DNA from: Candidatus Thorarchaeota archaeon
Lineage (GTDB): Archaea; Asgardarchaeota; Thorarchaeia; Thorarchaeales; Thorarchaeaceae
DNA: 64,000 bases
Assembly (NCBI GenBank): GCA_013388835.1
Contig: JACAEL010000055.1
Span: 1-64,000, forward strand
Direction: 5' to 3'
This document shows, piece by piece, positions 1-64,000 of the stretch. Within the stretch, counting starts at the first letter, position 1. Each line of letters opens with the position of its first letter. Position numbers and translations under genes: made by a program. The notes under the pieces were generated by a model. It made no database searches. It saw nothing but the letters and a program-made list of their open reading frames with translations, and was not told where the DNA came from.

Positions 1-4
1 AGTA

Positions 5-676
5 GTGCTAGTTGTGGCTGTAGCACTGAGCCTTCTCAGGCCTGCTGCTGCAGTCCATGAGCCAACTGGAGTCCAAGCCAACGATGGCACCGTGTACTCG
101 GGAGATGCCCAGATGCTGGCCATTGTCAACGAGGGAGACTATGACTACGGTGTGTGGAACCCAGTTACCGTCGGAGAGTACACTGGTACCTTTGAGTTCA
201 AGGGGCATACCTATGCGGCACTTGGTGCGAGGAACATCGACTTCTACTGCTTGATAAAGATTAAGCCTGCAGACTCGCAACATAAGTACCTGCAGCTGAA
301 AGTGGATGCCGACTTCTCGTACGGAATAAGTGCTGGATGGTTCTCCAGTGCCGCATGGCAAGTACAGTACGTCGTCTTGGACATGGGATACATGCCTCCA
401 ATCAGGACAGGCTGGAGCTCGTACAATCCGGGCGACAGTGTGTCTTGGGGAGTGAAGAACGACATGTACTTCGAAACCTCGGATGGCTACAAGACGATTT
501 ATGATGGCATGGACTACGTCAAGCCCTATGTCTTCTCCACTGGTCAGTGGTACTTTGTAGCAGTGTGGCTTCGCTGCGGTCTGGCCGGCTCGGCGGACTT
601 CTACAGGTACCCGCAACAGGTTGGCTGTGCCCTCTGGCATACCTCATCCATCTCATGGCACTTCTATGCAGCATAG
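5..676 (+). CDS. Predicted secreted protein of unknown function (5' end at window edge)
   Basis: The reading frame opens at the window edge; the first visible start is GTG, but the true start may lie upstream. The first ~17 residues are hydrophobic and end in an Ala-rich stretch (LLRPAAAVHEP), which resembles the end of a signal peptide. The remaining ~200 residues are rich in Tyr, Trp, Ser and Gly with alternating hydrophobics, suggesting a beta-rich extracellular domain. No family was recognised. A long opposite-strand frame covers the same bases but has no sensible composition, so this strand was preferred. It stands alone, followed by ~340 bp without genes and then tRNA-Phe. Confidence 0.6.
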   Translation: MLVVAVALSLLRPAAAVHEPTGVQANDGTVYSGDAQMLAIVNEGDYDYGVWNPVTVGEYTGTFEFKGHTYAALGARNIDFYCLIKIKPADSQHKYLQLKVDADFSYGISAGWFSSAAWQVQYVVLDMGYMPPIRTGWSSYNPGDSVSWGVKNDMYFETSDGYKTIYDGMDYVKPYVFSTGQWYFVAVWLRCGLAGSADFYRYPQQVGCALWHTSSISWHFYAA

Positions 677-1014
677 CCAACAGGAGTGTACAGGCAGCCG
701 CCTGTACCACTCCCTTCTGTGCCGCTGTTTCAGTTCGGTCATGCCCGTTGCAACACAAAGTGGTAACAACTCCAGATTTGAGATGTACTTGGCAGCCCGT
801 CGGTGGCAGGGGGGAAACGGAGGCAGATGAGAAACGACCAGACGATCATCGAACAGCACTGACCTACTCTGTTGCACAAGTGGCTTTGACCTGTCGCCTC
901 ACGGCTAAGACTGACACATGGGGTGGCCTTGTGTGCCATACTCGTACGAATCAGGCAGCGCTACGACCCCTCTGCAACTTCGGACATGACTTCCGCAACA
1001 CAGTCACACTGCCC
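677..1014. other. Intergenic stretch with no recognised gene
   Basis: Between the secreted protein and the tRNA-Phe promoter. Short frames on both strands have unlikely compositions and no recognisable motifs. No hairpin or repeat stood out. Confidence 0.5.
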
Positions 1015-1028
1015 ACTATATTTATATC
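1015..1028 (+). promoter_or_regulatory. TATA-like box upstream of tRNA-Phe
   Basis: An AT-rich run (ctatatttatat) sits 26-39 bp before the tRNA-Phe 5' end, the spacing expected for an archaeal TATA element. Confidence 0.5.
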
Positions 1029-1053
1029 AGATTGGTTGGCGTTGATTGTTCGA

Positions 1054-1129
1054 GCCTCGGTAGATTAGTTGGGAGATCGCACGGCTGAAGACCGTGTTGT
1101 CGCTGGTTCAAGTCCGGCCCGAGGCACCA
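1054..1129 (+). tRNA. tRNA-Phe(GAA)
   Basis: Complete cloverleaf without intron. Acceptor GCCTCGG pairs with CCGAGGC, followed by discriminator A and an encoded CCA. The anticodon stem CACGG/CCGTG encloses the loop CTGAAGA, giving anticodon GAA. The T-arm is GCTGG-TTCAAGT-CCGGC. It is one of only three tRNA genes in the window that carry no intron. Confidence 0.95.
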
Positions 1130-1204
1130 CACACCACTTCTGGCAACAATTGGCTTTGTCCGCTAGTCGTAAAAGCAATCTGTGTGACTGAATCTCGATT
1201 CATC

Positions 1205-1684
1205 ATGGGCCCACACGAACACGCCCACCTAGCTGGCGAGATGCCTCGAAGCCATGACATACAGACGGTCCTGATGGCCCTTTTCCTCGCTACCTGGGCT
1301 GTCGACTCCTTCCTACTCAGGCTGACGACCTTTCTCTCGGCAGTTTTACCTATCTGGTATTCTGCGATTCCTGCGCTCGTGGTTTTCGCCCTATCCATAT
1401 ACTTCATGAGGGGGTCTCACAGAGTCCTCTTCGACACGAGAGTTGAGGGGCTTGTGACGCATGGGGTCTTTGGTCGAGTGAGACACCCGATGTATCTTGG
1501 AACAGTCCTTGTCTATCTCGCTATGGCCATCGCCACTCTGTCACTGGCTTCGCTGGTGCTGTGGTTCGTGATTCTTGCGTGCTATAACAGGCTCGCCAAC
1601 TACGAGGAGATGAAGCTTGAGGAGCGGTTCGGTCAGGCCTTCTTGGAATACAGGAAGACTGTACGGAAGTGGCTCCCGTTCTAG
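1205..1684 (+). CDS. Isoprenylcysteine carboxyl methyltransferase (ICMT)/phospholipid methyltransferase-family membrane protein
   Basis: The 159-residue integral membrane protein has about four hydrophobic segments. It carries the family's C-terminal signature: GVFGRVRHPMYLG (SAM-binding Arg-His-Pro), then a membrane segment, then NYEEMKLEERFGQAFLEY with the conserved Glu residues, ending in a basic tail. Family members transfer a methyl group from SAM to prenylcysteine, lipids or related substrates at the membrane; the substrate here is unknown. The frame stays open upstream into tRNA-Phe, so the ATG at 1205 was chosen. It converges with the HAAS protein gene across a GC-rich hairpin. Confidence 0.8.
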   Translation: MGPHEHAHLAGEMPRSHDIQTVLMALFLATWAVDSFLLRLTTFLSAVLPIWYSAIPALVVFALSIYFMRGSHRVLFDTRVEGLVTHGVFGRVRHPMYLGTVLVYLAMAIATLSLASLVLWFVILACYNRLANYEEMKLEERFGQAFLEYRKTVRKWLPF

Positions 1685-1746
1685 AAACCAAGTCCCAGCA
1701 GACCTCCAGTCCGCATCTGCGAAGCAGAGAGGTCAAAAGGGAGGGG

Positions 1747-1768
1747 GGGGAGCGCTTGCGGCGCCCCC
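1747..1768. terminator. GC-rich hairpin between convergent genes
   Basis: GGGG-a-GCGC pairs with GCGC-CCCC around a five-base loop, between the ends of two convergent genes. It could end transcription from either side, but archaeal termination depends mainly on U-tracts, which are weak here. Confidence 0.3.
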
Positions 1769-1777
1769 AGAGTTCTA

Positions 1778-2866
1778 CTAGTAGTTAGATGGAGTGTGTC
1801 CGTCCTCGTGGCCCGGCCTGCTCTCAGCCCGCTTTGCAGGTCGGTATTTACGCCATCGTGCCTGACCATGCTCGCCCTTCCACCACCATCCCTTGCCAGC
1901 GCTCAGATACATGGGAATCTTGATTGATGCAACCATGACCTCCCAGAGGCTGGTCAAGACTATGACGAAGATGACTCCAATCCAGAAGAGATTGAATGGC
2001 ATGACTATGTCGACGCCCGGGAACAGCTCCATCAGCTCGGCGAGCGTGACTATAGTCCAGTGGTCAGTTATGAACACAGGTATTCCCTGTAGTGGGAATG
2101 GTATGTTGATTAGGAACATGCAGAGGACCACCCATGATGCGCCCACCAGAGCCTCAATGATGAGGTTGACGTTGTTCTCTCCCACGAACATGAACAGAAG
2201 TGCCTTGATTCCGTCGCACAGCGCGAGTATGATTGCCGGGTAGACGAAAGGAAGCCACTCCGGGTAGACCACTGACCGGATGAGTGGGGAGGTCAAGACG
2301 AGAAGAAATATGATGGCGAAGATAAGGTCAGCCACAGCATCAGACAGAGGTTTCGGTTTGAAGGCGCCACTGCCAATTCCAAGTATGCGTTCGACCACCG
2401 TCTTCTCGCTGGCGGCCCCACCTCGGTCCAAGTAGGACAAACCGCCGATGATCAGGACCGCGTATATGAGGGACATCACCACGGAAGTGATAATGATGAA
2501 AGGAAAGTTGATTGACCCAAGTACGTCGGGCAGGGCAATCCCAATCATGCTCGCCCCAACAACAAAGAGCGTCGCCAGGACGATTAGGAGCAGCACAAGC
2601 CTCAACAGCGGCATCGTGTACTCGGCAGGCACGGGACCAATCTTGCGTCCGGTGCCCGCATACGCGCTCGCCGCATCCTTCGAATCACCGAATCGTTCGA
2701 TAGCCAGCATTGCCGAGCCATGGGTCAGCTGACCCTGCCCTAGCGCTTCCGCTTCCTCAATGAGGTGTGTACGAATCTCAGCGAGAGTGTCCTCACTCCC
2801 TAGGGGGAGATATACTTTCACGCGTTCCAGATACTTGTCAATCAGGTCTATTGGTTTGTCAGTCAT
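1778..2866 (-). CDS. HAAS-domain multi-pass membrane protein, partner of PadR
   Basis: About 362 residues from the ATG at 2866. The first ~80 residues are charged and helical (DLIDKYLERVKVYLP...IRTHLIEEAEA...AIERFGDSKDAA), as in the HAAS/DUF1700 domain that is typically encoded beside PadR regulators. About six membrane segments follow, then a basic, Trp-rich C-terminal tail. The ATG overlaps the PadR stop codon (ATGA), implying translational coupling. Such proteins probably sense or respond to membrane stress together with PadR. The specific role is unknown. Confidence 0.75.
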   Translation of the reverse strand: MTDKPIDLIDKYLERVKVYLPLGSEDTLAEIRTHLIEEAEALGQGQLTHGSAMLAIERFGDSKDAASAYAGTGRKIGPVPAEYTMPLLRLVLLLIVLATLFVVGASMIGIALPDVLGSINFPFIIITSVVMSLIYAVLIIGGLSYLDRGGAASEKTVVERILGIGSGAFKPKPLSDAVADLIFAIIFLLVLTSPLIRSVVYPEWLPFVYPAIILALCDGIKALLFMFVGENNVNLIIEALVGASWVVLCMFLINIPFPLQGIPVFITDHWTIVTLAELMELFPGVDIVMPFNLFWIGVIFVIVLTSLWEVMVASIKIPMYLSAGKGWWWKGEHGQARWRKYRPAKRAESRPGHEDGHTPSNY

Positions 2867-3231
2867 CTTGCTTCGGCTCCTATCAGTCGAGTCATCTCTT
2901 CTGAGAGTGTGTTCCAAGTGTCCGTCATCATGGCGAGAGCTCTGCGACCCTCTTGGGTGAGTCCATAGTATTTTTTTGGTTTTGTCGGGTCATCATAGTT
3001 CCAAGTGCCCACGAGAAGACCACGCTGTTCAAGTCTACGCAGCAGGGGGTAGACGGTACCCTGCTCGAGCTGCAAGAAGGACACCCGCGCGCTCAGCTGC
3101 TTGACTATCTCGTATCCATAGGCGGTTTGTTCATCCAACACAGCAAGAATCGCCAGAGAGGCGGCTCCACGCTTCACCTCTGTGGACCAGCGCTCATACT
3201 CCTCGAGGGCTTTTCTTGACTCCTTGCTCAT
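2863..3231 (-). CDS. PadR-family transcriptional regulator
   Basis: The 122-residue protein has the PadR winged helix: GAASLAILAVLDEQTAYGYE, then LQLEQGTVYPLLRRLEQRG, the wing KKYYGLTQEGRRAL, and a C-terminal dimerisation helix. It is the first gene of a two-gene operon with the HAAS membrane protein (4-bp overlap). A perfect 8-1-8 palindrome lies directly upstream of its TATA box, so autorepression is likely. The effector is unknown. Confidence 0.93.
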   Translation of the reverse strand: MSKESRKALEEYERWSTEVKRGAASLAILAVLDEQTAYGYEIVKQLSARVSFLQLEQGTVYPLLRRLEQRGLLVGTWNYDDPTKPKKYYGLTQEGRRALAMMTDTWNTLSEEMTRLIGAEAR

Positions 3232-3290
3232 CAGGACTCACCAGCCCTGCGTCTATCGCCTTGGTCGGGACTCATCTTGTTCTACACCTC

Positions 3291-3298
3291 AATATATG
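3291..3298 (-). promoter_or_regulatory. TATA box of the padR-HAAS operon
   Basis: The minus-strand sequence catatatt lies ~60 bp before the padR ATG, giving a predicted leader of ~35 nt. It is just downstream of the palindromic operator. Confidence 0.5.
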
Positions 3299-3307
3299 AC
3301 GCATGAT

Positions 3308-3324
3308 ACTATGTGTCACATAGT
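3308..3324. promoter_or_regulatory. Perfect palindrome, probable PadR operator
   Basis: ACTATGTG-t-CACATAGT is a perfect inverted repeat located 10 bp upstream of the padR TATA box. It contains the ATGT...ACAT arms common in PadR operators. Binding here would cover the TFB recognition element and block preinitiation complex assembly. Confidence 0.7.
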
Positions 3325-3504
3325 GCTGTGCAACATTCATATATAAGTCTTGCTAGGTGTGCCCTCACACCAGACCGATGTCTTGCGCCGGAGGTCATAG
3401 AGCAGATTCTGAAAGCACCCAAGTGGCAAAGACTGGAATGCTGAGTGTTTGATACGCAAATCTATATTGCAGGTCAATGTCAGCCGCCAGAGAGTGATTG
3501 ATTA

Positions 3505-3954
3505 ATGAGAGAAGACGAGCAGGTGACTGTCAAGGTCAGGTTCTTGGACCCGGAGGCGAGGATACCAACAAGGGCCAGAGAGGGCGACGCTGCCTTCGAC
3601 CTCTATTCGATCGCAGAGACCTGCCTCGCTCCGGGAGGTTACAATGTCGTACCTACTGGCATATCGATTGAGATACCGGCCGGATATGAGGGAGAGGTCC
3701 GGCCAAGAAGCGGACTGGCAGCCGAGCATGGGGTGACTGTGCTCAATTCGCCAGGCACCATCGACAGCGGCTATCGGGGAGAAGTGAAGGTGATACTTCT
3801 CAACTTGGGAGATAAGGAGTTCTTGGTCACGAAGGGCATGCGAATTGGTCAGCTCGCGATTCGAGCCGTACCGAAGACTCGGTTTGTTGAATCAGATGTC
3901 CTGTCAGAGACCGATAGGGGAGAAGATGGGTTCGGGAGTACCGGGACGCACTGA
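3505..3954 (+). CDS. dut: dUTP diphosphatase (trimeric dUTPase)
   Basis: Hydrolyses dUTP to dUMP and pyrophosphate, keeping uracil out of DNA and supplying dUMP. All five dUTPase motifs are present in the 149 residues: DAAFDLYS (28-35), PRSGLA (67-72), GTIDSGYRGE (84-93), GMRIGQLAI (111-119) and the C-terminal RGEDGFGSTG (138-147). The length is normal for the trimeric enzyme. It is a single gene; a TATA-like atctatattg lies ~40 bp upstream. It converges with a small unknown gene one base away. Confidence 0.97.
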   Translation: MREDEQVTVKVRFLDPEARIPTRAREGDAAFDLYSIAETCLAPGGYNVVPTGISIEIPAGYEGEVRPRSGLAAEHGVTVLNSPGTIDSGYRGEVKVILLNLGDKEFLVTKGMRIGQLAIRAVPKTRFVESDVLSETDRGEDGFGSTGTH

Positions 3955-3955
3955 C

Positions 3956-4249
3956 TCATAGCACCGGATCTGTCATTGCATCGACCACGGCGCCAAGGAG
4001 CAGTCCCCGAGGTAACTTGGTGAACACGAAGTACCGCATACCGTGCTTCAGTGTCACCTGCAGACCTTCCTGTCTACAGAGGCTTAACAGGATCTTGATG
4101 ACGTCAGGGTGCCAGTTGGTGACATCTATAGCTCCCCCATCAGTTGACTCTCGGATCAACTGCCCCATCTCTGGTGTGTCCTTCTCGGAGAGAATTCTAG
4201 CCAAGTCCTCAGGACCGCCAATCACTGACAATGCTCGATGAAGCCCCAT
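3956..4249 (-). CDS. Small conserved-looking protein of unknown function
   Basis: The 97-residue frame begins with ATG and ends one base from the dut stop. Its composition is protein-like, with an acidic helical first half and a beta-like second half (GLQVTLKHGMRYFVFTKLP). No signal peptide, membrane segment or metal motif is visible. It resembles small domain proteins that bind a nucleotide or partner, but no family was recognised. A plus-strand frame over the same bases is less convincing. Confidence 0.5.
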   Translation of the reverse strand: MGLHRALSVIGGPEDLARILSEKDTPEMGQLIRESTDGGAIDVTNWHPDVIKILLSLCRQEGLQVTLKHGMRYFVFTKLPRGLLLGAVVDAMTDPVL

Positions 4250-4721
4250 GACAGACTGTCGCTACACTTGCTAATAAACAACTCTGAAAGACAACATGCC
4301 AGTGGTCGTCGAATGGCTGACAAGGAGCGAGGACCCAGCTCAGTGCTCGCAGATTCACATAGGACTTACTGACGTCGGAGGTCGGCACGGACAGCGACAG
4401 GTGTCAGTTCAGAATAAACAGCAGCTGCATGAACATCCTCAGGGATAACGAGCCAATGCCATCTGTCGTTGCATCAGGAGCGACTCCTAATCTCGTCTGC
4501 TCAGCAAGTCATCTGGTCTTGTGCGCTGCTCGTCCCGTTCCTGCACAGCCGAGCCAGTGACGTGTCGGCAGGTCTAGTCGCAGACGAGAACAGTCTGTGT
4601 CAACAACTGCAGTCACTCTGTCTTTCAAGACGCGCATCCCCATGATGGACAGCAAGTCACCTAGGAACTTACTCTGCTCAGTAATCCTTTTATTCGACTC
4701 GTCAACGACCTACTCAGCTAC
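4250..4721. other. Intergenic stretch with no recognised gene
   Basis: About 470 bp between the small unknown gene and tRNA-Val. No frame of plausible composition was seen. An AT-rich patch (ccttttattc) near 4687-4696 is a possible tRNA-Val promoter. Confidence 0.4.
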
Positions 4722-4829
4722 GGGTCGTTGGTCTAGCTCGGCTATGATACCGCATTGACAGTGCGGTGGTCGCTGGTTCATGAGTGTCACACAGTGCCAC
4801 TCAGCCAAGAAATCCGGCACGACCCACCA
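4722..4829 (+). tRNA. tRNA-Val(GAC) with a ~30-nt intron in the T-loop
   Basis: Acceptor GGGTCGT (4722-4728) pairs perfectly with ACGACCC (4819-4825), followed by discriminator A and encoded CCA. The anticodon stem CCGCA/TGCGG holds the loop TTGACAG (anticodon GAC, 4757-4759). The T-stem GCTGG (4772-4776) pairs with CCGGC (4814-4818), but the loop is 37 nt instead of 7. Removing about 30 nt (~4781-4810) restores TTCAAAT and a 75-nt mature tRNA. The removed segment has its own stem, TGAGTG/CACTCA. Exact splice sites can shift by a base or two. Confidence 0.88.
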
Positions 4830-4985
4830 TTCTTCTCTTCTCAGCACGAGCAGTCAGATGGAACTGAAGCGCCGACTAATGCCTGCCATGAGTATTGGCA
4901 AGGAGAAGAGCCGTGATTCTTGCCACTATTCGAGAACTGATGAGTGCCCTATGTAGTCCACAACGGAGCGACTGTTGAGAAGAGG

Positions 4986-5090
4986 TGGTGCGCCCGCCGG
5001 GATTTGAACCCGGGCCGGGTCCGTGGCAGGGACCCATCATAGCCCCGTGGTCGAACTCCCAGAGGCAGGGAGTTCTTAGACAACAGGCGC
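4986..5090 (-). tRNA. tRNA-Gly(GCC) with a ~30-nt intron in the D-loop
   Basis: On the minus strand, acceptor GCGCCTG (from 5090) pairs with CGGGCGC, then A and an encoded CCA. The anticodon stem GGTCC/GGACC encloses CTGCCAC (anticodon GCC, 5025-5027). The T-arm is CCGGG-TTCAAAT-CCCGG. The D-loop is 38 nt rather than 8-10 and contains a perfect hairpin, AACTCCC/GGGAGTT (5054-5074), marking an intron of about 28-30 nt. Exact splice sites are not resolved. Confidence 0.88.
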
Positions 5091-5207
5091 AACCGTTTCT
5101 GCTCAGTCAGCAGGGGAGATTGAAGCTGCCCTGCGAGTGTGAGCGGGAAAAACGCAGCAGTCGCCGTTAAAAAGCTTGCCAAGATTCAATTGCTCTGGAC
5201 AGAGCAC

Positions 5208-6329
5208 ATGTCAGATGCAGGTGGAGCAGCACGTCGATCTCAGTGGATTGATGCTTCCAAGGGCATAGGGCTTCTGTGTGTGATCACAGTCCATTCCATG
5301 ATACCGGACATCAATCCGGTCACAATCCACCTGAGTAGTTTCACCATTCCTCTATTCTTCATCCTGGCCGGACTCACTTACAACAGCGACGCTCACAGAT
5401 ATGACCTGAGGCACTTTGTCATGTCAAGAGGCCGGCAGTACCTGATTCCATACTTTATGCTGTACCTCCTCACACTCGTCCTATTCTCGCTGCTACAGCC
5501 CTACGTGGCAACCTATCTCACGCCCGACCAGCTCCTGTTCTGGTTCTTCTACGGTAGTGGACCACCCGATGCTGCCACTCACCTGTGGTTTCTGCCGGTC
5601 ATGTACTTCGGTCTCGTGCTCTTTGCACTGATAGACCGCCTGACCGCACACCTGCCAACCGCCTCTCGTATACCGTTCCTGTTCTTGCTGCCATTCCTAG
5701 CTAGCGTAGTAGAGGCGACTCTCAGTCTGCAAGGGAGTCTTGTGCCATGGCATCTCAACGCAGTACTGATTTCGACAACATTCTCATTGATTGGAAACCA
5801 ACTCAGAAGACTCAATGGTCTCAATGAGTGGAGCATCGGCTCCGCCGCACGCGACCTTGCACTTGCGTCAGCTGGTACGATGGTGCTTCTGCTACTGTCC
5901 AGTGTCAATGGTTTCACAGACATCGCGGTGGACAATACCGGAGCCTCTGTGTGGTTGTACATGGTGAATGGCACAATGGGCTCTGCAATCGTCTTCACCG
6001 TCGCCGGGCATGTGGCTCGTTCGGGTGGCAGAGTCAGAGGATCCCTCGTCAGCCTTGGAAACTACTCCCAAGAAGTGTACGAAATCCACCCCATCATGTT
6101 CTACCTCGTGCCGGTCTCCCTAGTACTGCTTGGATGGACCTCAACCCAGATTGCAGCGTGTCATTCTATCTTCTGGCCGCTTAGACTAGTAATAGGGACA
6201 GGTGTTTCATTCTTGGCTGCCAAGAAGGTCATCTCACGCCATAGAATTACGCGACTCATGTTCCGTGGTAGTACAGCAGAGAGGAAACCGCCGTTACCAA
6301 GCACTAGGCCCACAGGGAGTCAGAGTTAA
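5208..6329 (+). CDS. Acyltransferase 3 family membrane protein
   Basis: The 373-residue protein has about ten hydrophobic segments. It begins with the acyltransferase-3 signature WIDASKGIGLLCVITVHS, containing the conserved catalytic-type His. The segments FIPLFFILAGLTY-like and HLWFLPVMYFGLV also match the family, whose members O-acylate sugars, lipids or polymers at the membrane. The acceptor is unknown. ATG at 5208 was chosen because a TATA-like gttaaaaagc lies ~35-45 bp upstream and the upstream part of the frame runs towards tRNA-Gly. The OPRT-like gene follows 26 bp later. Confidence 0.82.
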   Translation: MSDAGGAARRSQWIDASKGIGLLCVITVHSMIPDINPVTIHLSSFTIPLFFILAGLTYNSDAHRYDLRHFVMSRGRQYLIPYFMLYLLTLVLFSLLQPYVATYLTPDQLLFWFFYGSGPPDAATHLWFLPVMYFGLVLFALIDRLTAHLPTASRIPFLFLLPFLASVVEATLSLQGSLVPWHLNAVLISTTFSLIGNQLRRLNGLNEWSIGSAARDLALASAGTMVLLLLSSVNGFTDIAVDNTGASVWLYMVNGTMGSAIVFTVAGHVARSGGRVRGSLVSLGNYSQEVYEIHPIMFYLVPVSLVLLGWTSTQIAACHSIFWPLRLVIGTGVSFLAAKKVISRHRITRLMFRGSTAERKPPLPSTRPTGSQS

Positions 6330-6355
6330 GAACTAGCAGCAGTCAGGAGACTCAC

Positions 6356-7057
6356 ATGAGCAGAGTGCGTGGCCCAAGTGAGACCGTGAAGAGAAGTATC
6401 ATGGCAGGCATTTACGCGAATCGAATGCTCCTCACTGCTGAACGCGACAGACCCGAAGGCTGGAAGCTTGTATCGGGGTTATGGAGCCCCTTCTACATTC
6501 AGCTTCGTCTTCTGAGTTCGTACCCAGAGATTCTGAAGCTCGCTGGAACCGCCATTGCAGAGACTATCAGGGAGCAGGCTCCCGAAGTCAACCGACTGGT
6601 TGGGATTGCGTTCGCTGGCGTACCAATCGCCACAGCAGCATCCATTGCATCGGGCATTCCTGCCTGCCACACACGGAAGGTGTTGGGTGTCAGGAATGAA
6701 GCTGATATGCAGAAGGCACTGGCAGAATACGGTCAGCACTCTCTCGTAGAGGGGGTGATGGAGGACGGGGACTCAATCTGCCTTGTAGATGACTTGGTCA
6801 CAGGGCTTGAGAGCAAGCTCGTGGCACGGTCTCAAGTCCTCGCAGAAGTGAAGCAGAGAGGATTGTCAGATGTGAGATGTGAGAATGTGGCAGTCATAAT
6901 CGACAGACAACAGGGGGCAGAACAGAAGGCTAAGGAGGCAAATCTTCGCCTTCACTCCATCATTCGCTTTGTTGATGAGGGCTTGCCAATGCTTCGAGAT
7001 GTGATGACCCCTAGCGAGTACAAGCTTATTGAGGACTATCTTAGAAGCTCACAGTGA
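6356..7057 (+). CDS. Orotate phosphoribosyltransferase-like protein
   Basis: Type I phosphoribosyltransferases of this kind join orotate (or a related base) to PRPP in pyrimidine synthesis. The 233 residues carry a PRPP-loop motif ICLVDDLVTG (141-150) and the flanking pattern VGIAFAGVPIATAASIASGIP typical of PyrE. The PRPP loop lacks the usual double Thr (TTG), ending in VTG, and the N-terminal part is diverged, so another purine or pyrimidine substrate is possible. It lies 26 bp downstream of the acyltransferase gene on the same strand. Confidence 0.75.
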   Translation: MSRVRGPSETVKRSIMAGIYANRMLLTAERDRPEGWKLVSGLWSPFYIQLRLLSSYPEILKLAGTAIAETIREQAPEVNRLVGIAFAGVPIATAASIASGIPACHTRKVLGVRNEADMQKALAEYGQHSLVEGVMEDGDSICLVDDLVTGLESKLVARSQVLAEVKQRGLSDVRCENVAVIIDRQQGAEQKAKEANLRLHSIIRFVDEGLPMLRDVMTPSEYKLIEDYLRSSQ

Positions 7058-7249
7058 CGTGGCTCCCGCGAGCGACCTCATATGTGCGCACGGTTGACAT
7101 GATGAGCCATGTGGTGGATTAAGCGACGAGGCAATCTAGTACGCATGCATACGCATCTTCGGTGTACGACTGTAGACTGAGCTCTCATGCGGAGGTACTA
7201 CGCAGTAGAAACGGCTATCTCTATCTTCACTAGAGTAGGAACGGTCGCT

Positions 7250-7702
7250 ATGGCTGTAGAGAAGAAAGAGATTGAGCATATGCTCAACTTGGCCTTGGCT
7301 ACATCGCTGAACCATCAGAAGTTCTATATGGATGCAGCTGCGGAGGCAACGGATTCGCACATCAAGGCGCTTCTAACGGTTCTGGGCGAGTCCGAGGACG
7401 AGATTGCAGCTGAGATAGAGAGGATGCGAGTCATGGGCGTCGTTGGAGCAGTGTTGGAATCTGATACCTCATCAAGTGACAGCCCTCCGGATGAAACACC
7501 TTTCGACCTTCAACGAGCCGAAACGGACCAGAGGCTCTTCATCTGCAACACGGCATTGGCCATGGAGATCAAGGGCTACACATTCTACCTCTCTATTGCC
7601 GTTCGCGCCAAGTCCGAACTGATAAGCAGACTCTTCGAGTATCTTGCCCGCCGCAAGGCTGCACAGATATCCAAGATTCGTCGTATGTGCGAGACATTCT
7701 GA
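7250..7702 (+). CDS. Ferritin-like/rubrerythrin-fold helical protein, probably without the metal site
   Basis: The 150 residues from ATG 7250 show the ferritin-like two-repeat pattern: EHMLNLALATSLNHQKFYMDAA...LGESEDEIAAEIERM, an acidic linker, then ICNTALAMEIKGYTFYLSIAV...EYLARRKAAQISKI. Rubrerythrins use an E...EXXH pair in each half to bind iron. Here the first-helix Glu appears as Asn and the second EXXH is RRKAAQ, so iron binding is doubtful. The function may be structural or regulatory. An upstream GTG at 7187 is possible but less likely. Confidence 0.55.
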   Translation: MAVEKKEIEHMLNLALATSLNHQKFYMDAAAEATDSHIKALLTVLGESEDEIAAEIERMRVMGVVGAVLESDTSSSDSPPDETPFDLQRAETDQRLFICNTALAMEIKGYTFYLSIAVRAKSELISRLFEYLARRKAAQISKIRRMCETF

Positions 7703-7749
7703 CACGCTCTACGATTTCCTTGCAGTCCGATTGGCGCCATTGGTGGATT

Positions 7750-7763
7750 AGAACACGTGTTCT
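7750..7763. promoter_or_regulatory. 14-bp perfect palindrome upstream of an unknown gene
   Basis: AGAACACGTGTTCT lies ~50 bp upstream of the TATA box at 7813 and ~48 bp after the ferritin-like stop. It could be an operator for the downstream gene or part of the 3' end of the upstream transcript. Confidence 0.35.
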
Positions 7764-7812
7764 GTGGGACTAATTAACGTAATAAATGCCGATACGAATC
7801 AAAACTCAGATA

Positions 7813-7822
7813 GATTTATATA
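7813..7822 (+). promoter_or_regulatory. TATA box upstream of the 7929 gene
   Basis: The run gatttatata would start transcription near 7845. The ~85-nt leader contains a small hairpin, CTCCAT-CGGAA-ATGGAG (7887-7903). Confidence 0.45.
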
Positions 7823-7928
7823 GAAGTGTGTTAATACACATACACAAGCCGGCCGGGAGGGCCAGCAGAGGCAGAAGCTCCACGAACTCCATCGGAAATG
7901 GAGGGGTGGGAGGGATGCCTCAAGAACA

Positions 7929-8318
7929 GTGGTGATAGAGATGCAGACTGAAGCTCCTGTGTACATGCCCCCGATAGTGCTTGACAAATACGAGGAGTTC
8001 AGAGAGCTTGCAAGGGACGCGGCGCTACTGCTGTATAGCCCTGAGTTCTTCAGGAGTCCGTTTCTCGATGACCAGAGACGGATTCGCCGCGTCACCCTTA
8101 CTGCAGTCGGTGTGAACGTGAGAGGCGTTCCTCTGACGTTCAAGTACACACTCGACTACAATGAACTCCGGGACAGGTCTGGGACTTGGGATCAGCAGAC
8201 AGCGGACGTTGACAGAGTCATATCGGGCATTCTTGACACACTTGCCAGCGAATGCAACATGGTCAGCGGCTCTCTAGAGTCGGAACACACACTGGGCGAA
8301 GCGCTCAGTCGTCCGTAA
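7929..8318 (+). CDS. Protein of unknown function
   Basis: The 129-residue frame (GTG start, or ATG at 7941) has protein-like composition. A helical N-terminal half (DKYEEFRELARDAALLLYSPEFF) is followed by strands (RRVTLTAVGVNVRGVPLTFKYTLDY) and a helical tail. No signal peptide, membrane segment or metal motif is seen. It has its own TATA box and a leader hairpin. It sits beside another unknown gene (8419-8940) on the same strand, and the two may belong together. No family was recognised. Confidence 0.55.
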   Translation: MVIEMQTEAPVYMPPIVLDKYEEFRELARDAALLLYSPEFFRSPFLDDQRRIRRVTLTAVGVNVRGVPLTFKYTLDYNELRDRSGTWDQQTADVDRVISGILDTLASECNMVSGSLESEHTLGEALSRP

Positions 8319-8418
8319 GCGCGTTGTGACAGCACGCCCGTTGATGATGAGTGGTCAAGATTACTCGTGCGGACAGATACCAATATGAACAATTGTGTCA
8401 GTGTGGATTTGACCAGAT

Positions 8419-8940
8419 TTGACCGAAGCTGAGCCCGTTGAGCAGCTGGTACCGCGCATAGTTGAGCAGTACAATCGCCAACCAAGAGGCTGGCGGGTAC
8501 TACACACCCCGGCTGGAGACATGTTAGTCATTGGTCCGGAGTCTGCGTTTCAACTCAGATTGATAGCGCTGAGCCCGTTTCAGTTCACAGGTGCAGGAGT
8601 CGAGATATCTACACAGGACCCGAGTCTAGCAGAAGTTCGCAACACACCCGAGTTCGGACTCAGACCGCTTGACGAGAGGGACATAGAGAGATTCATGAGT
8701 GTGATCCAGAGCCCAGAGGCCGCACTGCCGATGATTGAAGAGATAGTCAAGAGAGAACCTGTCGCCCCGGCAGAGATAGAGCGCGAGAAGGTGAGACATC
8801 TGTTGAGTGGTCCGGTACTGACCAGACCAGACTTGACATCATTCAGCCCCGACACGCTGAAACTCCAACGCCAGCTCGAAGCCTCGGCACATGAGGTCTT
8901 CCGCAAGAGGCACTCCATGCGGGCAGGAATCTACTACTGA
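8419..8940 (+). CDS. Protein of unknown function
   Basis: The 173-residue frame starts at TTG; no ATG is available before the compact core. The first half looks alpha/beta (GWRVLHTPAGDMLVIGPESAFQ), and the second half is helical and charged (ERDIERFMSVIQSPE...EIVKREPVAPAEIEREKVRHLL). No recognisable motif or membrane segment. It follows the other unknown gene by 100 bp and precedes Topo IB by ~160 bp. The start is uncertain. Confidence 0.5.
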   Translation: MTEAEPVEQLVPRIVEQYNRQPRGWRVLHTPAGDMLVIGPESAFQLRLIALSPFQFTGAGVEISTQDPSLAEVRNTPEFGLRPLDERDIERFMSVIQSPEAALPMIEEIVKREPVAPAEIEREKVRHLLSGPVLTRPDLTSFSPDTLKLQRQLEASAHEVFRKRHSMRAGIYY

Positions 8941-9098
8941 ACCAGCCGCACGGTCCAGGCACGACAAGCGACGGAGAAGCGGCTCCAGAATTGCGGACAA
9001 CATGAAAGAGAGCAGACCGCAACAACGTAATCCTTTTGTCCAGTACTACTGCGCTCCCGCGACAGCAGTCGTAGTAGTCTTATCAGCGAGGCCTGTTG

Positions 9099-10832
9099 AT
9101 GAAGTCGCTCGTACACAACGGCATCATTGTATTGCCGCCTCCTCCATACCGTGGACTCTCAATAGTTGTACGGGGACAAACTCGTAAGCTTGATCCCTCA
9201 CAGGAGGAGATGGCCATGGCATGGGTTCGAAAGCTGGGAACTCAGTATGTGGAGGACCCCGTGTTCGTACGCAACTTCATGACCGACTTCAGCAAGGCGC
9301 TCAGAGAGAAGCCCGTCCTCACTCCTGAGGAAATCGACTTTGGAGAGGTGATAAGGGCGGTTGCAGCAGAGCGCGCGGCCAAGGAGGCCATGACTCGTGA
9401 GGAGAAGAAGGCCGACCTTGAGAGAAGAAAGGCCGAGAGAGAGAGGCTGAAGGAGAGGTATGGCTATGCGTTCGTTGATGGCGAAAGAATGGAGCTTGCC
9501 AACTATCAGACAGAGCCATCGGGAATATTCATGGGCCGCGGAGAGCATCCACTGCGCGGGAGATGGAAGTCTGGCGCAACACATCAGGACATCACTCTCA
9601 ATCTGAGTCCTGACGCGCCAAGACCAGAAGGACCGTGGGGAAACATAATTTGGGCAGAGGACTGTATGTGGATAGCGAAGTGGACAGACAGACTGACAGG
9701 GAATACCAAGTACATCTGGCTTCATGACAGCACACCAATCAAGCAGGAACGCGAGGAGGCCAAGTTCAACAAGGCGCTGAAGATTGGCAAGCGGATGGAG
9801 GAGATTCGTGAGCACATCATGCAGGGCATAACCTCAGACGATTCGAGAAGGCGCATGGTGGCCGCAGTGTGCTACCTCATTGACAGACTGAGTATCAGAG
9901 TTGGTGATGAGAAGGACCCTGATGAGGCTGACACAGTGGGCGCCACGACTCTTCGTGTGGAGCATGTCTCGTTCACGGAGAACTCTGTGGTCCTTGACTT
10001 CCTGGGAAAGGACAGCGTGCCGTGGCACAGGGAACTCGAACTGCCACGGGAGGTCTATGCGGTCATCAAGAAGCTGTATGACGATGCACGGGAGAGAGTG
10101 GCATCGTTTGAAGGACGGAGGAGCCGAGTGACAAGTGCCGACTCGAAGAAGGTGGCACAGATATTCCCCTCAGTGAGCAGTACACAGGTGAACAGCTTTC
10201 TGGGGGAGTGTGTTCCTGAACTCACTGCAAAGGTCTTCCGGACATTCCATGCAACGGAGACCATGGCTCGGGAGCTGGAAAACAGCAAAGTGCGCAGGAC
10301 GGACCCCGACTTCATCAAGAAGGAGGCAATCAGGCGAGCCAATCTTGAAGTCGCTCGTGTGATGAATCATACAAAGCAGGCCCCGAAGGGATGGACAAAC
10401 ACCGCAGCACGTTACGAGCAGAGGATGAAGGCGGCAGAGCAGCGTCTCGCCAAGATGCATAAGAAGCTGGAGGAGAAGAAGAAGAGGCTTCGTGATGCTA
10501 AGGAGAGAGAGGAAGCGAAAAGGGCAAAGTCGCAAGAGACCAGAAGAAAGAAGACTGGCACTATCCAGCGACTTGAACAGTCTGTAGAGGCCGCCAAGGA
10601 GGCATACAAGAGAGCCAAGCTTGCCAAGCAGCGTATCGAAGTTGACTATGCATTGGCAAAGGCCACTCGTACGTGGAACCTTGGTACTTCACTCAAGTCG
10701 TATATTCACCCGAGGATCGTCTACCGGTGGTGCAAGAAGGTCGACTACGACTGGAGGCAAGTATACACTAAGCAACTACAGAGAAAGTTCGCATGGGTTG
10801 AAGCGGGAGAAGAGGAATCACTTGAAGGCTAG
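9099..10832 (+). CDS. DNA topoisomerase IB (eukaryote-type)
   Basis: Relaxes supercoils through a 3'-phosphotyrosyl intermediate. The 577 residues follow the eukaryotic Top1 order: the core N-terminal part with GPWGNIIWAEDCMWIAKW, the catalytic core with SIRVGDEK (catalytic Arg), LDFLGKDS (Lys) and FRTFHATE (second Arg), then VARVMNHTKQAPKG, a long Lys/Glu-rich coiled-coil linker, and the C-terminal KSYIHPRIVYRWCKK whose Tyr matches the eukaryotic nucleophile region. Such enzymes are known in Thaumarchaeota and a few other archaea. ATG 9099 directly follows an in-frame TTG. Its 3' end overlaps the convergent arsC-like gene by 4 bp. Confidence 0.93.
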   Translation: MKSLVHNGIIVLPPPPYRGLSIVVRGQTRKLDPSQEEMAMAWVRKLGTQYVEDPVFVRNFMTDFSKALREKPVLTPEEIDFGEVIRAVAAERAAKEAMTREEKKADLERRKAERERLKERYGYAFVDGERMELANYQTEPSGIFMGRGEHPLRGRWKSGATHQDITLNLSPDAPRPEGPWGNIIWAEDCMWIAKWTDRLTGNTKYIWLHDSTPIKQEREEAKFNKALKIGKRMEEIREHIMQGITSDDSRRRMVAAVCYLIDRLSIRVGDEKDPDEADTVGATTLRVEHVSFTENSVVLDFLGKDSVPWHRELELPREVYAVIKKLYDDARERVASFEGRRSRVTSADSKKVAQIFPSVSSTQVNSFLGECVPELTAKVFRTFHATETMARELENSKVRRTDPDFIKKEAIRRANLEVARVMNHTKQAPKGWTNTAARYEQRMKAAEQRLAKMHKKLEEKKKRLRDAKEREEAKRAKSQETRRKKTGTIQRLEQSVEAAKEAYKRAKLAKQRIEVDYALAKATRTWNLGTSLKSYIHPRIVYRWCKKVDYDWRQVYTKQLQRKFAWVEAGEEESLEG

Positions 10833-11302
10833 AGCAATTCCGACTTGATGCGTGCGACTATCTCGTCGCGAATGGACCTGAATCGATTCAGGACCTCAGA
10901 CTCCGTCCCTTCAAATGCGGCAGGGTCCTCTAGCGACCAGTGCAAGGTCATCTTGGCACCGGGAAAGAACGGGCATGTCTGCTTGGCCCGGTCGCATACT
11001 GTCACGACCAGATCGAACGGGAGGCTCGTGAACCGGTCAACCGTCTTGGTATGTAGACGGCTCGTATCACAACCGAGTTCCCTGAGCACAGTGATAGCAT
11101 GGGGGTTGACCTCTGGTGCCGGCTTCGTCCCCGCACTGTACACTTCAAAGATATCTCCGCCAAGCAATCTGAGTAGTGCTTCAGCCATCTGACTCCTCGC
11201 AGAGTTACCTGTGCACAGAAAGAGAACTCGCTTCCTCTCAGAGACTTGCTCACCGTCGGACGAGTTGCTGGAATCTCTGACGTACAAAGTGGGAAACCTC
11301 AA
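10829..11302 (-). CDS. ArsC/low-molecular-weight protein tyrosine phosphatase-family protein
   Basis: The 157-residue protein contains the phosphate loop VLFLCTGNSARSQMAEA (CX5R with Cys and Arg) and the later motifs YSAGTKPAPEVNPHAITVLRELG, DLVVTVCDRAKQTCPFFPG and HWSLEDPA. The Cys pair in VCDRAKQTC and the WSLEDPA segment match thioredoxin-coupled arsenate reductase. A phosphatase role is the alternative. The start is TTG (11302 or 11287); no ATG exists before the core. It begins 32 bp after the 3' end of tRNA-Gly(TCC) on the same strand, so co-transcription is possible. Confidence 0.8.
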   Translation of the reverse strand: MRFPTLYVRDSSNSSDGEQVSERKRVLFLCTGNSARSQMAEALLRLLGGDIFEVYSAGTKPAPEVNPHAITVLRELGCDTSRLHTKTVDRFTSLPFDLVVTVCDRAKQTCPFFPGAKMTLHWSLEDPAAFEGTESEVLNRFRSIRDEIVARIKSELL

Positions 11303-11333
11303 GCTTCAATCATGCAGCACTGGATAGAGTTGG

Positions 11334-11408
11334 TGGTGCGGCCACCGGGATTCGAACCCGGGTCACGAGCTTGGAAGGCTCATATCATAACCCCTAGACT
11401 ATGGCCGC
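11334..11408 (-). tRNA. tRNA-Gly(TCC)
   Basis: A complete cloverleaf without intron on the minus strand. Acceptor GCGGCCA pairs with TGGCCGC, followed by A and an encoded CCA. The anticodon loop CTTCCAA gives TCC. The T-arm is CCGGG-TTCGAAT-CCCGG. Confidence 0.95.
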
Positions 11409-11475
11409 TGTGAGCCCCTGTCCCCGGGGATTCGATTTAAGCGTATTGTTGGGAAGTGCTTCAAGCGGGGACGCA

Positions 11476-12192
11476 TCAATGACCTTCGTATCGCCGCTGA
11501 CTTACGCCAGTCTTCCACGAGTAAGTCCACAGGACCTCGGCACACACATGCCATGCCATCATCACTTCGGGGTCAAGCTCAATCTGTATCGGAAAGAGAC
11601 CCCTAATGTTGTCGGAAAAGGTGCCATGAGGAAACGCACCGACTCCCACTATGACGGGAATGTTGGGGTCGGATGGCAGAATCTCAGCTAGGCGACTGAT
11701 GTCGGTTCGCGTTCCTCCCTCCATGGCCAATAGCGTGAGAGCAGAGTCCGAGCCGGCTTGCAGCTCGCGAATCAGCTGATCCAGTGTCTTGTCAGAAAGT
11801 TGTAGCAGTGCGTTGCCATCAGGGGGGACCTGACCAGCGAGAAGAAGCTGTTCCATCAGACCCACGAATCTGTCTTGGGCCCGTGGCAGACGAACATCAG
11901 GACTGACATATACCGTTCGTCCATCCAACAGGTGAAGATGCACGCCGAGCAGACCTGCCTTGCACAGCGGGGTCTCTAGGACTGCCATTAAGCTGTGCAT
12001 CACGATGTCAGGCCGTCCCCTCCTTGCGCCGTCAGCGAGGCGTGTCATAGAGCGGCCGTGGTGTGTCTGGTCCAATAGAATCTCACGCGGGCTCTTCCGC
12101 CGCTTCGAGGCGAATTGCTGAATCTCCTTCAGTCGTGCCAATTCCGGTGGGACCAGCTCAAGTCCACAGTCGAGTAGAATCAGGTGAAGCAT
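11476..12192 (-). CDS. nep1: Nep1/EMG1-type rRNA pseudouridine N1-methyltransferase
   Basis: A SPOUT-class enzyme that methylates a pseudouridine in small-subunit rRNA and assists 30S assembly. The 238 residues show the family signatures ILLDQTHHGRSM, RRGRPDIVMHSLMAVLETPL, GLLGVHLHLLDGRTVYVSPDVRLPR and the knot-region VGVGAFPHGTF. The ATG at 12192 was chosen because it starts LHLILLDCGLELVP and lies ~30 bp from a TATA box, giving an almost leaderless mRNA. It is divergent from rpr2 and shares that TATA box. Confidence 0.92.
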   Translation of the reverse strand: MLHLILLDCGLELVPPELARLKEIQQFASKRRKSPREILLDQTHHGRSMTRLADGARRGRPDIVMHSLMAVLETPLCKAGLLGVHLHLLDGRTVYVSPDVRLPRAQDRFVGLMEQLLLAGQVPPDGNALLQLSDKTLDQLIRELQAGSDSALTLLAMEGGTRTDISRLAEILPSDPNIPVIVGVGAFPHGTFSDNIRGLFPIQIELDPEVMMAWHVCAEVLWTYSWKTGVSQRRYEGH

Positions 12193-12221
12193 GTGACAAC
12201 CAACCATGTGAGTTGTGGAAA

Positions 12222-12230
12222 TGATTTAAG
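12222..12230. promoter_or_regulatory. Shared TATA-like element between nep1 and rpr2
   Basis: The sequence tgatttaag reads as a TATA-like box on both strands. It lies ~30 bp from both start codons, so both mRNAs would be nearly leaderless. Confidence 0.45.
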
Positions 12231-12256
12231 GCGATTGAGTCAGCGATGAGAAAGAG

Positions 12257-12592
12257 TTGAACATTGCTTTGAAACGAAGACCGCCCTCATCAGGAGCAAG
12301 GAGGCTGGCACAGGAGAGGGTACTACGACTCTGGGCCCTATCAAGGGAGATTGCCTCAGAGAGACCGGAACTGGCACGGTCCTGGATGACGAGTGCTAAG
12401 AGGACGGCACAGAGAGCGAGACTGAGGATTCCGCGTAACATAGACAGATACGTGTGCAAGCAGTGTGGCACATTACTCACTTCCACTGCGCGATGTCGTG
12501 TGAGAATACGCCACAACCGTTCAGCTCACATGGTTGTGACTTGTCTCAATTGTGGTGCTCACCGAAGATTTCGGGTGAGAAGACAAGATTAA
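12257..12592 (+). CDS. rnp4: Ribonuclease P protein component 4 (Rpr2/Rpp21)
   Basis: A protein subunit of archaeal RNase P, which cuts tRNA 5' leaders. The 111 residues have a basic helical N-terminus (ARRLAQERVLRLW...RSWMTSAKRTAQRARLRIP) and a zinc ribbon with CKQCGTLL and CLNCGAHRRF, as in Rpp21. The TTG start is ~27 bp from the shared TATA box. It heads the plus-strand translation block; the YhbY-like gene follows 32 bp later. Confidence 0.88.
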   Translation: MNIALKRRPPSSGARRLAQERVLRLWALSREIASERPELARSWMTSAKRTAQRARLRIPRNIDRYVCKQCGTLLTSTARCRVRIRHNRSAHMVVTCLNCGAHRRFRVRRQD

Positions 12593-12624
12593 TGTGGGTG
12601 CACACAGAGGCCTAGGTGTTGACT

Positions 12625-12921
12625 ATGGACAGCCGAACGCAGCCCGACCCCATAAGACTAAGCATAGCATGGCAGGAGCCAGCGATGATGCAGATAGGGA
12701 AGGGTGGTCTATCAGAGGGCGTGATCAGAGAAGCCAAGCGCCTTGTGAACAAGCACAGATACATCAAGATCAGACTTCTGTCAAGCGCGCTTGAGGGGCA
12801 GACGAAAGAGGACTCTTTCAAGAGCATATGCAGTCAGATAGGTGCCACACTGGCAGGAATCAGAGGTAACACTGCGGTAATCTACAAGAGCAAGTCAAGG
12901 AGACCGCCAGTCCGAGAATGA
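12625..12921 (+). CDS. YhbY/CRS1-type RNA-binding protein
   Basis: CRM-domain proteins bind structured RNA and pre-ribosomes. The 98 residues include the family's GKGGLSEGVIREAKRLVNKH helix-turn, YIKIRLLSSAL, and the C-terminal QIGATLAGIRGNTAVIYKSK. ATG 12625 is preceded by an AGGTG Shine-Dalgarno-like sequence, preferred over an in-frame GTG at 12616. It sits between rpr2 and S19e, in keeping with a role in RNA processing or ribosome assembly. Confidence 0.85.
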   Translation: MDSRTQPDPIRLSIAWQEPAMMQIGKGGLSEGVIREAKRLVNKHRYIKIRLLSSALEGQTKEDSFKSICSQIGATLAGIRGNTAVIYKSKSRRPPVRE

Positions 12922-12950
12922 CAGACGGGGCTCGCATGTTCTAACATAAC

Positions 12951-12958
12951 GCTTTTAT
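12951..12958 (+). promoter_or_regulatory. TATA-like box upstream of rps19e
   Basis: gcttttat about 100 bp upstream of the rps19e ATG, in the only sizeable gap of the 12.2-16.7 kb block. Confidence 0.35.
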
Positions 12959-13051
12959 GGAGACTCAAGGCTGCATGTTCAGCCTTCTGAGGTAGGCATT
13001 CCGCCCAGTTGGTGTGCGGTGGACACTCCCTTGTTGGCATGGTGACTGACA

Positions 13052-13504
13052 ATGCCCACAGTCTATGACATCCCGGCGAACATCTTCATCCGCCGATTGG
13101 CACAGGATCTCAAGTCCCGGAAGGAGATACAGATTCCCGATTGGGCCCTGTTCTCGAAGACGGGTGTTCATCGAGAGAGAGCCCCAGATGACCCTGAGTG
13201 GTGGTACATCAGATGCGCAAGCCTTCTCAGGAAGGTGTACCTGATAGGACCGATAGGCACTGAGAGGCTTACTGTCGAGTATGGCGGGAGGAAGCAGCGC
13301 GGAACAAAACCGAGCCGTTTCAGACGTGGAAGTGGAGCGGTCATCAGAACAGCGCTTCAGCAGTTAGAGAGAGCAGGATTACTCAGGAAATGCGGAAGCA
13401 AGGGACGAGAGATGACCGACATCGGCAGGTCCTACATGGACAAGCTGTCATCTGGGCTGAAGACCGAACTTGAGAAGGCGATACCAGAACTGCACAAGTA
13501 CTGA
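13052..13504 (+). CDS. rps19e: Small-subunit ribosomal protein eS19
   Basis: A eukaryote/archaea-specific 30S protein. The 150 residues match throughout: TVYDIPANIFIRRLAQDLK, PDWALFSKTGVHRERAP, WWYIRCASLLRKVYLIGPIG, then GRKQRGTKPSRFRRGSGAVIRTALQQLE. It is followed 22 bp later by the PDCD5 homologue, an arrangement common in archaea. Confidence 0.97.
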   Translation: MPTVYDIPANIFIRRLAQDLKSRKEIQIPDWALFSKTGVHRERAPDDPEWWYIRCASLLRKVYLIGPIGTERLTVEYGGRKQRGTKPSRFRRGSGAVIRTALQQLERAGLLRKCGSKGREMTDIGRSYMDKLSSGLKTELEKAIPELHKY

Positions 13505-13526
13505 GTCAGGACACCGAGGTGATTCT

Positions 13527-13856
13527 TTGGGAGAAGATGAGCTTGACGCCATCAGGCAGAGGAAGCTTGCTGCTCTCAGGGAACGGGCACTTCAGGAACA
13601 GGCGGAGAGTCAGCAAGCGGCCGAGTATGAGGCGCAGAAAGAGGCTTTGCTGAGGCAGATCCTCACTCCAGAGGCTCGAGCACGACTGACCAATATCAGG
13701 ATGGTCAAGCCACAACTGGCTGACCAGATTGAGAGCCAGTTGATTCAGCTGGCCACCAGCGGAAGACTCAGAGGTAAAGTGACGGACGAACAGCTCAAGT
13801 CGCTCCTCCAGCAGATTCAAGGACGGGAGCGCGAAAGAAAGGTCACGTTCAGATAG
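13527..13856 (+). CDS. PDCD5-family DNA-binding protein
   Basis: The 109-residue helical protein starts [17 protein letters not shown] and contains the conserved core [17 protein letters not shown] followed by [30 protein letters not shown]. Archaeal members bind DNA or RNA weakly; the human homologue is linked to apoptosis and chaperonin function. The start is TTG 13527, with an AGGTGAT Shine-Dalgarno-like sequence just upstream. The acidic/basic C-terminal tail is typical. Confidence 0.92.
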
Positions 13857-13879
13857 GAAAGCTGCACATGGTGATGAGA

Positions 13880-14035
13880 ATGGCACGAAACAAGCCACTG
13901 GGAAAGAAACTGAGGATGGGAAAGGCAATGAAGTCAAACTCCTCAGTGCCCTCATGGGCCGTCATGAAGACGGGTGGAAAGGTCAGAAGGACGCCAGGGC
14001 AGCGGCAATGGCGTGGCACCAAGCTGAAGCCATAG
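13880..14035 (+). CDS. rpl39e: Large-subunit ribosomal protein eL39
   Basis: A 51-residue protein that lines the ribosome exit tunnel. It reads [19 protein letters not shown], then [17 protein letters not shown] and [10 protein letters not shown], matching L39e along its length. ATG 13880 was preferred over ATGs at 13868 and 13874 because the family starts at [10 protein letters not shown] and a GGTGATGAGA ribosome-binding sequence lies immediately upstream. L31e follows 15 bp later. Confidence 0.95.
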
Positions 14036-14050
14036 AAAGGTGATTGCTAG

Positions 14051-14452
14051 ATGGCCCCAGACGAGATGAAGGAAGAGAACCTCCCGGAAGAGGAGAAACC
14101 AGAAGACACCGCTACCAGTGGAACAGATACCACCACCAGTGAAACGGTCAGTGAGACACCGGCCGCTCCGGCCGAGATGCGCGCTGAAGAAGAGATTGTC
14201 GAGGAGCGCATTTATACTGTCCCCCTCAGAATGGCATACTGGACCGGCAGCAGACTCCGAAGGTCCAACAGAGCGGTGAGAATACTGAAGCAGTTTGTGC
14301 AACGCCACATGAAGCCAGAGGGCATTCTTCTGGAGAAGGAAGTGAACGAGAGAATCTGGAACCGGGGCATTCAGAAGCCACCCAGAAGGATTCGCATTCG
14401 AGCCGCCAAGAACTCGGAGAACATAGTGAGAGTCTATCTGGCGGAGGGATAG
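14051..14452 (+). CDS. rpl31e: Large-subunit ribosomal protein eL31 with acidic N-terminal extension
   Basis: The 133 residues have a typical L31e domain from about residue 50: ERIYTVPLRMAYWTG, RSNRAVRILKQFVQRHM, VNERIWNRGIQKPPRRIRIR. The first ~48 residues are Glu/Thr-rich and predicted disordered, whereas most archaeal L31e are ~85-95 residues. The in-frame extension has no clear internal start, so it appears genuine. It is encoded between L39e and aIF6, the usual archaeal gene order. Confidence 0.95.
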   Translation: MAPDEMKEENLPEEEKPEDTATSGTDTTTSETVSETPAAPAEMRAEEEIVEERIYTVPLRMAYWTGSRLRRSNRAVRILKQFVQRHMKPEGILLEKEVNERIWNRGIQKPPRRIRIRAAKNSENIVRVYLAEG

Positions 14453-14455
14453 CAC

Positions 14456-15124
14456 ATGACAGTCGCCCGAACCGACTTTGAGGGCGACTCGAATGTCGGA
14501 GCATTCGGAGTCGTCACTGACGGCTTTGTGTTCGTGTCTTCGAACATGTCCGAAAAGTCGATGGAGATGATTCAGCGGACTTTCAACCTGCCAGTAGTGC
14601 AGTCCACAGTGGCCACTCTCGATGCAGTAGGCATAATGTCAGCGGCGACATCAGGTGGCATAGTAGTGCCGTACACAACAACAGAAGACGAGCTGGCACG
14701 ACTGAAGAGAGCCGCAGACTTCAACGTTGACTGGATCGACAACAAGATGACTGCACTTGGAAACATCATTCTGGCAAACGACAAGGGCGCCCTATGTCAT
14801 CCAGACTTTGATGCTGCGTCTATTCAAAAGATTGAGGACACACTGGGTGTGGAGGTAGTGAAAGGCACAATAGCTAGGCTCCCACTCGTAGGAGCGAACG
14901 CTGTGGCCAACAACCACGGGGCGGTTGCCCATCCTCTTGCCACAAGTGAGGAGCTGGAGAGAATCAGGGACGTGCTAAAGGTCGATGTCGAGGTTGGCAC
15001 CGTGAATAGGGGCAGTCCATACACACGTCTGGGAGTTCTTGCCAACGCAACAGGCCTGCTTGCAGGCTACGAGACCACGGGTGTGGAACTCGCACACATT
15101 TCTCAGGTACTGGGATTCGTATGA
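14456..15124 (+). CDS. eif6: Translation initiation factor aIF6
   Basis: A ribosome anti-association factor that binds the 50S subunit. The 222 residues form five pseudo-repeats typical of the pentein fold (GDSNVGAFGVVTDGFVFV; GIMSAATSGGIVVP; ALGNIILANDKGALCHPD; VGANAVANNHGAVAHPLAT; LGVLANATGLLAGYETT). It starts 3 bp after the L31e stop and precedes LX by 16 bp. Confidence 0.97.
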   Translation: MTVARTDFEGDSNVGAFGVVTDGFVFVSSNMSEKSMEMIQRTFNLPVVQSTVATLDAVGIMSAATSGGIVVPYTTTEDELARLKRAADFNVDWIDNKMTALGNIILANDKGALCHPDFDAASIQKIEDTLGVEVVKGTIARLPLVGANAVANNHGAVAHPLATSEELERIRDVLKVDVEVGTVNRGSPYTRLGVLANATGLLAGYETTGVELAHISQVLGFV

Positions 15125-15140
15125 CAGAGAGGAGAAACTG

Positions 15141-15383
15141 ATGAGTATGAAAGTGTGGAGAGTAAATGGAGAGTTCAGGAAACTGAGGAGACGATTCCCG
15201 TTCAGTAGGGAACTGGCAGCCGAGAAGGAAGCCCATGCAAGAGAGAGAGTGCTCTCGGAACTTGGCAGTCACCACAGGGTTCCTAGGAAGGACATCCTGA
15301 TCAGGGAACTCAAGGAGATCAAGCCAGAAGAGATAGTAGACCCCGTACTGAAGAAGTCACTGGGCTTGGAGAGCGCTCACTGA
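15141..15383 (+). CDS. rpl18a: Large-subunit ribosomal protein eL20 (LX/L18a)
   Basis: An 80-residue protein: MKVWRVNGEFRK, then RRFPFSRELAAEKEAHARERVLSELGS and a C-terminal HRVPRKDILIRELKEI. This is the archaeal LX pattern. ATG 15141 was chosen (a second ATG is two codons later). Its TGA overlaps the prefoldin alpha ATG by one base (TGATG). Confidence 0.93.
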   Translation: MSMKVWRVNGEFRKLRRRFPFSRELAAEKEAHARERVLSELGSHHRVPRKDILIRELKEIKPEEIVDPVLKKSLGLESAH

Positions 15384-15823
15384 TGACTGAAGAGCAGCAG
15401 GAGCAGTTCCAGAAGCTCTACAACGAGCAGCAGGCGGTCAACGCCAATCTTGAAGCGGTCAGAGAACGCCTTGAAGTGCTTCAGCTGTATCTGAACAACT
15501 ACAGGATTGGACTGATGGTACTCGAAGAACTTGCGAAACGAGCAGAAGGCGACGAGGTCTTACTGGCTGTGGGGGGCGGGTTGTTCGTTCAGGCTAGACT
15601 CAGAAGCACTGCAAAGGTCTTCCGCGACATAGGCAGCGGGGTCAGAATAGAGTCAACCGTTGAGGACGCAAAGAAGTATGCACAGGAGTCCATCGCAAGC
15701 CTAGAGAAACAGTACGAGTCATTGTCATCAGAGAATCAGAAGCTCAGCAACTACGTCACAGCGCTTAACACTCAGCTTCAGGAACTCGTCACAAAGATAC
15801 AGCGGCAGACTCGGGGGGCTTGA
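15383..15823 (+). CDS. pfdA: Prefoldin alpha subunit
   Basis: Part of the hexameric chaperone that passes unfolded proteins to the thermosome. The 146 residues form two long coiled-coil helices (2-50 and ~95-145) joined by a beta-hairpin segment with LLAVGGGLFVQARL. The one-base overlap with LX and 4-bp gap to ftsY indicate one operon, as in many archaea. Confidence 0.93.
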   Translation: MTEEQQEQFQKLYNEQQAVNANLEAVRERLEVLQLYLNNYRIGLMVLEELAKRAEGDEVLLAVGGGLFVQARLRSTAKVFRDIGSGVRIESTVEDAKKYAQESIASLEKQYESLSSENQKLSNYVTALNTQLQELVTKIQRQTRGA

Positions 15824-15827
15824 ATAG

Positions 15828-16736
15828 GTGCTCGAGAGGCTGCGGAGCGCATTGGACTCCGCGGCAACTAAGGTCACGACGAAGGAACTGACTGAAAAGA
15901 ACCTGAGTGATGCAGTATGGGAGCTGCAGCTCGTACTTATCCAGAACGATGTCGCAATGGAGGTTGCCGAACGAATCTGCAACATCACAAAAGAGAAGAT
16001 TCTTGGTTCCCGGACGGGGCGTCTGGAGAAGGTCTCAACCACCTTCAAAGCGGCACTTCATGATGCAGTACTCGAAGTCCTCACCCCCAAGTTCCCACTG
16101 GACCCGCTCGCCCTTGCTGAAGAGAAGAAGAGAAGAGGGGAAGTCACAACAGTGATGTTTGTGGGTGTCAATGGGACCGGCAAGACAACGACTTTGGCCA
16201 AGATGGCGAAGCTGTATCTCAACAGGGGTTTCTCCGTAGTGATTGCAGCCGGGGACACCTACAGAGCAGGTAGCATTGAGCAGCTGGAGAAACACGGACA
16301 GCGGCTCGGCATTAGAGTAATCAAACAGGAGTACGGAGCTGATGCGGCGGCAGTGGCCTACGATACCATCGCCCACGCCAAGGCGAAGAAGATCGATGTG
16401 GTGTTGATTGACACTGCGGGGAGGATGCAGAGCAACAAGAACCTCTTGGCGGAGATGCAGAAGATAGCACGGGTTGCCAGCCCGGACATGAAGCTCTTCG
16501 TGGGGGACGCACTGGCTGGCAACGATGCCCTGTCACAGGCCAAGGAGTTTCATGAGGCAATTGGCATAGACGGCGCCATCCTGACCAAGTTTGATGCGGA
16601 TCCATCAGGTGGTGCAGCTCTCTCAATTGCATTCGTCACAGGACGACCGGTGGTGTACTTGGGCATCGGTCAAGGGTACGATGACTTGCAGCGGTTCGAC
16701 CCAGTCTGGTTTGCAGAACGTCTTGTCGCAGAGTGA
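15828..16736 (+). CDS. ftsY: Signal recognition particle receptor FtsY
   Basis: A GTPase that docks the SRP-ribosome complex at the membrane. The 302 residues have a helical N domain, then the G domain with VGVNGTGKTTTLAKMA (P-loop), DTYRAGSIEQL, DTAGRMQ and TKFDAD, ending in GIGQGYDDLQRFDP. The start is GTG 15828, 4 bp after prefoldin. It lacks a long acidic N-terminal region, so it is a compact archaeal form. Confidence 0.97.
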   Translation: MLERLRSALDSAATKVTTKELTEKNLSDAVWELQLVLIQNDVAMEVAERICNITKEKILGSRTGRLEKVSTTFKAALHDAVLEVLTPKFPLDPLALAEEKKRRGEVTTVMFVGVNGTGKTTTLAKMAKLYLNRGFSVVIAAGDTYRAGSIEQLEKHGQRLGIRVIKQEYGADAAAVAYDTIAHAKAKKIDVVLIDTAGRMQSNKNLLAEMQKIARVASPDMKLFVGDALAGNDALSQAKEFHEAIGIDGAILTKFDADPSGGAALSIAFVTGRPVVYLGIGQGYDDLQRFDPVWFAERLVAE

Positions 16737-16817
16737 GTTTCTGCATGGTCACGCTTATTACCTTGATAAGAGTTGAACCCATTCAGCAACTGGCTTAGAG
16801 GTGCTAAAGCCTTGACT

Positions 16818-17735
16818 ATGAAAGGTAGAAGTTTCGTCGACCTGTCGGATTTCAAGAGGCCCGAGTTGAGAAGAATACTGGACTTGGCACACGAGTTGAA
16901 ACGGAAGCAGCATGCCGGAGAGCCACATGAACTACTCAAGGGCAAGTCACTGGCAATGATATTCATGAAGCCATCCACTAGGACAAGAGTGTCATTCGAG
17001 GTTGGAATGACTCAACTTGGAGGACACGCATTGTACTTGGAAACTGGAGGTACCCAACTTGGGCGTGGGGAAACCATCTCCGACACCGCGAAGGTTCTCG
17101 GTCGGTACTGCGATGCAATAATGGCACGGGTCTTTGCACACAGTGATGTTGTTGAGCTTGCCAAGCATGCGAATGTACCGGTGATCAACGGGCTCTCGGA
17201 CCTTCTCCACCCGTGTCAGATAATGGCGGACATGATGACGATTGAGGAACACAAGGGGAGGCTTCAGGGGCTCAAGATCGCGTATGTTGGAGACCCAAAC
17301 AATGTGAGCAACTCGATAATGCAGGGATGCACAATTATGGGCATGGATGTAACCATCGGGTGCCCGAATACATACATGCCGGACCCACGGATACTTGAGA
17401 AGGCTACTGCGCTCAGCAGGGAATACGGCACAAAGCTCTCCGTTGTGCACAACCCCATGGAGGCAGTCAAGGGGGCAGATGTGATATACACTGACACCTT
17501 CTTCAGTATGGGACAGGAAAGAAGCAAAGAAAAGGAGAGTGCACTCATGCCATACCAAATCAATGACAGTCTGGTGGCGGCAGCGAATAAGGATGTCATT
17601 GTCATGCACTGTCTTCCTGCACATCGTGGTGAGGAGATCACAGACAGCGTGATGGATGGTCCACACAGCGTAGTCTTTGACGAGGCAGAGAACAGACTAC
17701 ATGCCCAAAAGGCAATACTCGCCCTTATTGTCTGA
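16818..17735 (+). CDS. argF: Ornithine carbamoyltransferase
   Basis: Transfers the carbamoyl group to ornithine to give citrulline in arginine synthesis. The 305 residues show the carbamoyl-phosphate motif FMKPSTRTRVSFE, VINGLSDLLHPCQ, the SMG loop in FFSMGQE, and HCLPAHRGEEI, which distinguishes it from aspartate transcarbamoylase. ATG 16818 fits the family start (KGRSFVDLSDF); an upstream TTG at 16773 is less likely. The PfkB kinase follows 12 bp later. Confidence 0.96.
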   Translation: MKGRSFVDLSDFKRPELRRILDLAHELKRKQHAGEPHELLKGKSLAMIFMKPSTRTRVSFEVGMTQLGGHALYLETGGTQLGRGETISDTAKVLGRYCDAIMARVFAHSDVVELAKHANVPVINGLSDLLHPCQIMADMMTIEEHKGRLQGLKIAYVGDPNNVSNSIMQGCTIMGMDVTIGCPNTYMPDPRILEKATALSREYGTKLSVVHNPMEAVKGADVIYTDTFFSMGQERSKEKESALMPYQINDSLVAAANKDVIVMHCLPAHRGEEITDSVMDGPHSVVFDEAENRLHAQKAILALIV

Positions 17736-17747
17736 GGAGCCTGAGAG

Positions 17748-18707
17748 TTGTCAGCCGAGGTCGTTTCCATAGGGCGGGTGAATGTCGATGTGGTCATGAG
17801 AGTGGAGAGTCTCACGGGCACTGACCATCACTTCACGGGCCAAGACGGCTACATAGCATTCGGAGGGTCGGCCTCAAACTTCGCTGCACAGTCTGCAAAG
17901 CTGGGCGTGAAGACCGCCCTTCTGAGCTGTGTGGGAAGCGACCTATACGGCCAAGTCATTCTGAGAGAGCTGGCGAGGATAGGTGTGGACACCAGACTTG
18001 TGCTCACACTCGACAAGCAGCAAACGGGCATCTTCACGTACATATACGACGCCAACCGCAATGAGATGGTAATTGTCGAGCCAGGAGCGAACAAGTTCGT
18101 TGAGAAGCACCTCTTGGAAGAGAGTATGCTAGAGGGAACAAGCACAATCCATCTGGCGGGAGCCTTTCCTATGATGACAAGACGCGCGGCCGAGATAGCC
18201 ACAGTAAATGGAATGGTCCTGTCAATAGACCCGGGACGAGCTGCCGCATCCCTTTCATTCAACGAGGTTCTGCCGCATACGGACCTCCTGTTTCTCAATC
18301 AGAGAGAACTTAGGGAGTATTTCGGAATGGAGGCCTCCGAGGCTGAACTCAGGAGACTTGCAAAGACCTTTCCGGGCATACTCGTGGTGAAACTTGCAGA
18401 GAGGGGGGCAGTGGCGACGGACGGGTTTGAGTACTGTGAGTCTCGCGCCTTCGATGTGCAGGTTGCTGACACCATGGGTGCGGGAGACTCCTTTGCGGCA
18501 GGATTCGTGGCAGCATGGACGCGCTCAGAGAACATAGAACAGGCACTGAATGTGGCTAATGCTGTGGCAGCCCTCACTATCACACAGAGAGGAGCGCAGG
18601 AGGGACAACCGAACTTAGAACAGCTTGAGAGATTCTTGGCAAAGTATGACATCTCGATAGGGACTATAGCGAGGGCTCTGCGTCCTGAGAGACGAGGAAC
18701 AAAGTGA
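17748..18707 (+). CDS. PfkB-family carbohydrate/nucleoside kinase
   Basis: The 319-residue protein has a ribokinase fold: VSIGRVNVDVVMRV, GGSASNFAAQSAKLGV (substrate-binding glycines), LSIDPGRA, and the C-terminal DTMGAGDSFAAGF with the catalytic Asp and anion-hole Gly-Ala-Gly. Such enzymes phosphorylate ribose, fructose-6-phosphate or nucleosides; the substrate cannot be told here. The start is TTG 17748. Its nearness to argF suggests an operon but no shared pathway is obvious. Confidence 0.9.
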   Translation: MSAEVVSIGRVNVDVVMRVESLTGTDHHFTGQDGYIAFGGSASNFAAQSAKLGVKTALLSCVGSDLYGQVILRELARIGVDTRLVLTLDKQQTGIFTYIYDANRNEMVIVEPGANKFVEKHLLEESMLEGTSTIHLAGAFPMMTRRAAEIATVNGMVLSIDPGRAAASLSFNEVLPHTDLLFLNQRELREYFGMEASEAELRRLAKTFPGILVVKLAERGAVATDGFEYCESRAFDVQVADTMGAGDSFAAGFVAAWTRSENIEQALNVANAVAALTITQRGAQEGQPNLEQLERFLAKYDISIGTIARALRPERRGTK

Positions 18708-18786
18708 CACATCCGTGTAATACCTGGATAGTATTCCACTTTTTGTTAGTTGGATGCGTGACTGCACCTGCACAGAAGGTGGAAGA

Positions 18787-19959
18787 ATGCACCCGCTTTT
18801 GGAAGAAGTACTGAACGGATCGAGCACTACGCGACGTGACCATCAGACGCGACCAGTAAGAAGGATGCCTAGGAATGAAACCACAGACGAAGAACTGGCA
18901 GAGCTCCTCAACTCGGTCTCTGCAAGGATTCTTGTGGTCGGCGTCGGTGGCGCCGGAAACAATGCCATCACCCGGCTGATGGAGGTGGGCATTGAGGGGG
19001 CAGAAACGATGGCTATGAATACGGATGCTCAAGACCTCTACTTCTGCAACTCACATCACAAGCTTCTTCTCGGTAGGGAATGCTGCGGTGGACTCGGGGC
19101 TGGAAACCATCCGGAGATTGGAGAGGCGGCTGCGAAGGAGACCTATGAGATGATTAAAGATGTGACCCAGGCAGACCTGGTGTTCATCGCAGCAGGGATG
19201 GGGGGTGGAACAGGTACTGGGGCAGCACCTCTGGTTGCAAAGGCTGCAAAGGAGAATGGCGCGCTGACTGTGGCGATTGTGTGTCTGCCCTTCGAGGTCG
19301 AAGGACCGGTAAGAAAGAAGAATGCGGCGAGGGGACTGAGTGCGCTCATGGAACATGTCGACACCCTCATTGCTATCCCGAACGAAAAGCTGCTCGAGAT
19401 TGCGCCGGATCTGACCTTGCCGGAGGCATTCATGGTTGCAGATGAGGTGCTTGTGCGTGCAGTGAAGGGCATTGCGGAACTCATTTCCAAGCCGGGCCTT
19501 GTTAACTTGGACTTTGCAGACGTACGCACGACAATGCGAAACGGTGGAGTGTCCATAATAGCGCTTGGTGAGGGTCAGGGCGAGAACCGCGCGGAGGAGG
19601 CTGTGTACAACGCACTTCGAAACCCCCTGATTGACGTTTCCATTGAGAACGCCCGTAACATACTCATCAATGTGACTGGCAGTGAGAACCTTCAACTGTG
19701 CGAGGCCAAACGCGTTGTTGAACTCGTGACTCAGCAGGTCAGAGCGGGAGCAGAGGTGATATACGGGGCACTCATAATGCCGGAACTTGAAGACCGGCTT
19801 CGAGTGACAATCATTGCCTCTGGCGTTTCCTCCCCATACATACTCGACTCAACAGCTGAGAGAGTCAGGCCTCTTGCTGATGACCTCAAGACCAGCCCAG
19901 ATGTTAGCGAGCACGATAGTACTGAGGAACGCGATACGAGGCAATTGGCTACTGAGTAA
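18787..19959 (+). CDS. ftsZ: Cell division protein FtsZ
   Basis: A tubulin-like GTPase that forms the division ring. The 390 residues include VVGVGGAGNNAITRL, MNTDAQDL, GMGGGTGTGAAPLVA (tubulin signature), VADEVLVRAVKGI and NLDFADVRTTMRNGG. ATG 18787 is preceded by an AGGTGGAAG ribosome-binding sequence. The C-terminal ~30 residues are acidic and variable, with no obvious conserved SepF-binding motif. It lies upstream of secE and spt5, a common archaeal order. Confidence 0.97.
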   Translation: MHPLLEEVLNGSSTTRRDHQTRPVRRMPRNETTDEELAELLNSVSARILVVGVGGAGNNAITRLMEVGIEGAETMAMNTDAQDLYFCNSHHKLLLGRECCGGLGAGNHPEIGEAAAKETYEMIKDVTQADLVFIAAGMGGGTGTGAAPLVAKAAKENGALTVAIVCLPFEVEGPVRKKNAARGLSALMEHVDTLIAIPNEKLLEIAPDLTLPEAFMVADEVLVRAVKGIAELISKPGLVNLDFADVRTTMRNGGVSIIALGEGQGENRAEEAVYNALRNPLIDVSIENARNILINVTGSENLQLCEAKRVVELVTQQVRAGAEVIYGALIMPELEDRLRVTIIASGVSSPYILDSTAERVRPLADDLKTSPDVSEHDSTEERDTRQLATE

Positions 19960-19960
19960 T

Positions 19961-19970
19961 GGTTAAAAGC
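19961..19970 (+). promoter_or_regulatory. TATA box of secE-spt5
   Basis: ggttaaaagc immediately after the ftsZ stop, ~70 bp upstream of the secE ATG, suggests that secE-spt5 has its own promoter. Confidence 0.4.
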
Positions 19971-20036
19971 CGACCGAAGGTTGTGACTATATGCGGTCAG
20001 CCCCAGCAGCGTCTGGGAACGGGATGTTGAGTTTAC

Positions 20037-20216
20037 ATGGGACTCGGCGAATTCATCAACAACAGCAGGAGAATACTGAAGCTTGCCACAAAGCCTTCAA
20101 GAAAGGAACTCTGGCTGAGTACTAGAATCAGCATTCTGGCAATGTTCCTTGTCGGCTTCCTTAGTTTCATCATTCAAATCCTGATGACTACCATCACGTC
20201 CGGTTGGGGCACCTAA
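20037..20216 (+). CDS. secE: Preprotein translocase subunit SecE (Sec61-gamma)
   Basis: A 59-residue single-pass membrane subunit of the Sec translocon. It begins MGLGEFINNSRRILKLATKP, with the amphipathic helix and SRKELW cytoplasmic motif of Sec61-gamma, and has one membrane helix (~33-52). It is followed 33 bp later by spt5, the usual archaeal pairing. Confidence 0.93.
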   Translation: MGLGEFINNSRRILKLATKPSRKELWLSTRISILAMFLVGFLSFIIQILMTTITSGWGT

Positions 20217-20249
20217 GGGACTAGTCCCGACGACTCGGGAGGTCACTGC

Positions 20250-20963
20250 ATGAGAGGAAAGACAAGCATCTACGCGATTCGTACAACCATAGGCCAGGAA
20301 CGATCGGTCACAGACCTCGTGACAACTGCAGTGATAGGAGAATCCGATGTCTGGCAGTGCCCATACTGTGCCGAACAGTTCTCGTCAGAGAACAGTACCC
20401 TCAGGCACATGGAAAAGTGTGAAAAGAAGAAGAAGAGTGGCGAGCCAATCCTAGTGTCTCGCAACCAGCTGCTAGGTCGCGTGAAGTCGATTCTCGTCCC
20501 TGAAACTCTCCGAGGCTATGTCTTCATTGAAACGGAGGAGTTCCGTGATGTGGAGATAGCCATCTCTGGCGTGCCGCATGTCAGAGGACGCGTTGGGGGA
20601 AAGGTGAGTCTTGACGAAATAGACAAGTTTCTGACTCCAAAACCAGCCGCAGAGGGCATTTCGACAGGAGACGTCGTGGAGATCATCTCCGGACCCTTCA
20701 AGGGCGAACGTGCGAAGGTAGTACGAGTGGAGAGCGCAAAGGAGGAGCTGGTGCTCGAACTCCTTGACAGCCCCGTGACCATCCCAATAAGAGTTCATGC
20801 AGACTTCGTCAAACTTGTGGAGAAGGGCAAGGAACTCTTGGAACCCACCACTGAAGAGCCGACTCCGACACCTGTATCGACTCCGCAGGGAGGACGACAG
20901 GAAGAGGGGGAGAAGAGGGAAGAGGAGGAAGAGGAGGAGGACTCTTTCTGGTCTCAGGGCTGA
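20250..20963 (+). CDS. spt5: Transcription elongation factor Spt5 (NusG) with an inserted zinc finger
   Basis: Binds RNA polymerase through an NGN domain and increases processivity. The 237 residues start YAIRTTIGQERSVTDLV (NGN), and the NGN continues at VKSILVPETLRGYVFIETE...GVPHVRGRVG. Between the two, at residues 37-57, is a C2HC finger with C37, C40, H53 and C57 that is not part of standard archaeal Spt5. The KOW domain (138-190) reads GDVVEIISGPFKGERAKV. The last ~45 residues are Pro/Thr- then Glu-rich, so the protein is longer than the usual ~150 residues. Confidence 0.93.
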   Translation: MRGKTSIYAIRTTIGQERSVTDLVTTAVIGESDVWQCPYCAEQFSSENSTLRHMEKCEKKKKSGEPILVSRNQLLGRVKSILVPETLRGYVFIETEEFRDVEIAISGVPHVRGRVGGKVSLDEIDKFLTPKPAAEGISTGDVVEIISGPFKGERAKVVRVESAKEELVLELLDSPVTIPIRVHADFVKLVEKGKELLEPTTEEPTPTPVSTPQGGRQEEGEKREEEEEEEDSFWSQG

Positions 20964-21354
20964 GCCTCCCTCTGAGTCACGAGAATTGGTGGACCATCGG
21001 TGAATGTCAACTTAGGACATTGATGAACCTCCTCTTGAGAGAGATGATGACGGCGGACAGAGCACTCTGTCCACAACAGTTCCAGAGGGAGAGACCTTCT
21101 TCTCCCCTTCCACCATTCCTAACATGACGCATACGGTCGTCACTCCAAAACGCTTAAGAAGACACCAGAGGCCGATGCGGTCACCTCACTCCTTAAACAG
21201 ACTGAGCGCAGGACGCTTCAGTCCGGGGTGTGATATACATGAAACAAGAAGCAGTAGACCTCACTGGACATCTAGCGTCTTCTGTCCAGAAGGTCGATTA
21301 CACTCGTGATGTTGCGTACGTCTCGAGGACACTGCACTGCGGAGCGCGATTATA
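20964..21354. other. Gap before the L11 operon with an inverted repeat
   Basis: About 390 bp with no convincing coding frame. It contains GGACAGAG-ca-CTCTGTCC (21055-21072) and AT-rich patches (cttaagaag near 21153, ccttaaac near 21191) that could be promoters of the L11-L12 operon. It probably holds the operon leader. Confidence 0.4.
21055..21072. promoter_or_regulatory. Perfect inverted repeat in the L11 operon leader
   Basis: GGACAGAG-ca-CTCTGTCC, ~280 bp upstream of the L11 start. As RNA it would form a hairpin with a four-base loop (GCAC). Could be an operator or a leader element; no U-tract follows. Confidence 0.35.
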
Positions 21355-21858
21355 GTGAGTGAACGGAAAGTAGTAGTAGAGGCCATGGTTGAGGGTGGAA
21401 AGGCATCCGGAGGCCCTCCAATTGGCCCCGCACTTGGTCCCACCGGTGTCAATGTTTTCCAGGTTGTGACCAAGATCAATGAGGTGACTCAGCCATTTTC
21501 AGGTTTGAAGGTACCAGTCAAGATCATAGTAGACCCTAGCACAAAGGGTTTCGAAGTGGTAGTGGGTGTGCCACCGACAAGCGCACTCATACTGAAGGAG
21601 ATAGGTGCACCGAAGGGGTCAGGGACACCCAACACGAGCACTATCGGAAACCTGACAATTGCGCAGCTCAAGAGTATCGCCAAAGTCAAGGCTTCAGAAC
21701 TATCTGCTCAGACAATGAAGACGGCAGTGCTTACCATATCGGGCACATGTGTTTCGGTAGGTGTGACGATAGATGGCAAGCCAGCCAAGGAGTTCCAGAA
21801 GGAATTGAGGGCCGGCAAATACGATGACCAGTTGACCGAGCCTCTGAGGGAGGGCTAA
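21355..21858 (+). CDS. rpl11: Large-subunit ribosomal protein uL11
   Basis: Part of the stalk base that binds elongation factors. The 167 residues start with KVVVEAMVEGGKASGGPPIGPALGPTGVN, the L11 signature, and include PPTSALILKEIGAPKGSG. The start is GTG 21355. It is the first gene of the L11-L1-L10-L12 operon, 5 bp before L1. Confidence 0.97.
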   Translation: MSERKVVVEAMVEGGKASGGPPIGPALGPTGVNVFQVVTKINEVTQPFSGLKVPVKIIVDPSTKGFEVVVGVPPTSALILKEIGAPKGSGTPNTSTIGNLTIAQLKSIAKVKASELSAQTMKTAVLTISGTCVSVGVTIDGKPAKEFQKELRAGKYDDQLTEPLREG

Positions 21859-21863
21859 GAGAG

Positions 21864-22526
21864 ATGTCAGTAGATATGGACCGTATAGTGTCTGCCGTGG
21901 GTGAAGCTAGGGCTCAAGGCAAAGCGAGAGGAATAAAGTTCGAGCAAAGCTTCGACTTCTCTGTGAGTTTCAGAAAGAAAGAGATGGACATTTCAAAACC
22001 TGAGAACAGGTTCAATCAGGAACTGACCCTTCCAAACCGGCTGTATCCTCCTGCGAAGGTCTGTGCATTTGGCGACGGCGATTTTGCCGCTGCAGCAAGA
22101 ACTGCTGGTGTGGAGAGAGTAGTGTCCAAGGAAGAGATACCAAGGATTGGTGAGGAGAAGAGGGAACGAAAGTCGCTTGCGAGGAACTACGACTACTTCA
22201 TTGCGTCCACAGACACGATGCCTCTGATAGGTAGGTATCTTGGACAGGCTCTGGGTTCTAGAGGAAAGATGCCAAAGCCATTCCCACCACAGGCAGACCT
22301 CACGGGGGCAGTAAGTCAGTATCAGCGGACCGTGCGTATTCGAATGCGTAGCACTCCCACGTTCCATGTAAAGGTGGGTCATGAGAGAATGACTGACAAA
22401 GAGATAGCAGAGAACATCATGGCGGTGCTCAACCTGGTTGACAGCAAAGGCCACACGCCGAAGATTGGCGATATGATCGTCAAGACAACAATGGGGCCGC
22501 CCGTGAGAATCACGTCCTGGAGATGA
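21864..22526 (+). CDS. rpl1: Large-subunit ribosomal protein uL1
   Basis: Forms the L1 stalk near the E site and often represses its own mRNA. The 220 residues show KFEQSFDFSVSFRKKEMDISKPENRF, RYLGQALGSRGKMPKP and KTTMGPPVRI. It lies between L11 and L10 with gaps of 5 and 6 bp. Confidence 0.97.
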   Translation: MSVDMDRIVSAVGEARAQGKARGIKFEQSFDFSVSFRKKEMDISKPENRFNQELTLPNRLYPPAKVCAFGDGDFAAAARTAGVERVVSKEEIPRIGEEKRERKSLARNYDYFIASTDTMPLIGRYLGQALGSRGKMPKPFPPQADLTGAVSQYQRTVRIRMRSTPTFHVKVGHERMTDKEIAENIMAVLNLVDSKGHTPKIGDMIVKTTMGPPVRITSWR

Positions 22527-22532
22527 GGATAG

Positions 22533-23558
22533 ATGGCAATGCATGTGCATCAAATCCCCCAATGGAAGATTGACGAAGTCAGACAACTCGTCAGCGAGAT
22601 GAAACAGAGCAAGGTAGTGGGTCTGGTCAATGTGGAGGGTATCGGCTCAAAGCAGCTCCAGGGAATAAGAGATACCCTGCGACAGTCCGCGAAGATACGC
22701 ATGGCTCGCAACACGCTCATGATAAGAGCAATCAAGGAATCCGGACTACGGGGGATCGCAGCTCTCAGTGACCATGTCTCCGGGCCTGTCGCATTCATAT
22801 TCAGCAATCAGGACCCATTCATACTGAGCAAGTTCTTGTCCGAGAACAAGGCTTCAGTCCCAGCAAAGGGAGGGCAGATTGCGACCAGCGACATAATCAT
22901 CCCTGAGATGAACACAGGCGTCCCTCCAGGGCCATTCATCAGCGAACTGGCTGCTCTGAAAATCCCCGCAAAAGTCAAGGGTGGGGTCATCCACATCACA
23001 CAGGAGACAGTCGCAGTCAAGGCTGGAGAGGTCATATCCAATACGATGGCACAGATGCTCACACGTCTTGGCCTTGAACCGATGAAAGTTCAACTCAGGC
23101 TAGTAGCAGCCTACACAGATGGTGCATTGCTTACAGAGGAGAACCTGCTGGTCGACCTTGACGCATTGCTAACAGAGGTGCTCCAAGCGCATCAGCATGC
23201 ACTCAACCTGTCAATCAATGTCGGGTACCCGACTACGTACACCATCCCAGTGATCATAGCCAAGGCAGACATGGAGGCAAGAAACCTGGCGTTGAACATC
23301 GAGTTCTTCGAGCCAGACATCTTGTTGCAGTTCTTGTCCAAGGCGAACTGGGAGGCGTTAGCACTGGCTTCAGTGCTTGCCCAGAATAACCCCGAGGCGG
23401 TTCCTTCAGGAATCCTTACCAAGCACGAAACTGCCGCGACAACATCTGTGGCTGAAACACCTAGCAAGGACGAGGACAAGGACAAGACCAAGAAGGAACC
23501 TGAGAAAGAGGACAAGGAAGAAGAAAGTGTAACAGGTCTAGGAAGCCTGTTCGGATAG
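22533..23558 (+). CDS. rpl10: Large-subunit ribosomal protein uL10 (P0)
   Basis: The anchor of the ribosomal stalk. The 341 residues include [24 protein letters not shown] and [13 protein letters not shown], followed by the archaeal/eukaryotic insertion domain and a Lys/Glu-rich tail ending in GLGSLFG, the same terminal motif as L12, which binds elongation factors. The C-terminal helices that recruit L12 dimers precede the tail. Confidence 0.97.
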
Positions 23559-23581
23559 TCAACAAAGAGGTGACACACGAA

Positions 23582-23896
23582 ATGGAATACGTATATGCAG
23601 CACTCTTGCTCCACAAGGCTGGCCAAGAGGTTAGCGAGAAGAGCATCGAGGCAGTGCTCACTGCCGCTGGTGTGAAGGCCGACAAGGGCAGACTCAAGGC
23701 GCTTCTTGCCGCCCTCGAAGGTGTAAACATTGATGAGGCTCTGAAGAGCGTCGCAATGCCTGTTGCAGCCCCTTCAAGCCCTGGAACTCCGACAGCAGCT
23801 GCCGGTTCAGGAGCCAAGAGCCAGAAGAAGGAAGAAGAGAAGGAAGAAAAGAAGGAAGAGGAATTCACTGCAGGTCTCGGCAGCCTCTTCGGTTGA
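23582..23896 (+). CDS. rpl12: Large-subunit ribosomal protein P1 (L12)
   Basis: The stalk protein that recruits GTPase factors. The 104 residues start [22 protein letters not shown], then an Ala/Pro hinge and charged Lys/Glu tail ending in GLGSLFG. ATG 23582 fits the family; an upstream in-frame start at 23570 is unlikely. It is the last gene of the stalk operon. Confidence 0.97.
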
Positions 23897-24016
23897 AGTA
23901 CTACGGATTCTTCAATCATAGTCTGGAGCGGAGAGGCGTCATGTCGATCCGCTCACATCTTTTTCTCATTCTGGCATCCAAAACAGTGAAATCCATATCA
24001 GTGACTATGGACGTCC

Positions 24017-24799
24017 GTGAAGATAGTCTTCGATGAACGAATGAGGCAGTCCTATGATGGAACACCTGCAGGAGCACCGGGCAGACTTGACAGCGCGCTG
24101 AGCGTGCTGAGGAGTAGGCCCGAATATGAGTTTGTAAAGCCGGTGCCTGCTTCGAGAGAACAGATACTTCTTGCTCACACTGAGAATCACATTGAGAGCG
24201 TTAAGCAGGACAGTGACTCTCGCAATGGGCTCCTGTTCCAGATGGCAGCCCTAGCAGCGGGCGGTGCGATAAGGACCGCAGAGATTGCCATGACTGGTGA
24301 ACCTGCCTTTGGTCTTATCCGCCCTCCCGGGCACCATGCCTCTCACGACTCCTACTGGGGATACTGCTACTTCTCCAACATGGCATTGGCCCTGCTGTGG
24401 CTGAAACACACCAAGCAGATAGAGTCAGCGTTCATACTCGACTTTGATCTGCACACAGGGGATGGGACGATAGACATCCTGGGCAGTGACACGCGGTTCG
24501 TCATCTACAACCCGAATGGGAGGGGAGACGAGGAGTACATCCGGAACGTGAAGATGGCGCTTGACGAGAGCCCGGATGTGGACATCATAGCGGCCTCTGC
24601 GGGTTTTGACCAGTATGTCCACTGTTGGGGCGGTAACCTGAGCACAGACGCGTTCAGGAGGATAGGCGACATGATGCGGCAGTTCGCACAAGAAAGGTGC
24701 GACAGCCGCAGATTCGGACTGCTTGAGGGAGGCTACAATCACGAGGACCTCGGCAAGAACGTCCTAGCATTCTGTGAGGGCCTGAGAGGCAAAGGCTAG
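24017..24799 (+). CDS. Histone deacetylase-family (HDAC/acetylpolyamine amidohydrolase-like) protein
   Basis: A zinc amidohydrolase fold: LIRPPGHHASHDSYWGYCYFSN (His pair), ILDFDLHTGDGT (metal-binding Asp and His), ASAGFDQYVHCWGG (third Asp) and LEGGYNHEDLG. At 260 residues it is shorter than most family members (300-340). Substrates in archaea may be acetylated proteins, polyamines or other amides. GTG 24017 is the only start before the core. It is monocistronic, followed by tRNA-Arg. Confidence 0.9.
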   Translation: MKIVFDERMRQSYDGTPAGAPGRLDSALSVLRSRPEYEFVKPVPASREQILLAHTENHIESVKQDSDSRNGLLFQMAALAAGGAIRTAEIAMTGEPAFGLIRPPGHHASHDSYWGYCYFSNMALALLWLKHTKQIESAFILDFDLHTGDGTIDILGSDTRFVIYNPNGRGDEEYIRNVKMALDESPDVDIIAASAGFDQYVHCWGGNLSTDAFRRIGDMMRQFAQERCDSRRFGLLEGGYNHEDLGKNVLAFCEGLRGKG

Positions 24800-24870
24800 T
24801 CACTTGGTTTCCGGGAGGCAGCTGCGCTGCGGAAAGCTTTATGACTGTACAGCATGGACCACCTCCAATA

Positions 24871-25035
24871 GGGCCCGTTGCCTAGCCAGGGCTCTTGGGC
24901 AGTCCGCCTAGGAGAGATGAATAGGGCGCCAGCCTTCTAAACGACTACTCTGTGTGGTCCGAAGAGAGTTGGAGCTCGCGCGTTCAATCGACTCCGGAGT
25001 CTTCCGGACCGGAATAAATCGCGCCGGGCCCGCCA
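24871..25035 (+). tRNA. tRNA-Arg(TCT) with three introns (D-loop, 37/38, T-loop)
   Basis: Acceptor GGGCCCG pairs with CGGGCCC (25025-25031), then G and an encoded CCA. The anticodon stem CCAGC (24929-24933) pairs with GTTGG (24968-24972); the anticodon is TCT (24936-24938). The D-loop is 40 nt and contains a 9-bp hairpin, CTCTTGGGC/GCCTAGGAG. A canonical intron of ~27 nt (about 24940-24966) follows base 37. The T-stem GCGCG/CGCGC encloses a 37-nt loop. Removing ~30, ~27 and ~30 nt leaves about 75 nt. Splice sites are approximate. Confidence 0.88.
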
Positions 25036-25298
25036 TCGCTCAGAATGGTCCTCGCGCTCCATCTGTCAGACATATGCATTGAGTCTTGGAGACCATACTG
25101 CGGTGTGCAAGATGAGTCAGTGCCAGACTGCAACAGGTCTGGTAGTGATAGGCTTCAATCTAGTCAAGTTGCGCCATGAAGTTCCTGAAACATCCGTGCA
25201 CCAATGAAATACGACCGTGAAACGCAGCTCCTCATCATCATCGGACCAGTATTCACAGACGGTAATGTAAGGCGTTCGTGCTGTCTTCTACTGTTCGC
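25036..25298. other. Intergenic stretch after tRNA-Arg with no recognised gene
   Basis: About 260 bp before the end of the convergent radical SAM gene. No plausible frame, hairpin or repeat was noticed. Confidence 0.4.
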
Positions 25299-27005
25299 TC
25301 AACTGCCAAATACGAGAGATTCGGACAGCCAATCGGGAACCTTGCATTCAATGAGACGCTCTAGCTCAGTAATGGTGGCGGGTGAATGACTCTTTATCCG
25401 TGCGGCTCTCTTCGCACCTATACCAGGTATCATCTCCAGCTGTGACATTGTAGCGGTCTTGATGTCAAACGGGTATGGGAGCACCGTGACAGATCGTGGG
25501 CCATGGTCCACTACAAACACATCCATCGTATCGATGGTTCCAGAGCCCATCGGCATATGACAGAGGAGCGGATAGGATGCAAGCGGTCTCAGCAGGTAGT
25601 TGTTCCCCTCTTGCTGCTCCGCGAAGACCGAACGAATGACTGTCCCTAGAGGTGCCACCCTTCTGAGCATCGGAATGTCAATCATTCTCCGGACTTCCTC
25701 CTTGTGTCGGAAGAACTCGTTGTGTTTCAGACCACGCACCTTCTCAGAAGCGACTCTTGTCTGTGGGAAGCCTATCACCTGGCGGATGTTGATTCGTCTG
25801 AGGAGCAGGCCCCGCCGCAGCACCTCCGTGAGAAAGACCATGTTGTGGTCTGCAGTCGCTCTGCTCTCGCCCGGCAGTCCATAGACAAAGTTCACTCCAG
25901 GGAGAAGATGCGGAAGTCCGCGACCGGGTCGTGTGGATCCAACCTCGTTTAGAAGGGCGATTGCCTCTAGGGCCTCTTCCGGGGTCGCCTTCAGATTGTT
26001 CCTTCGGACGACCTCAGGGTCTGCAGACTCTACACCGAGGGCGGCAACGTCGCCAGGTGTATGGTACCTCATGATTGCCTTCGCGACCTCCCGACTCTCT
26101 TCCGGGTGTCGCGCAATCGTTCCCGGGTTCACATTGTCTATGTGCAGTACGCTCAAATCGGGGGCGACCCGTCGAGTCTTGGAGAACAGCTCCTCAATGA
26201 CAGCAGGCTCTGGCCGGGGATACTCCTCATCACCCATCTGCTTGGACCCATAGGTGAAGAGATCAGCCTGGCGACCAATCCTGAAGGCGCGTATTCCAGA
26301 TGCGTAGAGGGCCTCTATCTCCTCAACGATGCAGTTGATCTGACGCTGTTGCGGCGACCCATAGAGAGGCTCGGTACAAAAAGAACAGCCCCCCGTGAGG
26401 AACCGGGGACACCCCCTGTAGGTCTCAATCTCGCAGATCACATGGCCTCTGTGGAAGCCGGGCGCCTGCTTGACAATGGCAGAACCCTTGACGGCGAAGG
26501 TCTCCACCTCCGAGGGGGAGCTTCTCGTCACGCTCAAGTCTAGCGAGTCGAGGGCACTACCGCTCCGGAGCGACTCGGATAGGACTATCTCCGCATCACC
26601 CTTTACTATGTAGTCGAAAGGTGGGGACAGAGTGTCTGCGCTTAGGGCCACTCTGCCACCTTCAACACCACACCCGAAGCGGGCCCATGGTCCCACAAGC
26701 AACTTCGGCACGGACTCAAGCCGGGGGTCTGAGAAGAGCGTACGAGCCTCATTGACAGAGATAGGTGTGCCTCCGAGATACTTGCCGGGGACGATCATTC
26801 CTGCGATTAGAATGACCATGTCAGCCGAGCTCCATAGCCGGCGTGCCGAGTCGAAGCTGATACGCACTTGGTCGATTGTCTGATAGACCACCTCTGTGTG
26901 AGGACTACAAGTCCATATTGCCCCAGCTATGTAGCGCGGGTACGTGCTCATGTATGGAGGCACGCCGAGGCAGGTGGGCTCATCCACATACCCATCGACA
27001 ATCAC
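25299..27005 (-). CDS. Radical SAM protein with C-terminal helix-hairpin-helix (COG1031-like)
   Basis: The 568-residue protein has an N-terminal B12-binding-like region (VDGYVDEPTCLGVPPYMSTYPRYIAG), the radical SAM cysteines in ETYRGCPRFLTGGCSFC (C-x7-C-x2-C), and a C-terminal HhH (MIPGIGAKRAARIKSH). Archaeal COG1031 proteins have this order. The unusual cysteine spacing is characteristic of that group. The reaction is unknown; it may act on a nucleic acid because of the HhH. It lies 12 bp downstream of thiL on the same strand. Confidence 0.85.
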   Translation of the reverse strand: MIVDGYVDEPTCLGVPPYMSTYPRYIAGAIWTCSPHTEVVYQTIDQVRISFDSARRLWSSADMVILIAGMIVPGKYLGGTPISVNEARTLFSDPRLESVPKLLVGPWARFGCGVEGGRVALSADTLSPPFDYIVKGDAEIVLSESLRSGSALDSLDLSVTRSSPSEVETFAVKGSAIVKQAPGFHRGHVICEIETYRGCPRFLTGGCSFCTEPLYGSPQQRQINCIVEEIEALYASGIRAFRIGRQADLFTYGSKQMGDEEYPRPEPAVIEELFSKTRRVAPDLSVLHIDNVNPGTIARHPEESREVAKAIMRYHTPGDVAALGVESADPEVVRRNNLKATPEEALEAIALLNEVGSTRPGRGLPHLLPGVNFVYGLPGESRATADHNMVFLTEVLRRGLLLRRINIRQVIGFPQTRVASEKVRGLKHNEFFRHKEEVRRMIDIPMLRRVAPLGTVIRSVFAEQQEGNNYLLRPLASYPLLCHMPMGSGTIDTMDVFVVDHGPRSVTVLPYPFDIKTATMSQLEMIPGIGAKRAARIKSHSPATITELERLIECKVPDWLSESLVFGS

Positions 27006-27017
27006 AGCTCGCTCCAG

Positions 27018-28010
27018 CTAGCTCCACTCCCTGAAATTGTCATATCCCCTTGCGGGTATGACGGTTTCGACCCCATCTGCAACATACCTCACCCCTGAGC
27101 CCTCTGATACCTGCCCAATCACCATCAGTGACGCTTTGTTGAGCCGCCCGACGCTCACTGCAGATTCGATCTTGTCCGATGGAATGGTCATGACAACCGA
27201 GAATTCCTCGCCGCCATTCATGATGAGTTCCAGCAGGTCTAGACCGTGTTGTGCTGCAAACTCCTGCACCCCTGATGAGATGGGCAGGCGATTGACAGAG
27301 AATGATAGACCCGCCTGATCTGCCATCATGTTCAGCGTTACCCCCAGTCCGTCACTGCTATCCATTGCCGCAGTCACCAATTCTCTTCTGGAAAGAGATT
27401 CCACAAGACCAAAGTGAAGCTCGGGCTTGTATGCTGCATTTAGAGCGCGGTCTCTCAGAGTCGGTGACGCGTCCAGTCCCTTCAGAAGAATCCTGTAGGC
27501 CACAGAGGTCAGACCGAAGCTATCAGTCACGACAATGAGGTCACCAGGTCGTGCTCCACCACGCAGCACGATTCTATCGGGAGGACAAAACCCGATGGCC
27601 ACCCCTGTGAGGACAGTGTCCGGAGCGGAACCAGTGTCACCTCCAATGAACGTCACACCATTCTTGAGCCCGTATTGGGAGTACCCCCTGACAAACTCCA
27701 AGGCCTCAGAAAGGTCGAGGTCTGGGGGAACACATAGAGATAGCATGCTGGCAGCAGGACGTACTCCTTTGGCAACCAAATCACTCAGAACCATGACTGC
27801 TGTCTTTCGCCCCACTTGGGCGCTAGTCATTCCTGGCAGCCGGTCTGTGGACGAGACAAAGGTGTCGACGTTCAGAACCGCATTCAATTCAGGAACGGCA
27901 GCCAAGTCCGAGGCGTCCTCATCGAATCCCAGTCTGGCTCCATGAGCCATTCCAACCAGAGACCGTATCTCTGACAGTAGTCGTCTCTCGCCGACCTCAC
28001 CTATCTTCAT
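27018..28010 (-). CDS. thiL: Thiamine-monophosphate kinase-like protein (ThiL)
   Basis: ThiL makes thiamine diphosphate from the monophosphate. The 330 residues show the PurM-like fold: KIGEVGERRLLSEI, FDEDASDL, LNVDTFVSSTD, MVLSDLVAKGVRP, GGDTGSAPD, MDSSDGLG and NGGEEFSVV. These Asp-rich motifs are the metal/ATP sites of ThiL. ATG 28010 fits the family start. The gene runs divergently from tRNA-Thr, ~80 bp away. Confidence 0.88.
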   Translation of the reverse strand: MKIGEVGERRLLSEIRSLVGMAHGARLGFDEDASDLAAVPELNAVLNVDTFVSSTDRLPGMTSAQVGRKTAVMVLSDLVAKGVRPAASMLSLCVPPDLDLSEALEFVRGYSQYGLKNGVTFIGGDTGSAPDTVLTGVAIGFCPPDRIVLRGGARPGDLIVVTDSFGLTSVAYRILLKGLDASPTLRDRALNAAYKPELHFGLVESLSRRELVTAAMDSSDGLGVTLNMMADQAGLSFSVNRLPISSGVQEFAAQHGLDLLELIMNGGEEFSVVMTIPSDKIESAVSVGRLNKASLMVIGQVSEGSGVRYVADGVETVIPARGYDNFREWS

Positions 28011-28088
28011 GACCAATCTCAAGCGTCGAGTCGCCAGCTCGATGATAAACCTTTATTAACGGAGATACAGGCAATCGCCTCCGGATTA

Positions 28089-28224
28089 GCCTCGGTGGCC
28101 AAGTGGTTACGGCGTCTGTCTCGTAAACAGAAGAACGTTGGCTGATTCCCAGCCCTCGGTCGAATCGCGGGTTCAAAAGACTGCATGACTCGCATGTGGT
28201 CGGAATGTCCCGCCCGGGGCTCCA
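28089..28224 (+). tRNA. tRNA-Thr(CGT) with two introns (variable region and T-loop)
   Basis: Acceptor GCCTCGG pairs with CCGGGGC (28214-28220), then T and an encoded CCA. The anticodon stem TCTGT/ACAGA encloses CTCGTAA (anticodon CGT, 28122-28124). The variable region (28132-28166) is 35 nt instead of 5 and contains GGCTG/CAGCC. The T-stem GCGGG/CCCGC encloses a 37-nt loop (28172-28208) with a 9-bp stem, GACTGCATG/CATGTGGTC, including wobbles. Removing ~30 nt from each leaves 73 nt. Splice sites are approximate. Confidence 0.87.
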
Positions 28225-28295
28225 CTCCATCATCTCGCCATACTGCAACCAGCAGTTCGTATTCTGGCTCAACCACAGTCATTTCTGCGCGCATG

Positions 28296-29675
28296 TCAAT
28301 CGGTCACGGACTTGACTACAGCCCGACCCCATCCTGAGCGGGAGATGGATGTGATTATGCCCAAGTTGAGGACTAGTATGACGAGGAAGAGCCAGTAGGG
28401 ACCGAGGAAAGTGTAGATGTAACCTCCGGCCACAGGCGCTACCGAAGCGAGGAATACCACAATCACCCAGAAGACGGTCAGACCCTTTGCGGAGTCGCTG
28501 GATGGCAGGTTCTTCTGCACAAAGGAGATTATCACGTTCCACCACAGTAAGTCATTTGTGTACTTCAGTACTATTGCTACAAAGGCAGTTGTCATCAATA
28601 CGCCCAGACCAGGATAGACAGACTCGAGCAGGACCCCCAGCTGCGGGGGACCCCAGAGTGGGAAGACCGGCGCCACGAGCAGTAGGAGCGCGCTTACTGG
28701 CATCATTGCGTAGACAATCAGTCCGGCACGTCGAATCCCAGATGTGTCAGACACATGTCCAATCTTGAGCAGAAGCGGAAACGAGATGACCAGATAGAAC
28801 AACATTGTCAGGTTGATGCCCATGATTCCGACTCCGAGCACCTCACTGGCGTAGATTAGCGCGCCAAGCCTGAAGAGGCCATCACTTATCGCATCACAGA
28901 CCACGACCCCCACCAGACAGGGGACTGAAACCATGAGGAGTCTGGCGGCCCTGGCGTTTTCGGAGAGGAACGTCCTTAGAAGAGACCCGACGCGTTGAGA
29001 ACGCCTTCTGGGAGAGGGGTCAAGCCGCATCCGGGCCACTGCACATAGAAGAAGGAGGAAGCCCCCCATGAGATGCATCTGCTGGATTGCAGTGGTGAAC
29101 CCTACTGTAAGAGTGAAGACCCCGAGCAGGAGCAGCACAGGCACTCCTAGTATACTGCCTGCAGTGAAGAGAGCAAGGGCAAAGCCACTCCTCTCAGTCT
29201 TGACCGTATCAAGTATGTATGCCGTCGAACCGCTTCGCGCTATGTCAGCACCTGCGTAAAGCAGCATCGCCGTCATGATGAGAAAGGTCTCACGGCTCAG
29301 TCCGATTATGAGGAAGTAGAGTGCTACGGGAGCCATGACGACAACTGCAGAGATCTTTCGGTCAATGGTGTCACCGATGTATCCTCCAAGGGCTCTGCAG
29401 ACCGCACCCACAAGGCTCACGATTCCGGTGGCGGTACCAATGAAGAGAAGGTCCCAGCCGATTGTGTACAGATAGAGAGGCATGTATGAGTTCAGCACGA
29501 TGAAGCCACTCGACACCCACGACGTGATGAGGAATACTGGATAGTTCCTCCAAGATAAGACCTCCTTGAAGGAACTCCAACGGGACGACTGGGTGGCGGC
29601 CACAGGCCTCGGCTTCTGTTCAACTCCCTCTGTCTGAGGCGAGTCTTTCACTTCAATTGAACTGGTTGCGGTCAT
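28296..29675 (-). CDS. Major facilitator superfamily transporter
   Basis: About 459 residues with around 12 membrane segments. The loop between helices 2 and 3 reads CRALGGYIGDTIDRK (the MFS GxxxDxxxR-like motif). The substrate cannot be inferred. ATG 29675 follows a TATA-like ttaatattc by ~25 bp, giving a short leader. The N-terminal ~35 residues are cytoplasmic and polar. The upstream side borders the remnant of an integrated element. Confidence 0.82.
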   Translation of the reverse strand: MTATSSIEVKDSPQTEGVEQKPRPVAATQSSRWSSFKEVLSWRNYPVFLITSWVSSGFIVLNSYMPLYLYTIGWDLLFIGTATGIVSLVGAVCRALGGYIGDTIDRKISAVVVMAPVALYFLIIGLSRETFLIMTAMLLYAGADIARSGSTAYILDTVKTERSGFALALFTAGSILGVPVLLLLGVFTLTVGFTTAIQQMHLMGGFLLLLCAVARMRLDPSPRRRSQRVGSLLRTFLSENARAARLLMVSVPCLVGVVVCDAISDGLFRLGALIYASEVLGVGIMGINLTMLFYLVISFPLLLKIGHVSDTSGIRRAGLIVYAMMPVSALLLLVAPVFPLWGPPQLGVLLESVYPGLGVLMTTAFVAIVLKYTNDLLWWNVIISFVQKNLPSSDSAKGLTVFWVIVVFLASVAPVAGGYIYTFLGPYWLFLVILVLNLGIITSISRSGWGRAVVKSVTD

Positions 29676-29782
29676 TGTCCTATCGCAAGAGAGTGTAACA
29701 TCGAGAATATTAACTGGGACTGACAGAAAGCGACACTGGCACCACCTGTGTGTGTGCAAGAACATCACAGGACTGTTTTGGC

Positions 29783-29872
29783 GACCTTCTCGTCATGGTG
29801 TGCAAGAAGTGCCACTCCATAGCAGATGCGGGAAGAGGCAGGATGAAGTATGTCAGACCGCCACTGAAGTGA
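29783..29872 (+). pseudogene. Remnant of the HNH endonuclease gene (last ~29 codons)
   Basis: These 90 bp match the 3' end of the intact HNH gene at 34008-34097 in the same frame up to the stop codon (DLLVMVCKKCHSIADA then GRGRMKYVRPPLK). Nothing of the upstream HNH gene remains; the match starts abruptly next to the MFS promoter. It is the left copy of a 170-bp direct repeat. Confidence 0.85.
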
Positions 29873-29914
29873 ATGCGCCGTGAGACTGACGTGTAAGCAG
29901 TCAGGGATTTGTGA

Positions 29915-29952
29915 TGGTGCGGAAGGCTAGATTTGAACTCGCGAATCCCTAC
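29915..29952 (-). pseudogene. 3' fragment of tRNA-Leu (attachment-site remnant)
   Basis: Matches the CCA, acceptor, T-arm and part of the variable arm of the intact tRNA-Leu at 34140-34177. Two substitutions in the acceptor strand (gcggaaggctag versus gcggagggcgag) would weaken pairing, and the 5' two-thirds of the tRNA is missing, so it cannot be functional. Confidence 0.8.
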
Positions 29953-29974
29953 AACCATTCTTCGTGAGCAGATA

Positions 29975-29995
29975 CACACTTGCGGAGGAAGTGTG
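29975..29995. repeat. Hairpin near the left end of the element
   Basis: CACACTT-gcggagg-AAGTGTG is a perfect 7-bp stem just inside the left boundary. It could be regulatory or part of a replication origin. Confidence 0.4.
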
Positions 29996-30124
29996 AATAC
30001 TGAGAGGAAGGCATTCCAAGACACTGGCGATGCTGGATGACAGCTTGGCGAGAGCACTCTGCCAGTCACATCACAACCCGGTGCTGGGCGGAATGAACTC
30101 ACACGAGTCATCACCATCTCGTAT

Positions 30125-30319
30125 GTGCCGGTGGCATTCCTTCTTCGCTGTATAGGAGAACAAAAGGAGACGGATTGTATCGGAATGTGTGAGAGGCAGT
30201 ACCAAGAGGGACTTGAAGAAAGTCTTCGTTCCCTCACAGAGAAGACCTGCCTCGATGATCTGCGTCTCATAATCGAGCGGGAACTCACTATCCCGCTCCC
30301 TTGGAGGTGCTTCACCTGA
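30125..30319 (+). CDS. Possible small protein of the element, unknown function
   Basis: A 64-residue frame with an acidic helical core (QYQEGLEESLRSLTEKTCLDDLRLIIERELT). It overlaps the next small gene by 19 bp, which could reflect coupling. There is no obvious ribosome-binding sequence, so it may not be translated. Confidence 0.35.
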   Translation: MPVAFLLRCIGEQKETDCIGMCERQYQEGLEESLRSLTEKTCLDDLRLIIERELTIPLPWRCFT

Positions 30320-30585
30320 AGACAAGACTGACCCAGTCCAAGAAGGGCAGGTCCTTGCTCCTGACCTTCCATGAGGGCTTCTCAACATACACCATCACTC
30401 TGCCCATGCCATACGCTGTCCGCTTCTTCGCGGAAGGACTCGTCAGCAGCCTTGAGATGCTCCACGAGCAGTCCGATGTGAGGAAGGAACTCGCGAGCAA
30501 GGACGGTGAGAAGGCATTTATCCAAGAGATGATTCGGAAGGCCGCTGGACTCCTCGAACGACTTCTGAAGTGCGAACAGGAATGA
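30301..30585 (+). CDS. Small element-encoded protein of unknown function
   Basis: The 94-residue frame starts at TTG 30301 (or GTG 30307). It has a basic N-terminus, a beta-like stretch (RSLLLTFHEGFSTYTITLPMP) and a long charged C-terminal helix. It ends 6 bp before the primase gene and so is probably its operon partner. It could be an accessory or copy-control protein. No family was recognised. Confidence 0.5.
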   Translation: MEVLHLKTRLTQSKKGRSLLLTFHEGFSTYTITLPMPYAVRFFAEGLVSSLEMLHEQSDVRKELASKDGEKAFIQEMIRKAAGLLERLLKCEQE

Positions 30586-30591
30586 CAGAGG

Positions 30592-31575
30592 ATGAACGAA
30601 ACGGTCGTGCGTTCCCGCTCAGCGCTACTCAGGCAGTACTATGGAGCGGCACAGCTCGGCTGGTTCCACCCAAGGTCGCTTCACTGGGCCAAGGTAGTGA
30701 CCGAAGACGGCTTCTGGCGATGGATCCGTTCGGACAGTGGTGTAAGACGCAGACTGCTCAAGAAACCTCCAGTGCACGTGTACCAGACAGTTCTCAGGTT
30801 CAAGACTGACGGGCCACCGCGCGGTTGGAGGAGCACCGGATACCTCCTTGGCGGCCCAGTCCTGTTCGAAACCGACCTCTTTGACAAGAGCGAGCCTCTC
30901 TCCGTCTGGAAGGTTGTTGACTCAATCCACATCATAGATGGACTGGTCGACCTCATGAGGGACCGAGGTGACTACCGGCCAGACTGTATCACCTACAGCG
31001 GTTTCCGCGGCGTGCATGTGATGTTCTCCCAATCTACAACTCCCAAGAGCTTCATTACCTTGGAAGGACAGGACAGCAGACCGAGAGACCTGAGAAATTT
31101 CGTGAGGTCAAGGAAGCATATGGCTCGCTCAGTAGGGTGTTGGTGCAGGGAGTGGGACTGGAAGGTCAGTGCTGACATATGGCGTGTGGCCAGAGTGCCC
31201 TGGAGCATACACGGCAGCTCAGCTCTGCGGGCAATACCTCTGAAACCCCGGTCCACTCCTTCAAGCGTCACGAGGCAACTGCGAGAGGCGAGCCCCTTCA
31301 GCTTCACCTCATCAATCCACGTGAGGACTAAACGACACATCCCGCCATTCGTCTTTGTGGACGGTGAGACCTACGGCCCCTACGGAAAGGGATGGACGAC
31401 CAGACTGCCCATTGCCGTGGCACTGCACCTGATCTGGCAGGACCTAGCGAGACCTCGGGAGGCAGGTCCGCGAAGGACATCGACTTGGTTCGAGAGAGGC
31501 TGGCAGGTGTTGTTCCATGCATCTGCGGAGGCGCGTCATGAGCACGATATGTCTGCAGGGAGGTCATCAGGATGA
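30592..31575 (+). CDS. PriS-family archaeo-eukaryotic primase of the element
   Basis: Synthesises primers (and possibly DNA) for replication. The 327 residues show the PriS motif order: an N-terminal LLRQYYGAAQLGWFHPRS helix, a metal-binding acid pair in LFETDLFD (E93/D95/D98), the nucleotide-binding YSGFRGVHVMFS (135-146), and DWKVSADIWRVARVPWSIHG (189-208), which matches the third-Asp/RLIRLPGSLHG motif of PriS. The zinc-knuckle cysteines of cellular PriS were not seen. Its stop overlaps the next gene's ATG (ATGA). It is probably an element replicase, since it lies between attachment-like repeats. Confidence 0.8.
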   Translation: MNETVVRSRSALLRQYYGAAQLGWFHPRSLHWAKVVTEDGFWRWIRSDSGVRRRLLKKPPVHVYQTVLRFKTDGPPRGWRSTGYLLGGPVLFETDLFDKSEPLSVWKVVDSIHIIDGLVDLMRDRGDYRPDCITYSGFRGVHVMFSQSTTPKSFITLEGQDSRPRDLRNFVRSRKHMARSVGCWCREWDWKVSADIWRVARVPWSIHGSSALRAIPLKPRSTPSSVTRQLREASPFSFTSSIHVRTKRHIPPFVFVDGETYGPYGKGWTTRLPIAVALHLIWQDLARPREAGPRRTSTWFERGWQVLFHASAEARHEHDMSAGRSSG

Positions 31576-33269
31576 CATCCGTGTGCCCGTGCGGGCGTTC
31601 ATGCGGCAGCTGCGTCTACGGACACCTCTGTGGAGGATGTCTTGAAGAGGGCTGCATCCATGTGAGGGCAGAGCGACACGAGTCGGTATTGCATCGCACC
31701 AAGTGTCTGTTCTGCTCGAAGAAGAGGCTGGAGGGGCCATGCTCGCACGGTCCACTTGTGCCACCCAAGGAGTTTGAGCTTGTCAGTCCACAGGTGCTTG
31801 AGAACAACGTTGACGAGTGGAGCAGGCTTCGTGTGGACTACTCAGACCAGCCAGAACAACCGGACTGGCCGCTATTGGTCCCCGAAGTGTCAGATGTGAC
31901 CGAAACGACGTCGCGCCTTGGTGTGAATCTGGACGAGGGACGATGGAGTCTTGGCACATGGAGAGCGATAGCTTGGGACATGACGGGGTACTTGTTCGAC
32001 AGAGTACACGGGGCACCATGGGTCAGGAAGTCTTCACCCGAAGAGAACAACTGGTACTATCTTACGAAACGACATGCGGGACGGATTGATGACCTCATCT
32101 TCGTTGACAGGTTGCCGGACCAGCTGGCGATGCAGACCCCGCCCTCGGGAGCTATCGCGGAGTATCTGAACCGGCTCTTCAGCTGCCAATGGAGCCTCTT
32201 CGCCGACAAGAAGCCCAGACTGTGGCTGCTGACTCACGGTCATCCGAGCTATGTTGACTGGCCACCAGCATGGCACTGGAACCTCGGCATTCGGATGCTT
32301 GCCAGTCTCATCTCCTATGTTGGACCGGCGGTTTCAGACATGCTTCTCTCGCCGGAAGGCGTATGGTATCCAGACAGGAGTGGCAAGACTGACGGCCCAA
32401 TTCCTGCACCCTACGTCTTCGCAGGTGACGACTCTAGGCTGGTGTTCTCAGAGTACGCAGAGATGCACTGGAGCAGTTTCCCGGGCATCATACCGTTCGT
32501 CCCCGGTGCAGACACCGCCCAACTGTCTTGGTTTGCCACGCAACTAGTAGACTTCGGCTATGTCACTCTAGCACTGGACGCACTGAATACAATCGCCCAC
32601 GAGAACTTCGCGGGACTGCCTGAGGCCGTGCAGTGCCTGAGACGTGCCGGGGCACAACATGTCATAGTCTATGGTCCTTGGCCTCTCCATCCTCCGTCCA
32701 GCTTCGTCCCTCTTCGGAACGTCACCTATATTCCGTCTGCCCACCATATGGACATGACCGATGCGCCTGCAAGGTTCTGGAGAAAGCAAACTGAAACGCA
32801 GAAGGAGGGGGAGAGATGGCAACAGATTCCCAACTACAGGACCACACCGCTCAGGGAGATAGCTCATCGTGATGACTTGGAGTTCTGTTCATGTCCCGCA
32901 TGCAAGGCGGCAATGACTCGAGAGGGGAGTCCAGTCAGCATCTGGCGATGGGGTCACCTTCTGCAGGCCGGACTGAGATGGCAGAAACGCTCCAAGTCCG
33001 CAAGGGAGGAGGCAGTTTCCGAATCGGCTGAGGAAACCCGCCTCTGGTATCAGGGACCTTCATACACAGTCTTCAGGCGTTGTCTGACCTACCCCTCAGA
33101 GTCACGCCATGTGTGCCGCGATGAATACTTCGACACTATCAGGGTCGCCGAAACGAGAATGGATGTGGTGTACCCAGATGGCTGGACAGCTCTGCCAGAG
33201 CAAATCCGTTGGACTGGTTGGAGAGGAGGACACGAATGGCAGTCCGACTTCCCGCGACTGGGGGACTGA
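31572..33269 (+). CDS. Cys-rich protein of unknown function, possibly TGT/DpdA-like
   Basis: The 565-residue protein starts with a cysteine cluster: CPCGRSCGSCVYGHLCGGC, then EEGC, a His-rich stretch and CLFC (residues ~5-50), similar in style to DUF3795-type zinc or iron-sulfur domains. The middle (~260-400) alternates strands and helices like a TIM barrel (GIIPFVPGADTAQLSWFATQL; AGAQHVIVYGPWPL). Near residue 440 is CSCPAC followed ~19 residues later by His, resembling the CxCxxC...H zinc site of tRNA-guanine transglycosylases and their DNA-modifying DpdA relatives. This assignment is tentative. The gene overlaps the primase gene by 4 bp and precedes the HNH gene by 3 bp. Confidence 0.6.
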   Translation: MTSVCPCGRSCGSCVYGHLCGGCLEEGCIHVRAERHESVLHRTKCLFCSKKRLEGPCSHGPLVPPKEFELVSPQVLENNVDEWSRLRVDYSDQPEQPDWPLLVPEVSDVTETTSRLGVNLDEGRWSLGTWRAIAWDMTGYLFDRVHGAPWVRKSSPEENNWYYLTKRHAGRIDDLIFVDRLPDQLAMQTPPSGAIAEYLNRLFSCQWSLFADKKPRLWLLTHGHPSYVDWPPAWHWNLGIRMLASLISYVGPAVSDMLLSPEGVWYPDRSGKTDGPIPAPYVFAGDDSRLVFSEYAEMHWSSFPGIIPFVPGADTAQLSWFATQLVDFGYVTLALDALNTIAHENFAGLPEAVQCLRRAGAQHVIVYGPWPLHPPSSFVPLRNVTYIPSAHHMDMTDAPARFWRKQTETQKEGERWQQIPNYRTTPLREIAHRDDLEFCSCPACKAAMTREGSPVSIWRWGHLLQAGLRWQKRSKSAREEAVSESAEETRLWYQGPSYTVFRRCLTYPSESRHVCRDEYFDTIRVAETRMDVVYPDGWTALPEQIRWTGWRGGHEWQSDFPRLGD

Positions 33270-33272
33270 GAG

Positions 33273-34097
33273 TTGTCTGGTGGGTCCCGTGCGGATCCGT
33301 ACTATCAGAGAAACCCACCAAAAAAGAGCGCCGCGCCAAGTGCTTCCGAGAAAGGGGCGAAGAAGCGGGGCAGGAAACCGAACTTCGAGGAGGTGAAGAG
33401 ACTCTACTTCGACGAGGGTTTGTCGATACCTGCGGTAGCAGAAGCGCTAGACGTCTCACGATACTCTGTCGTGGAGGTCTTCAAGGAACACGGTCTGCAG
33501 GCACGCAGGAGGCAGTACACCGACCAAGATGTCAAGGACCTCTATGACAAAGGACTGACACAACAGCAGGTGGCCGACCACTTCAAGATTTCATTCCAGT
33601 CGGTCATTGAGATATTCAAGAGAAACGGGTGGAAGGCCAGACCTCTGCTAAAGACCCCGATTGACAGAACTCTTGAGTTGTACAGACAAGGCTACACCCA
33701 GAAGGAGATGGCTGAGATACTGGGGGTCTCTCCTGCAGCTGTCTGGCAGTTGCTCAACAAGATGGGGTTGGTGTCCGCCCGAAACAAGGACTGGAAGATG
33801 CGAGAGGCATCCAATCGAGCCATAGAATACGAGAAGGGCAGGGAATGGAGACGCAAGAGGAAAGAGATTCATGAACGTGACAACCATACGTGTCAAGGAT
33901 GTGGACGCAGCCCTGACAAGGTGAACGGTGTTAGGCTTGCTGTGCACCACATAGTACCTCTTGCTCAATGGATCTACGAAGGACGTGACCCGAGTGAGTA
34001 TCCTGATGACCTTCTTGTCACGGTGTGCAAGAAGTGCCACTCCATAGCAGATGCGGGAAGAGGCAGGATGAAGTATGTCAGACCGCCACTGAAGTGA
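33273..34097 (+). CDS. HNH endonuclease with three N-terminal helix-turn-helix repeats
   Basis: The 274 residues begin with a basic, Ser/Lys-rich tail (~1-34). Three HTH repeats of ~45 residues follow (GLSIPAVAEALDVSRYSVVEV; GLTQQQVADHFKISFQSVIEI; GYTQKEMAEILGVSPAAVWQL), then an HNH domain: CQGCG, LAVHHIVPL and VTVCKKCHS with the two zinc CxxC pairs. The HTH repeats imply recognition of a specific site. The start is TTG 33273, 3 bp after the previous gene. Its last 90 bp recur at 29783-29872. It could serve in homing, restriction or element mobilisation. Confidence 0.88.
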   Translation: MSGGSRADPYYQRNPPKKSAAPSASEKGAKKRGRKPNFEEVKRLYFDEGLSIPAVAEALDVSRYSVVEVFKEHGLQARRRQYTDQDVKDLYDKGLTQQQVADHFKISFQSVIEIFKRNGWKARPLLKTPIDRTLELYRQGYTQKEMAEILGVSPAAVWQLLNKMGLVSARNKDWKMREASNRAIEYEKGREWRRKRKEIHERDNHTCQGCGRSPDKVNGVRLAVHHIVPLAQWIYEGRDPSEYPDDLLVTVCKKCHSIADAGRGRMKYVRPPLK

Positions 34098-34177
34098 ATG
34101 CGCCGTGAAACTGACGTGTAAGCGGTCAGGGATTTGTGATGGTGCGGAGGGCGAGATTTGAACTCGCGAATCCCTAC
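34008..34177. repeat. Right copy of 170-bp direct repeat (HNH 3' end plus tRNA-Leu 3' end)
   Basis: The counterpart of 29783-29952, here continuous with the complete HNH gene on the left and the complete tRNA-Leu gene on the right. About six substitutions separate the copies. Confidence 0.85.
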
Positions 34178-34290
34178 GGAACTTCCCGCCGCGCAAGTGA
34201 CTTGGAGCGGCCTAGGGACCTCAACCCGTAGCGGTCTTACCAACCGAAGCTGGTCAGCTTACGCCTTTGACCTGGCTTGGCAACCTCCGC
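34140..34290 (-). tRNA. tRNA-Leu(GAG) with two introns; attachment site of the element
   Basis: On the minus strand, acceptor GCGGAGG (34284-34290) pairs with CCTCCGC, then A and CCA. The anticodon loop TTGAGGT gives GAG (34220-34222). The anticodon stem TAGGG/CCCTA is interrupted after its second base by ~32 nt (about 34228-34259) containing ACCAG/TTGGT. A second insertion of ~28-30 nt (within about 34183-34212) between the anticodon stem and variable arm contains GCCGC/GCGGC and CAAGT/ACTTG stems. The T-arm GCGAG-TTCAAAT-CTCGC is uninterrupted. Removal leaves ~88 nt, normal for Leu. Confidence 0.85.
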
Positions 34291-34534
34291 ATGGCATGGT
34301 AGTAGCAGGAGCACCTGTAGTCGGCAGTGAATCTCTTTTTACCTTTTCGGGCGGAGTGGTTTCTCTGTACCGAGTCACGACAGGACTCTGACGTTCTTGT
34401 AGCATATAGAAGAGTCGATGAGCGAGTCCCTGCGGCGTTACGTCTTGGAATGAATCGTACTCGAGATGGGGAGAACGAGAGGCGATCCATGCGATTCGAG
34501 TGCAGCTTATATTGGACCGACATGACAGACCGAT

Positions 34535-34783
34535 GTGAAAGCGACACGCAGGACGAGGGCATGGGATAGAGTCAGACTGCGGTTTGTCGATGTGTTCGCC
34601 GATAGGAATCCCGACTTCTCTATGCCATGCGCCCATTGCAGGTTCTACGATGCCACATCGAGACAGTGCAGAGGTGTCGGTTCTGCCTACTACACGAGGA
34701 GAGTACCATTCGACGACTTCATTCCCAGAGCGGACGAGTGCACTGTGCGCCTTCCACCCGAACTGACATCGTACATCCAGTAA
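34535..34783 (+). CDS. Possible small Cys-containing protein of unknown function
   Basis: The 82-residue frame starts at GTG. It contains CAHCRFYDATSRQC and a later ADEC, which could bind zinc or an iron-sulfur cluster. The sequence around the cysteines looks constrained, while the N-terminal ~25 residues are basic. A longer minus-strand frame over the same bases looks like noise. The start and reality of the gene are uncertain. Confidence 0.4.
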   Translation: MKATRRTRAWDRVRLRFVDVFADRNPDFSMPCAHCRFYDATSRQCRGVGSAYYTRRVPFDDFIPRADECTVRLPPELTSYIQ

Positions 34784-35300
34784 TGTCATTCAGTCAGCGA
34801 TGCGCACGGGCTTGGACGCAGAGCATAATAGAAGCTCTAGAAGTGATCACAAGAGTGGTTCGATGATGTGGACCTGACCAGTCATTGTACAAGTGAGCCA
34901 CATCCAGTCCAAAGGCATCGGCCTCACTGACAGTTACGGACAGAGGCAACATGAACGTCTTAGAAAGGGACCCGCCCGGGAACAATGAGTGAGGGGGTGT
35001 GGCGTTAGGGCGAGTCCCTGGGTTTGGGTAGAGGTAGTTCCGGGGAAACAGCAGATTGTCGATGACTTATCGGCATCTGCCGATCATGGATTCGGGAGTG
35101 AGTACTGATTGTGCAATTTAAGAACAACCAGAGGATAGGATTCAGTCTGGAAGGCCACGGGAGATTCATTCCGCATGGAGGGCGGCGGAGGACCGCACAT
35201 CAGCATGTTAGGTCAGTTCATCAGCATGGTCAAGCTGCGAAGGATATGTATAAAGGAGAATCCATGCAGGTTGGCACCGTCAGTTGAGGCGAAAGGATGC
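34784..35300. other. Intergenic stretch with potential RNA structure
   Basis: About 515 bp without a convincing frame. It contains an imperfect long hairpin (AGGGAC-cc-GCCC...GGGC-ga-GTCCCT, 34966-35019) and a perfect 6-bp hairpin, ATCGGC-atct-GCCGAT (35069-35084). A TATA-like tatgtataaagg near 35244-35255 is the likely promoter of the oxidoreductase gene. Confidence 0.4.
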
Positions 35301-36302
35301 ATGACGATTCCCAAGATCGGAATAGTGGGCACTGGTGCAATGGGAAGGATACATGCCAGAGTACTCAGCAACATACGTGCACTCGAAGCCGTGGCAGACA
35401 CTTCGATTGATAGAGCGAGGCAAGTCGCCGAGACGTATGGAGTCCGCGCATTTGATGGTTTTGAGTCCATGTTGCAGGAGACAAGGCTGGACGGAGTGAT
35501 AGTCGCCACTCCCACGCCTACACATGCCTCAATCGCAAAGAGCATTGCGTCAGACTATGAGGGCATAAGAGGTATACTGATTGAAAAGCCCTTGGCCAGT
35601 ACACTGGCCGATGCAGAGAGCGTTGCAAGGGTTCTGAAGAAGAGGGGAATCATCGCCATTGTGTCACATTCCGAGATCTACAACCCGGTCGTGGAGAGAG
35701 CGCTTTCACTCATACGCAGCAGTGCTATCGGAAAGCCCAGAGCAGTGATTCATGACCGGAGGGGGTTCGTTCAGGCCTCACGAATACCGTCGCTGGGAGA
35801 CGTGTTCGAGGACATCGGTGTTCACGACTTTGACATAATGTCCAGAATCAGCAGTGGACCAGCGGGACTATATGCTATTGGCAGTGAATCAGACCGTGTG
35901 TGCAACTCTGCGACCGTGCTAGTCAAGTTCGATAGTGGCACAGAGCATGTGTTCCATCTGTCAAGGCAGTACGCAGGCAGGACTAGGTCTATGGACGTGT
36001 CGGGAACCAAAGGGGTGCTAGTGCTTGATCTCTTTGGACAGATAATCAAGATTCAGGACCTTGACCAAGAGCCTTCTGCGGACGGCAGGGCCATCAGTCT
36101 TCCCGAGAGAGGTGCCACTGTCAAGGTCTACGGAGAGCCAGTACAGGAAGTACTCAATGACTTCATAAGATGCATTGAAATGGGCTCAAGTCCACGTGTC
36201 GGCCTAGACGACGGAGTGGCCGCGATCAGGGTGGTAGAAGCAGCACGTGAGTCAGTCCGTTTGGGCAAGGTAGTGAGGATTGACGTTCAGGCACGGTCCT
36301 GA
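35301..36302 (+). CDS. Gfo/Idh/MocA-family NAD(P)-dependent oxidoreductase
   Basis: The 333 residues begin with a Rossmann motif, IGIVGTGAMGRIHARVL, followed by DGVIVATPTPTHASIAK and the family's EKP motif (GILIEKPLA). The C-terminal domain has EDIGVHDFDIMS with the catalytic-type Asp-His pair. Substrates are usually sugars, sugar nucleotides or inositols. ATG 35301 was chosen because the Rossmann strand starts there and gaaagga lies just upstream. Its 3' end overlaps the convergent methylthiotransferase gene by 16 bp. Confidence 0.88.
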   Translation: MTIPKIGIVGTGAMGRIHARVLSNIRALEAVADTSIDRARQVAETYGVRAFDGFESMLQETRLDGVIVATPTPTHASIAKSIASDYEGIRGILIEKPLASTLADAESVARVLKKRGIIAIVSHSEIYNPVVERALSLIRSSAIGKPRAVIHDRRGFVQASRIPSLGDVFEDIGVHDFDIMSRISSGPAGLYAIGSESDRVCNSATVLVKFDSGTEHVFHLSRQYAGRTRSMDVSGTKGVLVLDLFGQIIKIQDLDQEPSADGRAISLPERGATVKVYGEPVQEVLNDFIRCIEMGSSPRVGLDDGVAAIRVVEAARESVRLGKVVRIDVQARS

Positions 36303-37582
36303 ACCGTCCCAATGAGATGGGTTCTCCTCGCATCTACAATCTGCGCGTTCACTGTCTTTCCCGGTTCAAGACTCTCGTCCAGTGTGATGGGTCGGTAAGA
36401 TGGAGTGCGGCCGAAGCTGACACCATCTGCAGTTGCGCTGGTGATGAGCACAGGGCCAGTCCACCCAATCCACCTCTTGGCAGCCTCTATGCTCATATGA
36501 CTCACCAAGTCGGAAACCACCCTGCCCCGTTCCTTCTTTGTCGCGGTCTTCACCTTTCTGTCCGACTTAGAGGCCTCGGTTCCTGGCCGGTCGCCATACT
36601 TCGAGATGTTCACCACATCTGGAGTTGCTCGTTTCAAGATGGATAGAGTCAGCTCAAAGTCGGAATCGGTCTCACCGGGGAAGCCCACAATCACATCAGT
36701 CGCAATCGTCGCATCAGGCAGAGCTGCACGGATAGCGTGGACTACCCGCTCCCACTCAAGAGAAGTGTACCTGCGGTTCATGGCTCTGAGTATCGCATCG
36801 CTACCGGACTGCACTGGAATGTGGAAGAACCTGAAAAAGTGTGACGACCGCATTACGTCTAGCATATCGGGAAGGAGCCTCTCAACCAGGTTTACATTGA
36901 ACATTCCCAGCCTGAACCTGTGCACACCCGGGATGCCATCCAGAGTGCGCAGAAGACCAACCAAGTCCTCTCCTGTGTCGCTACCAAAGGCACCCGTGTC
37001 TTGGGCGGTGAGCCGAATCTCCTTGTAGCCGAGGTGGACACTGCGCTCCGCGACCTGTCTGAGACGGTCTATGGAGTAGCTTCTTACAGGTCCGCGAGCG
37101 AAACGCACCGCACAATATGTACAGGCACCCAGGCATCCCTCACAGATGGGGATAGTGTATATCACCCCTGGGGCAGTTGTCCGTAAGAACTCGAGTTTCG
37201 AAGCCGGGCCGGAGGTCAGACTGACAATTCCTCTCTCACCATTCACTACTCGCTGGAACACATCCTCGAGAACATCCAACGACTGGGGTCCCAGAATGGC
37301 CGCATAGGAGGGTATTGCAGCTGTGACTCTTGTCAGGTGTATTCTAGGTAGGCAACCCACGACCACAACGGGCTTCACACAACCGGATAGCTCCTCGAGT
37401 CTGTGGATGATCTTGTCTTCCGTGGGCGTTTTCACTCCACATGTGTTAATGAAGACCACGTCGGCGTCCTCAACGTGATTCACTCTCTCTGCGCCCAAAT
37501 CGCGAAGAAGAGAGGTAATCAGGTCAGTATCAGAGGCATTGAGTGAACAGCCATAGGTCTCAATGTAGAACCTTTCGTCCAA
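36287..37582 (-). CDS. tRNA methylthiotransferase (MtaB/CDKAL1-type, ms2t6A)
   Basis: Adds a methylthio group to t6A37 in tRNAs. The 431 residues show the three methylthiotransferase parts: the N-terminal UPF0004 domain with YIETYGCSLNASD, FINTCGVK and VVGCLPR cysteines; the radical SAM domain with CEGCLGACTYCAVRFARG (C-x3-C-x2-C); and a C-terminal TRAM-like domain. It is the last gene of the minus-strand operon that starts with gcvPA, 9 bp after the MoaD-like gene. Confidence 0.92.
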   Translation of the reverse strand: MDERFYIETYGCSLNASDTDLITSLLRDLGAERVNHVEDADVVFINTCGVKTPTEDKIIHRLEELSGCVKPVVVVGCLPRIHLTRVTAAIPSYAAILGPQSLDVLEDVFQRVVNGERGIVSLTSGPASKLEFLRTTAPGVIYTIPICEGCLGACTYCAVRFARGPVRSYSIDRLRQVAERSVHLGYKEIRLTAQDTGAFGSDTGEDLVGLLRTLDGIPGVHRFRLGMFNVNLVERLLPDMLDVMRSSHFFRFFHIPVQSGSDAILRAMNRRYTSLEWERVVHAIRAALPDATIATDVIVGFPGETDSDFELTLSILKRATPDVVNISKYGDRPGTEASKSDRKVKTATKKERGRVVSDLVSHMSIEAAKRWIGWTGPVLITSATADGVSFGRTPSYRPITLDESLEPGKTVNAQIVDARRTHLIGTVQDRA

Positions 37583-37591
37583 TCCCCCGCC

Positions 37592-37873
37592 CTATCCTCC
37601 TTGTACATGCGGCAGGATAGTAATCTCATCTCCATCGTGCACAGGCGTCAGTAGCCCTTGAAGATGGTCCGTGTCACGTCGGTTCAAGAGTATGATTAGA
37701 TTGCCGCTGATATCGTTTCCATTCAGTATGATGCTTGCGGCAGATGCACCCCTGTCCGAAACAGCTCGCCTTATGACATCAGCAACGGTCGCACCTAAAG
37801 ACACCTCAACATCGACAACGTTACTCCCAAGAGCGCGTCGGACTGGTCCAAAGGACTTGATTGTGACTCGCAT
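37592..37873 (-). CDS. MoaD/ThiS/SAMP-like ubiquitin-fold protein
   Basis: The 93-residue beta-grasp protein begins MRVTIKSFGPVRRALGS and ends in HVQGG. The C-terminal Gly-Gly is the activation site used for sulfur transfer or for protein conjugation (SAMP). The function could be molybdopterin synthesis, tRNA thiolation or modification of proteins. ATG 37873 was chosen because the upstream codons overlap the preceding gene. It lies between the LpdD-like and methylthiotransferase genes. Confidence 0.85.
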   Translation of the reverse strand: MRVTIKSFGPVRRALGSNVVDVEVSLGATVADVIRRAVSDRGASAASIILNGNDISGNLIILLNRRDTDHLQGLLTPVHDGDEITILPHVQGG

Positions 37874-37883
37874 CACGATTATC

Positions 37884-38273
37884 TCAACCCTGCCTGTGGT
37901 CAGCGACACCTGCACGAAGACGGTCGACTAACTCATCAGCCATCCTGTTACTTGCCTCAATGACTTCTTCAATCTCCGACTGACTCGCGTTGTCTATGTG
38001 TATTCCCACAGTCACCGCAGTTATCCGCTTGATGGACTTGCATATTCGTTCTGCAAGTGAACTGGCAAGGAGATAGTCCTTGTGACCGGGGAGAGTCAGA
38101 GTGCTGACACTGATTGTCATAGCATCTCGGTAGTGACTCCTAGCAGGGTACGCAACTGCCACTCCACCGATGTGATGCTCGTCGCCGCCATAGACGGCCA
38201 CTAACAGGTCCTGACCCAGTACCTGTGCACTCATCACTAGCCTGTGCTTGCCTACATGAGAGTCGAACTGCAT
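37884..38273 (-). CDS. LpdD-like (prenylated-flavin chaperone-like/PAC4-like) protein
   Basis: About 129 residues from ATG 38273. The region ARVLGQDLLVAVYGGDEHHIGGVAVAYP, followed by TISVSTLTLPGHKDYLLA and TVGIHIDNASQSEIEEVIEAS, resembles the LpdD-like domain found near UbiD-type decarboxylases. The role here is uncertain; no UbiD homologue is seen in the window. It lies in the gcvPA-gcvPB operon between gcvPB and the MoaD-like gene. Confidence 0.6.
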   Translation of the reverse strand: MQFDSHVGKHRLVMSAQVLGQDLLVAVYGGDEHHIGGVAVAYPARSHYRDAMTISVSTLTLPGHKDYLLASSLAERICKSIKRITAVTVGIHIDNASQSEIEEVIEASNRMADELVDRLRAGVADHRQG

Positions 38274-38348
38274 AGTATTCACTCTGAAAGACAACACGCT
38301 CTGGCTGTAATGCTTTCGGTCTGGTGCCATGCGGAAACATGGAACAAC

Positions 38349-39920
38349 TCACTGCGAGTCTGCCTCTCTCGACTGGCGTTGCATCCGCCACGAGAGAGTC
38401 ATTGTCTTGGGATGAGCAGCTCGGTATTCGTCCAGATGACCAATCGCCGTGGAGTGCGGAGCGCCAGTCACAGCATCTGGGTTGGTGTGAGCCTCATCGG
38501 AGACCTGCTTGAGAGAGGCTATGAGATAGTCCAGCTCCTCACGCGACTCGCTCTCAGTGGGCTCAATCATGAGACCCTCTGGGACGATAAGTGGAAAGTA
38601 CACAGTTGGAGCGTGAATGCCAAAGTCGAGGAGCCGCTTTGCAACATTCATTGCACTTACTCCCGTTGAAGTCTTCAGCTGCTCTGCAGACAGTACACAC
38701 TCGTGCATCCGCGGTGCTCCCGCCGAGAAGGGAAGTGTGTAACCGGGTATCTGGCGCACATGGTGAGCAACATAGTTCGCGTTAAGGACCGCGACTTCAG
38801 AGGCTCTCCTGAGACCCTGTCTACCCAGAGCGTATATGTAGGAGTATGCGCGTACTAGGACCCCAAAGTTCCCGTAGAAGCTGTGTACCTTTCCAATTGA
38901 TCGTGGCAGGTCGTAGTTCAGGTCGAAGCGTCCGTCCGAGAGCCTCACAATCCGTGGGACCGGCAGGAACTCCGCAAGTCGCTCCTTGACCGCGACCGCA
39001 CCCGCGCCCGGTCCTCCACCTCCGTGAGGAGTCGAGAATGTCTTATGCAGGTTGAGATGAACGACGTCGAAGCCCATGTCACCCGGTCGTGTGATTCCCA
39101 TTATCGCATTGAAGTTGGCACCGTCATAGTAGAGTAGACCGCCAACATCATGAACTATACCAGCAATCTCCTCAATGTTCTTCTCGAACACGCCAATCGT
39201 GTTGGGATTGGTCAGCATGAGACCTGCAGTCTTTGGACCAGCTGCGCTCTTGAGAGCATCGAGATCAACGAGACCATCAGCGTTCGAGGGAATCACTACA
39301 ACCTCGTAGCCAGCCATCGCTGCTGAGGCGGGGTTTGTTCCGTGCGCAGCGTCGGGAATGAGCATCTCAGTCCTCTGTGCACACTCCTTTGTCACGCACT
39401 TGTGATATTCACGCATCAGCATCACACCGGTAAACTCCCCGTGTGCTCCAGCAGCAGGCTGAAGTGTGACAGCATCCATGCCTGTGATCTCTGCAAGCCA
39501 CCGCTCCAGTTCCCACATTAGCTCCAGCGCGCCTTGAGTGGTACGCACGTCCTGAAGAGGATGAAGCCATGAGAAACCGCGAAGAGCTGCGTTGCGTTCG
39601 TTGACGACAGGGTTATACTTCATCGTGCAGCTGCCCAGAGGATAAGTCCCGAGAGTCACTGCGAAGTTCATCTGAGAGAGACGGGTGTAGTGACGTATGA
39701 CCTGAAGCTCTGTGGTATTTGGTATCAGTGGAGGAGCACTACGTCTCAACTCCGCAGGCACAACTCTGTCTAGTGGGCCGGTCTCCCGCAATACTTCAGG
39801 CTCCAGAGGCGGAAAGATGTGGCCTGTCGCGCCGGTCACCGCCTTCTCAAAGATGAGGGGTTCGGGCCATCGGGCCTGCTGGAAACGCCTATCATTCGGA
39901 CCTGTATAGGGCACTATCAT
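38349..39920 (-). CDS. gcvPB: Glycine dehydrogenase (decarboxylating) subunit 2
   Basis: The PLP-carrying half of the two-subunit glycine decarboxylase P-protein. The 523 residues include TLGSCTMKYNP, LQPAAGAHGEFTG, MLTNPNTIGVFE, and the PLP-lysine motif HLNLHKTFSTPHGGGGPGAG. Overlaps gcvPA by 4 bp (ATGA), so translation is coupled. The P-protein works with H, T and L proteins, whose genes are not in this window. Confidence 0.97.
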   Translation of the reverse strand: MIVPYTGPNDRRFQQARWPEPLIFEKAVTGATGHIFPPLEPEVLRETGPLDRVVPAELRRSAPPLIPNTTELQVIRHYTRLSQMNFAVTLGTYPLGSCTMKYNPVVNERNAALRGFSWLHPLQDVRTTQGALELMWELERWLAEITGMDAVTLQPAAGAHGEFTGVMLMREYHKCVTKECAQRTEMLIPDAAHGTNPASAAMAGYEVVVIPSNADGLVDLDALKSAAGPKTAGLMLTNPNTIGVFEKNIEEIAGIVHDVGGLLYYDGANFNAIMGITRPGDMGFDVVHLNLHKTFSTPHGGGGPGAGAVAVKERLAEFLPVPRIVRLSDGRFDLNYDLPRSIGKVHSFYGNFGVLVRAYSYIYALGRQGLRRASEVAVLNANYVAHHVRQIPGYTLPFSAGAPRMHECVLSAEQLKTSTGVSAMNVAKRLLDFGIHAPTVYFPLIVPEGLMIEPTESESREELDYLIASLKQVSDEAHTNPDAVTGAPHSTAIGHLDEYRAAHPKTMTLSWRMQRQSREADSQ

Positions 39921-41311
39921 TCACCTCCCGCAATGTCACGGACTGCCTGCACCATGTCGTCAATGACCTTCTTCGACTGCAGCTCTGTCACTGAGAACAA
40001 CATGGACTCTCCCAAGCTTGGAAACTCAGTGTTCAGAATCCAGCCACCATGGATACCACGCTTGAGTAGGCCCTCATGCACGTCATTGGATTTCAGCCCG
40101 TCGGTGAAGCGCACGACGAACCCTTTCCAGATGTGCTTTCCGATCGCGGGAGCAGTCACACCTCTGATCTTGTTCAACTGACTCGCTGCGTAGTTAGACT
40201 TGTGAGCGATTATCTCACCGAGCTGACAGAGTCCCTGCGAACCGAGAGTCGACAGGTAGATTGCAGCCGTCACTGCCATCAGTGCTTGGTTGGAACAGAT
40301 GTTGCTCGTGGCCTTCTCACGACGTATGTGCTGTTCACGAGGACTGAGCGTGAGTACGAATCCCTGGTCTCGTGGTTCTCCGGTCGTGTAGGTCATGCCG
40401 ACCAATCGACCGGGGAGCTGATAGATGAGCTTGCGGTCGTTTCTGCAGCCGAATACGCCAAGAAGCGGGCCACCGTAGGAAACGGGGTTCCCGAGCATCT
40501 GACCTTCCCCAATCACGATGTCAGCTCCATATTGGCCTGGCGGCCGTAGGATTCCCAGAGAGAGGACATCGACGCCAGCCACAAGGAGAGCATCATTCTC
40601 ATGAACAATGCGGCTTATCTCGTCGACCTGAGTCTCAAGGAATCCCAAGTAACTGGGGTTCTCAACGTAGACTCCTGCGATCTGGTCATCTATCTTTGAG
40701 GAGAGATCTGCCAGTGACATGAGGCCAGTCTTCGAGTCAAATGCTACGCGTTCGACCTGTATACCTGCAGGCTCAGCAAGAGTCAACATGGCCCTGTAGT
40801 GTGCAGTGTTGATCGTGCCAGGAACCAAGAACTTGGGCTTCTTCTTGTTCACGCGTGACGCCATGCGTGCTGCCTCACCAAGCGCAGTCCCCATGTCATA
40901 CATACTGCTGTTCACAACGTCAATTTCGAGTAGCTCTGCAAGAAGACTCTGGTACTCGTAGAGTGTCTGGAGCATCCCTTGGCTTATCTCAGGCTGATAG
41001 CTTGTATATGCAGTGACGAACTCGGAGCGGCCAGCCACCGCGGTCACTGCAGAAGGAATGTGATGAAAGCCAACACCGGAACCCAAGAACACGCTACCGT
41101 CGTCACCGGGCCTGTTCTTCGATGCTAGTTCTTCCACCCGTCGAATCACTTCTAACTCAGTATGCGACGATGGTATGTCAAGATCCCTTCGTAGTCTGAA
41201 CTTCTCAGGGATATCACCGAATAGCTCGTCAATGGACTTTCGTCCCATGGACTTAAGCATCTCAGCCTCAGTTTCTCTTGACATCGGGATGTATGGATGT
41301 TGGAACTCCAT
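39917..41311 (-). CDS. gcvPA: Glycine dehydrogenase (decarboxylating) subunit 1
   Basis: The other half of the P-protein. The 464 residues begin MEFQHPYIPMSRETEAEML, then FLGSGVGFHHIP, YTSYQPEISQGMLQTLYEYQS and the subunit-1 motif GRLVGMTYTTGEPRDQGFVLTLSPREQHIRREKATSNICSNQ-like region. ATG 41311 was chosen over an upstream TTG. It is the first gene of the minus-strand operon and divergent from the Trm112-like gene, sharing a TATA-like element. Confidence 0.97.
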   Translation of the reverse strand: MEFQHPYIPMSRETEAEMLKSMGRKSIDELFGDIPEKFRLRRDLDIPSSHTELEVIRRVEELASKNRPGDDGSVFLGSGVGFHHIPSAVTAVAGRSEFVTAYTSYQPEISQGMLQTLYEYQSLLAELLEIDVVNSSMYDMGTALGEAARMASRVNKKKPKFLVPGTINTAHYRAMLTLAEPAGIQVERVAFDSKTGLMSLADLSSKIDDQIAGVYVENPSYLGFLETQVDEISRIVHENDALLVAGVDVLSLGILRPPGQYGADIVIGEGQMLGNPVSYGGPLLGVFGCRNDRKLIYQLPGRLVGMTYTTGEPRDQGFVLTLSPREQHIRREKATSNICSNQALMAVTAAIYLSTLGSQGLCQLGEIIAHKSNYAASQLNKIRGVTAPAIGKHIWKGFVVRFTDGLKSNDVHEGLLKRGIHGGWILNTEFPSLGESMLFSVTELQSKKVIDDMVQAVRDIAGGE

Positions 41312-41390
41312 TGCAGCGACCCTCGCTCTTTGCTGATGTCTCGGCGCCCCGAGAGCCAAATAGGTCTTCTGACTCTGGCACTGCGGAAAC

Positions 41391-41400
41391 CGTTTTAAAG
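41391..41400. promoter_or_regulatory. Shared TATA-like element between gcvPA and the Trm112-like gene
   Basis: cgttttaaag is nearly symmetrical and could act on both strands. It lies ~80 bp from the gcvPA start and ~50 bp from the Trm112-like start. Confidence 0.4.
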
Positions 41401-41449
41401 GCTGTTGAGACTAGCGCACCCCGGGCTGATTCAACTGAAACGATGGCTA

Positions 41450-41755
41450 ATGGAAATACTGGCATGTCCTGTGAAGGATTGCAGGAGTCAGCTCGATTTG
41501 GACGTCTTCTCATCTCGCGAAACCTCTTCCAAGGATGGCACAGTCGAGGAGATTGAGGAGGGACTCATAACATGTCCAAAGTGCCATCGCTGGTACCCTG
41601 TCATCGAGGGCATAGCATGCATGCTTCCCGACGACCTCCGGTTGAGTGGAAAGCAGAGAATAGAGGAAACAGCGTTCTTGGAGCGATGGAGAGATCGGAT
41701 ACCCACTCACATACTGGAGGACGGAAGACCCTTCGGCCTCCAACCCCAAAGCTGA
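41450..41755 (+). CDS. Trm112-like zinc-ribbon protein
   Basis: Trm112 proteins activate several rRNA, tRNA and protein methyltransferases. The 101 residues start MEILACPVKDCRSQLDL and contain the second pair CPKCHRWYPVIEGIACMLPDD, matching the family. ATG 41450 was selected since Trm112 proteins start shortly before LxILACP; an upstream in-frame TTG (41405) is possible. It is followed 30 bp later by tRNA-Gln. Confidence 0.88.
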   Translation: MEILACPVKDCRSQLDLDVFSSRETSSKDGTVEEIEEGLITCPKCHRWYPVIEGIACMLPDDLRLSGKQRIEETAFLERWRDRIPTHILEDGRPFGLQPQS

Positions 41756-41785
41756 AATGTCTTACCGTTTTCCAGAAACCCCAAT

Positions 41786-41861
41786 AGCCCCGTGGTGTAG
41801 TGGTCAATCATGGCGGGTTTTGGCCTCGCCGACCCAGGTTCGAATCCTGGCGGGGCTACCA
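41786..41861 (+). tRNA. tRNA-Gln(TTG)
   Basis: Acceptor AGCCCCG pairs with CGGGGCT (41851-41857), then A and an encoded CCA. The anticodon stem GCGGG/CTCGC (one wobble) encloses TTTTGGC, giving anticodon TTG. The T-arm is CCAGG-TTCGAAT-CCTGG. No intron. Confidence 0.93.
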
Positions 41862-41873
41862 TATAGTCCGAAG

Positions 41874-42734
41874 CTAGGTGCGCTCTTTTACACTCAGGTC
41901 CTCCATGGAAGGAGAAACCTGCACATTGAAGAGGCGTTTGACCTGTGAGAGGACTAGGTGGTCCCCATTGAGCAGAATGTCAATCATGATGTGTCCAGAG
42001 AGACCGGAGGTTGATATCTTCTTCTCAAGCACAGCCTGAACCTGGAACACGCCCGCAGGGTTGTCCATCACAACTGTAATCTGCAGTGGCTTGCCCTTGC
42101 CTGGCTGGAGAATGACGTCTTCTATAGCGAGCGCGCTTACAGAGTGAATGTCGACCTTACCCTTCTGATAGGGTATTATGGTTCGTCCCTTGGTCATGTC
42201 ACAGCCATCACCCAGCTTTGTCATTCCGGCCTCAAGGGTGAGACACTGCGTGTCGTCATCGTGAGCGTAGATGCCGTGCAGGGCGAAGGAGAGTATGTCA
42301 GTTGCCTTGGCAGGGTCATCATACAGGTCAAGCAACTTCTCCTCAAGAATGGGTCCCGCAAGTTGTACAGCAGCTTGAGAGTGTTCTGTTCGGTGTATTA
42401 CCATGCCGATATCGTGAAGATATGTGGATGCCAGCACCACGAGACGTGCATCATCCATGTCTCCGATTCCTTCAGCTACGACGTTGGGCAGGAACGAGGC
42501 TGTGAGTATGTCGAATGCGCGTATGGCATTCCAAGATGCAACCTCTGCATGCGTCGGGCCGTGGTCAGTGTATCCAAGTCGTGATACTGCCATCCGATTC
42601 GCAGTACGCAGGAAAGCTTGGACACGAGGGGACTTGCTGAGGTATTGGTACATCTCAAGCGACTTGCTGTCGGGAGGTAGGAATTCCTTTACGTCAACTC
42701 TCTCCCGATTGAATGGTTCTTGACTTTTGCTCAT
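41874..42734 (-). CDS. HD-domain phosphohydrolase
   Basis: The 286 residues contain HGPTHAEVASW and, ~60 residues later, LASTYLHDIGM with the HD pair and further His residues (VIHRTEHSQAA), as in metal-dependent phosphohydrolases. These act on nucleotides or signalling molecules; the substrate is unknown. The C-terminal ~100 residues form an additional beta-rich domain (PLQITVVMDNPAGVFQVQAVL). ATG 42734 was preferred over an upstream start. The gene converges with tRNA-Gln and the Trm112-like gene. Confidence 0.85.
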   Translation of the reverse strand: MSKSQEPFNRERVDVKEFLPPDSKSLEMYQYLSKSPRVQAFLRTANRMAVSRLGYTDHGPTHAEVASWNAIRAFDILTASFLPNVVAEGIGDMDDARLVVLASTYLHDIGMVIHRTEHSQAAVQLAGPILEEKLLDLYDDPAKATDILSFALHGIYAHDDDTQCLTLEAGMTKLGDGCDMTKGRTIIPYQKGKVDIHSVSALAIEDVILQPGKGKPLQITVVMDNPAGVFQVQAVLEKKISTSGLSGHIMIDILLNGDHLVLSQVKRLFNVQVSPSMEDLSVKERT

Positions 42735-43009
42735 GGTGAATTCCCCGAGGGAGTAAGCAGATCTCCAGACGTAGGACATTCTCGCAACTCACGTTGGACC
42801 GTTTCTATCAACGCGTTTGGTTCCCATACAGTCCAAGAAGGCTCAGACTCGCAGCAACTTCTGAACAATCATCAGACTACGATGACATATCAGACGAGGC
42901 GAGAAGCCAGCGCGAGTCCGGGACCTGTGTTGCACAGTGTCTGAAGTCTGCGCAGCGGGACACGACTCCACCCTGTCTGGAGAGATAAGGCTTCCCAAAT
43001 GGGAATGCC

Positions 43010-45961
43010 TCAGATCTCTCCAGCCTCTTCGCGCAAGGTCATCAAGATGCGATCACTCGCTGAAACAGCCTGCCGGATGGTCTTGAGGTAGTCTTGGTGT
43101 GACTTCTCAAAGGCTGCACGACTTATCTTCTGTGTCTTCTTCCGTGCAAGGAGCTGTCTCAGGCCTGCCTTCGCCCCAGCAATACGCTCCTCTTGAAGTT
43201 CGAGCTGAGCGAGAAGGTCCCTGTACTTCGGACCGCAGGCAATCAACTGCTCTCTGAGCTCTGCAACCCTCGACTCGACTGTATCCATCTGGGCCTTGAG
43301 GTCTTGTTCTCGCATCATGAACTCCTTCTTCGACACCTTCCCTCGCTTCCGCTCGGCTTCCAGCTTCTCCAAGTCCAGAGCAAGAGCGGTCTTGTTTGAG
43401 TACTTGCTGGCGAACTCAGAGAGAAGCGCTGGCGGAGCCACTGATGCTCCTGTTTCCCTCTTGGACACGGACAGGTCCGTTTCTTCAACTGCGTGTGTGG
43501 TGACTGTCTTCCTGTAGACGACAAAGACCAGACCGACCAACCCAATCAAGAGGGAGAAGAGAAGGGGACGAGCAGCGGTGGCAAGTGAAACTTGGTAGAT
43601 GACATACAGTTCAGGTGGATTGAGATGAGATGTGTTATAGCTCACGTATCGCAGGGTTGCATCAAAAGCACCGTAGAGGAGCCGGTATCCCGGCGATGCG
43701 TCGATGATAGTCACTCCTGCGGGCATCAGGACATCAACAACATGCGTCGTCACAAGTATCTCCCCGAGTGTTACCATCGGAAGCTCTACCTTGTTTCCTG
43801 CAGCAACAGTTTCCTGATAGCTTTGAAGATGAAGGACGTAGTCAACCTTGAAGGTATACTTGTAACCCGGCCAGAACTCCTTGTCACCAAACCGGTCCGC
43901 CTTCAGGTTTATACTGTGGGTGAAACTCGCGTTCCAATCATATGATTTGGGCAGTGATGCAGCAAGCAGACCAACTTCATCGTATATGCTGATGGAACTG
44001 GCGTACGCCGGAAAGACAATGGGCACCCTGCTCTCCTTAGCAGGACCAGTGTTCTGTAGCGTGATTGTTTCTGTGTAGTAGAGCCAACCCCACGAGTCTA
44101 TTCGCACTTGTGTGATTCGGTCAGCCACCACTAGTGGTGTATAGGACTTCATGACTATTCGAATCGGATCGACGGACATTGCAGCTACATTGATTCGCAC
44201 GCCCTCAGGAGAGGTCCCCTGAAGTGTGTCACCACTACGAAACGCGAAGGTCAGAGTTGCTCGTGCCAGAGGATACGGCACGAGAGGGAATCGCAGGCAG
44301 TCAAGCTGGTAGAGGTTGTTACCAGCATCGGTAATCACCTGTGTGGAGTGATAGTGGACCGTAACGGTGAATTTGTAGGAGGAGAGTAACCCCACAGGAC
44401 TTGCCAGCAGTACTCTGAAATGCATCATGCCATCTCGGTCGTCTAGGCGAACTATCGACAGGGTCACAGACTCTTGGTCCGTCGCGGATGCCGAGAGATA
44501 CTTCGCTGTGTAGTTCTGGTGAATATAGAACTCTATGGCGCTAATTGGAGCGGAGCCATTGTTCTCTACGGTGAACTCGTCGGCAATCTTGAGTTCATGA
44601 TAGTACAATGTGGAGACTGTCCTTCCCACACTGAGTTTCATGCCCCGCAGTGGTGTTATCGGTATGTCTATTGTGACATTCACATGTGTAACACTGGTCT
44701 TGTTCGATGAGTCTGTGGCATTGAACCAGATCATATAGGTCCCGGACCCGTAGGAGGAGAGGTCCTTTCTGGCGGTCCACAGATGGGTCGCGAAATCGTA
44801 GTCCAGAGCAGTCCAGCTCCCGGCACCTATCTTATAGGCTGCGCGCCGGACAAGGTATTCGTCAGTCGCATTGAGTTCAAACACAGCAATCTCGTTCACG
44901 GTGCTGTTCTGGACAGGTTTGACCACTACAACTTCAGGCGGCTCGTTCGGTACGGCAGTGCCCAGCAGTGGAGCGGACCAGTCCGTGTGCGCTGTGGGCA
45001 GACCATCAATGTTCTCCGAACCGCTGAACATGACAATCATTGGATACTGAAGTGCGGTTTCGTTGAGGAACGGGATGTCTCGAGAATCAGTAGAGTTCAT
45101 TCTAAGAAAGTACTCTATCTGAGTGGTCACGCCATCGTCGCTGGCATTGGACGCGAGAACCCGACTCTGATTGGTGTCAGGGAGGTGGCTGAAGGTCCCG
45201 GTGCCATAATCATCTCTGAAGATCACCTTGCTGTAGCTGGCTGGATTGAGGAACGAACTGCCAATCCTAGTGAGCTTGACGACGTATTCGAGATCTTCTC
45301 CGTAGAGTGTGTCAGTGGGGTTGGTATATGCTTCTTCTGCAGGGATTATGAAGCGCCGCTCCTCACCAATCCGCATTCCGATGATACCGTCTATGTATCC
45401 TTTGAGGAGCCGTTCTTGGTTCAGTGGGGTAGTGGATGTGTCGTCGGGGACCGTCCCGGTCTGGAACAGAGTGCCATTGCGCAGGTATAACTTGTACTCC
45501 ACAGAGACTGCTTCAGCACCCGTGACTCTCGTGAAGGAATGGTGTGGTGTGCCAGGGGCGTAGCCATAGATGAGGTCGCTGCGGTTGAGACCATCCAAGA
45601 TGAATGAGTCGCTCGGGTTTTTCCACCCGAGTGCAATCCAACCCTGTGTTCTGCATGATAGACCCACATAAAGGACAGTGGAGTTGTGTTCAAGATAGAC
45701 GGTGACACCTGTTGCTGAATCGGTATAGCTGTAGGCATACTCCTTAGGGTCGATTATGCCGTCTGCGTGTCCGATGTGAGCGTCCACATAGGGTATGGAC
45801 ATGTTCAGCAGACCTTCGGCAGAGACTTTGCCACCTTCAGGCAAATCCGTGTCGGTCCCATACGTAGTCAATCCCATGAGAGAGCCGGATGCCATCACAT
45901 TGCTAAACAGGAACAGTAGCAATAAGGAGAAAGTTGCGGCTTGTCGATGCAGATGGCTCAC
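43010..45961 (-). CDS. Membrane-anchored DOMON-FKBP-Ig-ribophorin I-like fusion protein
   Basis: 983 residues: signal peptide (~1-25); DOMON-like domain (~57-145; YVGLSCRTQGWIALGW); FKBP-like segment (~150-235; GMRIGEERRFIIPAEEAY); an Ig-like region (~340-432; NEPPEVVVVKP, DEYLVRRAAYKIG); and a ribophorin I-like region (~440-795). The last includes LVVADRITQVRIDSWGWLYY then ETITLQNTGPAKE, a pattern seen in the oligosaccharyltransferase subunit ribophorin I (RVIEVSHWGNI, then EENVDLKHTG). One membrane helix (798-816) is followed by a cytoplasmic coiled coil (~850-980). It has many NxS/T sites. Ribophorin homologues are an Asgard hallmark. Divergent from the Alg7-like gene. Confidence 0.7.
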   Translation of the reverse strand: MSHLHRQAATFSLLLLFLFSNVMASGSLMGLTTYGTDTDLPEGGKVSAEGLLNMSIPYVDAHIGHADGIIDPKEYAYSYTDSATGVTVYLEHNSTVLYVGLSCRTQGWIALGWKNPSDSFILDGLNRSDLIYGYAPGTPHHSFTRVTGAEAVSVEYKLYLRNGTLFQTGTVPDDTSTTPLNQERLLKGYIDGIIGMRIGEERRFIIPAEEAYTNPTDTLYGEDLEYVVKLTRIGSSFLNPASYSKVIFRDDYGTGTFSHLPDTNQSRVLASNASDDGVTTQIEYFLRMNSTDSRDIPFLNETALQYPMIVMFSGSENIDGLPTAHTDWSAPLLGTAVPNEPPEVVVVKPVQNSTVNEIAVFELNATDEYLVRRAAYKIGAGSWTALDYDFATHLWTARKDLSSYGSGTYMIWFNATDSSNKTSVTHVNVTIDIPITPLRGMKLSVGRTVSTLYYHELKIADEFTVENNGSAPISAIEFYIHQNYTAKYLSASATDQESVTLSIVRLDDRDGMMHFRVLLASPVGLLSSYKFTVTVHYHSTQVITDAGNNLYQLDCLRFPLVPYPLARATLTFAFRSGDTLQGTSPEGVRINVAAMSVDPIRIVMKSYTPLVVADRITQVRIDSWGWLYYTETITLQNTGPAKESRVPIVFPAYASSISIYDEVGLLAASLPKSYDWNASFTHSINLKADRFGDKEFWPGYKYTFKVDYVLHLQSYQETVAAGNKVELPMVTLGEILVTTHVVDVLMPAGVTIIDASPGYRLLYGAFDATLRYVSYNTSHLNPPELYVIYQVSLATAARPLLFSLLIGLVGLVFVVYRKTVTTHAVEETDLSVSKRETGASVAPPALLSEFASKYSNKTALALDLEKLEAERKRGKVSKKEFMMREQDLKAQMDTVESRVAELREQLIACGPKYRDLLAQLELQEERIAGAKAGLRQLLARKKTQKISRAAFEKSHQDYLKTIRQAVSASDRILMTLREEAGEI

Positions 45962-46277
45962 GTTGTATCACCGTGCGTCTTGATGTGTCCACAGGGTCAG
46001 CTCAGATATCACTGGACCGCGGACACCGCGCCCAGCTTCTGGTCCGATTAAATAGGTTTCGGACGTTGAACACATGTATCGTGTCTTCCTAGCCAGCTCC
46101 TTGCGAATTGTCGAGGGATGTGGGATTGACCACTGAACTGCGACTGTACCTCTTCGAAGCGCCCAGCAATTGGCTTGGCTCATTGATGGCCAATTGGCAT
46201 GGCAGATTTGGACCCGAAAAGTGTAAAACGAGGACCCGGGTTTCTGCAGAACCTATACAAGGAGCTGACTAGACCCA
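45962..46277. other. Divergent promoter region between the ribophorin-like and Alg7-like genes
   Basis: 316 bp with no convincing frame. A TATA-like attaaatagg (46047-46056) fits the minus-strand gene. AT-rich gtgtaaaacg near 46220-46229 and an AAGGAG sequence (46259-46264) precede the plus-strand ATG. Confidence 0.45.
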
Positions 46278-47306
46278 ATGAATACGGTAGCTGCCGGACT
46301 GGTAGCATTTCTCGTGGTCCTTCTTGCAACGCCAATCACCATCCGAGCGCTTCTCAGTAAAGGCATGACTGGCACAGACGTTCACAAGGTCAGTCGTCCG
46401 GAGATAGCAAAGGGAGGCGGGGTGCTGCTCCTGTTTGGCATTGTGACGGCACTATTGCTAGTGGTCGGCCTGACGACATTCTGCAACGGACAGGTGAGCG
46501 CGGGCATACTGGGAGCGCTGGTTGCAATCCTCATGGCCGGGATGATTGGCATAATGGATGACATTCTGGACTTTAGGAACAGGACCAAAGTGATACTCCC
46601 CTTGCTCGCATCAATCCCACTTGCTGCCCTGCAGGTCGGCACAACTACCCTCGCAATACCGTTTGTTGGGGTTATCGATCTTGGTGTCTTGTACCCACTT
46701 GTTGTTGTACCTTTGATGGTCACATTCATCATTGACTCCACCAACATGTACGCAGGAATGAATGGGCTTGAGGCAGGCCTGACATTCGTGAACGCATCGG
46801 CGATAGTGACCTACCTAACACTCATGCCTCTCATTAGGGGCACACCACTTAGTACTGCACAGAATGAGGCGGGATTCATAGCTGCAGCAGTTCTTGGGGC
46901 GTCGGCTGCATTTCTTGTCTACAACAGATACCCAGCAAAGATTCTCTCAGGCGATGTGGGACTTCTTCCATTAGGGGCAGCCATGGCAGCGTCACTGATT
47001 CTGGGCAACATGGACAGACTTGCGATACTCATGTACACAACGTATGGAATCAACTTCCTGCTGTACATAGTATACAAGACACAAGTGAAACGGAAAGGAA
47101 TGCCCTATGCGAAGTTTGCCAGTCCGAGGGAAGACGGTACACTCAGCGTTGTGGGACCTTATGCCATGTACTGGATCATTCCACACTTCGTCAGAACAAC
47201 AGAGAAGCGCAACGTTGAACTCCTAATAGCACTTCAGGCACTGATAGCATATGGTGCGGTCGCAATTCTTCTACTAGGCATCCCGTTAGGAATTGGCTGG
47301 ATCTAG
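46278..47306 (+). CDS. Alg7/MraY-like UDP-GlcNAc(MurNAc):polyprenyl-phosphate sugar-1-phosphate transferase
   Basis: The 342-residue multi-pass protein starts the lipid-linked glycan by moving a sugar-1-phosphate from a UDP-sugar to dolichyl phosphate. It has about ten membrane helices and the family motifs KVSRPEIAKGGG, IGIMDDILDFRNRTKV (catalytic Asp pair), IDSTNMYAGMNGLEAG and KILSGDVGLLPLG (Asp loop). The set is closest to the archaeal/eukaryotic GPT branch, so N-glycosylation is likely. It is divergent from the ribophorin-like gene and overlaps the Topo VI A 3' end by 4 bp. Confidence 0.88.
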   Translation: MNTVAAGLVAFLVVLLATPITIRALLSKGMTGTDVHKVSRPEIAKGGGVLLLFGIVTALLLVVGLTTFCNGQVSAGILGALVAILMAGMIGIMDDILDFRNRTKVILPLLASIPLAALQVGTTTLAIPFVGVIDLGVLYPLVVVPLMVTFIIDSTNMYAGMNGLEAGLTFVNASAIVTYLTLMPLIRGTPLSTAQNEAGFIAAAVLGASAAFLVYNRYPAKILSGDVGLLPLGAAMAASLILGNMDRLAILMYTTYGINFLLYIVYKTQVKRKGMPYAKFASPREDGTLSVVGPYAMYWIIPHFVRTTEKRNVELLIALQALIAYGAVAILLLGIPLGIGWI

Positions 47307-48355
47307 TTCAGCTTGTCCGGCAGGTAGGTGTCGACGACGAAGTCCACACCATACCGGCTGAACGCCTGCTGCTCCGCCTTCAAGCGGAGTTCTTGAAACT
47401 CTCGAATGTACTCCTGCCATGCAGCGTCAGCATAGCGTACGTCGTTCAGCAGCTCGTCCAGTCGCTTCAGGTCAGCATTGGTCATTGGTTCGGTAGGGAG
47501 AGCATATTTCTTGATGTCAGCCGCACTGACACCAATCCACTTCGCATCCGGTACGGTGAGGTCCCTGATGTGTGCAGAATTCGCGCTACCTGAAATGATC
47601 ACACGCGCAATGTGCATACCCCACGGGTCGCCATCTGTGAAGATGTATACCGGCAGACCAAGTTCCTTGTTGAGTCGACGGATTAGACGTCGTGTGGCAC
47701 GCGGAGACTGCCCGCCCAGATGGACCAAGACTGCTTTGAAGGTCTCCCAGGCGCGGGTCTCGACGAGCCGCGAGAACATACCTCCTGACTCGACTGCAAG
47801 CACAATCTCGGCATCTGAACTCACAGGCTCTGCAGTCATGAGAGCAGCTCCAATGGGCAGCCCGTCAGGACTGACTGTGAGGTCCACGGTCCTGCCCGCA
47901 TAGCCGGGCACAGTGTATCTCATCAGGACCGGCCCATAGACTGAAGAGCGCTCCTCCGAGAAGACCCCGAAGTCTTCTCTTGCCAGCCCGGTGATGCACT
48001 CCAAGTCTGTGACAATCCTGTCAGACTCGGCCTGATCCTTGAATTTCACCCCAAAGGCCTCACTGGAGTAGTACAGGTCCCTGAGTGAACTGGTGCGAGA
48101 GCAGCTCAGTAGTTTCTTGGCAAAAGACGCAACCCAGAGTGTCTGAGCGAAGCTACGAGCGTGCTTGGAGTTGCCCGAGTCACGGACCACAGTCTGAGGT
48201 CCCAGCGCAAATCTCTGTTCGGCCTCACTGAACACAATGTTTGAGGTTTCCCGGTCGGGTATAGACAGCCGCGGAAACTCTCCTCGCCGGATACTCTCAA
48301 TGACCGCGCTGCCGAGACGGGTCAGGATGTCTATTGGTTGTGAACTATCTCCCAT
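47303..48355 (-). CDS. top6A: DNA topoisomerase VI subunit A
   Basis: The strand-cutting subunit related to Spo11. The 350 residues include SLRDLYYSSEA with the catalytic Tyr (Y95/Y96) and the Toprim motifs VLAVESGGMFSRL and IFTDGDPWGMHI. The gene follows top6B with an 11-bp overlap. Type IIB topoisomerase and Topo IB are both in this window, giving two ways to relax DNA. Confidence 0.96.
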   Translation of the reverse strand: MGDSSQPIDILTRLGSAVIESIRRGEFPRLSIPDRETSNIVFSEAEQRFALGPQTVVRDSGNSKHARSFAQTLWVASFAKKLLSCSRTSSLRDLYYSSEAFGVKFKDQAESDRIVTDLECITGLAREDFGVFSEERSSVYGPVLMRYTVPGYAGRTVDLTVSPDGLPIGAALMTAEPVSSDAEIVLAVESGGMFSRLVETRAWETFKAVLVHLGGQSPRATRRLIRRLNKELGLPVYIFTDGDPWGMHIARVIISGSANSAHIRDLTVPDAKWIGVSAADIKKYALPTEPMTNADLKRLDELLNDVRYADAAWQEYIREFQELRLKAEQQAFSRYGVDFVVDTYLPDKLN

Positions 48356-49898
48356 CTTCCTTCACCTCGAAGAGTGCATTGACAAGCGAGTCGATGTCGG
48401 AACTATCCTCAGTGCCATCTGTGAGTTCCATTGCAAACCTAGCTATGAGACGCATCTCACGAGACAACTCTCTCATCCTCTTCGACTCCCAAGTGGATTG
48501 GACCATCCCCCTAGCTGTAGTCTTGAGCCTTCTTCCAAGCGATCTGTACAGCGCAATCAGTGCCGATTCTATCTCTGCAACTGGTGCAATGGACTGCTTT
48601 CCGGCCTCCTTGTAGGGTATCCGGGTGGAACAGACATGGACTGCAAGAATCGGATTGCCCGTCAATCCGGTGCTGTATCGAGACCAGCCAAGACCCCTGT
48701 TGACCCTCGTGAGAACACACTCAGCCGCATCGTACAATAGTGGGACTCTGTTTGCAAACCGGTAGAGAAGCGGAAAGTCCAGGTCTGAAGTACCAGCACC
48801 AATTGCCAACACGCCCTCCACAATGAACGGGTAGCCTTCCCAATCCCTCACACTGCTACAGGCGTAGCCAAGGGGTCTGCAGTCGAGGACAGCAGCAACA
48901 GAATTGAGAAAGCTCTCTTCACCAATCGGGCTGAGACCATCGGAAGATGGAGGTAGTACCCCATCAAAAGTCTTCAGTGCCTTGCTCAACACTATCAGCT
49001 CATCACGTGACAGAGTCTCTATACGACGGCTTCCATCAAGAGACAGAAAGGCCAGAAGCCGACTTGCGGTCTGATTGCCCAACTGCTGAAACGAACTCAC
49101 CAAGAAGTCGCGAAGCCGTGTCTCAGAACGGGACTTGGAAATGAGTCGTCGAAGGAGCTCCAAGTCAGCCGCGCGCGGATGGGGCTTGGTAGGTACTGTC
49201 TTGGGAGGAACGGTCCGACACCACGGACCGAATACGATTGTCTGACCGGCTATGCTGGCTTGAATCTCCGCATGGGGAGTGCCCACAGTAGTGAGCCGCA
49301 AGTACTCTAGTACCCTGTCTCGTGCCCTCTTCAAGTCCCCCTTGAGCCTTATGTTGACAGTGGTTCCCGTAGTGTCCCGAACTGCTGGTGCCCTATCCTC
49401 AATTATCGGTCGATTGTTCTCAATGTCAATGAGAATCCTGAATCTCTCACCCGAGCCACAGCTCGTCCGAGTGTGAATCTCCACAGGCGAGTTCGTCGTC
49501 ACCTGCCCATACAATACCGCCATCGTGACACCCAGACCGAAGGTTCCCCTTCGCTGTCGCAGGTTATACTTACTTCCATAGAAGACTGTACCAAAGGCGT
49601 CAGCCACTTGGTCAGCGGGAACTCCAGAGCCGTTATCAGACACCACAATGGTGAGTGTGCCGGTCTCGTCCTCGTTCAGTTCAACTTGAATTCGCGGAAG
49701 GGTTCCGATGTCCTCGCAGGCGTCAAGACTGTTCTCGACTAGCTCCCGGACCGTTGAGTATACTGCTTGCACTTGGTTTCCAAAGCCAGCCATCTGACGG
49801 TTTCTGTAGAAGAACTCCGATGGCGAAATCCTTGCGAAAGAATCGGATGTGTCAGATGGCGTCATCGCATGGTCAATGATAGGTCTCATAGCGTTCAT
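48345..49898 (-). CDS. top6B: DNA topoisomerase VI subunit B
   Basis: The ATPase subunit with a GHKL fold. The 517 residues include RELVENSLDACED (N box), VVSDNGSGVPADQV and GTFGLGVTMAVLYGQ (G motifs), then the helix-two-turn-helix and transducer domain. Several in-frame ATGs near the start (49898, 49889, 49865) leave a small uncertainty. It is upstream of top6A in the same operon and 21 bp downstream of the KH protein gene. Confidence 0.96.
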   Translation of the reverse strand: MNAMRPIIDHAMTPSDTSDSFARISPSEFFYRNRQMAGFGNQVQAVYSTVRELVENSLDACEDIGTLPRIQVELNEDETGTLTIVVSDNGSGVPADQVADAFGTVFYGSKYNLRQRRGTFGLGVTMAVLYGQVTTNSPVEIHTRTSCGSGERFRILIDIENNRPIIEDRAPAVRDTTGTTVNIRLKGDLKRARDRVLEYLRLTTVGTPHAEIQASIAGQTIVFGPWCRTVPPKTVPTKPHPRAADLELLRRLISKSRSETRLRDFLVSSFQQLGNQTASRLLAFLSLDGSRRIETLSRDELIVLSKALKTFDGVLPPSSDGLSPIGEESFLNSVAAVLDCRPLGYACSSVRDWEGYPFIVEGVLAIGAGTSDLDFPLLYRFANRVPLLYDAAECVLTRVNRGLGWSRYSTGLTGNPILAVHVCSTRIPYKEAGKQSIAPVAEIESALIALYRSLGRRLKTTARGMVQSTWESKRMRELSREMRLIARFAMELTDGTEDSSDIDSLVNALFEVKEDGR

Positions 49899-49919
49899 AT
49901 TAGGCGACGTATTACGGAC

Positions 49920-50477
49920 CTACTGCTCCCACAGCTCCACGGATGCACGGGTTATCTCGCGACGCATCTTCTCAAGGTATCCGTATACTGCCGGGTGAGG
50001 AGCACCCTGAATGAGCATTTCAATGGCGCGGGTTGCATACTCCAAGCCCGGGTCAACTCCGATTATTGAAGCCGTGTGACCGTACACGCTGACTTTGACC
50101 CCGGTTATCTCTTCGATTACGCGTCGTGCACGACCCCTCTCTCCAATCAGTCGTCCGGAAATGCGCTTTATATGGGACGGTGACGACCCGGCATTCTCTT
50201 TCAGAGACATCACGACCAGTCGAGCGTCCTCATCAATCAGCGTAAGCGCATTGTGTGGACTGAATCCCCTACCTATAGCATGCACAATGTCACGCGCCTT
50301 CCACAGTAGTACGGGGTCTTCCGTGTCAGGCGGACTCCTGATTATCACAAGACCCTCGTGATCTATCTCCAGAATCACATTGGTCAGCGACTCTATTCTT
50401 TTCTTGACTCGACCGTTCCGCCCAATAATGACACCCACTCGTTCCGTAGGAATCCGTAACGTTTCAATGTGCATCAT
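49920..50477 (-). CDS. KH-domain RNA-binding protein (Dim2/Pno1-like)
   Basis: The 185 residues have two KH-type segments: VGVIIGRNGRVKKRIESLTNVILEID and GRLIGERGRARRVIEEITGVKVSVYG, as in the archaeal homologue of Pno1/Dim2, which acts in small-subunit rRNA processing. It overlaps the RIO1 gene by 14 bp; the pairing of KH protein and RIO1 is common in archaea and fits a joint role in 30S maturation. Confidence 0.9.
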   Translation of the reverse strand: MMHIETLRIPTERVGVIIGRNGRVKKRIESLTNVILEIDHEGLVIIRSPPDTEDPVLLWKARDIVHAIGRGFSPHNALTLIDEDARLVVMSLKENAGSSPSHIKRISGRLIGERGRARRVIEEITGVKVSVYGHTASIIGVDPGLEYATRAIEMLIQGAPHPAVYGYLEKMRREITRASVELWEQ

Positions 50478-51273
50478 CTGTTAGTTCACCAGAATTGACG
50501 ATCGAGTCAACAATGAGTTGTGGATTGTCAGTTTCGACACCGAGTTTCTTGAAGTATGCAATCACGTTTTGAATGTCACGAAGCAGGAACTGCCTAGCAT
50601 GCTCGTGGGTTCTGAGTACAGACTGAGACACATCGATGAATACGGGACCATTGCTCCACAGGATGTTGTACTCACTGAGATCCGCGTGGACCAGACCAGC
50701 CTCTCTGTAGCCAATCTCCACCATTGAGATGATTTCATCAAACACCTCCGCTGGTGACTCTAATCGAGTATCCCGAAGAAGAGGAGCTGCATTGCCCGAA
50801 CTGCTGTCACCGATAAACTCCATCACCAGGACGTTCCGCTGAATGTCAAGCGGACGAGGAACACGTACTCCCGCCGCGCTATATCTCTGAAGGTTCTTGT
50901 ACTCTTTCATTGCCCAGAGCGGGATGAGCTGCCGATTTCGGCGACTGACATGTCTGAAGCGAGGGTCTCCGAGGATGTACTCAGACATATAGTTGGATTG
51001 AGCAGTCACAACTCGGTATATCTTGATGGCAACTGCATTCCCTTCCGCGTCCTCACCCCTGTAGATGTTCGACTCTTTGCCGGCACTGACCACACCATGG
51101 ATTCTGCGGAGGGTGCCTCTGCCGAGAAGCCGATACAACACCTTCAGAGTCGGTGGGTCAATCACGCCCTCTACCACTTTGAACTCGTCGTCGTCATGAC
51201 GACGCTTCATTCCACGGCGTTCGATATCAGACTCAATCAATCTGCGCTTCGTTTCAATGCGCTTCAACGGCAC
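50464..51273 (-). CDS. rio1: RIO1-type serine protein kinase/ATPase
   Basis: An atypical kinase used in late small-subunit assembly. The 269 residues include GKESNIYRGEDAEGNAVAIKIYR (nucleotide loop and Lys), LVHADLSEYNIL (catalytic loop) and VFIDVSQSV (metal-binding Asp). The N-terminal helix is very basic. The C-terminus overlaps the start of the KH protein gene. Confidence 0.95.
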   Translation of the reverse strand: MPLKRIETKRRLIESDIERRGMKRRHDDDEFKVVEGVIDPPTLKVLYRLLGRGTLRRIHGVVSAGKESNIYRGEDAEGNAVAIKIYRVVTAQSNYMSEYILGDPRFRHVSRRNRQLIPLWAMKEYKNLQRYSAAGVRVPRPLDIQRNVLVMEFIGDSSSGNAAPLLRDTRLESPAEVFDEIISMVEIGYREAGLVHADLSEYNILWSNGPVFIDVSQSVLRTHEHARQFLLRDIQNVIAYFKKLGVETDNPQLIVDSIVNSGELTDDAH

Positions 51274-51377
51274 TCACCGACTCACTACAAGCACACAGAC
51301 GAGAGCAGTGCAAAGGAATCTTGCACATTGGCTAGGACCCATCTCTCGCTTCGGTTCAGAGAACAGGACATCAGGAA

Positions 51378-51704
51378 CTAGAACATCTTAAGGATTCCTT
51401 TCTTCTGAAGCCAATCGAGTTCATTACCACGATAGCGCCAGACTACATCGCACTTTGCTTCAGTCTGGAAGTCCCATGGGACTACAAGCACAGTATCGCC
51501 GATTCTCATCCAGACCCGCTTCTTCATCCTGCCCGGGATTCGTCCCACACGAATCTCTCCGTCCTCGCAGCGAACGCGCACCCTGTCAAAGCCTAGCATC
51601 TGGACAATGATACCGAACATCTCACCATCGTTACGATTTGGGACCCTGACTCTCGTTACCTCACCAGTTCCCGCGTCATCGGATTCTCGATTGGACAAAA
51701 ACAT
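51378..51704 (-). CDS. eif1A: Translation initiation factor aIF1A
   Basis: An OB-fold factor that binds the ribosomal A site during initiation. From ATG 51704 the protein has 108 residues, with EVTRVRVPNRNDGEMFGIIVQMLGFDRVRVRCEDG and the basic GRMKKRVWMRIGDTVLV. The longer upstream frame was rejected since it lies before the usual start; a TATA-like gcttaaatg (minus strand, ~51766-51775) sits ~60 bp upstream. Confidence 0.95.
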   Translation of the reverse strand: MFLSNRESDDAGTGEVTRVRVPNRNDGEMFGIIVQMLGFDRVRVRCEDGEIRVGRIPGRMKKRVWMRIGDTVLVVPWDFQTEAKCDVVWRYRGNELDWLQKKGILKMF

Positions 51705-51798
51705 CCTCCATCTGTCATTCAGCTCCGGAAGGAAGCGGAGCGCTGCCAGCTGGAGGCTCTTGAGGCATTTAAGCGTACCGAAACAGAAGTGGGACCTT

Positions 51799-52890
51799 CT
51801 ACTGCGCTGGAGTCTCATCCAACTCTATGACGTACAGAGTATCGTCCAGAAGCAGTGCAGAGACCGTGTCCCCAACTCGGACGGGCACATTTAGTCGCTT
51901 CGAGTCGACTTCGACTGTAGCGAAGGAAGTCAAGTCCATGAAGAGTACTGACTGTCCTTGGCAGTCTGCAACAGCAGTGTATCTCCGCTTCCGTTCCTCA
52001 GAACATATGAACTCTACAGAACTCCACTTGGAACTGCGAGGGTTCACGGCGAAGGTAGTCCCATCAACCAGGTCATAACAGCTCAGATTGCCATGCGCGA
52101 TTGCCTTGGCTTGACACGGATGACCACCGACCATTAGGAAGTCGCCCGCTACAAACCGGGGGAGTCGAAGGACAATGGTCACCCTGTATTTTCCCTTGCT
52201 GCCCGGCTCCTGACTGATGAGCTTATAGTTCTCCTTCCTCTCGGCCAGAAACGTTGACTCAATCTCATCGGATATTCGTCGAGCAAGATGCTCGGACCCT
52301 ATCTTGAAGTCCAAACCGTACTTGTGACGCTCGACTGAAGTCACGAAGGCCTTGACATCCCGACCATAGGCGTCATGAGTCATCTGTGTGACGATGTCGC
52401 TAATTCGCTCAACCTCGTCTTCGGAGAGATGACGCCCTTGAGCTCGAATCTGAAGCACAGCATTGTGATAGCCGCCACTCATCAGCCCACATGTATCGCA
52501 TGTTGCAGGGCTGATGCGGATTTGCACTGGTATCCGCTCCTCATGCGCCTCAAGTTCATTGTGCGACTTGCCATGCGCGACCACGGATAGGTCCACTACA
52601 CGATCAAGCTGACGCTCTATCTCATGGTACAGATCTACGTCAGCATTCAGAAGACTAGCCTCATGCGAGATGAACAGCGCAATCTGCAGGTCTAGCAGTT
52701 CGGTGGCATTCACGTAGTGCTCTAGGATTGGCTTCCAACCACCAGGGAGAGCAACCGCACCACAACGCCTGCAGACTTGCATTGACAGAGGGGAGTCGAT
52801 GTGGACTAGTGGATGTGATTCTCTGTAGCATCGCGGACATAGTCCCTCCACTATCGATTCGGCGCCACATACATAACATGGTGCAGGCAT
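51799..52890 (-). CDS. nmd3: NMD3-family 60S export/ribosome assembly protein
   Basis: Archaeal Nmd3 shares the core of the eukaryotic 60S export adaptor. The 363 residues start with a zinc ribbon (CYVCGAESIVEGLCPRCYRE) and a second CxxC (QVCRRCGAV); CDTCGLMSGGYH opens the central Nmd3 domain, followed by OB-like and beta-barrel regions. ATG 52890 precedes APCYVCG directly. Confidence 0.9.
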   Translation of the reverse strand: MPAPCYVCGAESIVEGLCPRCYRESHPLVHIDSPLSMQVCRRCGAVALPGGWKPILEHYVNATELLDLQIALFISHEASLLNADVDLYHEIERQLDRVVDLSVVAHGKSHNELEAHEERIPVQIRISPATCDTCGLMSGGYHNAVLQIRAQGRHLSEDEVERISDIVTQMTHDAYGRDVKAFVTSVERHKYGLDFKIGSEHLARRISDEIESTFLAERKENYKLISQEPGSKGKYRVTIVLRLPRFVAGDFLMVGGHPCQAKAIAHGNLSCYDLVDGTTFAVNPRSSKWSSVEFICSEERKRRYTAVADCQGQSVLFMDLTSFATVEVDSKRLNVPVRVGDTVSALLLDDTLYVIELDETPAQ

Positions 52891-52949
52891 TGCACTCCAC
52901 CAATTGCGTATTCTGTGCACGCATTATAAGCTGCTTGATGCGACGACAT

Positions 52950-53249
52950 CTATAGACGAACCCACATCGCATGTGGTTGCCCGTCTATGTAGACGACAGC
53001 CTGTCTGTGCACCATTCCTGCATCGATTGCAGCTTTGACCGTGGTCGCACCGACCATGTTGACGATTGTGGCACGCTGCATGTGCTCAAGGCATGTCTTC
53101 AAGTCCACCAGCTCGCCGCCATAGAACTCCTCACTGACCTTGAACTGAAGGTCTCCCTGAACCAAGGTCTTTCCAAGGAGCTCCTTATCACAGACTGCGA
53201 CGAGGTAGTGCTCGAGGGTCTCTCTCACGCGCATATAGACAGAACTCAT
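52950..53249 (-). CDS. DUF424-family protein
   Basis: A small archaeal-specific family of unknown function. The 99 residues match its pattern: VAVCDKELLGKTLVQGDLQFKVSEEFYGGE and VNMVGATTVKAAIDAGMV. It lies between nmd3 and aIF2-beta, an order that recurs in archaea and suggests a translation-related role. Confidence 0.85.
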   Translation of the reverse strand: MSSVYMRVRETLEHYLVAVCDKELLGKTLVQGDLQFKVSEEFYGGELVDLKTCLEHMQRATIVNMVGATTVKAAIDAGMVHRQAVVYIDGQPHAMWVRL

Positions 53250-53265
53250 GAGATCACCATATTGT

Positions 53266-53679
53266 TTACACGGGCCTTATCGCGGTACGTGCACCACAAG
53301 CCGTGCAGACCAGATAGTAGGCACCACTCTCATGGGACTCGTTAGTATCTGGACGACCACAGACAGGGCATATCACGTACTGGTTTATGTACTGCCACAG
53401 TAGATCCTCTATCTGTTTCGGCGAGAACTTCCCATTGAATGCAGCCCCACTGCCTTCGAAAATGCCTGCAGTAGCGAGCTGACCAGACACATACTTCAAG
53501 ACCTCCTTCCCGGAGCGATTCAAGACGTCAACTATCTCCTGAAAGTTCTGCCAATAGCTCCGGTTGCCCTGGACCATCAGCTCCACAGGTGGCACTTGGA
53601 ACCGCTCTCCGGTTCGTTTGAAAGCGTCTTCCGGCACCTGTGACCGAGCACGTTGCAGCAGGCGTTCGTAGTCATCCAT
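53266..53679 (-). CDS. eif2B: Translation initiation factor aIF2 subunit beta
   Basis: Part of the aIF2 complex that delivers initiator tRNA. The 137 residues from ATG 53679 read DDYERLLQRARSQVPEDAFKRTGERFQVP, then the helix core and the C-terminal zinc ribbon CPVCGRPDT...CTACGA. An upstream TTG at 53757, directly after the RPA stop, would add 26 residues without family support. Confidence 0.95.
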   Translation of the reverse strand: MDDYERLLQRARSQVPEDAFKRTGERFQVPPVELMVQGNRSYWQNFQEIVDVLNRSGKEVLKYVSGQLATAGIFEGSGAAFNGKFSPKQIEDLLWQYINQYVICPVCGRPDTNESHESGAYYLVCTACGARTAIRPV

Positions 53680-53757
53680 ACTGGTATTCCAGTCGGCATC
53701 GCTATTGAAGCTTCTGCTTGGTGAGACTCTCAGTTCAAAGATTCCTTCAGAGAACAA

Positions 53758-54540
53758 CTAAGATGGAACAAACCACCCGACCTTCACTTCTCTGATTAGC
53801 TGCTTCTCTTGAAGGTCAATGACATGCAGCTGGACTTCAGACTTCTGAATCCCCTTGGCCGCAAACTCCTCTGCAATCCTCTTGATGTCGACCCCTTTGT
53901 CTCCGGCATTGGCCCTGATGAACTCGAGTATCTGACCGGGCAGTGTATGGTCCTCCTTCTCTCGCGCTGCACCAGAACCTCTTCGCGACTTCTTCTCCGA
54001 GCGCGTCTCAGCAGTAGCTCGGACACTCTCTGCAGGCTTGGTCATCTCTGGCACTTCCACTGTGGGACGAGAGTCATCGCGATCTGTGTCAGCTTGCAAT
54101 GGCACACCGGTTAGTCTGATAATCCCCATGCTACGCTCTAGTATGTGTAGGGTTATGTAGTTCGGATTCTTCAATTCTCGAATCACTTCAGGTTCAATGT
54201 ACACCTCAGGGCTCTGTCCCTCCTGTCCTTGTGACTGACGCAGCTTCCCAACCACCAGCACGAGTCCGCCCTTGTTGGTTGTCTTGACCAGCCCAAGCTT
54301 TCGAGGGTCCGAGTCCCATGCCTTCACTCGAACAGTCCCAGTGGTGTCATCAAGGGTGATTGTGGCAAACTCCTTGTCCTTCTTTGACTGGAATCTGTCA
54401 ACAACATGACCTACTGTGAGAATCCGTCGCATCTCCACCCCGTTTGGAGTCACAAACCTGGGACCATCGCCTTCTGAACGCAATTCACAGCTCTCAATGT
54501 CGTGCAGATTCACCCTAACAGCAGCTATGCGCTCTTTCAT
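53758..54540 (-). CDS. RPA-like single-stranded DNA-binding protein (RPA32-like) with winged helix
   Basis: The 260 residues include an OB fold (RILTVGHVVDRFQSKKDKEFATITLDDTTGTVRVKAWD...YIEPEVIREL), then a charged linker and a C-terminal winged helix (LPGQILEFIRANAGDKGVDIKRIAEEFAAKGIQKSEV), the arrangement of eukaryotic RPA32. The protein binds single-stranded DNA in replication and repair. It lies next to aIF2-beta and close to fen. Confidence 0.88.
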   Translation of the reverse strand: MKERIAAVRVNLHDIESCELRSEGDGPRFVTPNGVEMRRILTVGHVVDRFQSKKDKEFATITLDDTTGTVRVKAWDSDPRKLGLVKTTNKGGLVLVVGKLRQSQGQEGQSPEVYIEPEVIRELKNPNYITLHILERSMGIIRLTGVPLQADTDRDDSRPTVEVPEMTKPAESVRATAETRSEKKSRRGSGAAREKEDHTLPGQILEFIRANAGDKGVDIKRIAEEFAAKGIQKSEVQLHVIDLQEKQLIREVKVGWFVPS

Positions 54541-54608
54541 TCCTAGGACCTGCCTGTTCAGTGTTCATTTACTGCGTGATGCTATTTATCGTATACGCAA
54601 ACAGCCGT

Positions 54609-55619
54609 TCACATGAAATCGGAGAGAGCACTCTGACGTGAACCACTCAGACGCGAAAGACCAGTATTCACTCGCTCCTCGCTAAAGTTGTGCTCCCTGC
54701 AGAGTATCCTCAGTACGGCATCCTCATTCGGGTCAGTCCAATGAAGCTGTGGCGTTTCAATGGAAGGGGGATTGAGGAATATGTTTCGGATCTCGTCCAC
54801 AGAGAAGTCCAACCGGATCTTGGCTGCCTCTGCTGCGGTTTCCAGTCTTCCGTGTTGCTTGATCAGTTTGACAGCTTTCTTCCACCCGACCCCAGCCACC
54901 TTTTCATTGTAGTCGGTACCCAAGAGGATTGCCACATCAATCAGCTGTACGCGGGTTAGGCCCAACACTCGAAGGTTTACTTCAAGGTCGACCACCTCGG
55001 GAAGCACTGTCTTGAAGCCGCCGCCTCGTGATGCGCGCCTCCTGCCGCTCACTGACAGATTACGAATCACGCGGGGACTGCCGTACAACAATGAGTCGTA
55101 GTCTTGGCTTGCGCTGGCCCACACTTCGCCGGAACGGGCCATCTGTGCAGCGAGAGCCTCGCCTTCAGAGGGAGCCTGAACACAAGGGACTCCAAGTGCC
55201 TGCAGCAGCAGCTTGCTCTCCTCGACCATCTCTCCACTCAGTCTAGAACTTCCTTGTGCGGCCTTCCTTGCATCTTCGATACGGCCCTCTTCCCTGGCTT
55301 GTATCCAGTCTTCGTAGGCTGCATCCCGGGCCATGCGTCGCCTCTCAATCTCTGCGGCCTTGAGCAGTGGAGACTCCCCGTCAAACACATACACAGGTCG
55401 AATCTCATGCTCAAGCAAGTTAAGGGTTCTATAGAAGAGACCAGTCAGATGGCTCGTCACTCGTCCTTTGAAGTCTTGGAGTGGAGTGCCATCAGGTTGT
55501 CGAATGGTAGCAAGGAACTGATAGAGTGTGTTGAATGCATCGATAGCGATGGCCTTACGAGCAAGTTCATTCAGACTGATTGTTTCCGCGGTGACTACGT
55601 CGCCAAGTTTGGTACCCAC
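54609..55619 (-). CDS. fen: Flap endonuclease 1
   Basis: Removes 5' flaps in Okazaki fragment processing. From GTG 55619 the 336 residues show VGTKLGDVV, IAIDAFNTLYQFL, PVYVFDGESP, QAPSEGEALAAQMA, ASQDYDSLLYG and the H3TH segment LLGTDYNEKVAGVGWKKAVKLIK. The extreme C-terminus, QSALSDFM, resembles a PCNA-binding PIP box. The longer upstream frame was rejected because the family begins at VGTKL. Shares a TATA-rich region with the small zinc-ribbon gene. Confidence 0.96.
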   Translation of the reverse strand: MGTKLGDVVTAETISLNELARKAIAIDAFNTLYQFLATIRQPDGTPLQDFKGRVTSHLTGLFYRTLNLLEHEIRPVYVFDGESPLLKAAEIERRRMARDAAYEDWIQAREEGRIEDARKAAQGSSRLSGEMVEESKLLLQALGVPCVQAPSEGEALAAQMARSGEVWASASQDYDSLLYGSPRVIRNLSVSGRRRASRGGGFKTVLPEVVDLEVNLRVLGLTRVQLIDVAILLGTDYNEKVAGVGWKKAVKLIKQHGRLETAAEAAKIRLDFSVDEIRNIFLNPPSIETPQLHWTDPNEDAVLRILCREHNFSEERVNTGLSRLSGSRQSALSDFM

Positions 55620-55719
55620 GAGAGAACACTCCGTGTATGTCAATCTCGATGTGTCGGGTGCCCAAGATGGACACAGGACGAAACTGGTTGAGGACAGTCT
55701 CATGCGTATTCTTCGTTAG

Positions 55720-55730
55720 GTTTATAAAAA
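55720..55730. promoter_or_regulatory. TATA element between fen and the zinc-ribbon gene
   Basis: gtttataaaaa is AT-rich on both strands, lying ~70 bp from the plus-strand start and ~100 bp from the fen start. It may serve both directions. Confidence 0.4.
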
Positions 55731-55796
55731 CCCCAATGATGGGGGCCAAGAGTCAGGACCGAGAGAACAGTTCCTTCGGGTGATATATTGGCATCC

Positions 55797-55964
55797 ATGA
55801 AAGCAATCAGGTGTACCTCCTGCCACAGGTCTGTTTCCCCACAAGGGAGAAATGTGAAGTTCAGTTGCCCACAATGCGGTGGCTTCACCATATGGCGATG
55901 CGAAGTGTGTCGGAAGTTCTCCGTGAGGTACAGCTGTCCGAACTGCGGCTTTGAGGGGCCGTAG
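55797..55964 (+). CDS. Small archaeal zinc-ribbon protein
   Basis: A 55-residue protein with four CxxC pairs: CTSC, CPQC, CEVC and CPNC, in the pattern RCTSCHRSVSP...SCPQCGG...RCEVCRKFSVRYSCPNCGFEGP. This matches small archaeal zinc-finger proteins encoded next to aEF1-beta; the precise function is unknown. It starts ~70 bp after the TATA box and precedes aEF1-beta by 19 bp. Confidence 0.9.
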   Translation: MKAIRCTSCHRSVSPQGRNVKFSCPQCGGFTIWRCEVCRKFSVRYSCPNCGFEGP

Positions 55965-55983
55965 AGAATGGAGTTGATTTGAC

Positions 55984-56250
55984 ATGGCGCGAGTAGTTGT
56001 CACGCTCCGGATAATGCCTGAAGATGTCGATGTGAATCTCGACCAGCTTCTCAAGAAGATCAAGGCAGCTGTGCCACGCGGCACTGATGTGCGAGCGCAC
56101 GAGATAGTGCCAGTTGCGTTCGGTCTCAAGGCAATCCGGCTCAATGTGGCGCGAGAGGAGTCTGCTGGAGGCGTGGACGACATCGAAGCTGCCATAACCG
56201 CCATTGATGGTGTTGCCCAAGTGGATGTCGAGATGCTCTCACGGGTGTGA
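55984..56250 (+). CDS. ef1B: Elongation factor 1-beta (aEF1B)
   Basis: A guanine nucleotide exchange factor for aEF1A. The 88 residues (VVVTLRIMPEDVDVNLDQLLKKIKAAVP; HEIVPVAFGLKAIRLNVA; IEAAITAIDGVAQVDVE) form the small alpha-beta domain of the archaeal family. It forms an operon with the upstream zinc-ribbon gene. Confidence 0.95.
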   Translation: MARVVVTLRIMPEDVDVNLDQLLKKIKAAVPRGTDVRAHEIVPVAFGLKAIRLNVAREESAGGVDDIEAAITAIDGVAQVDVEMLSRV

Positions 56251-56411
56251 CCATTGTCAGCCTGCTATGCAGAGCGCTCACATGTGCAGGTTAATAACTT
56301 CAAGAAAAACTCATTTGCAAGTCGGCAGCCCGAGAAGATAAAGGGCGGTCGTGGAAGCCGTCCATTCCGACACTGCACCGCTTCCGATGTCATGGAGGTT
56401 GAGTTCGCGCA

Positions 56412-58622
56412 TTGAATGAGATCGTTCTAAAGGTGGCCGAAGCAGAGCACCGCGACATAGGCCGATTCATCGTACGTATTGATGCCATATCGATGGAAGC
56501 TCTCGGAGTGAGAACCGGTGACATCATCCAAATCAAAGGAAAACGGACTACGGCAGCGATAGCCTGGCCAGCCTATCAAGGGGACAAGGGAAGAGAAATC
56601 ATACGAATGGATGGGCGCATCAGAAGGAATGCGGGTGTGAGCCTCAGCGAGAAAGTGACCGTCATGCGCGCAGAAGAACAACCTGCAAGAAACGTCACAC
56701 TTGCGCCCACCTCTGTGCCAATCCGACCTGAACCCAGGTTTGAGGAATTCGTCAAGAGAAAGCTGCTGAATTGCCCTGTGACACTGCAAGACACTGTATA
56801 CATCCCGATTCTGGGACGCGCTATACCCTTTAAGGTCACAGACGTGAAACCTGGCGGAACAGTGGTCATTCAACACTCCACGATACTGACCATCACTGAG
56901 AAACCCACTGGAGAGACCACTGCAACATCGGAGGTCACATACGAGGACATTGGTGGACTCGGACCCGAGATACAGAAAATCCGAGAGATGGTGGAGCTTC
57001 CCATGCGACATCCGGAACTCTTCAAGCGACTGGGAATCGACCCACCGAGGGGACTGATACTCCATGGACCACCAGGCACAGGAAAGACACTCATGGCCAA
57101 GGCTGTGGCCAACGAGTCAGACGCGAACTTTGTGCACATAAACGGCCCGGAAATCATGTCAAAGTTCTATGGCGAGTCAGAACAGAAGCTGAGAAAGATC
57201 TTCGAAGATGCGGAGGAGAACGCCCCGAGCATCATTTTCATCGATGAGCTGGACGCGATAGCCCCCAAGCGTGAAGAAGTCCAGGGGGAGGTTGAGCGAA
57301 GGGTTGTCGCTCAGCTCTTGGCAACAATGGATGGTCTGAAGTCCAGAGGACAGGTCATAGTGATTGGAGCCACCAACAGGGTCAACTCACTAGACCCCGC
57401 ATTGCGAAGGCCCGGCAGATTCGACCGTGAGATAGAGATAGGTGTTCCTGATGAGGCTGGGAGGATGGAAGTCCTCCACATACACACAAGGGAGATGCCT
57501 CTTACCAGTGAGGGGGAGGGAAAAGTACAGCTTGAAGCATTGGCCAAGGACACGCACGGCTTTGTGGGCGCAGATCTGCACGCACTGTGTCGTGAGGCTG
57601 CAATGAAGGCACTCAGGAGGTATCTGCCAGACATCCTGTCGAACATGGTAGAGAGTAGCGAGGAGATTCCTGAAGAGGTCCTCATGAAACTTGAAGTCAA
57701 CAACAATGACTTCAAGGAGGCACTGAAAGAAGTAATGCCCTCTGCGATAAGAGAGGTCTTTGTGGAGATACCCAACGTTCACTGGGACCAGATTGGAGGA
57801 CTGGAAAGCGTCAAGCGTGAACTTCGTGAAGTTGTAGAGTGGCCCCTGAACCGTCCAGAGGTATTCAAACGAATGGGAATATCCCCTCCAAAGGGAGTAC
57901 TCATATACGGTCCTCCAGGATGCGGAAAGACGCTCCTAGCAAGGGCCGTGGCAACCGAGAGCAAGGCGAACTTCATCAGCGTCAAGGGTCCCGAACTCAT
58001 CTCAAAGTGGGTGGGCGAGAGCGAAAAGGCAATCCGTGAGGTCTTCAGAAAGGCAAGGACCGCAGCTCCCTCACTGATATTCTTTGACGAGATAGATGCG
58101 ATAGCTCCGTCCAGAGGACGGGTTTCTGACGGCAGTCTGGTCACAGAGCGTGTCATAAGCCAGCTCCTGACCGAGATGGACGGCTTGGAGTCCATGAAAG
58201 ATGTCGTCGTCCTCGCTGCGACGAATCGGCCAGACCTCATAGACAGGGCGCTGCTCAGGACAGGTCGGTTTGACAGATGGGTCTTTGTTGATGCACCAGA
58301 TGAACTCAGCAGACGGGAGATATTCAAGCTCTACACAGTAGATGCAGGAATGCCGCTGAACAAGGATGTGGACCTTGACGAACTTGCGCGCCTGACATCC
58401 AACTATGTGGGAGGCGACATTGAAGCACTGTGCAGAGAAGCGGCCATCCGCGCCCTCAGGGAGGACATGGAAACGAAGGAGGTGTCAATGAGGCACTTCA
58501 AGGAGGCCATGACAAGCATGCAAGCATCTGTTTCAAAGGAGGACATCGAACGTTATAAGAACCTAGACAAAGAACTTAGGAGAGTTCGGGAGTCCTCCGG
58601 TACTGGAGGAGCATATGTCTAG
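56412..58622 (+). CDS. cdc48: CDC48/p97-type AAA+ ATPase
   Basis: A hexameric unfoldase that pulls proteins from complexes and feeds the proteasome. The 736 residues have a double-psi N domain (~1-170), then two AAA modules: [12 protein letters not shown] and [12 protein letters not shown] in the first; [12 protein letters not shown] and [15 protein letters not shown] in the second, each followed by an arginine-finger region ([21 protein letters not shown]). The tail lacks the eukaryotic HbYX and ends in SSGTGGAYV. The start is TTG 56412. Confidence 0.97.
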
Positions 58623-58646
58623 TGAATCCAAAAGGAGTCTAGAGAG

Positions 58647-58907
58647 ATGTCAACATGGACTGCAATCCCGCTTCGAACGCTCATAATGAACATCCTCAGT
58701 GGACGTCATGGTGTGATACTGGATGACGAACTTGAGCGAGCACTCCAAGCGGAACTTGGCAAGCAACCAAGCGAGGCAGAACTCAACTCTGCCCTGATGC
58801 AGCTTGAGATTAATGGGCTGGTCCACGTGAGCCAGATAATGAAGACAAGACGCAGGATTGAGGTCATCAGAGAGGACCACGAGTTCCTTGCAGTCGATGA
58901 GGACTAG
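58647..58907 (+). CDS. Small winged-helix-like protein of unknown function
   Basis: The 86 residues have the helix-turn-strand pattern of a winged helix (LDDELERALQAELGKQPSEAELNSALMQLEINGLVHVSQIMKTRRRIEVI). It could bind DNA or RNA. It is 24 bp after cdc48 and 24 bp before the FAD synthase gene on the same strand. Confidence 0.7.
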   Translation: MSTWTAIPLRTLIMNILSGRHGVILDDELERALQAELGKQPSEAELNSALMQLEINGLVHVSQIMKTRRRIEVIREDHEFLAVDED

Positions 58908-58931
58908 CTGGAGAGTGGAGGCCTGGATTTC

Positions 58932-59384
58932 GTGTCAGGCAAGAGAGTCCTCGCAGCGGGCAAGTTCGATTTGCTTCACTTGGGTCATCTCGCCTACTTG
59001 GAGCAAGCAAGGGAACTAGCCGGAGAGGACGGTGAGCTAGTAGTCGTCGTGGCGCGGGACAAGACTGTGCTCAGAGAGAGGAACAGAGCACCCATATTCC
59101 CGGAGGAGCACAGGAGACGGATTGTCGCCGCACTACGAGTGGTTGACAGAGCGATTCTTGGTTACGATACTTATGATCACACAAAGATAGTGGTAGATAT
59201 CAAACCAGACATCGTCGCTCTTGGATATGACCAGTATGCAGACATTGAGGCACTTGAGGCAAGGTTTCAAAGCCTAGGAATGAAGACCAAGATTGTTCGA
59301 CTGGAGAAGAGAGAGGCGGATAGCCTGAGCTCTTCAACACAGATAAGACACCGCATAATCGAGCACTACTCGGACACCATATGA
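58932..59384 (+). CDS. ribL: FAD synthase (RibL-type cytidylyltransferase)
   Basis: Joins AMP to FMN to make FAD. The 150 residues include AAGKFDLLHLGHLAYLEQA (HxGH nucleotidyl-transfer motif), IFPEEHRRRIVAALRVVDRAILG and SSSTQIRHRI, the archaeal RibL pattern. The start is GTG 58932. It converges with the GT-C-like gene 7 bp away. Confidence 0.9.
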   Translation: MSGKRVLAAGKFDLLHLGHLAYLEQARELAGEDGELVVVVARDKTVLRERNRAPIFPEEHRRRIVAALRVVDRAILGYDTYDHTKIVVDIKPDIVALGYDQYADIEALEARFQSLGMKTKIVRLEKREADSLSSSTQIRHRIIEHYSDTI

Positions 59385-59391
59385 GAGAGGA

Positions 59392-60747
59392 CTAGATGAT
59401 CAGCTCCCCTCGTGCCTCCGCCTCTCTAATCATATCAGCCATGCGTTCACGCCTCTCAATCTCGAACTTCCATACAACAAAGAGGACAGAGGCAATAGCC
59501 ACCATCACACCTACACCCACGAGCGTGTACCAGCCGAGGATGAAGTGACGATAGAAGTCTTGTGCAGGCCCTGTAATGAAGTACGGCCAGTTGCAGATAA
59601 GCCCGAACGCATACAGAAAGCCCACGACGGTGATGAGCTTCAAGTAGGCTATACAGTCCTCGTCTCGATCAAGAACCAGTATCATCAGACCCAGCCAGAA
59701 TAGATACCAAGGCATAACCCAACGGTATACAATCAGTATTGCCGGAAGCATATAGACATACAGGGGCTTCATTACCAGTAGACGCTTGAACAGCAGGCGG
59801 AAAGGCCTCAGAATCGAACTGCCTGTATAAGGCTCCGCAAGAGAGACCTGACTGAGGTCGTGAAGACTAGGGATGAATGGGCGGAGCGTATAGACCATGA
59901 AGGCAATGTAGACTGTAAGTGGAATCAGTCCCGCGGGCCAGAAATAGGTCTCGGTTGTACCAAGTACTGGTGTTGCCCAACCGAAGCCCGGATACAGTGG
60001 GTTGACTATCTGCTCGCTGTAGGATGGGGTGTTCAGGAAGTGGTTTAGCAGAGAGTCGTAGCTTAGTCCTTGTGAGAGGAATGGAATCACAGTAAGGAGC
60101 ATCGAGGCTCCGAACCACAGAACCGAAGAAGGAGCCTCTAAGAACATGAGTGGGAGTAGTACTCCGGGGTATATCTTCGTCTGGACAGCAAGACCCAGCG
60201 TGAACATCGCCTTGCCTCGCTGGCCCTCGCTTCGAAGTATCATCGCCATGAGCATCAGACAGTCCGCAAGTGGCTCAAGCTTTCCACCACCGGCCGACAG
60301 TATCAGACCGTAGACGAAATAGCCTCCAAAGAAGAGCCGGGCCCACCTGGCAGTGTATAGCCTGTTACCCAGAAGGACTGCAATCATGACCAAGTTCAGA
60401 TTGAACACTAGGACGAGAAGGAAGTTCAACCACAAGGGCTGTAGGTCGTTCACACCTGGAAACAGCCAAGTCGCTATAGAGAAGAAAATCAAGGCAAAGA
60501 CGGGATACTCATATGTTATGTTTCCCAGGTAGCTGGGTAAGGTGTGTTCCCCGTCGTTGTAGCCCCATTCAGGAGGCAGTGCGGCCGCGAGTTCCTCGTC
60601 AGTCATATTGTAGACTTCGAAGTGGTATATCCAGAAGGCCTCACCGTACATCTCATCCCGGTTTCGATCACGCTGAATGACCAGTGAATTACCGATAGGT
60701 ATGGCGACTATAGAAATGACAAGACTGAGTACCAGGTATCGCCGCAT
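59392..60747 (-). CDS. GT-C-like multi-pass membrane glycosyltransferase (GT87-like)
   Basis: About 451 residues with ~10 membrane segments. The first extracytoplasmic loop contains DEMYGEAFWIYHFEVYN and the segment NITYEYPVFALIFFSI; a catalytic-type Asp/Glu-rich loop after the first helix and FGWATP later resemble alpha-mannosyltransferases that use dolichyl-phosphate sugars. The start is uncertain; ATG 60747 places the first helix at the N-terminus, whereas the frame stays open to 60930. A possible partner in glycan assembly with the Alg7-like enzyme. Confidence 0.7.
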   Translation of the reverse strand: MRRYLVLSLVISIVAIPIGNSLVIQRDRNRDEMYGEAFWIYHFEVYNMTDEELAAALPPEWGYNDGEHTLPSYLGNITYEYPVFALIFFSIATWLFPGVNDLQPLWLNFLLVLVFNLNLVMIAVLLGNRLYTARWARLFFGGYFVYGLILSAGGGKLEPLADCLMLMAMILRSEGQRGKAMFTLGLAVQTKIYPGVLLPLMFLEAPSSVLWFGASMLLTVIPFLSQGLSYDSLLNHFLNTPSYSEQIVNPLYPGFGWATPVLGTTETYFWPAGLIPLTVYIAFMVYTLRPFIPSLHDLSQVSLAEPYTGSSILRPFRLLFKRLLVMKPLYVYMLPAILIVYRWVMPWYLFWLGLMILVLDRDEDCIAYLKLITVVGFLYAFGLICNWPYFITGPAQDFYRHFILGWYTLVGVGVMVAIASVLFVVWKFEIERRERMADMIREAEARGELII

Positions 60748-61051
60748 CTCATAAATCTTGTAGGAGATGGTCCGGAGCAATACGAGAGACCTCCATTCTC
60801 GTGACTGATGTGTGGCTCTAAGGGAGCGCTTGGACAGCGTAATTAACCTTTTGTCAAAGTCCTGTGTAGATGTCGGGCAGATGGACGGAATCGAACAGCG
60901 TACATCAATGCTCTGGTCAGCTCCAGTCAATCGGACATATGCTCAGGCACAACATTGTCTGTCTGCACAAGTCCATCGAGTCGTCAAAGTGCCACGACGA
61001 CGGAGAGGCCTCGCTTCGATGCGACCTCGCTCCAAGCTGCCTGCACCTCTG

Positions 61052-62911
61052 TCAGGACAGATACGTTGGACAGGGCCAACTATCGCACTCCAGACAATTC
61101 GTGCACCGGTCGGGATCCACTGATATTCTTCCTTCATCAATTGAGAGAGCCTCGTTCTTACACTTGGGCACACACGAGCCACACGCTTGGCAGAAGACAG
61201 CACGCCGCACTGCCCGCTCTAGCTGCGGAGTGATACGCTCGACCGACTCCGCGTCAGGTCCGCGTACAACAAGCGATCCAGAACTGAAGAGCAGTACGCT
61301 GTTCATTCCGGCCTTCACTCTTATGGCCCCCAGCTCCTCGGATTCTCTCACAGGCCCGAATATCGGCAACAGCCTGCCCACACGACTCAGATCGATGCCT
61401 GAAGAGAACTGGCCCTCGATGCTGAATCCTGATGCCTTGCAGGGCGACACTCCCTTTGCTATATTGAGTTCAAGTGCTTGCGCTGGAGAGACCCTTGTGA
61501 CAGCCATCTCAAGTCCCAAGTCCGTCATGAGTTCAATCTGTCCTTTCGGGAGAGTCTTCCAACGCCAGAAACCAAACTCGGCCCACTCTTTCGGTAGACC
61601 GTGGTCTCTTGCCCATTGCTCAAGAAGGCTCATCCATCGGGTGTACAACTGGGGATGGGACTTCTCAATGCTACGCAACTCCGATATCGGAGAGGCGGGA
61701 CACAGATAACAGCCCATTCTATGGTATCCTTTACTGTAAAGTGGGTTGAACGGCTCCCCACTCTGAAAGATGAAGAGCCAGACCTCGAGAGCATTCCAGT
61801 CCTGTATAGCATTCGCAGATATCTGCCCTGGAACCCATGTGTTCATGGAGACCTTCGGCTCAATCGACCTCTGGAAGGACTCCAGCTTGCGCTGGCCCAT
61901 GAATGCGAGAGTCTCGCCGCCTAGAGTCTCAACAATTGATGTGGCAGCCGGTCCGAGTTTGAGCACTTTGCAGCACCACCGAAAGTCACGAGCTGGAGGA
62001 CCGAAGCTCGAAACCGCCGCCCAGAAGTGATCGCCCATGTTGCGTGTTATGAGGTCTGCACCATGTCTTGCCGCGAATGCCTCAACATACTCGACGGTCT
62101 CCGGGAGCTCTAGACCCGTGTTCATGAAGAACATGGGAGGGCTTCTCCCAATGGCCTTCTCAACGAGGAGGTAGGTAACAAGAGAGTCTTTACCCCCGCT
62201 GAAACCGACAACGACTGGTAACGCTCTCTGTTGGATTACCGACCTGATGAAACCTAGAGCACGAGTTTCGATTGAACTCAAGTCCTTGCCATTTGCCAAC
62301 ACAGCGTCATCCCAAGAGGCGGCCTTCTCGTTTGTGCGTTCGCCTGCTGGCTCGGAGAACTCACGTATCTTGACTGCAAGCCCTCGTGATGCCTTGGCAA
62401 TCTCCCTTCCGGTCATTCTGGCAATCCCAACTGCAACGACTTGACCCAGAGAGTTGGTGACCCAGACCTCATCTCCCAGCTCTATGTCCATGTCGCACCC
62501 CGCTATCCCCGGTACAAGAAGACTCGCACCATCCTTCAGGAATCGGAGGACCTCATCGTGACAAGAAACCCACTTCTGCTTGCTGACTGTGCCAAGACGA
62601 CGCGCACCCTCAAGGGAGAGAAGAAACGTGTACTGCATTCTTGGAACGTCAAACCTGAGCCTGCCCACGATATAGCCATCTACTACAATCTCGTACATTG
62701 CATCAAGTGAGGGTATCTTGTTCATCACAATCGTCTTGTCAGAGGGAAGCAGAGACCTTCCTACTCCTGACCCGAACTGCTTATCGATGGCTTCTACTGC
62801 GGCTTGAATGTGCCCCTCCATGGCAGGAAAGGGGTCGCCAGGGGGAGAGATTGCAACAGACCTTGCAGCCGTGCCGCAGACCGAGCAGGGTCCGCTTGAT
62901 ATACGTGGCAC
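61052..62911 (-). CDS. PAPS-reductase-family protein with C-terminal ferredoxin domain
   Basis: The 619 residues from the only standard start (GTG 62911) contain a PUA-like domain (~90-190), the adenine nucleotide alpha-hydrolase core with VVGFSGGKDSLVTYLL (PP-loop) and a CC-type sulfur site (DFRWCCKVLKLGP), CYLCPASP, and a C-terminal ferredoxin region with CGSCVPKCKNEAL and CTNCLECDSWPCP (two 4Fe-4S). The archaeal family normally starts earlier, with a zinc-ribbon half (CDSCN, then CSVCG). The first cysteine pair lies in frame upstream of the GTG, so the true start is probably near 62950 or beyond. Likely works in sulfur assimilation or thiolation. Confidence 0.8.
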   Translation of the reverse strand: MPRISSGPCSVCGTAARSVAISPPGDPFPAMEGHIQAAVEAIDKQFGSGVGRSLLPSDKTIVMNKIPSLDAMYEIVVDGYIVGRLRFDVPRMQYTFLLSLEGARRLGTVSKQKWVSCHDEVLRFLKDGASLLVPGIAGCDMDIELGDEVWVTNSLGQVVAVGIARMTGREIAKASRGLAVKIREFSEPAGERTNEKAASWDDAVLANGKDLSSIETRALGFIRSVIQQRALPVVVGFSGGKDSLVTYLLVEKAIGRSPPMFFMNTGLELPETVEYVEAFAARHGADLITRNMGDHFWAAVSSFGPPARDFRWCCKVLKLGPAATSIVETLGGETLAFMGQRKLESFQRSIEPKVSMNTWVPGQISANAIQDWNALEVWLFIFQSGEPFNPLYSKGYHRMGCYLCPASPISELRSIEKSHPQLYTRWMSLLEQWARDHGLPKEWAEFGFWRWKTLPKGQIELMTDLGLEMAVTRVSPAQALELNIAKGVSPCKASGFSIEGQFSSGIDLSRVGRLLPIFGPVRESEELGAIRVKAGMNSVLLFSSGSLVVRGPDAESVERITPQLERAVRRAVFCQACGSCVPKCKNEALSIDEGRISVDPDRCTNCLECDSWPCPTYLS

Positions 62912-63062
62912 ATTGCACGAGTCGCACCAAAAAAGGCGAATCTTTGCCAGATATGGAGCATGGTCACGTCTGAACTTTCGCCTGTTACGCTGTGTCTTGG
63001 GCAGCTTCTATCAGCCTCGTTTGATGGGAATCTAACAAGGACTTGACTCTTGTCATCTGGTG

Positions 63063-64000
63063 CTATGCAGCAAGACCTATCTGACTCAGTTTCTCCGGCG
63101 TCGGCACCCCTTGCTCATCCCATCCCCGGAGGGAGTAGTAGTGTGGAAGCATCTCGCTAACTCTAGCGACTCTATTCCTAGAATTGCCTTGTCTTAGGGC
63201 AGTATCAAAACGAAATGGTAGCCGGTCATCCGCCGAACTGAGACCCTCTCGTAGATTGAACAGCCGCTCCAAGTTCCAGATGCGTTCACCCACTGCGAGC
63301 AGTTCGTTTCCGCTCAGGGGTATGCCCAGAGCTGAGGACACAAGTTCAGCATAGTCATCCACTGTCCAAGCGAAGCTGGAGAATCTGCAGACAATCATAG
63401 AGTCCATCGCAGCAGAGAGGTTCTGATATAGAATCACCATCTCGGGCTTGCCTTCAGTCCTGTCTCGGTCCACAAGGACCGGAGATCCCAATACCTCGGG
63501 ACCAATCATGTATGAGCGCAGATGGCAGCCGCCACGGTTCGATGTCGCATACCCTAGCGCATGTCCCTGAACACCGCGAGGGTCGTAGGCGGGAATCTCC
63601 AGTCCCTTGACATGCATCGCAGTCTCAGGTGCGCCCAATCCTGCCGCTAGCAGACGAGACCCCCGTGCAAGCTGAGCACCCAGGCCTCGGTTATGAGCCA
63701 TGTCATCAATCAGTTCAAGCAACCCATCTGTGCTTCCAAATCTGAGAGATGCATTGAGCAGCCCCCTCTCAACCAACTCCATGGCACAGCCAATCGTGCT
63801 TCCTACCGAGATTGTGTCAACCCCCAACAGATTGCAGCGACGGTTGGCAATCGTAATCCACTTCAGGTCGCTTATTCCACACTGGGGACCCAGCGACCAG
63901 ATGGACTCGTACTCAGGTCCAGCCTCCTCGGGGCCGTCCACGCGAATGATACGGCCGCACCCGATGGGGCAACCATAGCAGTGATAGGGCTTGACGAAGA
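63063..64000 (-). CDS. Aldehyde:ferredoxin oxidoreductase-family protein (partial, 5' end off the window)
   Basis: A tungsten- or molybdenum-pterin enzyme that oxidises aldehydes to acids with ferredoxin as acceptor. The frame continues off the right edge; the visible ~312 residues begin inside HCYGCPIGCGR, the first part of the 4Fe-4S ligand motif, then GPEYESIWSLGPQCGISDL, ANRRCNLLGVDTISVGSTIG (pterin-binding), YDPRGVQGHALGYATSNRGGCHLR, and the C-terminal ligand region ending in EKLSQIGLAA. The partner is presumably the neighbouring PAPS-reductase-like gene's operon, separated by ~50-150 bp. Confidence 0.93.
   Translation of the reverse strand, partial: FVKPYHCYGCPIGCGRIIRVDGPEEAGPEYESIWSLGPQCGISDLKWITIANRRCNLLGVDTISVGSTIGCAMELVERGLLNASLRFGSTDGLLELIDDMAHNRGLGAQLARGSRLLAAGLGAPETAMHVKGLEIPAYDPRGVQGHALGYATSNRGGCHLRSYMIGPEVLGSPVLVDRDRTEGKPEMVILYQNLSAAMDSMIVCRFSSFAWTVDDYAELVSSALGIPLSGNELLAVGERIWNLERLFNLREGLSSADDRLPFRFDTALRQGNSRNRVARVSEMLPHYYSLRGWDEQGVPTPEKLSQIGLAA

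Follow-up and report, generated by a model that had tools for sequence, protein, structure and literature searches.

The element beside tRNA-Leu

The DNA analysed here (the window) is a stretch of 64,000 nucleotides from a Candidatus Thorarchaeota archaeon. At the 3′ end of an intron-containing tRNA-Leu gene it holds four co-directional ORFs enclosed by two direct repeats (Table 1). The parts follow one another in the order left end, promoter-like box, structured leader, small ORF, PriS-like primase, 565-aa protein, HTH-HNH nuclease and target copy. The G+C content of the element is 56%, versus 53.7 ± 1.0% for 4.2-kb segments of the 64-kb sequence. An earlier note, made from the sequence alone, had described a trio of genes (primase, Cys-rich protein and HNH endonuclease); all three are real, but the small ORF and the structured leader had been overlooked.

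Table 1. Positions of the element, its parts and its target in the window
Feature	Position	Strand	Remarks
Left direct repeat	29783..29952	.	HNH 3′ remnant, 3′ UTR and displaced tRNA-Leu 3′ fragment
Element unit, left end to target copy	29953..34177	+	4225 bp, from repeat spacing
Promoter-like AGGAGNACAAAAGG motif	30154..30168	+	~25 nt before leader RNA; common to L054, L056 and L060
Conserved structured leader (model R1)	30186..30305	+	Covariation over 8 loci
Small ORF, 94 aa	30301..30585	+	Conserved ahead of primase
PriS-type archaeo-eukaryotic primase (predicted)	30592..31575	+	hhalign, PDB and motif comparison
565-aa protein	31572..33269	+	Cys-rich N-terminus, probable TIM barrel, CxCxxC...H knuckle
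HNH endonuclease	33273..34097	+	Three HTH repeats, conserved N-terminal SGGSxxDPYY; Pfam
Right direct repeat	34008..34177	.	HNH 3′ end and 38-nt tRNA-Leu 3′ end
Intact tRNA-Leu target gene	34140..34290	-	Intron-containing, probable anticodon GAG

The repeats had been reported as gap-free copies of some 170 bp spaced by 4225 bp. This is what we found: the copies are identical at 164 of 170 positions (96%) and form the sole long direct repeat in a scan of 27-37 kb. The right copy indeed lies in the intact tRNA gene, and the left one consists of a remnant of the last 29 HNH codons (29783-29869) and, at its other end, a 38-nt displaced tRNA fragment with two substitutions (29915-29952). The tRNA-Leu end is thus duplicated as a direct repeat while the intact gene is kept, an arrangement that supports the previously proposed site-specific insertion beside a tRNA, next to a decayed earlier copy. 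A DDE-type or other DNA transposon was considered and rejected, as neither inverted repeats of ≥20 bp (in 27-37 kb) nor a transposase catalytic domain (in the element ORFs, by Pfam) could be found.

The target gene is missed by default ARAGORN and called Val(GAC) by its intron-aware mode. We set this call aside after aligning the gene with the remaining tRNA-Leu genes of its genome: it reads as a tRNA-Leu, and its anticodon is most likely GAG. A further Rfam tRNA match at 28089-28161 (+), between thiL and an MFS gene, has no ARAGORN call and resembles an interrupted tRNA-Thr(CGT).

In four relatives (G004, G008, G015 and G018) the thiL - tRNA-Leu(GAG) - oxidoreductase locus is present without the element, though the orientation of the tRNA differs from that in the window. 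Empty sites of the kind sought by the earlier note therefore exist, and relatives that carry the gene trio have it at other targets, not at this locus without flanking repeats. Compared with the corresponding loci (L171, L169, L170 and L186), window region 34140-35200 contains a local inversion of the segment comprising tRNA-Leu and ORF 34535-34783. Judging from G006, the sequence comparison suggests that it was the host genome in which this segment flipped.

Leader, small ORF and encoded proteins

The AGGAGNACAAAAGG motif may act as a promoter. In an alignment of eight loci the leader shows compensatory double changes in 8 of the 12 consensus pairs, and it matches no known RNA family in Rfam. 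The leader serves to mark the left end of the element, and a covariance-model search for it in 59 genomes, with the eight training loci counted apart, produced 12 additional matches. Seven of them are located by nrdD (whole or fragmentary) or rpl10e: four beside nrdD or an nrdD fragment and three ~170 bp upstream of rpl10e. In G003, a segment made up of the leader and the initial ~36 codons of the small ORF is fused directly to the nrdD stop. In two genomes (loci L055 and L056), a divergent gene of 441-467 aa that belongs to no known family separates the leader of the element from that of rpl10e or glyA. The small ORF matched no known family and precedes the primase in all elements for which the left half is available; in the window it has CTG where the aligned start of its homologs is ATG.

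The assignment of the next gene to PriS-type primases, already made in the earlier note, holds: based on sequence homology, the protein is a divergent PriS. It aligns over nearly its full length with cellular Asgard PriS (hhalign 97.7%, E=2e-12; unrelated controls, P 0.08-0.8) and also matches PDB entry 1zt2 (E=1.6e-5). The motifs of this archaeo-eukaryotic primase (AEP) family (DxD, SxRGxH and hD) accompany the collinear PriS homology, motif I being FDxD in relatives and FETD in the window, with Glu replacing the first Asp. The AlphaFold model of the primase (pLDDT 43) was too weak for fold identification.

The 565-aa protein probably contains a TIM barrel. Searches of Pfam, NCBIfam, PHROGs and PDB sequences returned nothing convincing for its family. 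Parts of residues 309-472 align with three TGT-type profiles at P 0.006-0.02 (controls 0.3-0.85), with an hhalign probability of only 2-6%, and two of these three alignments run through the CxCxxC knuckle. The weak similarity to the TGT/DpdA superfamily may thus serve as a lead only. Its AlphaFold model (pLDDT 46) was likewise too weak to define a fold, and Foldseek returned generic TIM barrels only (best E 0.06).

HNH endonuclease and its link to the target

According to Pfam, the endonuclease combines an HNH domain (PF01844) with three HTH stretches, and one homolog, that of G018, contains NUMOD3. An HNH domain joined to modular DNA-binding or NUMOD motifs is the make-up of HNH homing endonucleases. 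The HNH stop is convergent with, and 0-45 bp away from, the end of a conserved gene: tRNA-Leu in the host genome (G000), nrdD in four genomes (G002, G018, G020 and G027), tRNA-Asn in G014 (judged by eye) and aIF2beta in G033. At nrdD in G020 and G027, and at the tRNA-Asn and aIF2beta ends, the HNH gene is present without the rest of the module. All four HNHs of nrdD sites have a C-terminal NGRGE...RQ tail in common, and the two HNHs of rpl10e sites share 65% identity, as against 24-40% with the other HNHs. As judged by these similarities, the sequence class of the HNH tracks the target gene end. Moreover, the HNH gene occupies the att-proximal place, where an integrase gene normally sits. This position and the association with the target lend support to the earlier suggestion that the element is mobilised by its HNH enzyme. 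Longer HTH-HNH proteins with two HNH-like domains are encoded near tRNA-Leu(CAG) (L060 632-2443 and L160 7216-8430); of these, that of G032 has many HTH repeats.

Distribution of the family

The 565-aa protein was detected in 8 of 228 genomes of the Asgard phylum, all of them in the window's own family; among the named records with this protein, one is labelled Lokiarchaeota, one 'archaeon', and the remainder are Thorarchaeota MAGs. No relatives of the 565-aa protein or the primase were found in IMG/VR, and none of the 565-aa protein in phage and plasmid collections. All genomes compared are MAGs. The complete order (small ORF, primase, 565-aa protein, HNH) is present in the host genome, G007, G017 and G025, and partial, decayed or shortened forms are present in G002, G005, G015, G018 and G032, the last with an internal deletion that joins the small ORF to the C-terminus of the 565-aa protein. 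The gene set represents a genuine family, and in the searched genomes it occurs in a single Asgard family (Thorarchaeota) only. A CRISPR-like array lies immediately upstream of the shortened element in G002 (L058 1-640).

Targets and displaced gene ends

The tRNA named as the target in the earlier note is that of the window; further targets are the 3′ ends of nrdD and the promoter of rpl10e. The nrdD 3′ end is abutted by the element or the 565-aa gene in G002, G018 and G015, and the rpl10e leader/promoter is the element site in G007 and G017. Displaced fragments of the nrdD 3′ end number seven in G005 (contig C133), three in G027 and two each in G017 and the host genome; they occur alongside intact nrdD or with its island. 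Two of the G027 copies follow one another, and each of them adjoins an HNH remnant. Most of the fragments in G005, G016, G017 and G027 begin ~70 bp before the stop codon. Since most share this one start, insertion at nrdD is site-specific; the displaced copy in the host genome is longer than the ~70-bp copies elsewhere. Fragments of tRNA-Leu in arrays have at least three boundaries (22, about 32 and 38 nt), and therefore several systems may use that tRNA. For the glyA-leader repeats of G025 (L056), no clean target could be defined.

Islands at nrdD and tRNA-Leu contain type I and II restriction-modification, GajA/OLD-like and other defence-type genes. Two cassette-like arrays in G005 (L195 on C124 and L148 on C133) consist of units of roughly one or two genes, separated by 3′-end fragments of tRNA-Leu or nrdD (6 and 7 copies); both arrays include defence-type genes. 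In the host genome (C74, L147, 7406-8640 and flanks), a decayed duplicate of the nrdD 3′ end lies behind nrdD, and a restriction-modification set (MvaI/BcnI-type nuclease and N6/N4 methylase) lies farther downstream. In G017 (C616, L086), a pAgo gene adjoins a separate copy of the rpl10e leader, after which comes the structured leader of the element.

Recombinases and the mode of insertion

As the earlier note had observed, the element encodes no recombinase: Pfam revealed HTH matches but no recombinase catalytic domain in its ORFs. The host genome is likewise devoid of matches to PF00589 (tyrosine recombinase), as are G002, G015, G016 and G020, whereas all control genomes matched. Among these negative genomes, G000 is 97.6% and G015 98% complete, and G020 is a single contig. 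None of the family members found contains a recombinase.

Considering that the host genome has no PF00589 match, that the HNH gene is att-proximal and that its class follows the target, we favour, and consider somewhat probable, an HNH-directed insertion of small primase-encoding elements at gene ends, the joining being left to host repair. Replication or maintenance of an excised form, probably a circle, would most likely be the task of the primase, the small ORF and the 565-aa protein. The HNH, a homing-type enzyme with an exchangeable DNA-binding part, would most likely recognise and cut the target near the conserved gene end, and the copy of that end carried by the element would permit joining by host repair. 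The carried end would then restore the host gene, and the original end would remain as a displaced direct repeat. Several points speak against such HNH-directed insertion. Classical homing depends on homology flanking the cut on either side and leaves no long direct repeats; in the arrays at nrdD and tRNA-Leu, many of the cassette units have neither HNH nor leader; in G017 and G025 the HNH is not immediately beside a recognisable target copy; and the differing boundaries of the tRNA-Leu fragments and the tyrosine recombinases encoded in other genomes also count against it.

As regards the excised form, the element contig of G007 has a 47-bp terminal overlap, and its last 141 bp are identical to the end of the contig that carries rpl10e, which corresponds to the promoter region of that gene. 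We downgraded the circular plasmid that this overlap might indicate, because the 141-bp identity is better explained as a k=141 repeat of the assembly graph at rpl10e. Of the minimal replicon family envisaged in the earlier note, the recurrent compact family stands, and the replicon itself is plausible.

Alternatively, the family could represent conventional integrase-type islands. Circles with att sites would then be inserted at gene ends by a tyrosine or serine recombinase that is either provided in trans or has meanwhile been lost, and the HNH would be a passenger homing endonuclease. tRNA 3′ ends and fixed boundaries are classic integrase sites, some of the tRNA-Leu fragments break in the T-loop (22 nt), and 10 of the 15 genomes checked encode tyrosine recombinases elsewhere. 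We regard this explanation as rather unlikely, as PF00589 is missing from four genomes that carry the element, its HNH or nrdD arrays (G000, G015, G020 and G016), and the absence of recombinases from the members and the placement and target-dependent class of the HNH also count against it. Plain homologous recombination would require a plasmid with a captured gene end to recombine with the chromosome or a decayed older copy (Campbell insertion), the HNH being merely stimulatory or irrelevant. The 170-bp repeat of the window, which includes element sequence, and the repeat of at least 141 bp in G007 are long enough for this, but the ~70-bp nrdD boundary shared by four genomes suggests a defined cut point, which makes such an origin improbable. 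Finally, an assembly artefact or chance duplication is scarcely credible even for a fragmented MAG of 125 contigs, because six mismatches separate the two 170-bp copies, the same gene set occurs in separately assembled MAGs and the loci are empty in relatives.

Relation to known systems

The family resembles several known systems in part. Free-standing homing endonuclease genes, which include HNH enzymes with NUMOD motifs, spread by intronless homing. They share with the element the HNH fold, modular DNA-binding parts (NUMOD3 in one member) and conserved target genes, but here the HNH resides within a four-gene element and the gene end is duplicated rather than purely converted. Archaeal plasmids and proviruses integrated at tRNA genes carry an SSV/pNOB8-type integrase. 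Like them, the element is small, is inserted at a tRNA 3′ end with restoration of the gene and is flanked by direct repeats; unlike them, it has no integrase gene, and nrdD and rpl10e are used too. The archaeal plasmids pRN1 and pTN2 also encode a primase of archaeo-eukaryotic type on a small mobile element, whereas the primase of the present element is stand-alone, short, PriS-like and not accompanied by a helicase, and the other genes are unrelated. Tn7-like transposons target the 3′ end of a conserved gene (attTn7) through the HTH protein TnsD, and Pfam TnsD is weakly matched through the HTH repeats of the HNH protein; however, the element has no transposase, and the gene end is duplicated and replaced.

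Another comparable system is HeimM2 of Ca. Heimdallarchaeum, whose homing endonuclease its authors suggest to have been co-opted for site-specific integration (Wu et al. 2022, PMC8813620). Both are small Asgard elements that bear a homing endonuclease and are inserted beside conserved RNA genes. HeimM2 differs in its size (8 kb), in its location between 16S rRNA and tRNA-Arg and in its endonuclease, a homolog of rRNA self-splicing homing endonucleases; moreover, passages on HeimM2 in that paper describe an LRR protein and mention no primase (PMC8813620), whereas the window element encodes one. Our literature search found no description of the present gene set; it was incomplete for Asgard mobile elements, so an earlier description is possible.

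Tentatively, these elements may constitute a separate class of mobile elements without a recombinase, in which a modular HNH chooses and breaks the site, the primase and leader support copying and the carried gene end permits harmless entry into essential genes, and in which non-autonomous cassettes with the same ends build Asgard defence islands. Tyrosine or serine integrases are usually held responsible for site-specific integration at gene ends. The compact family described here integrates there repeatedly with no integrase gene aboard and none of the tyrosine class detected in several hosts, and its homing-type nuclease varies together with the site. If HNH-directed insertion is true, it would show a route from homing endonucleases to integration systems, would offer a gene-end insertion module and would help to explain the defence-gene islands of Asgard archaea at nrdD, tRNA-Leu and rpl10e.
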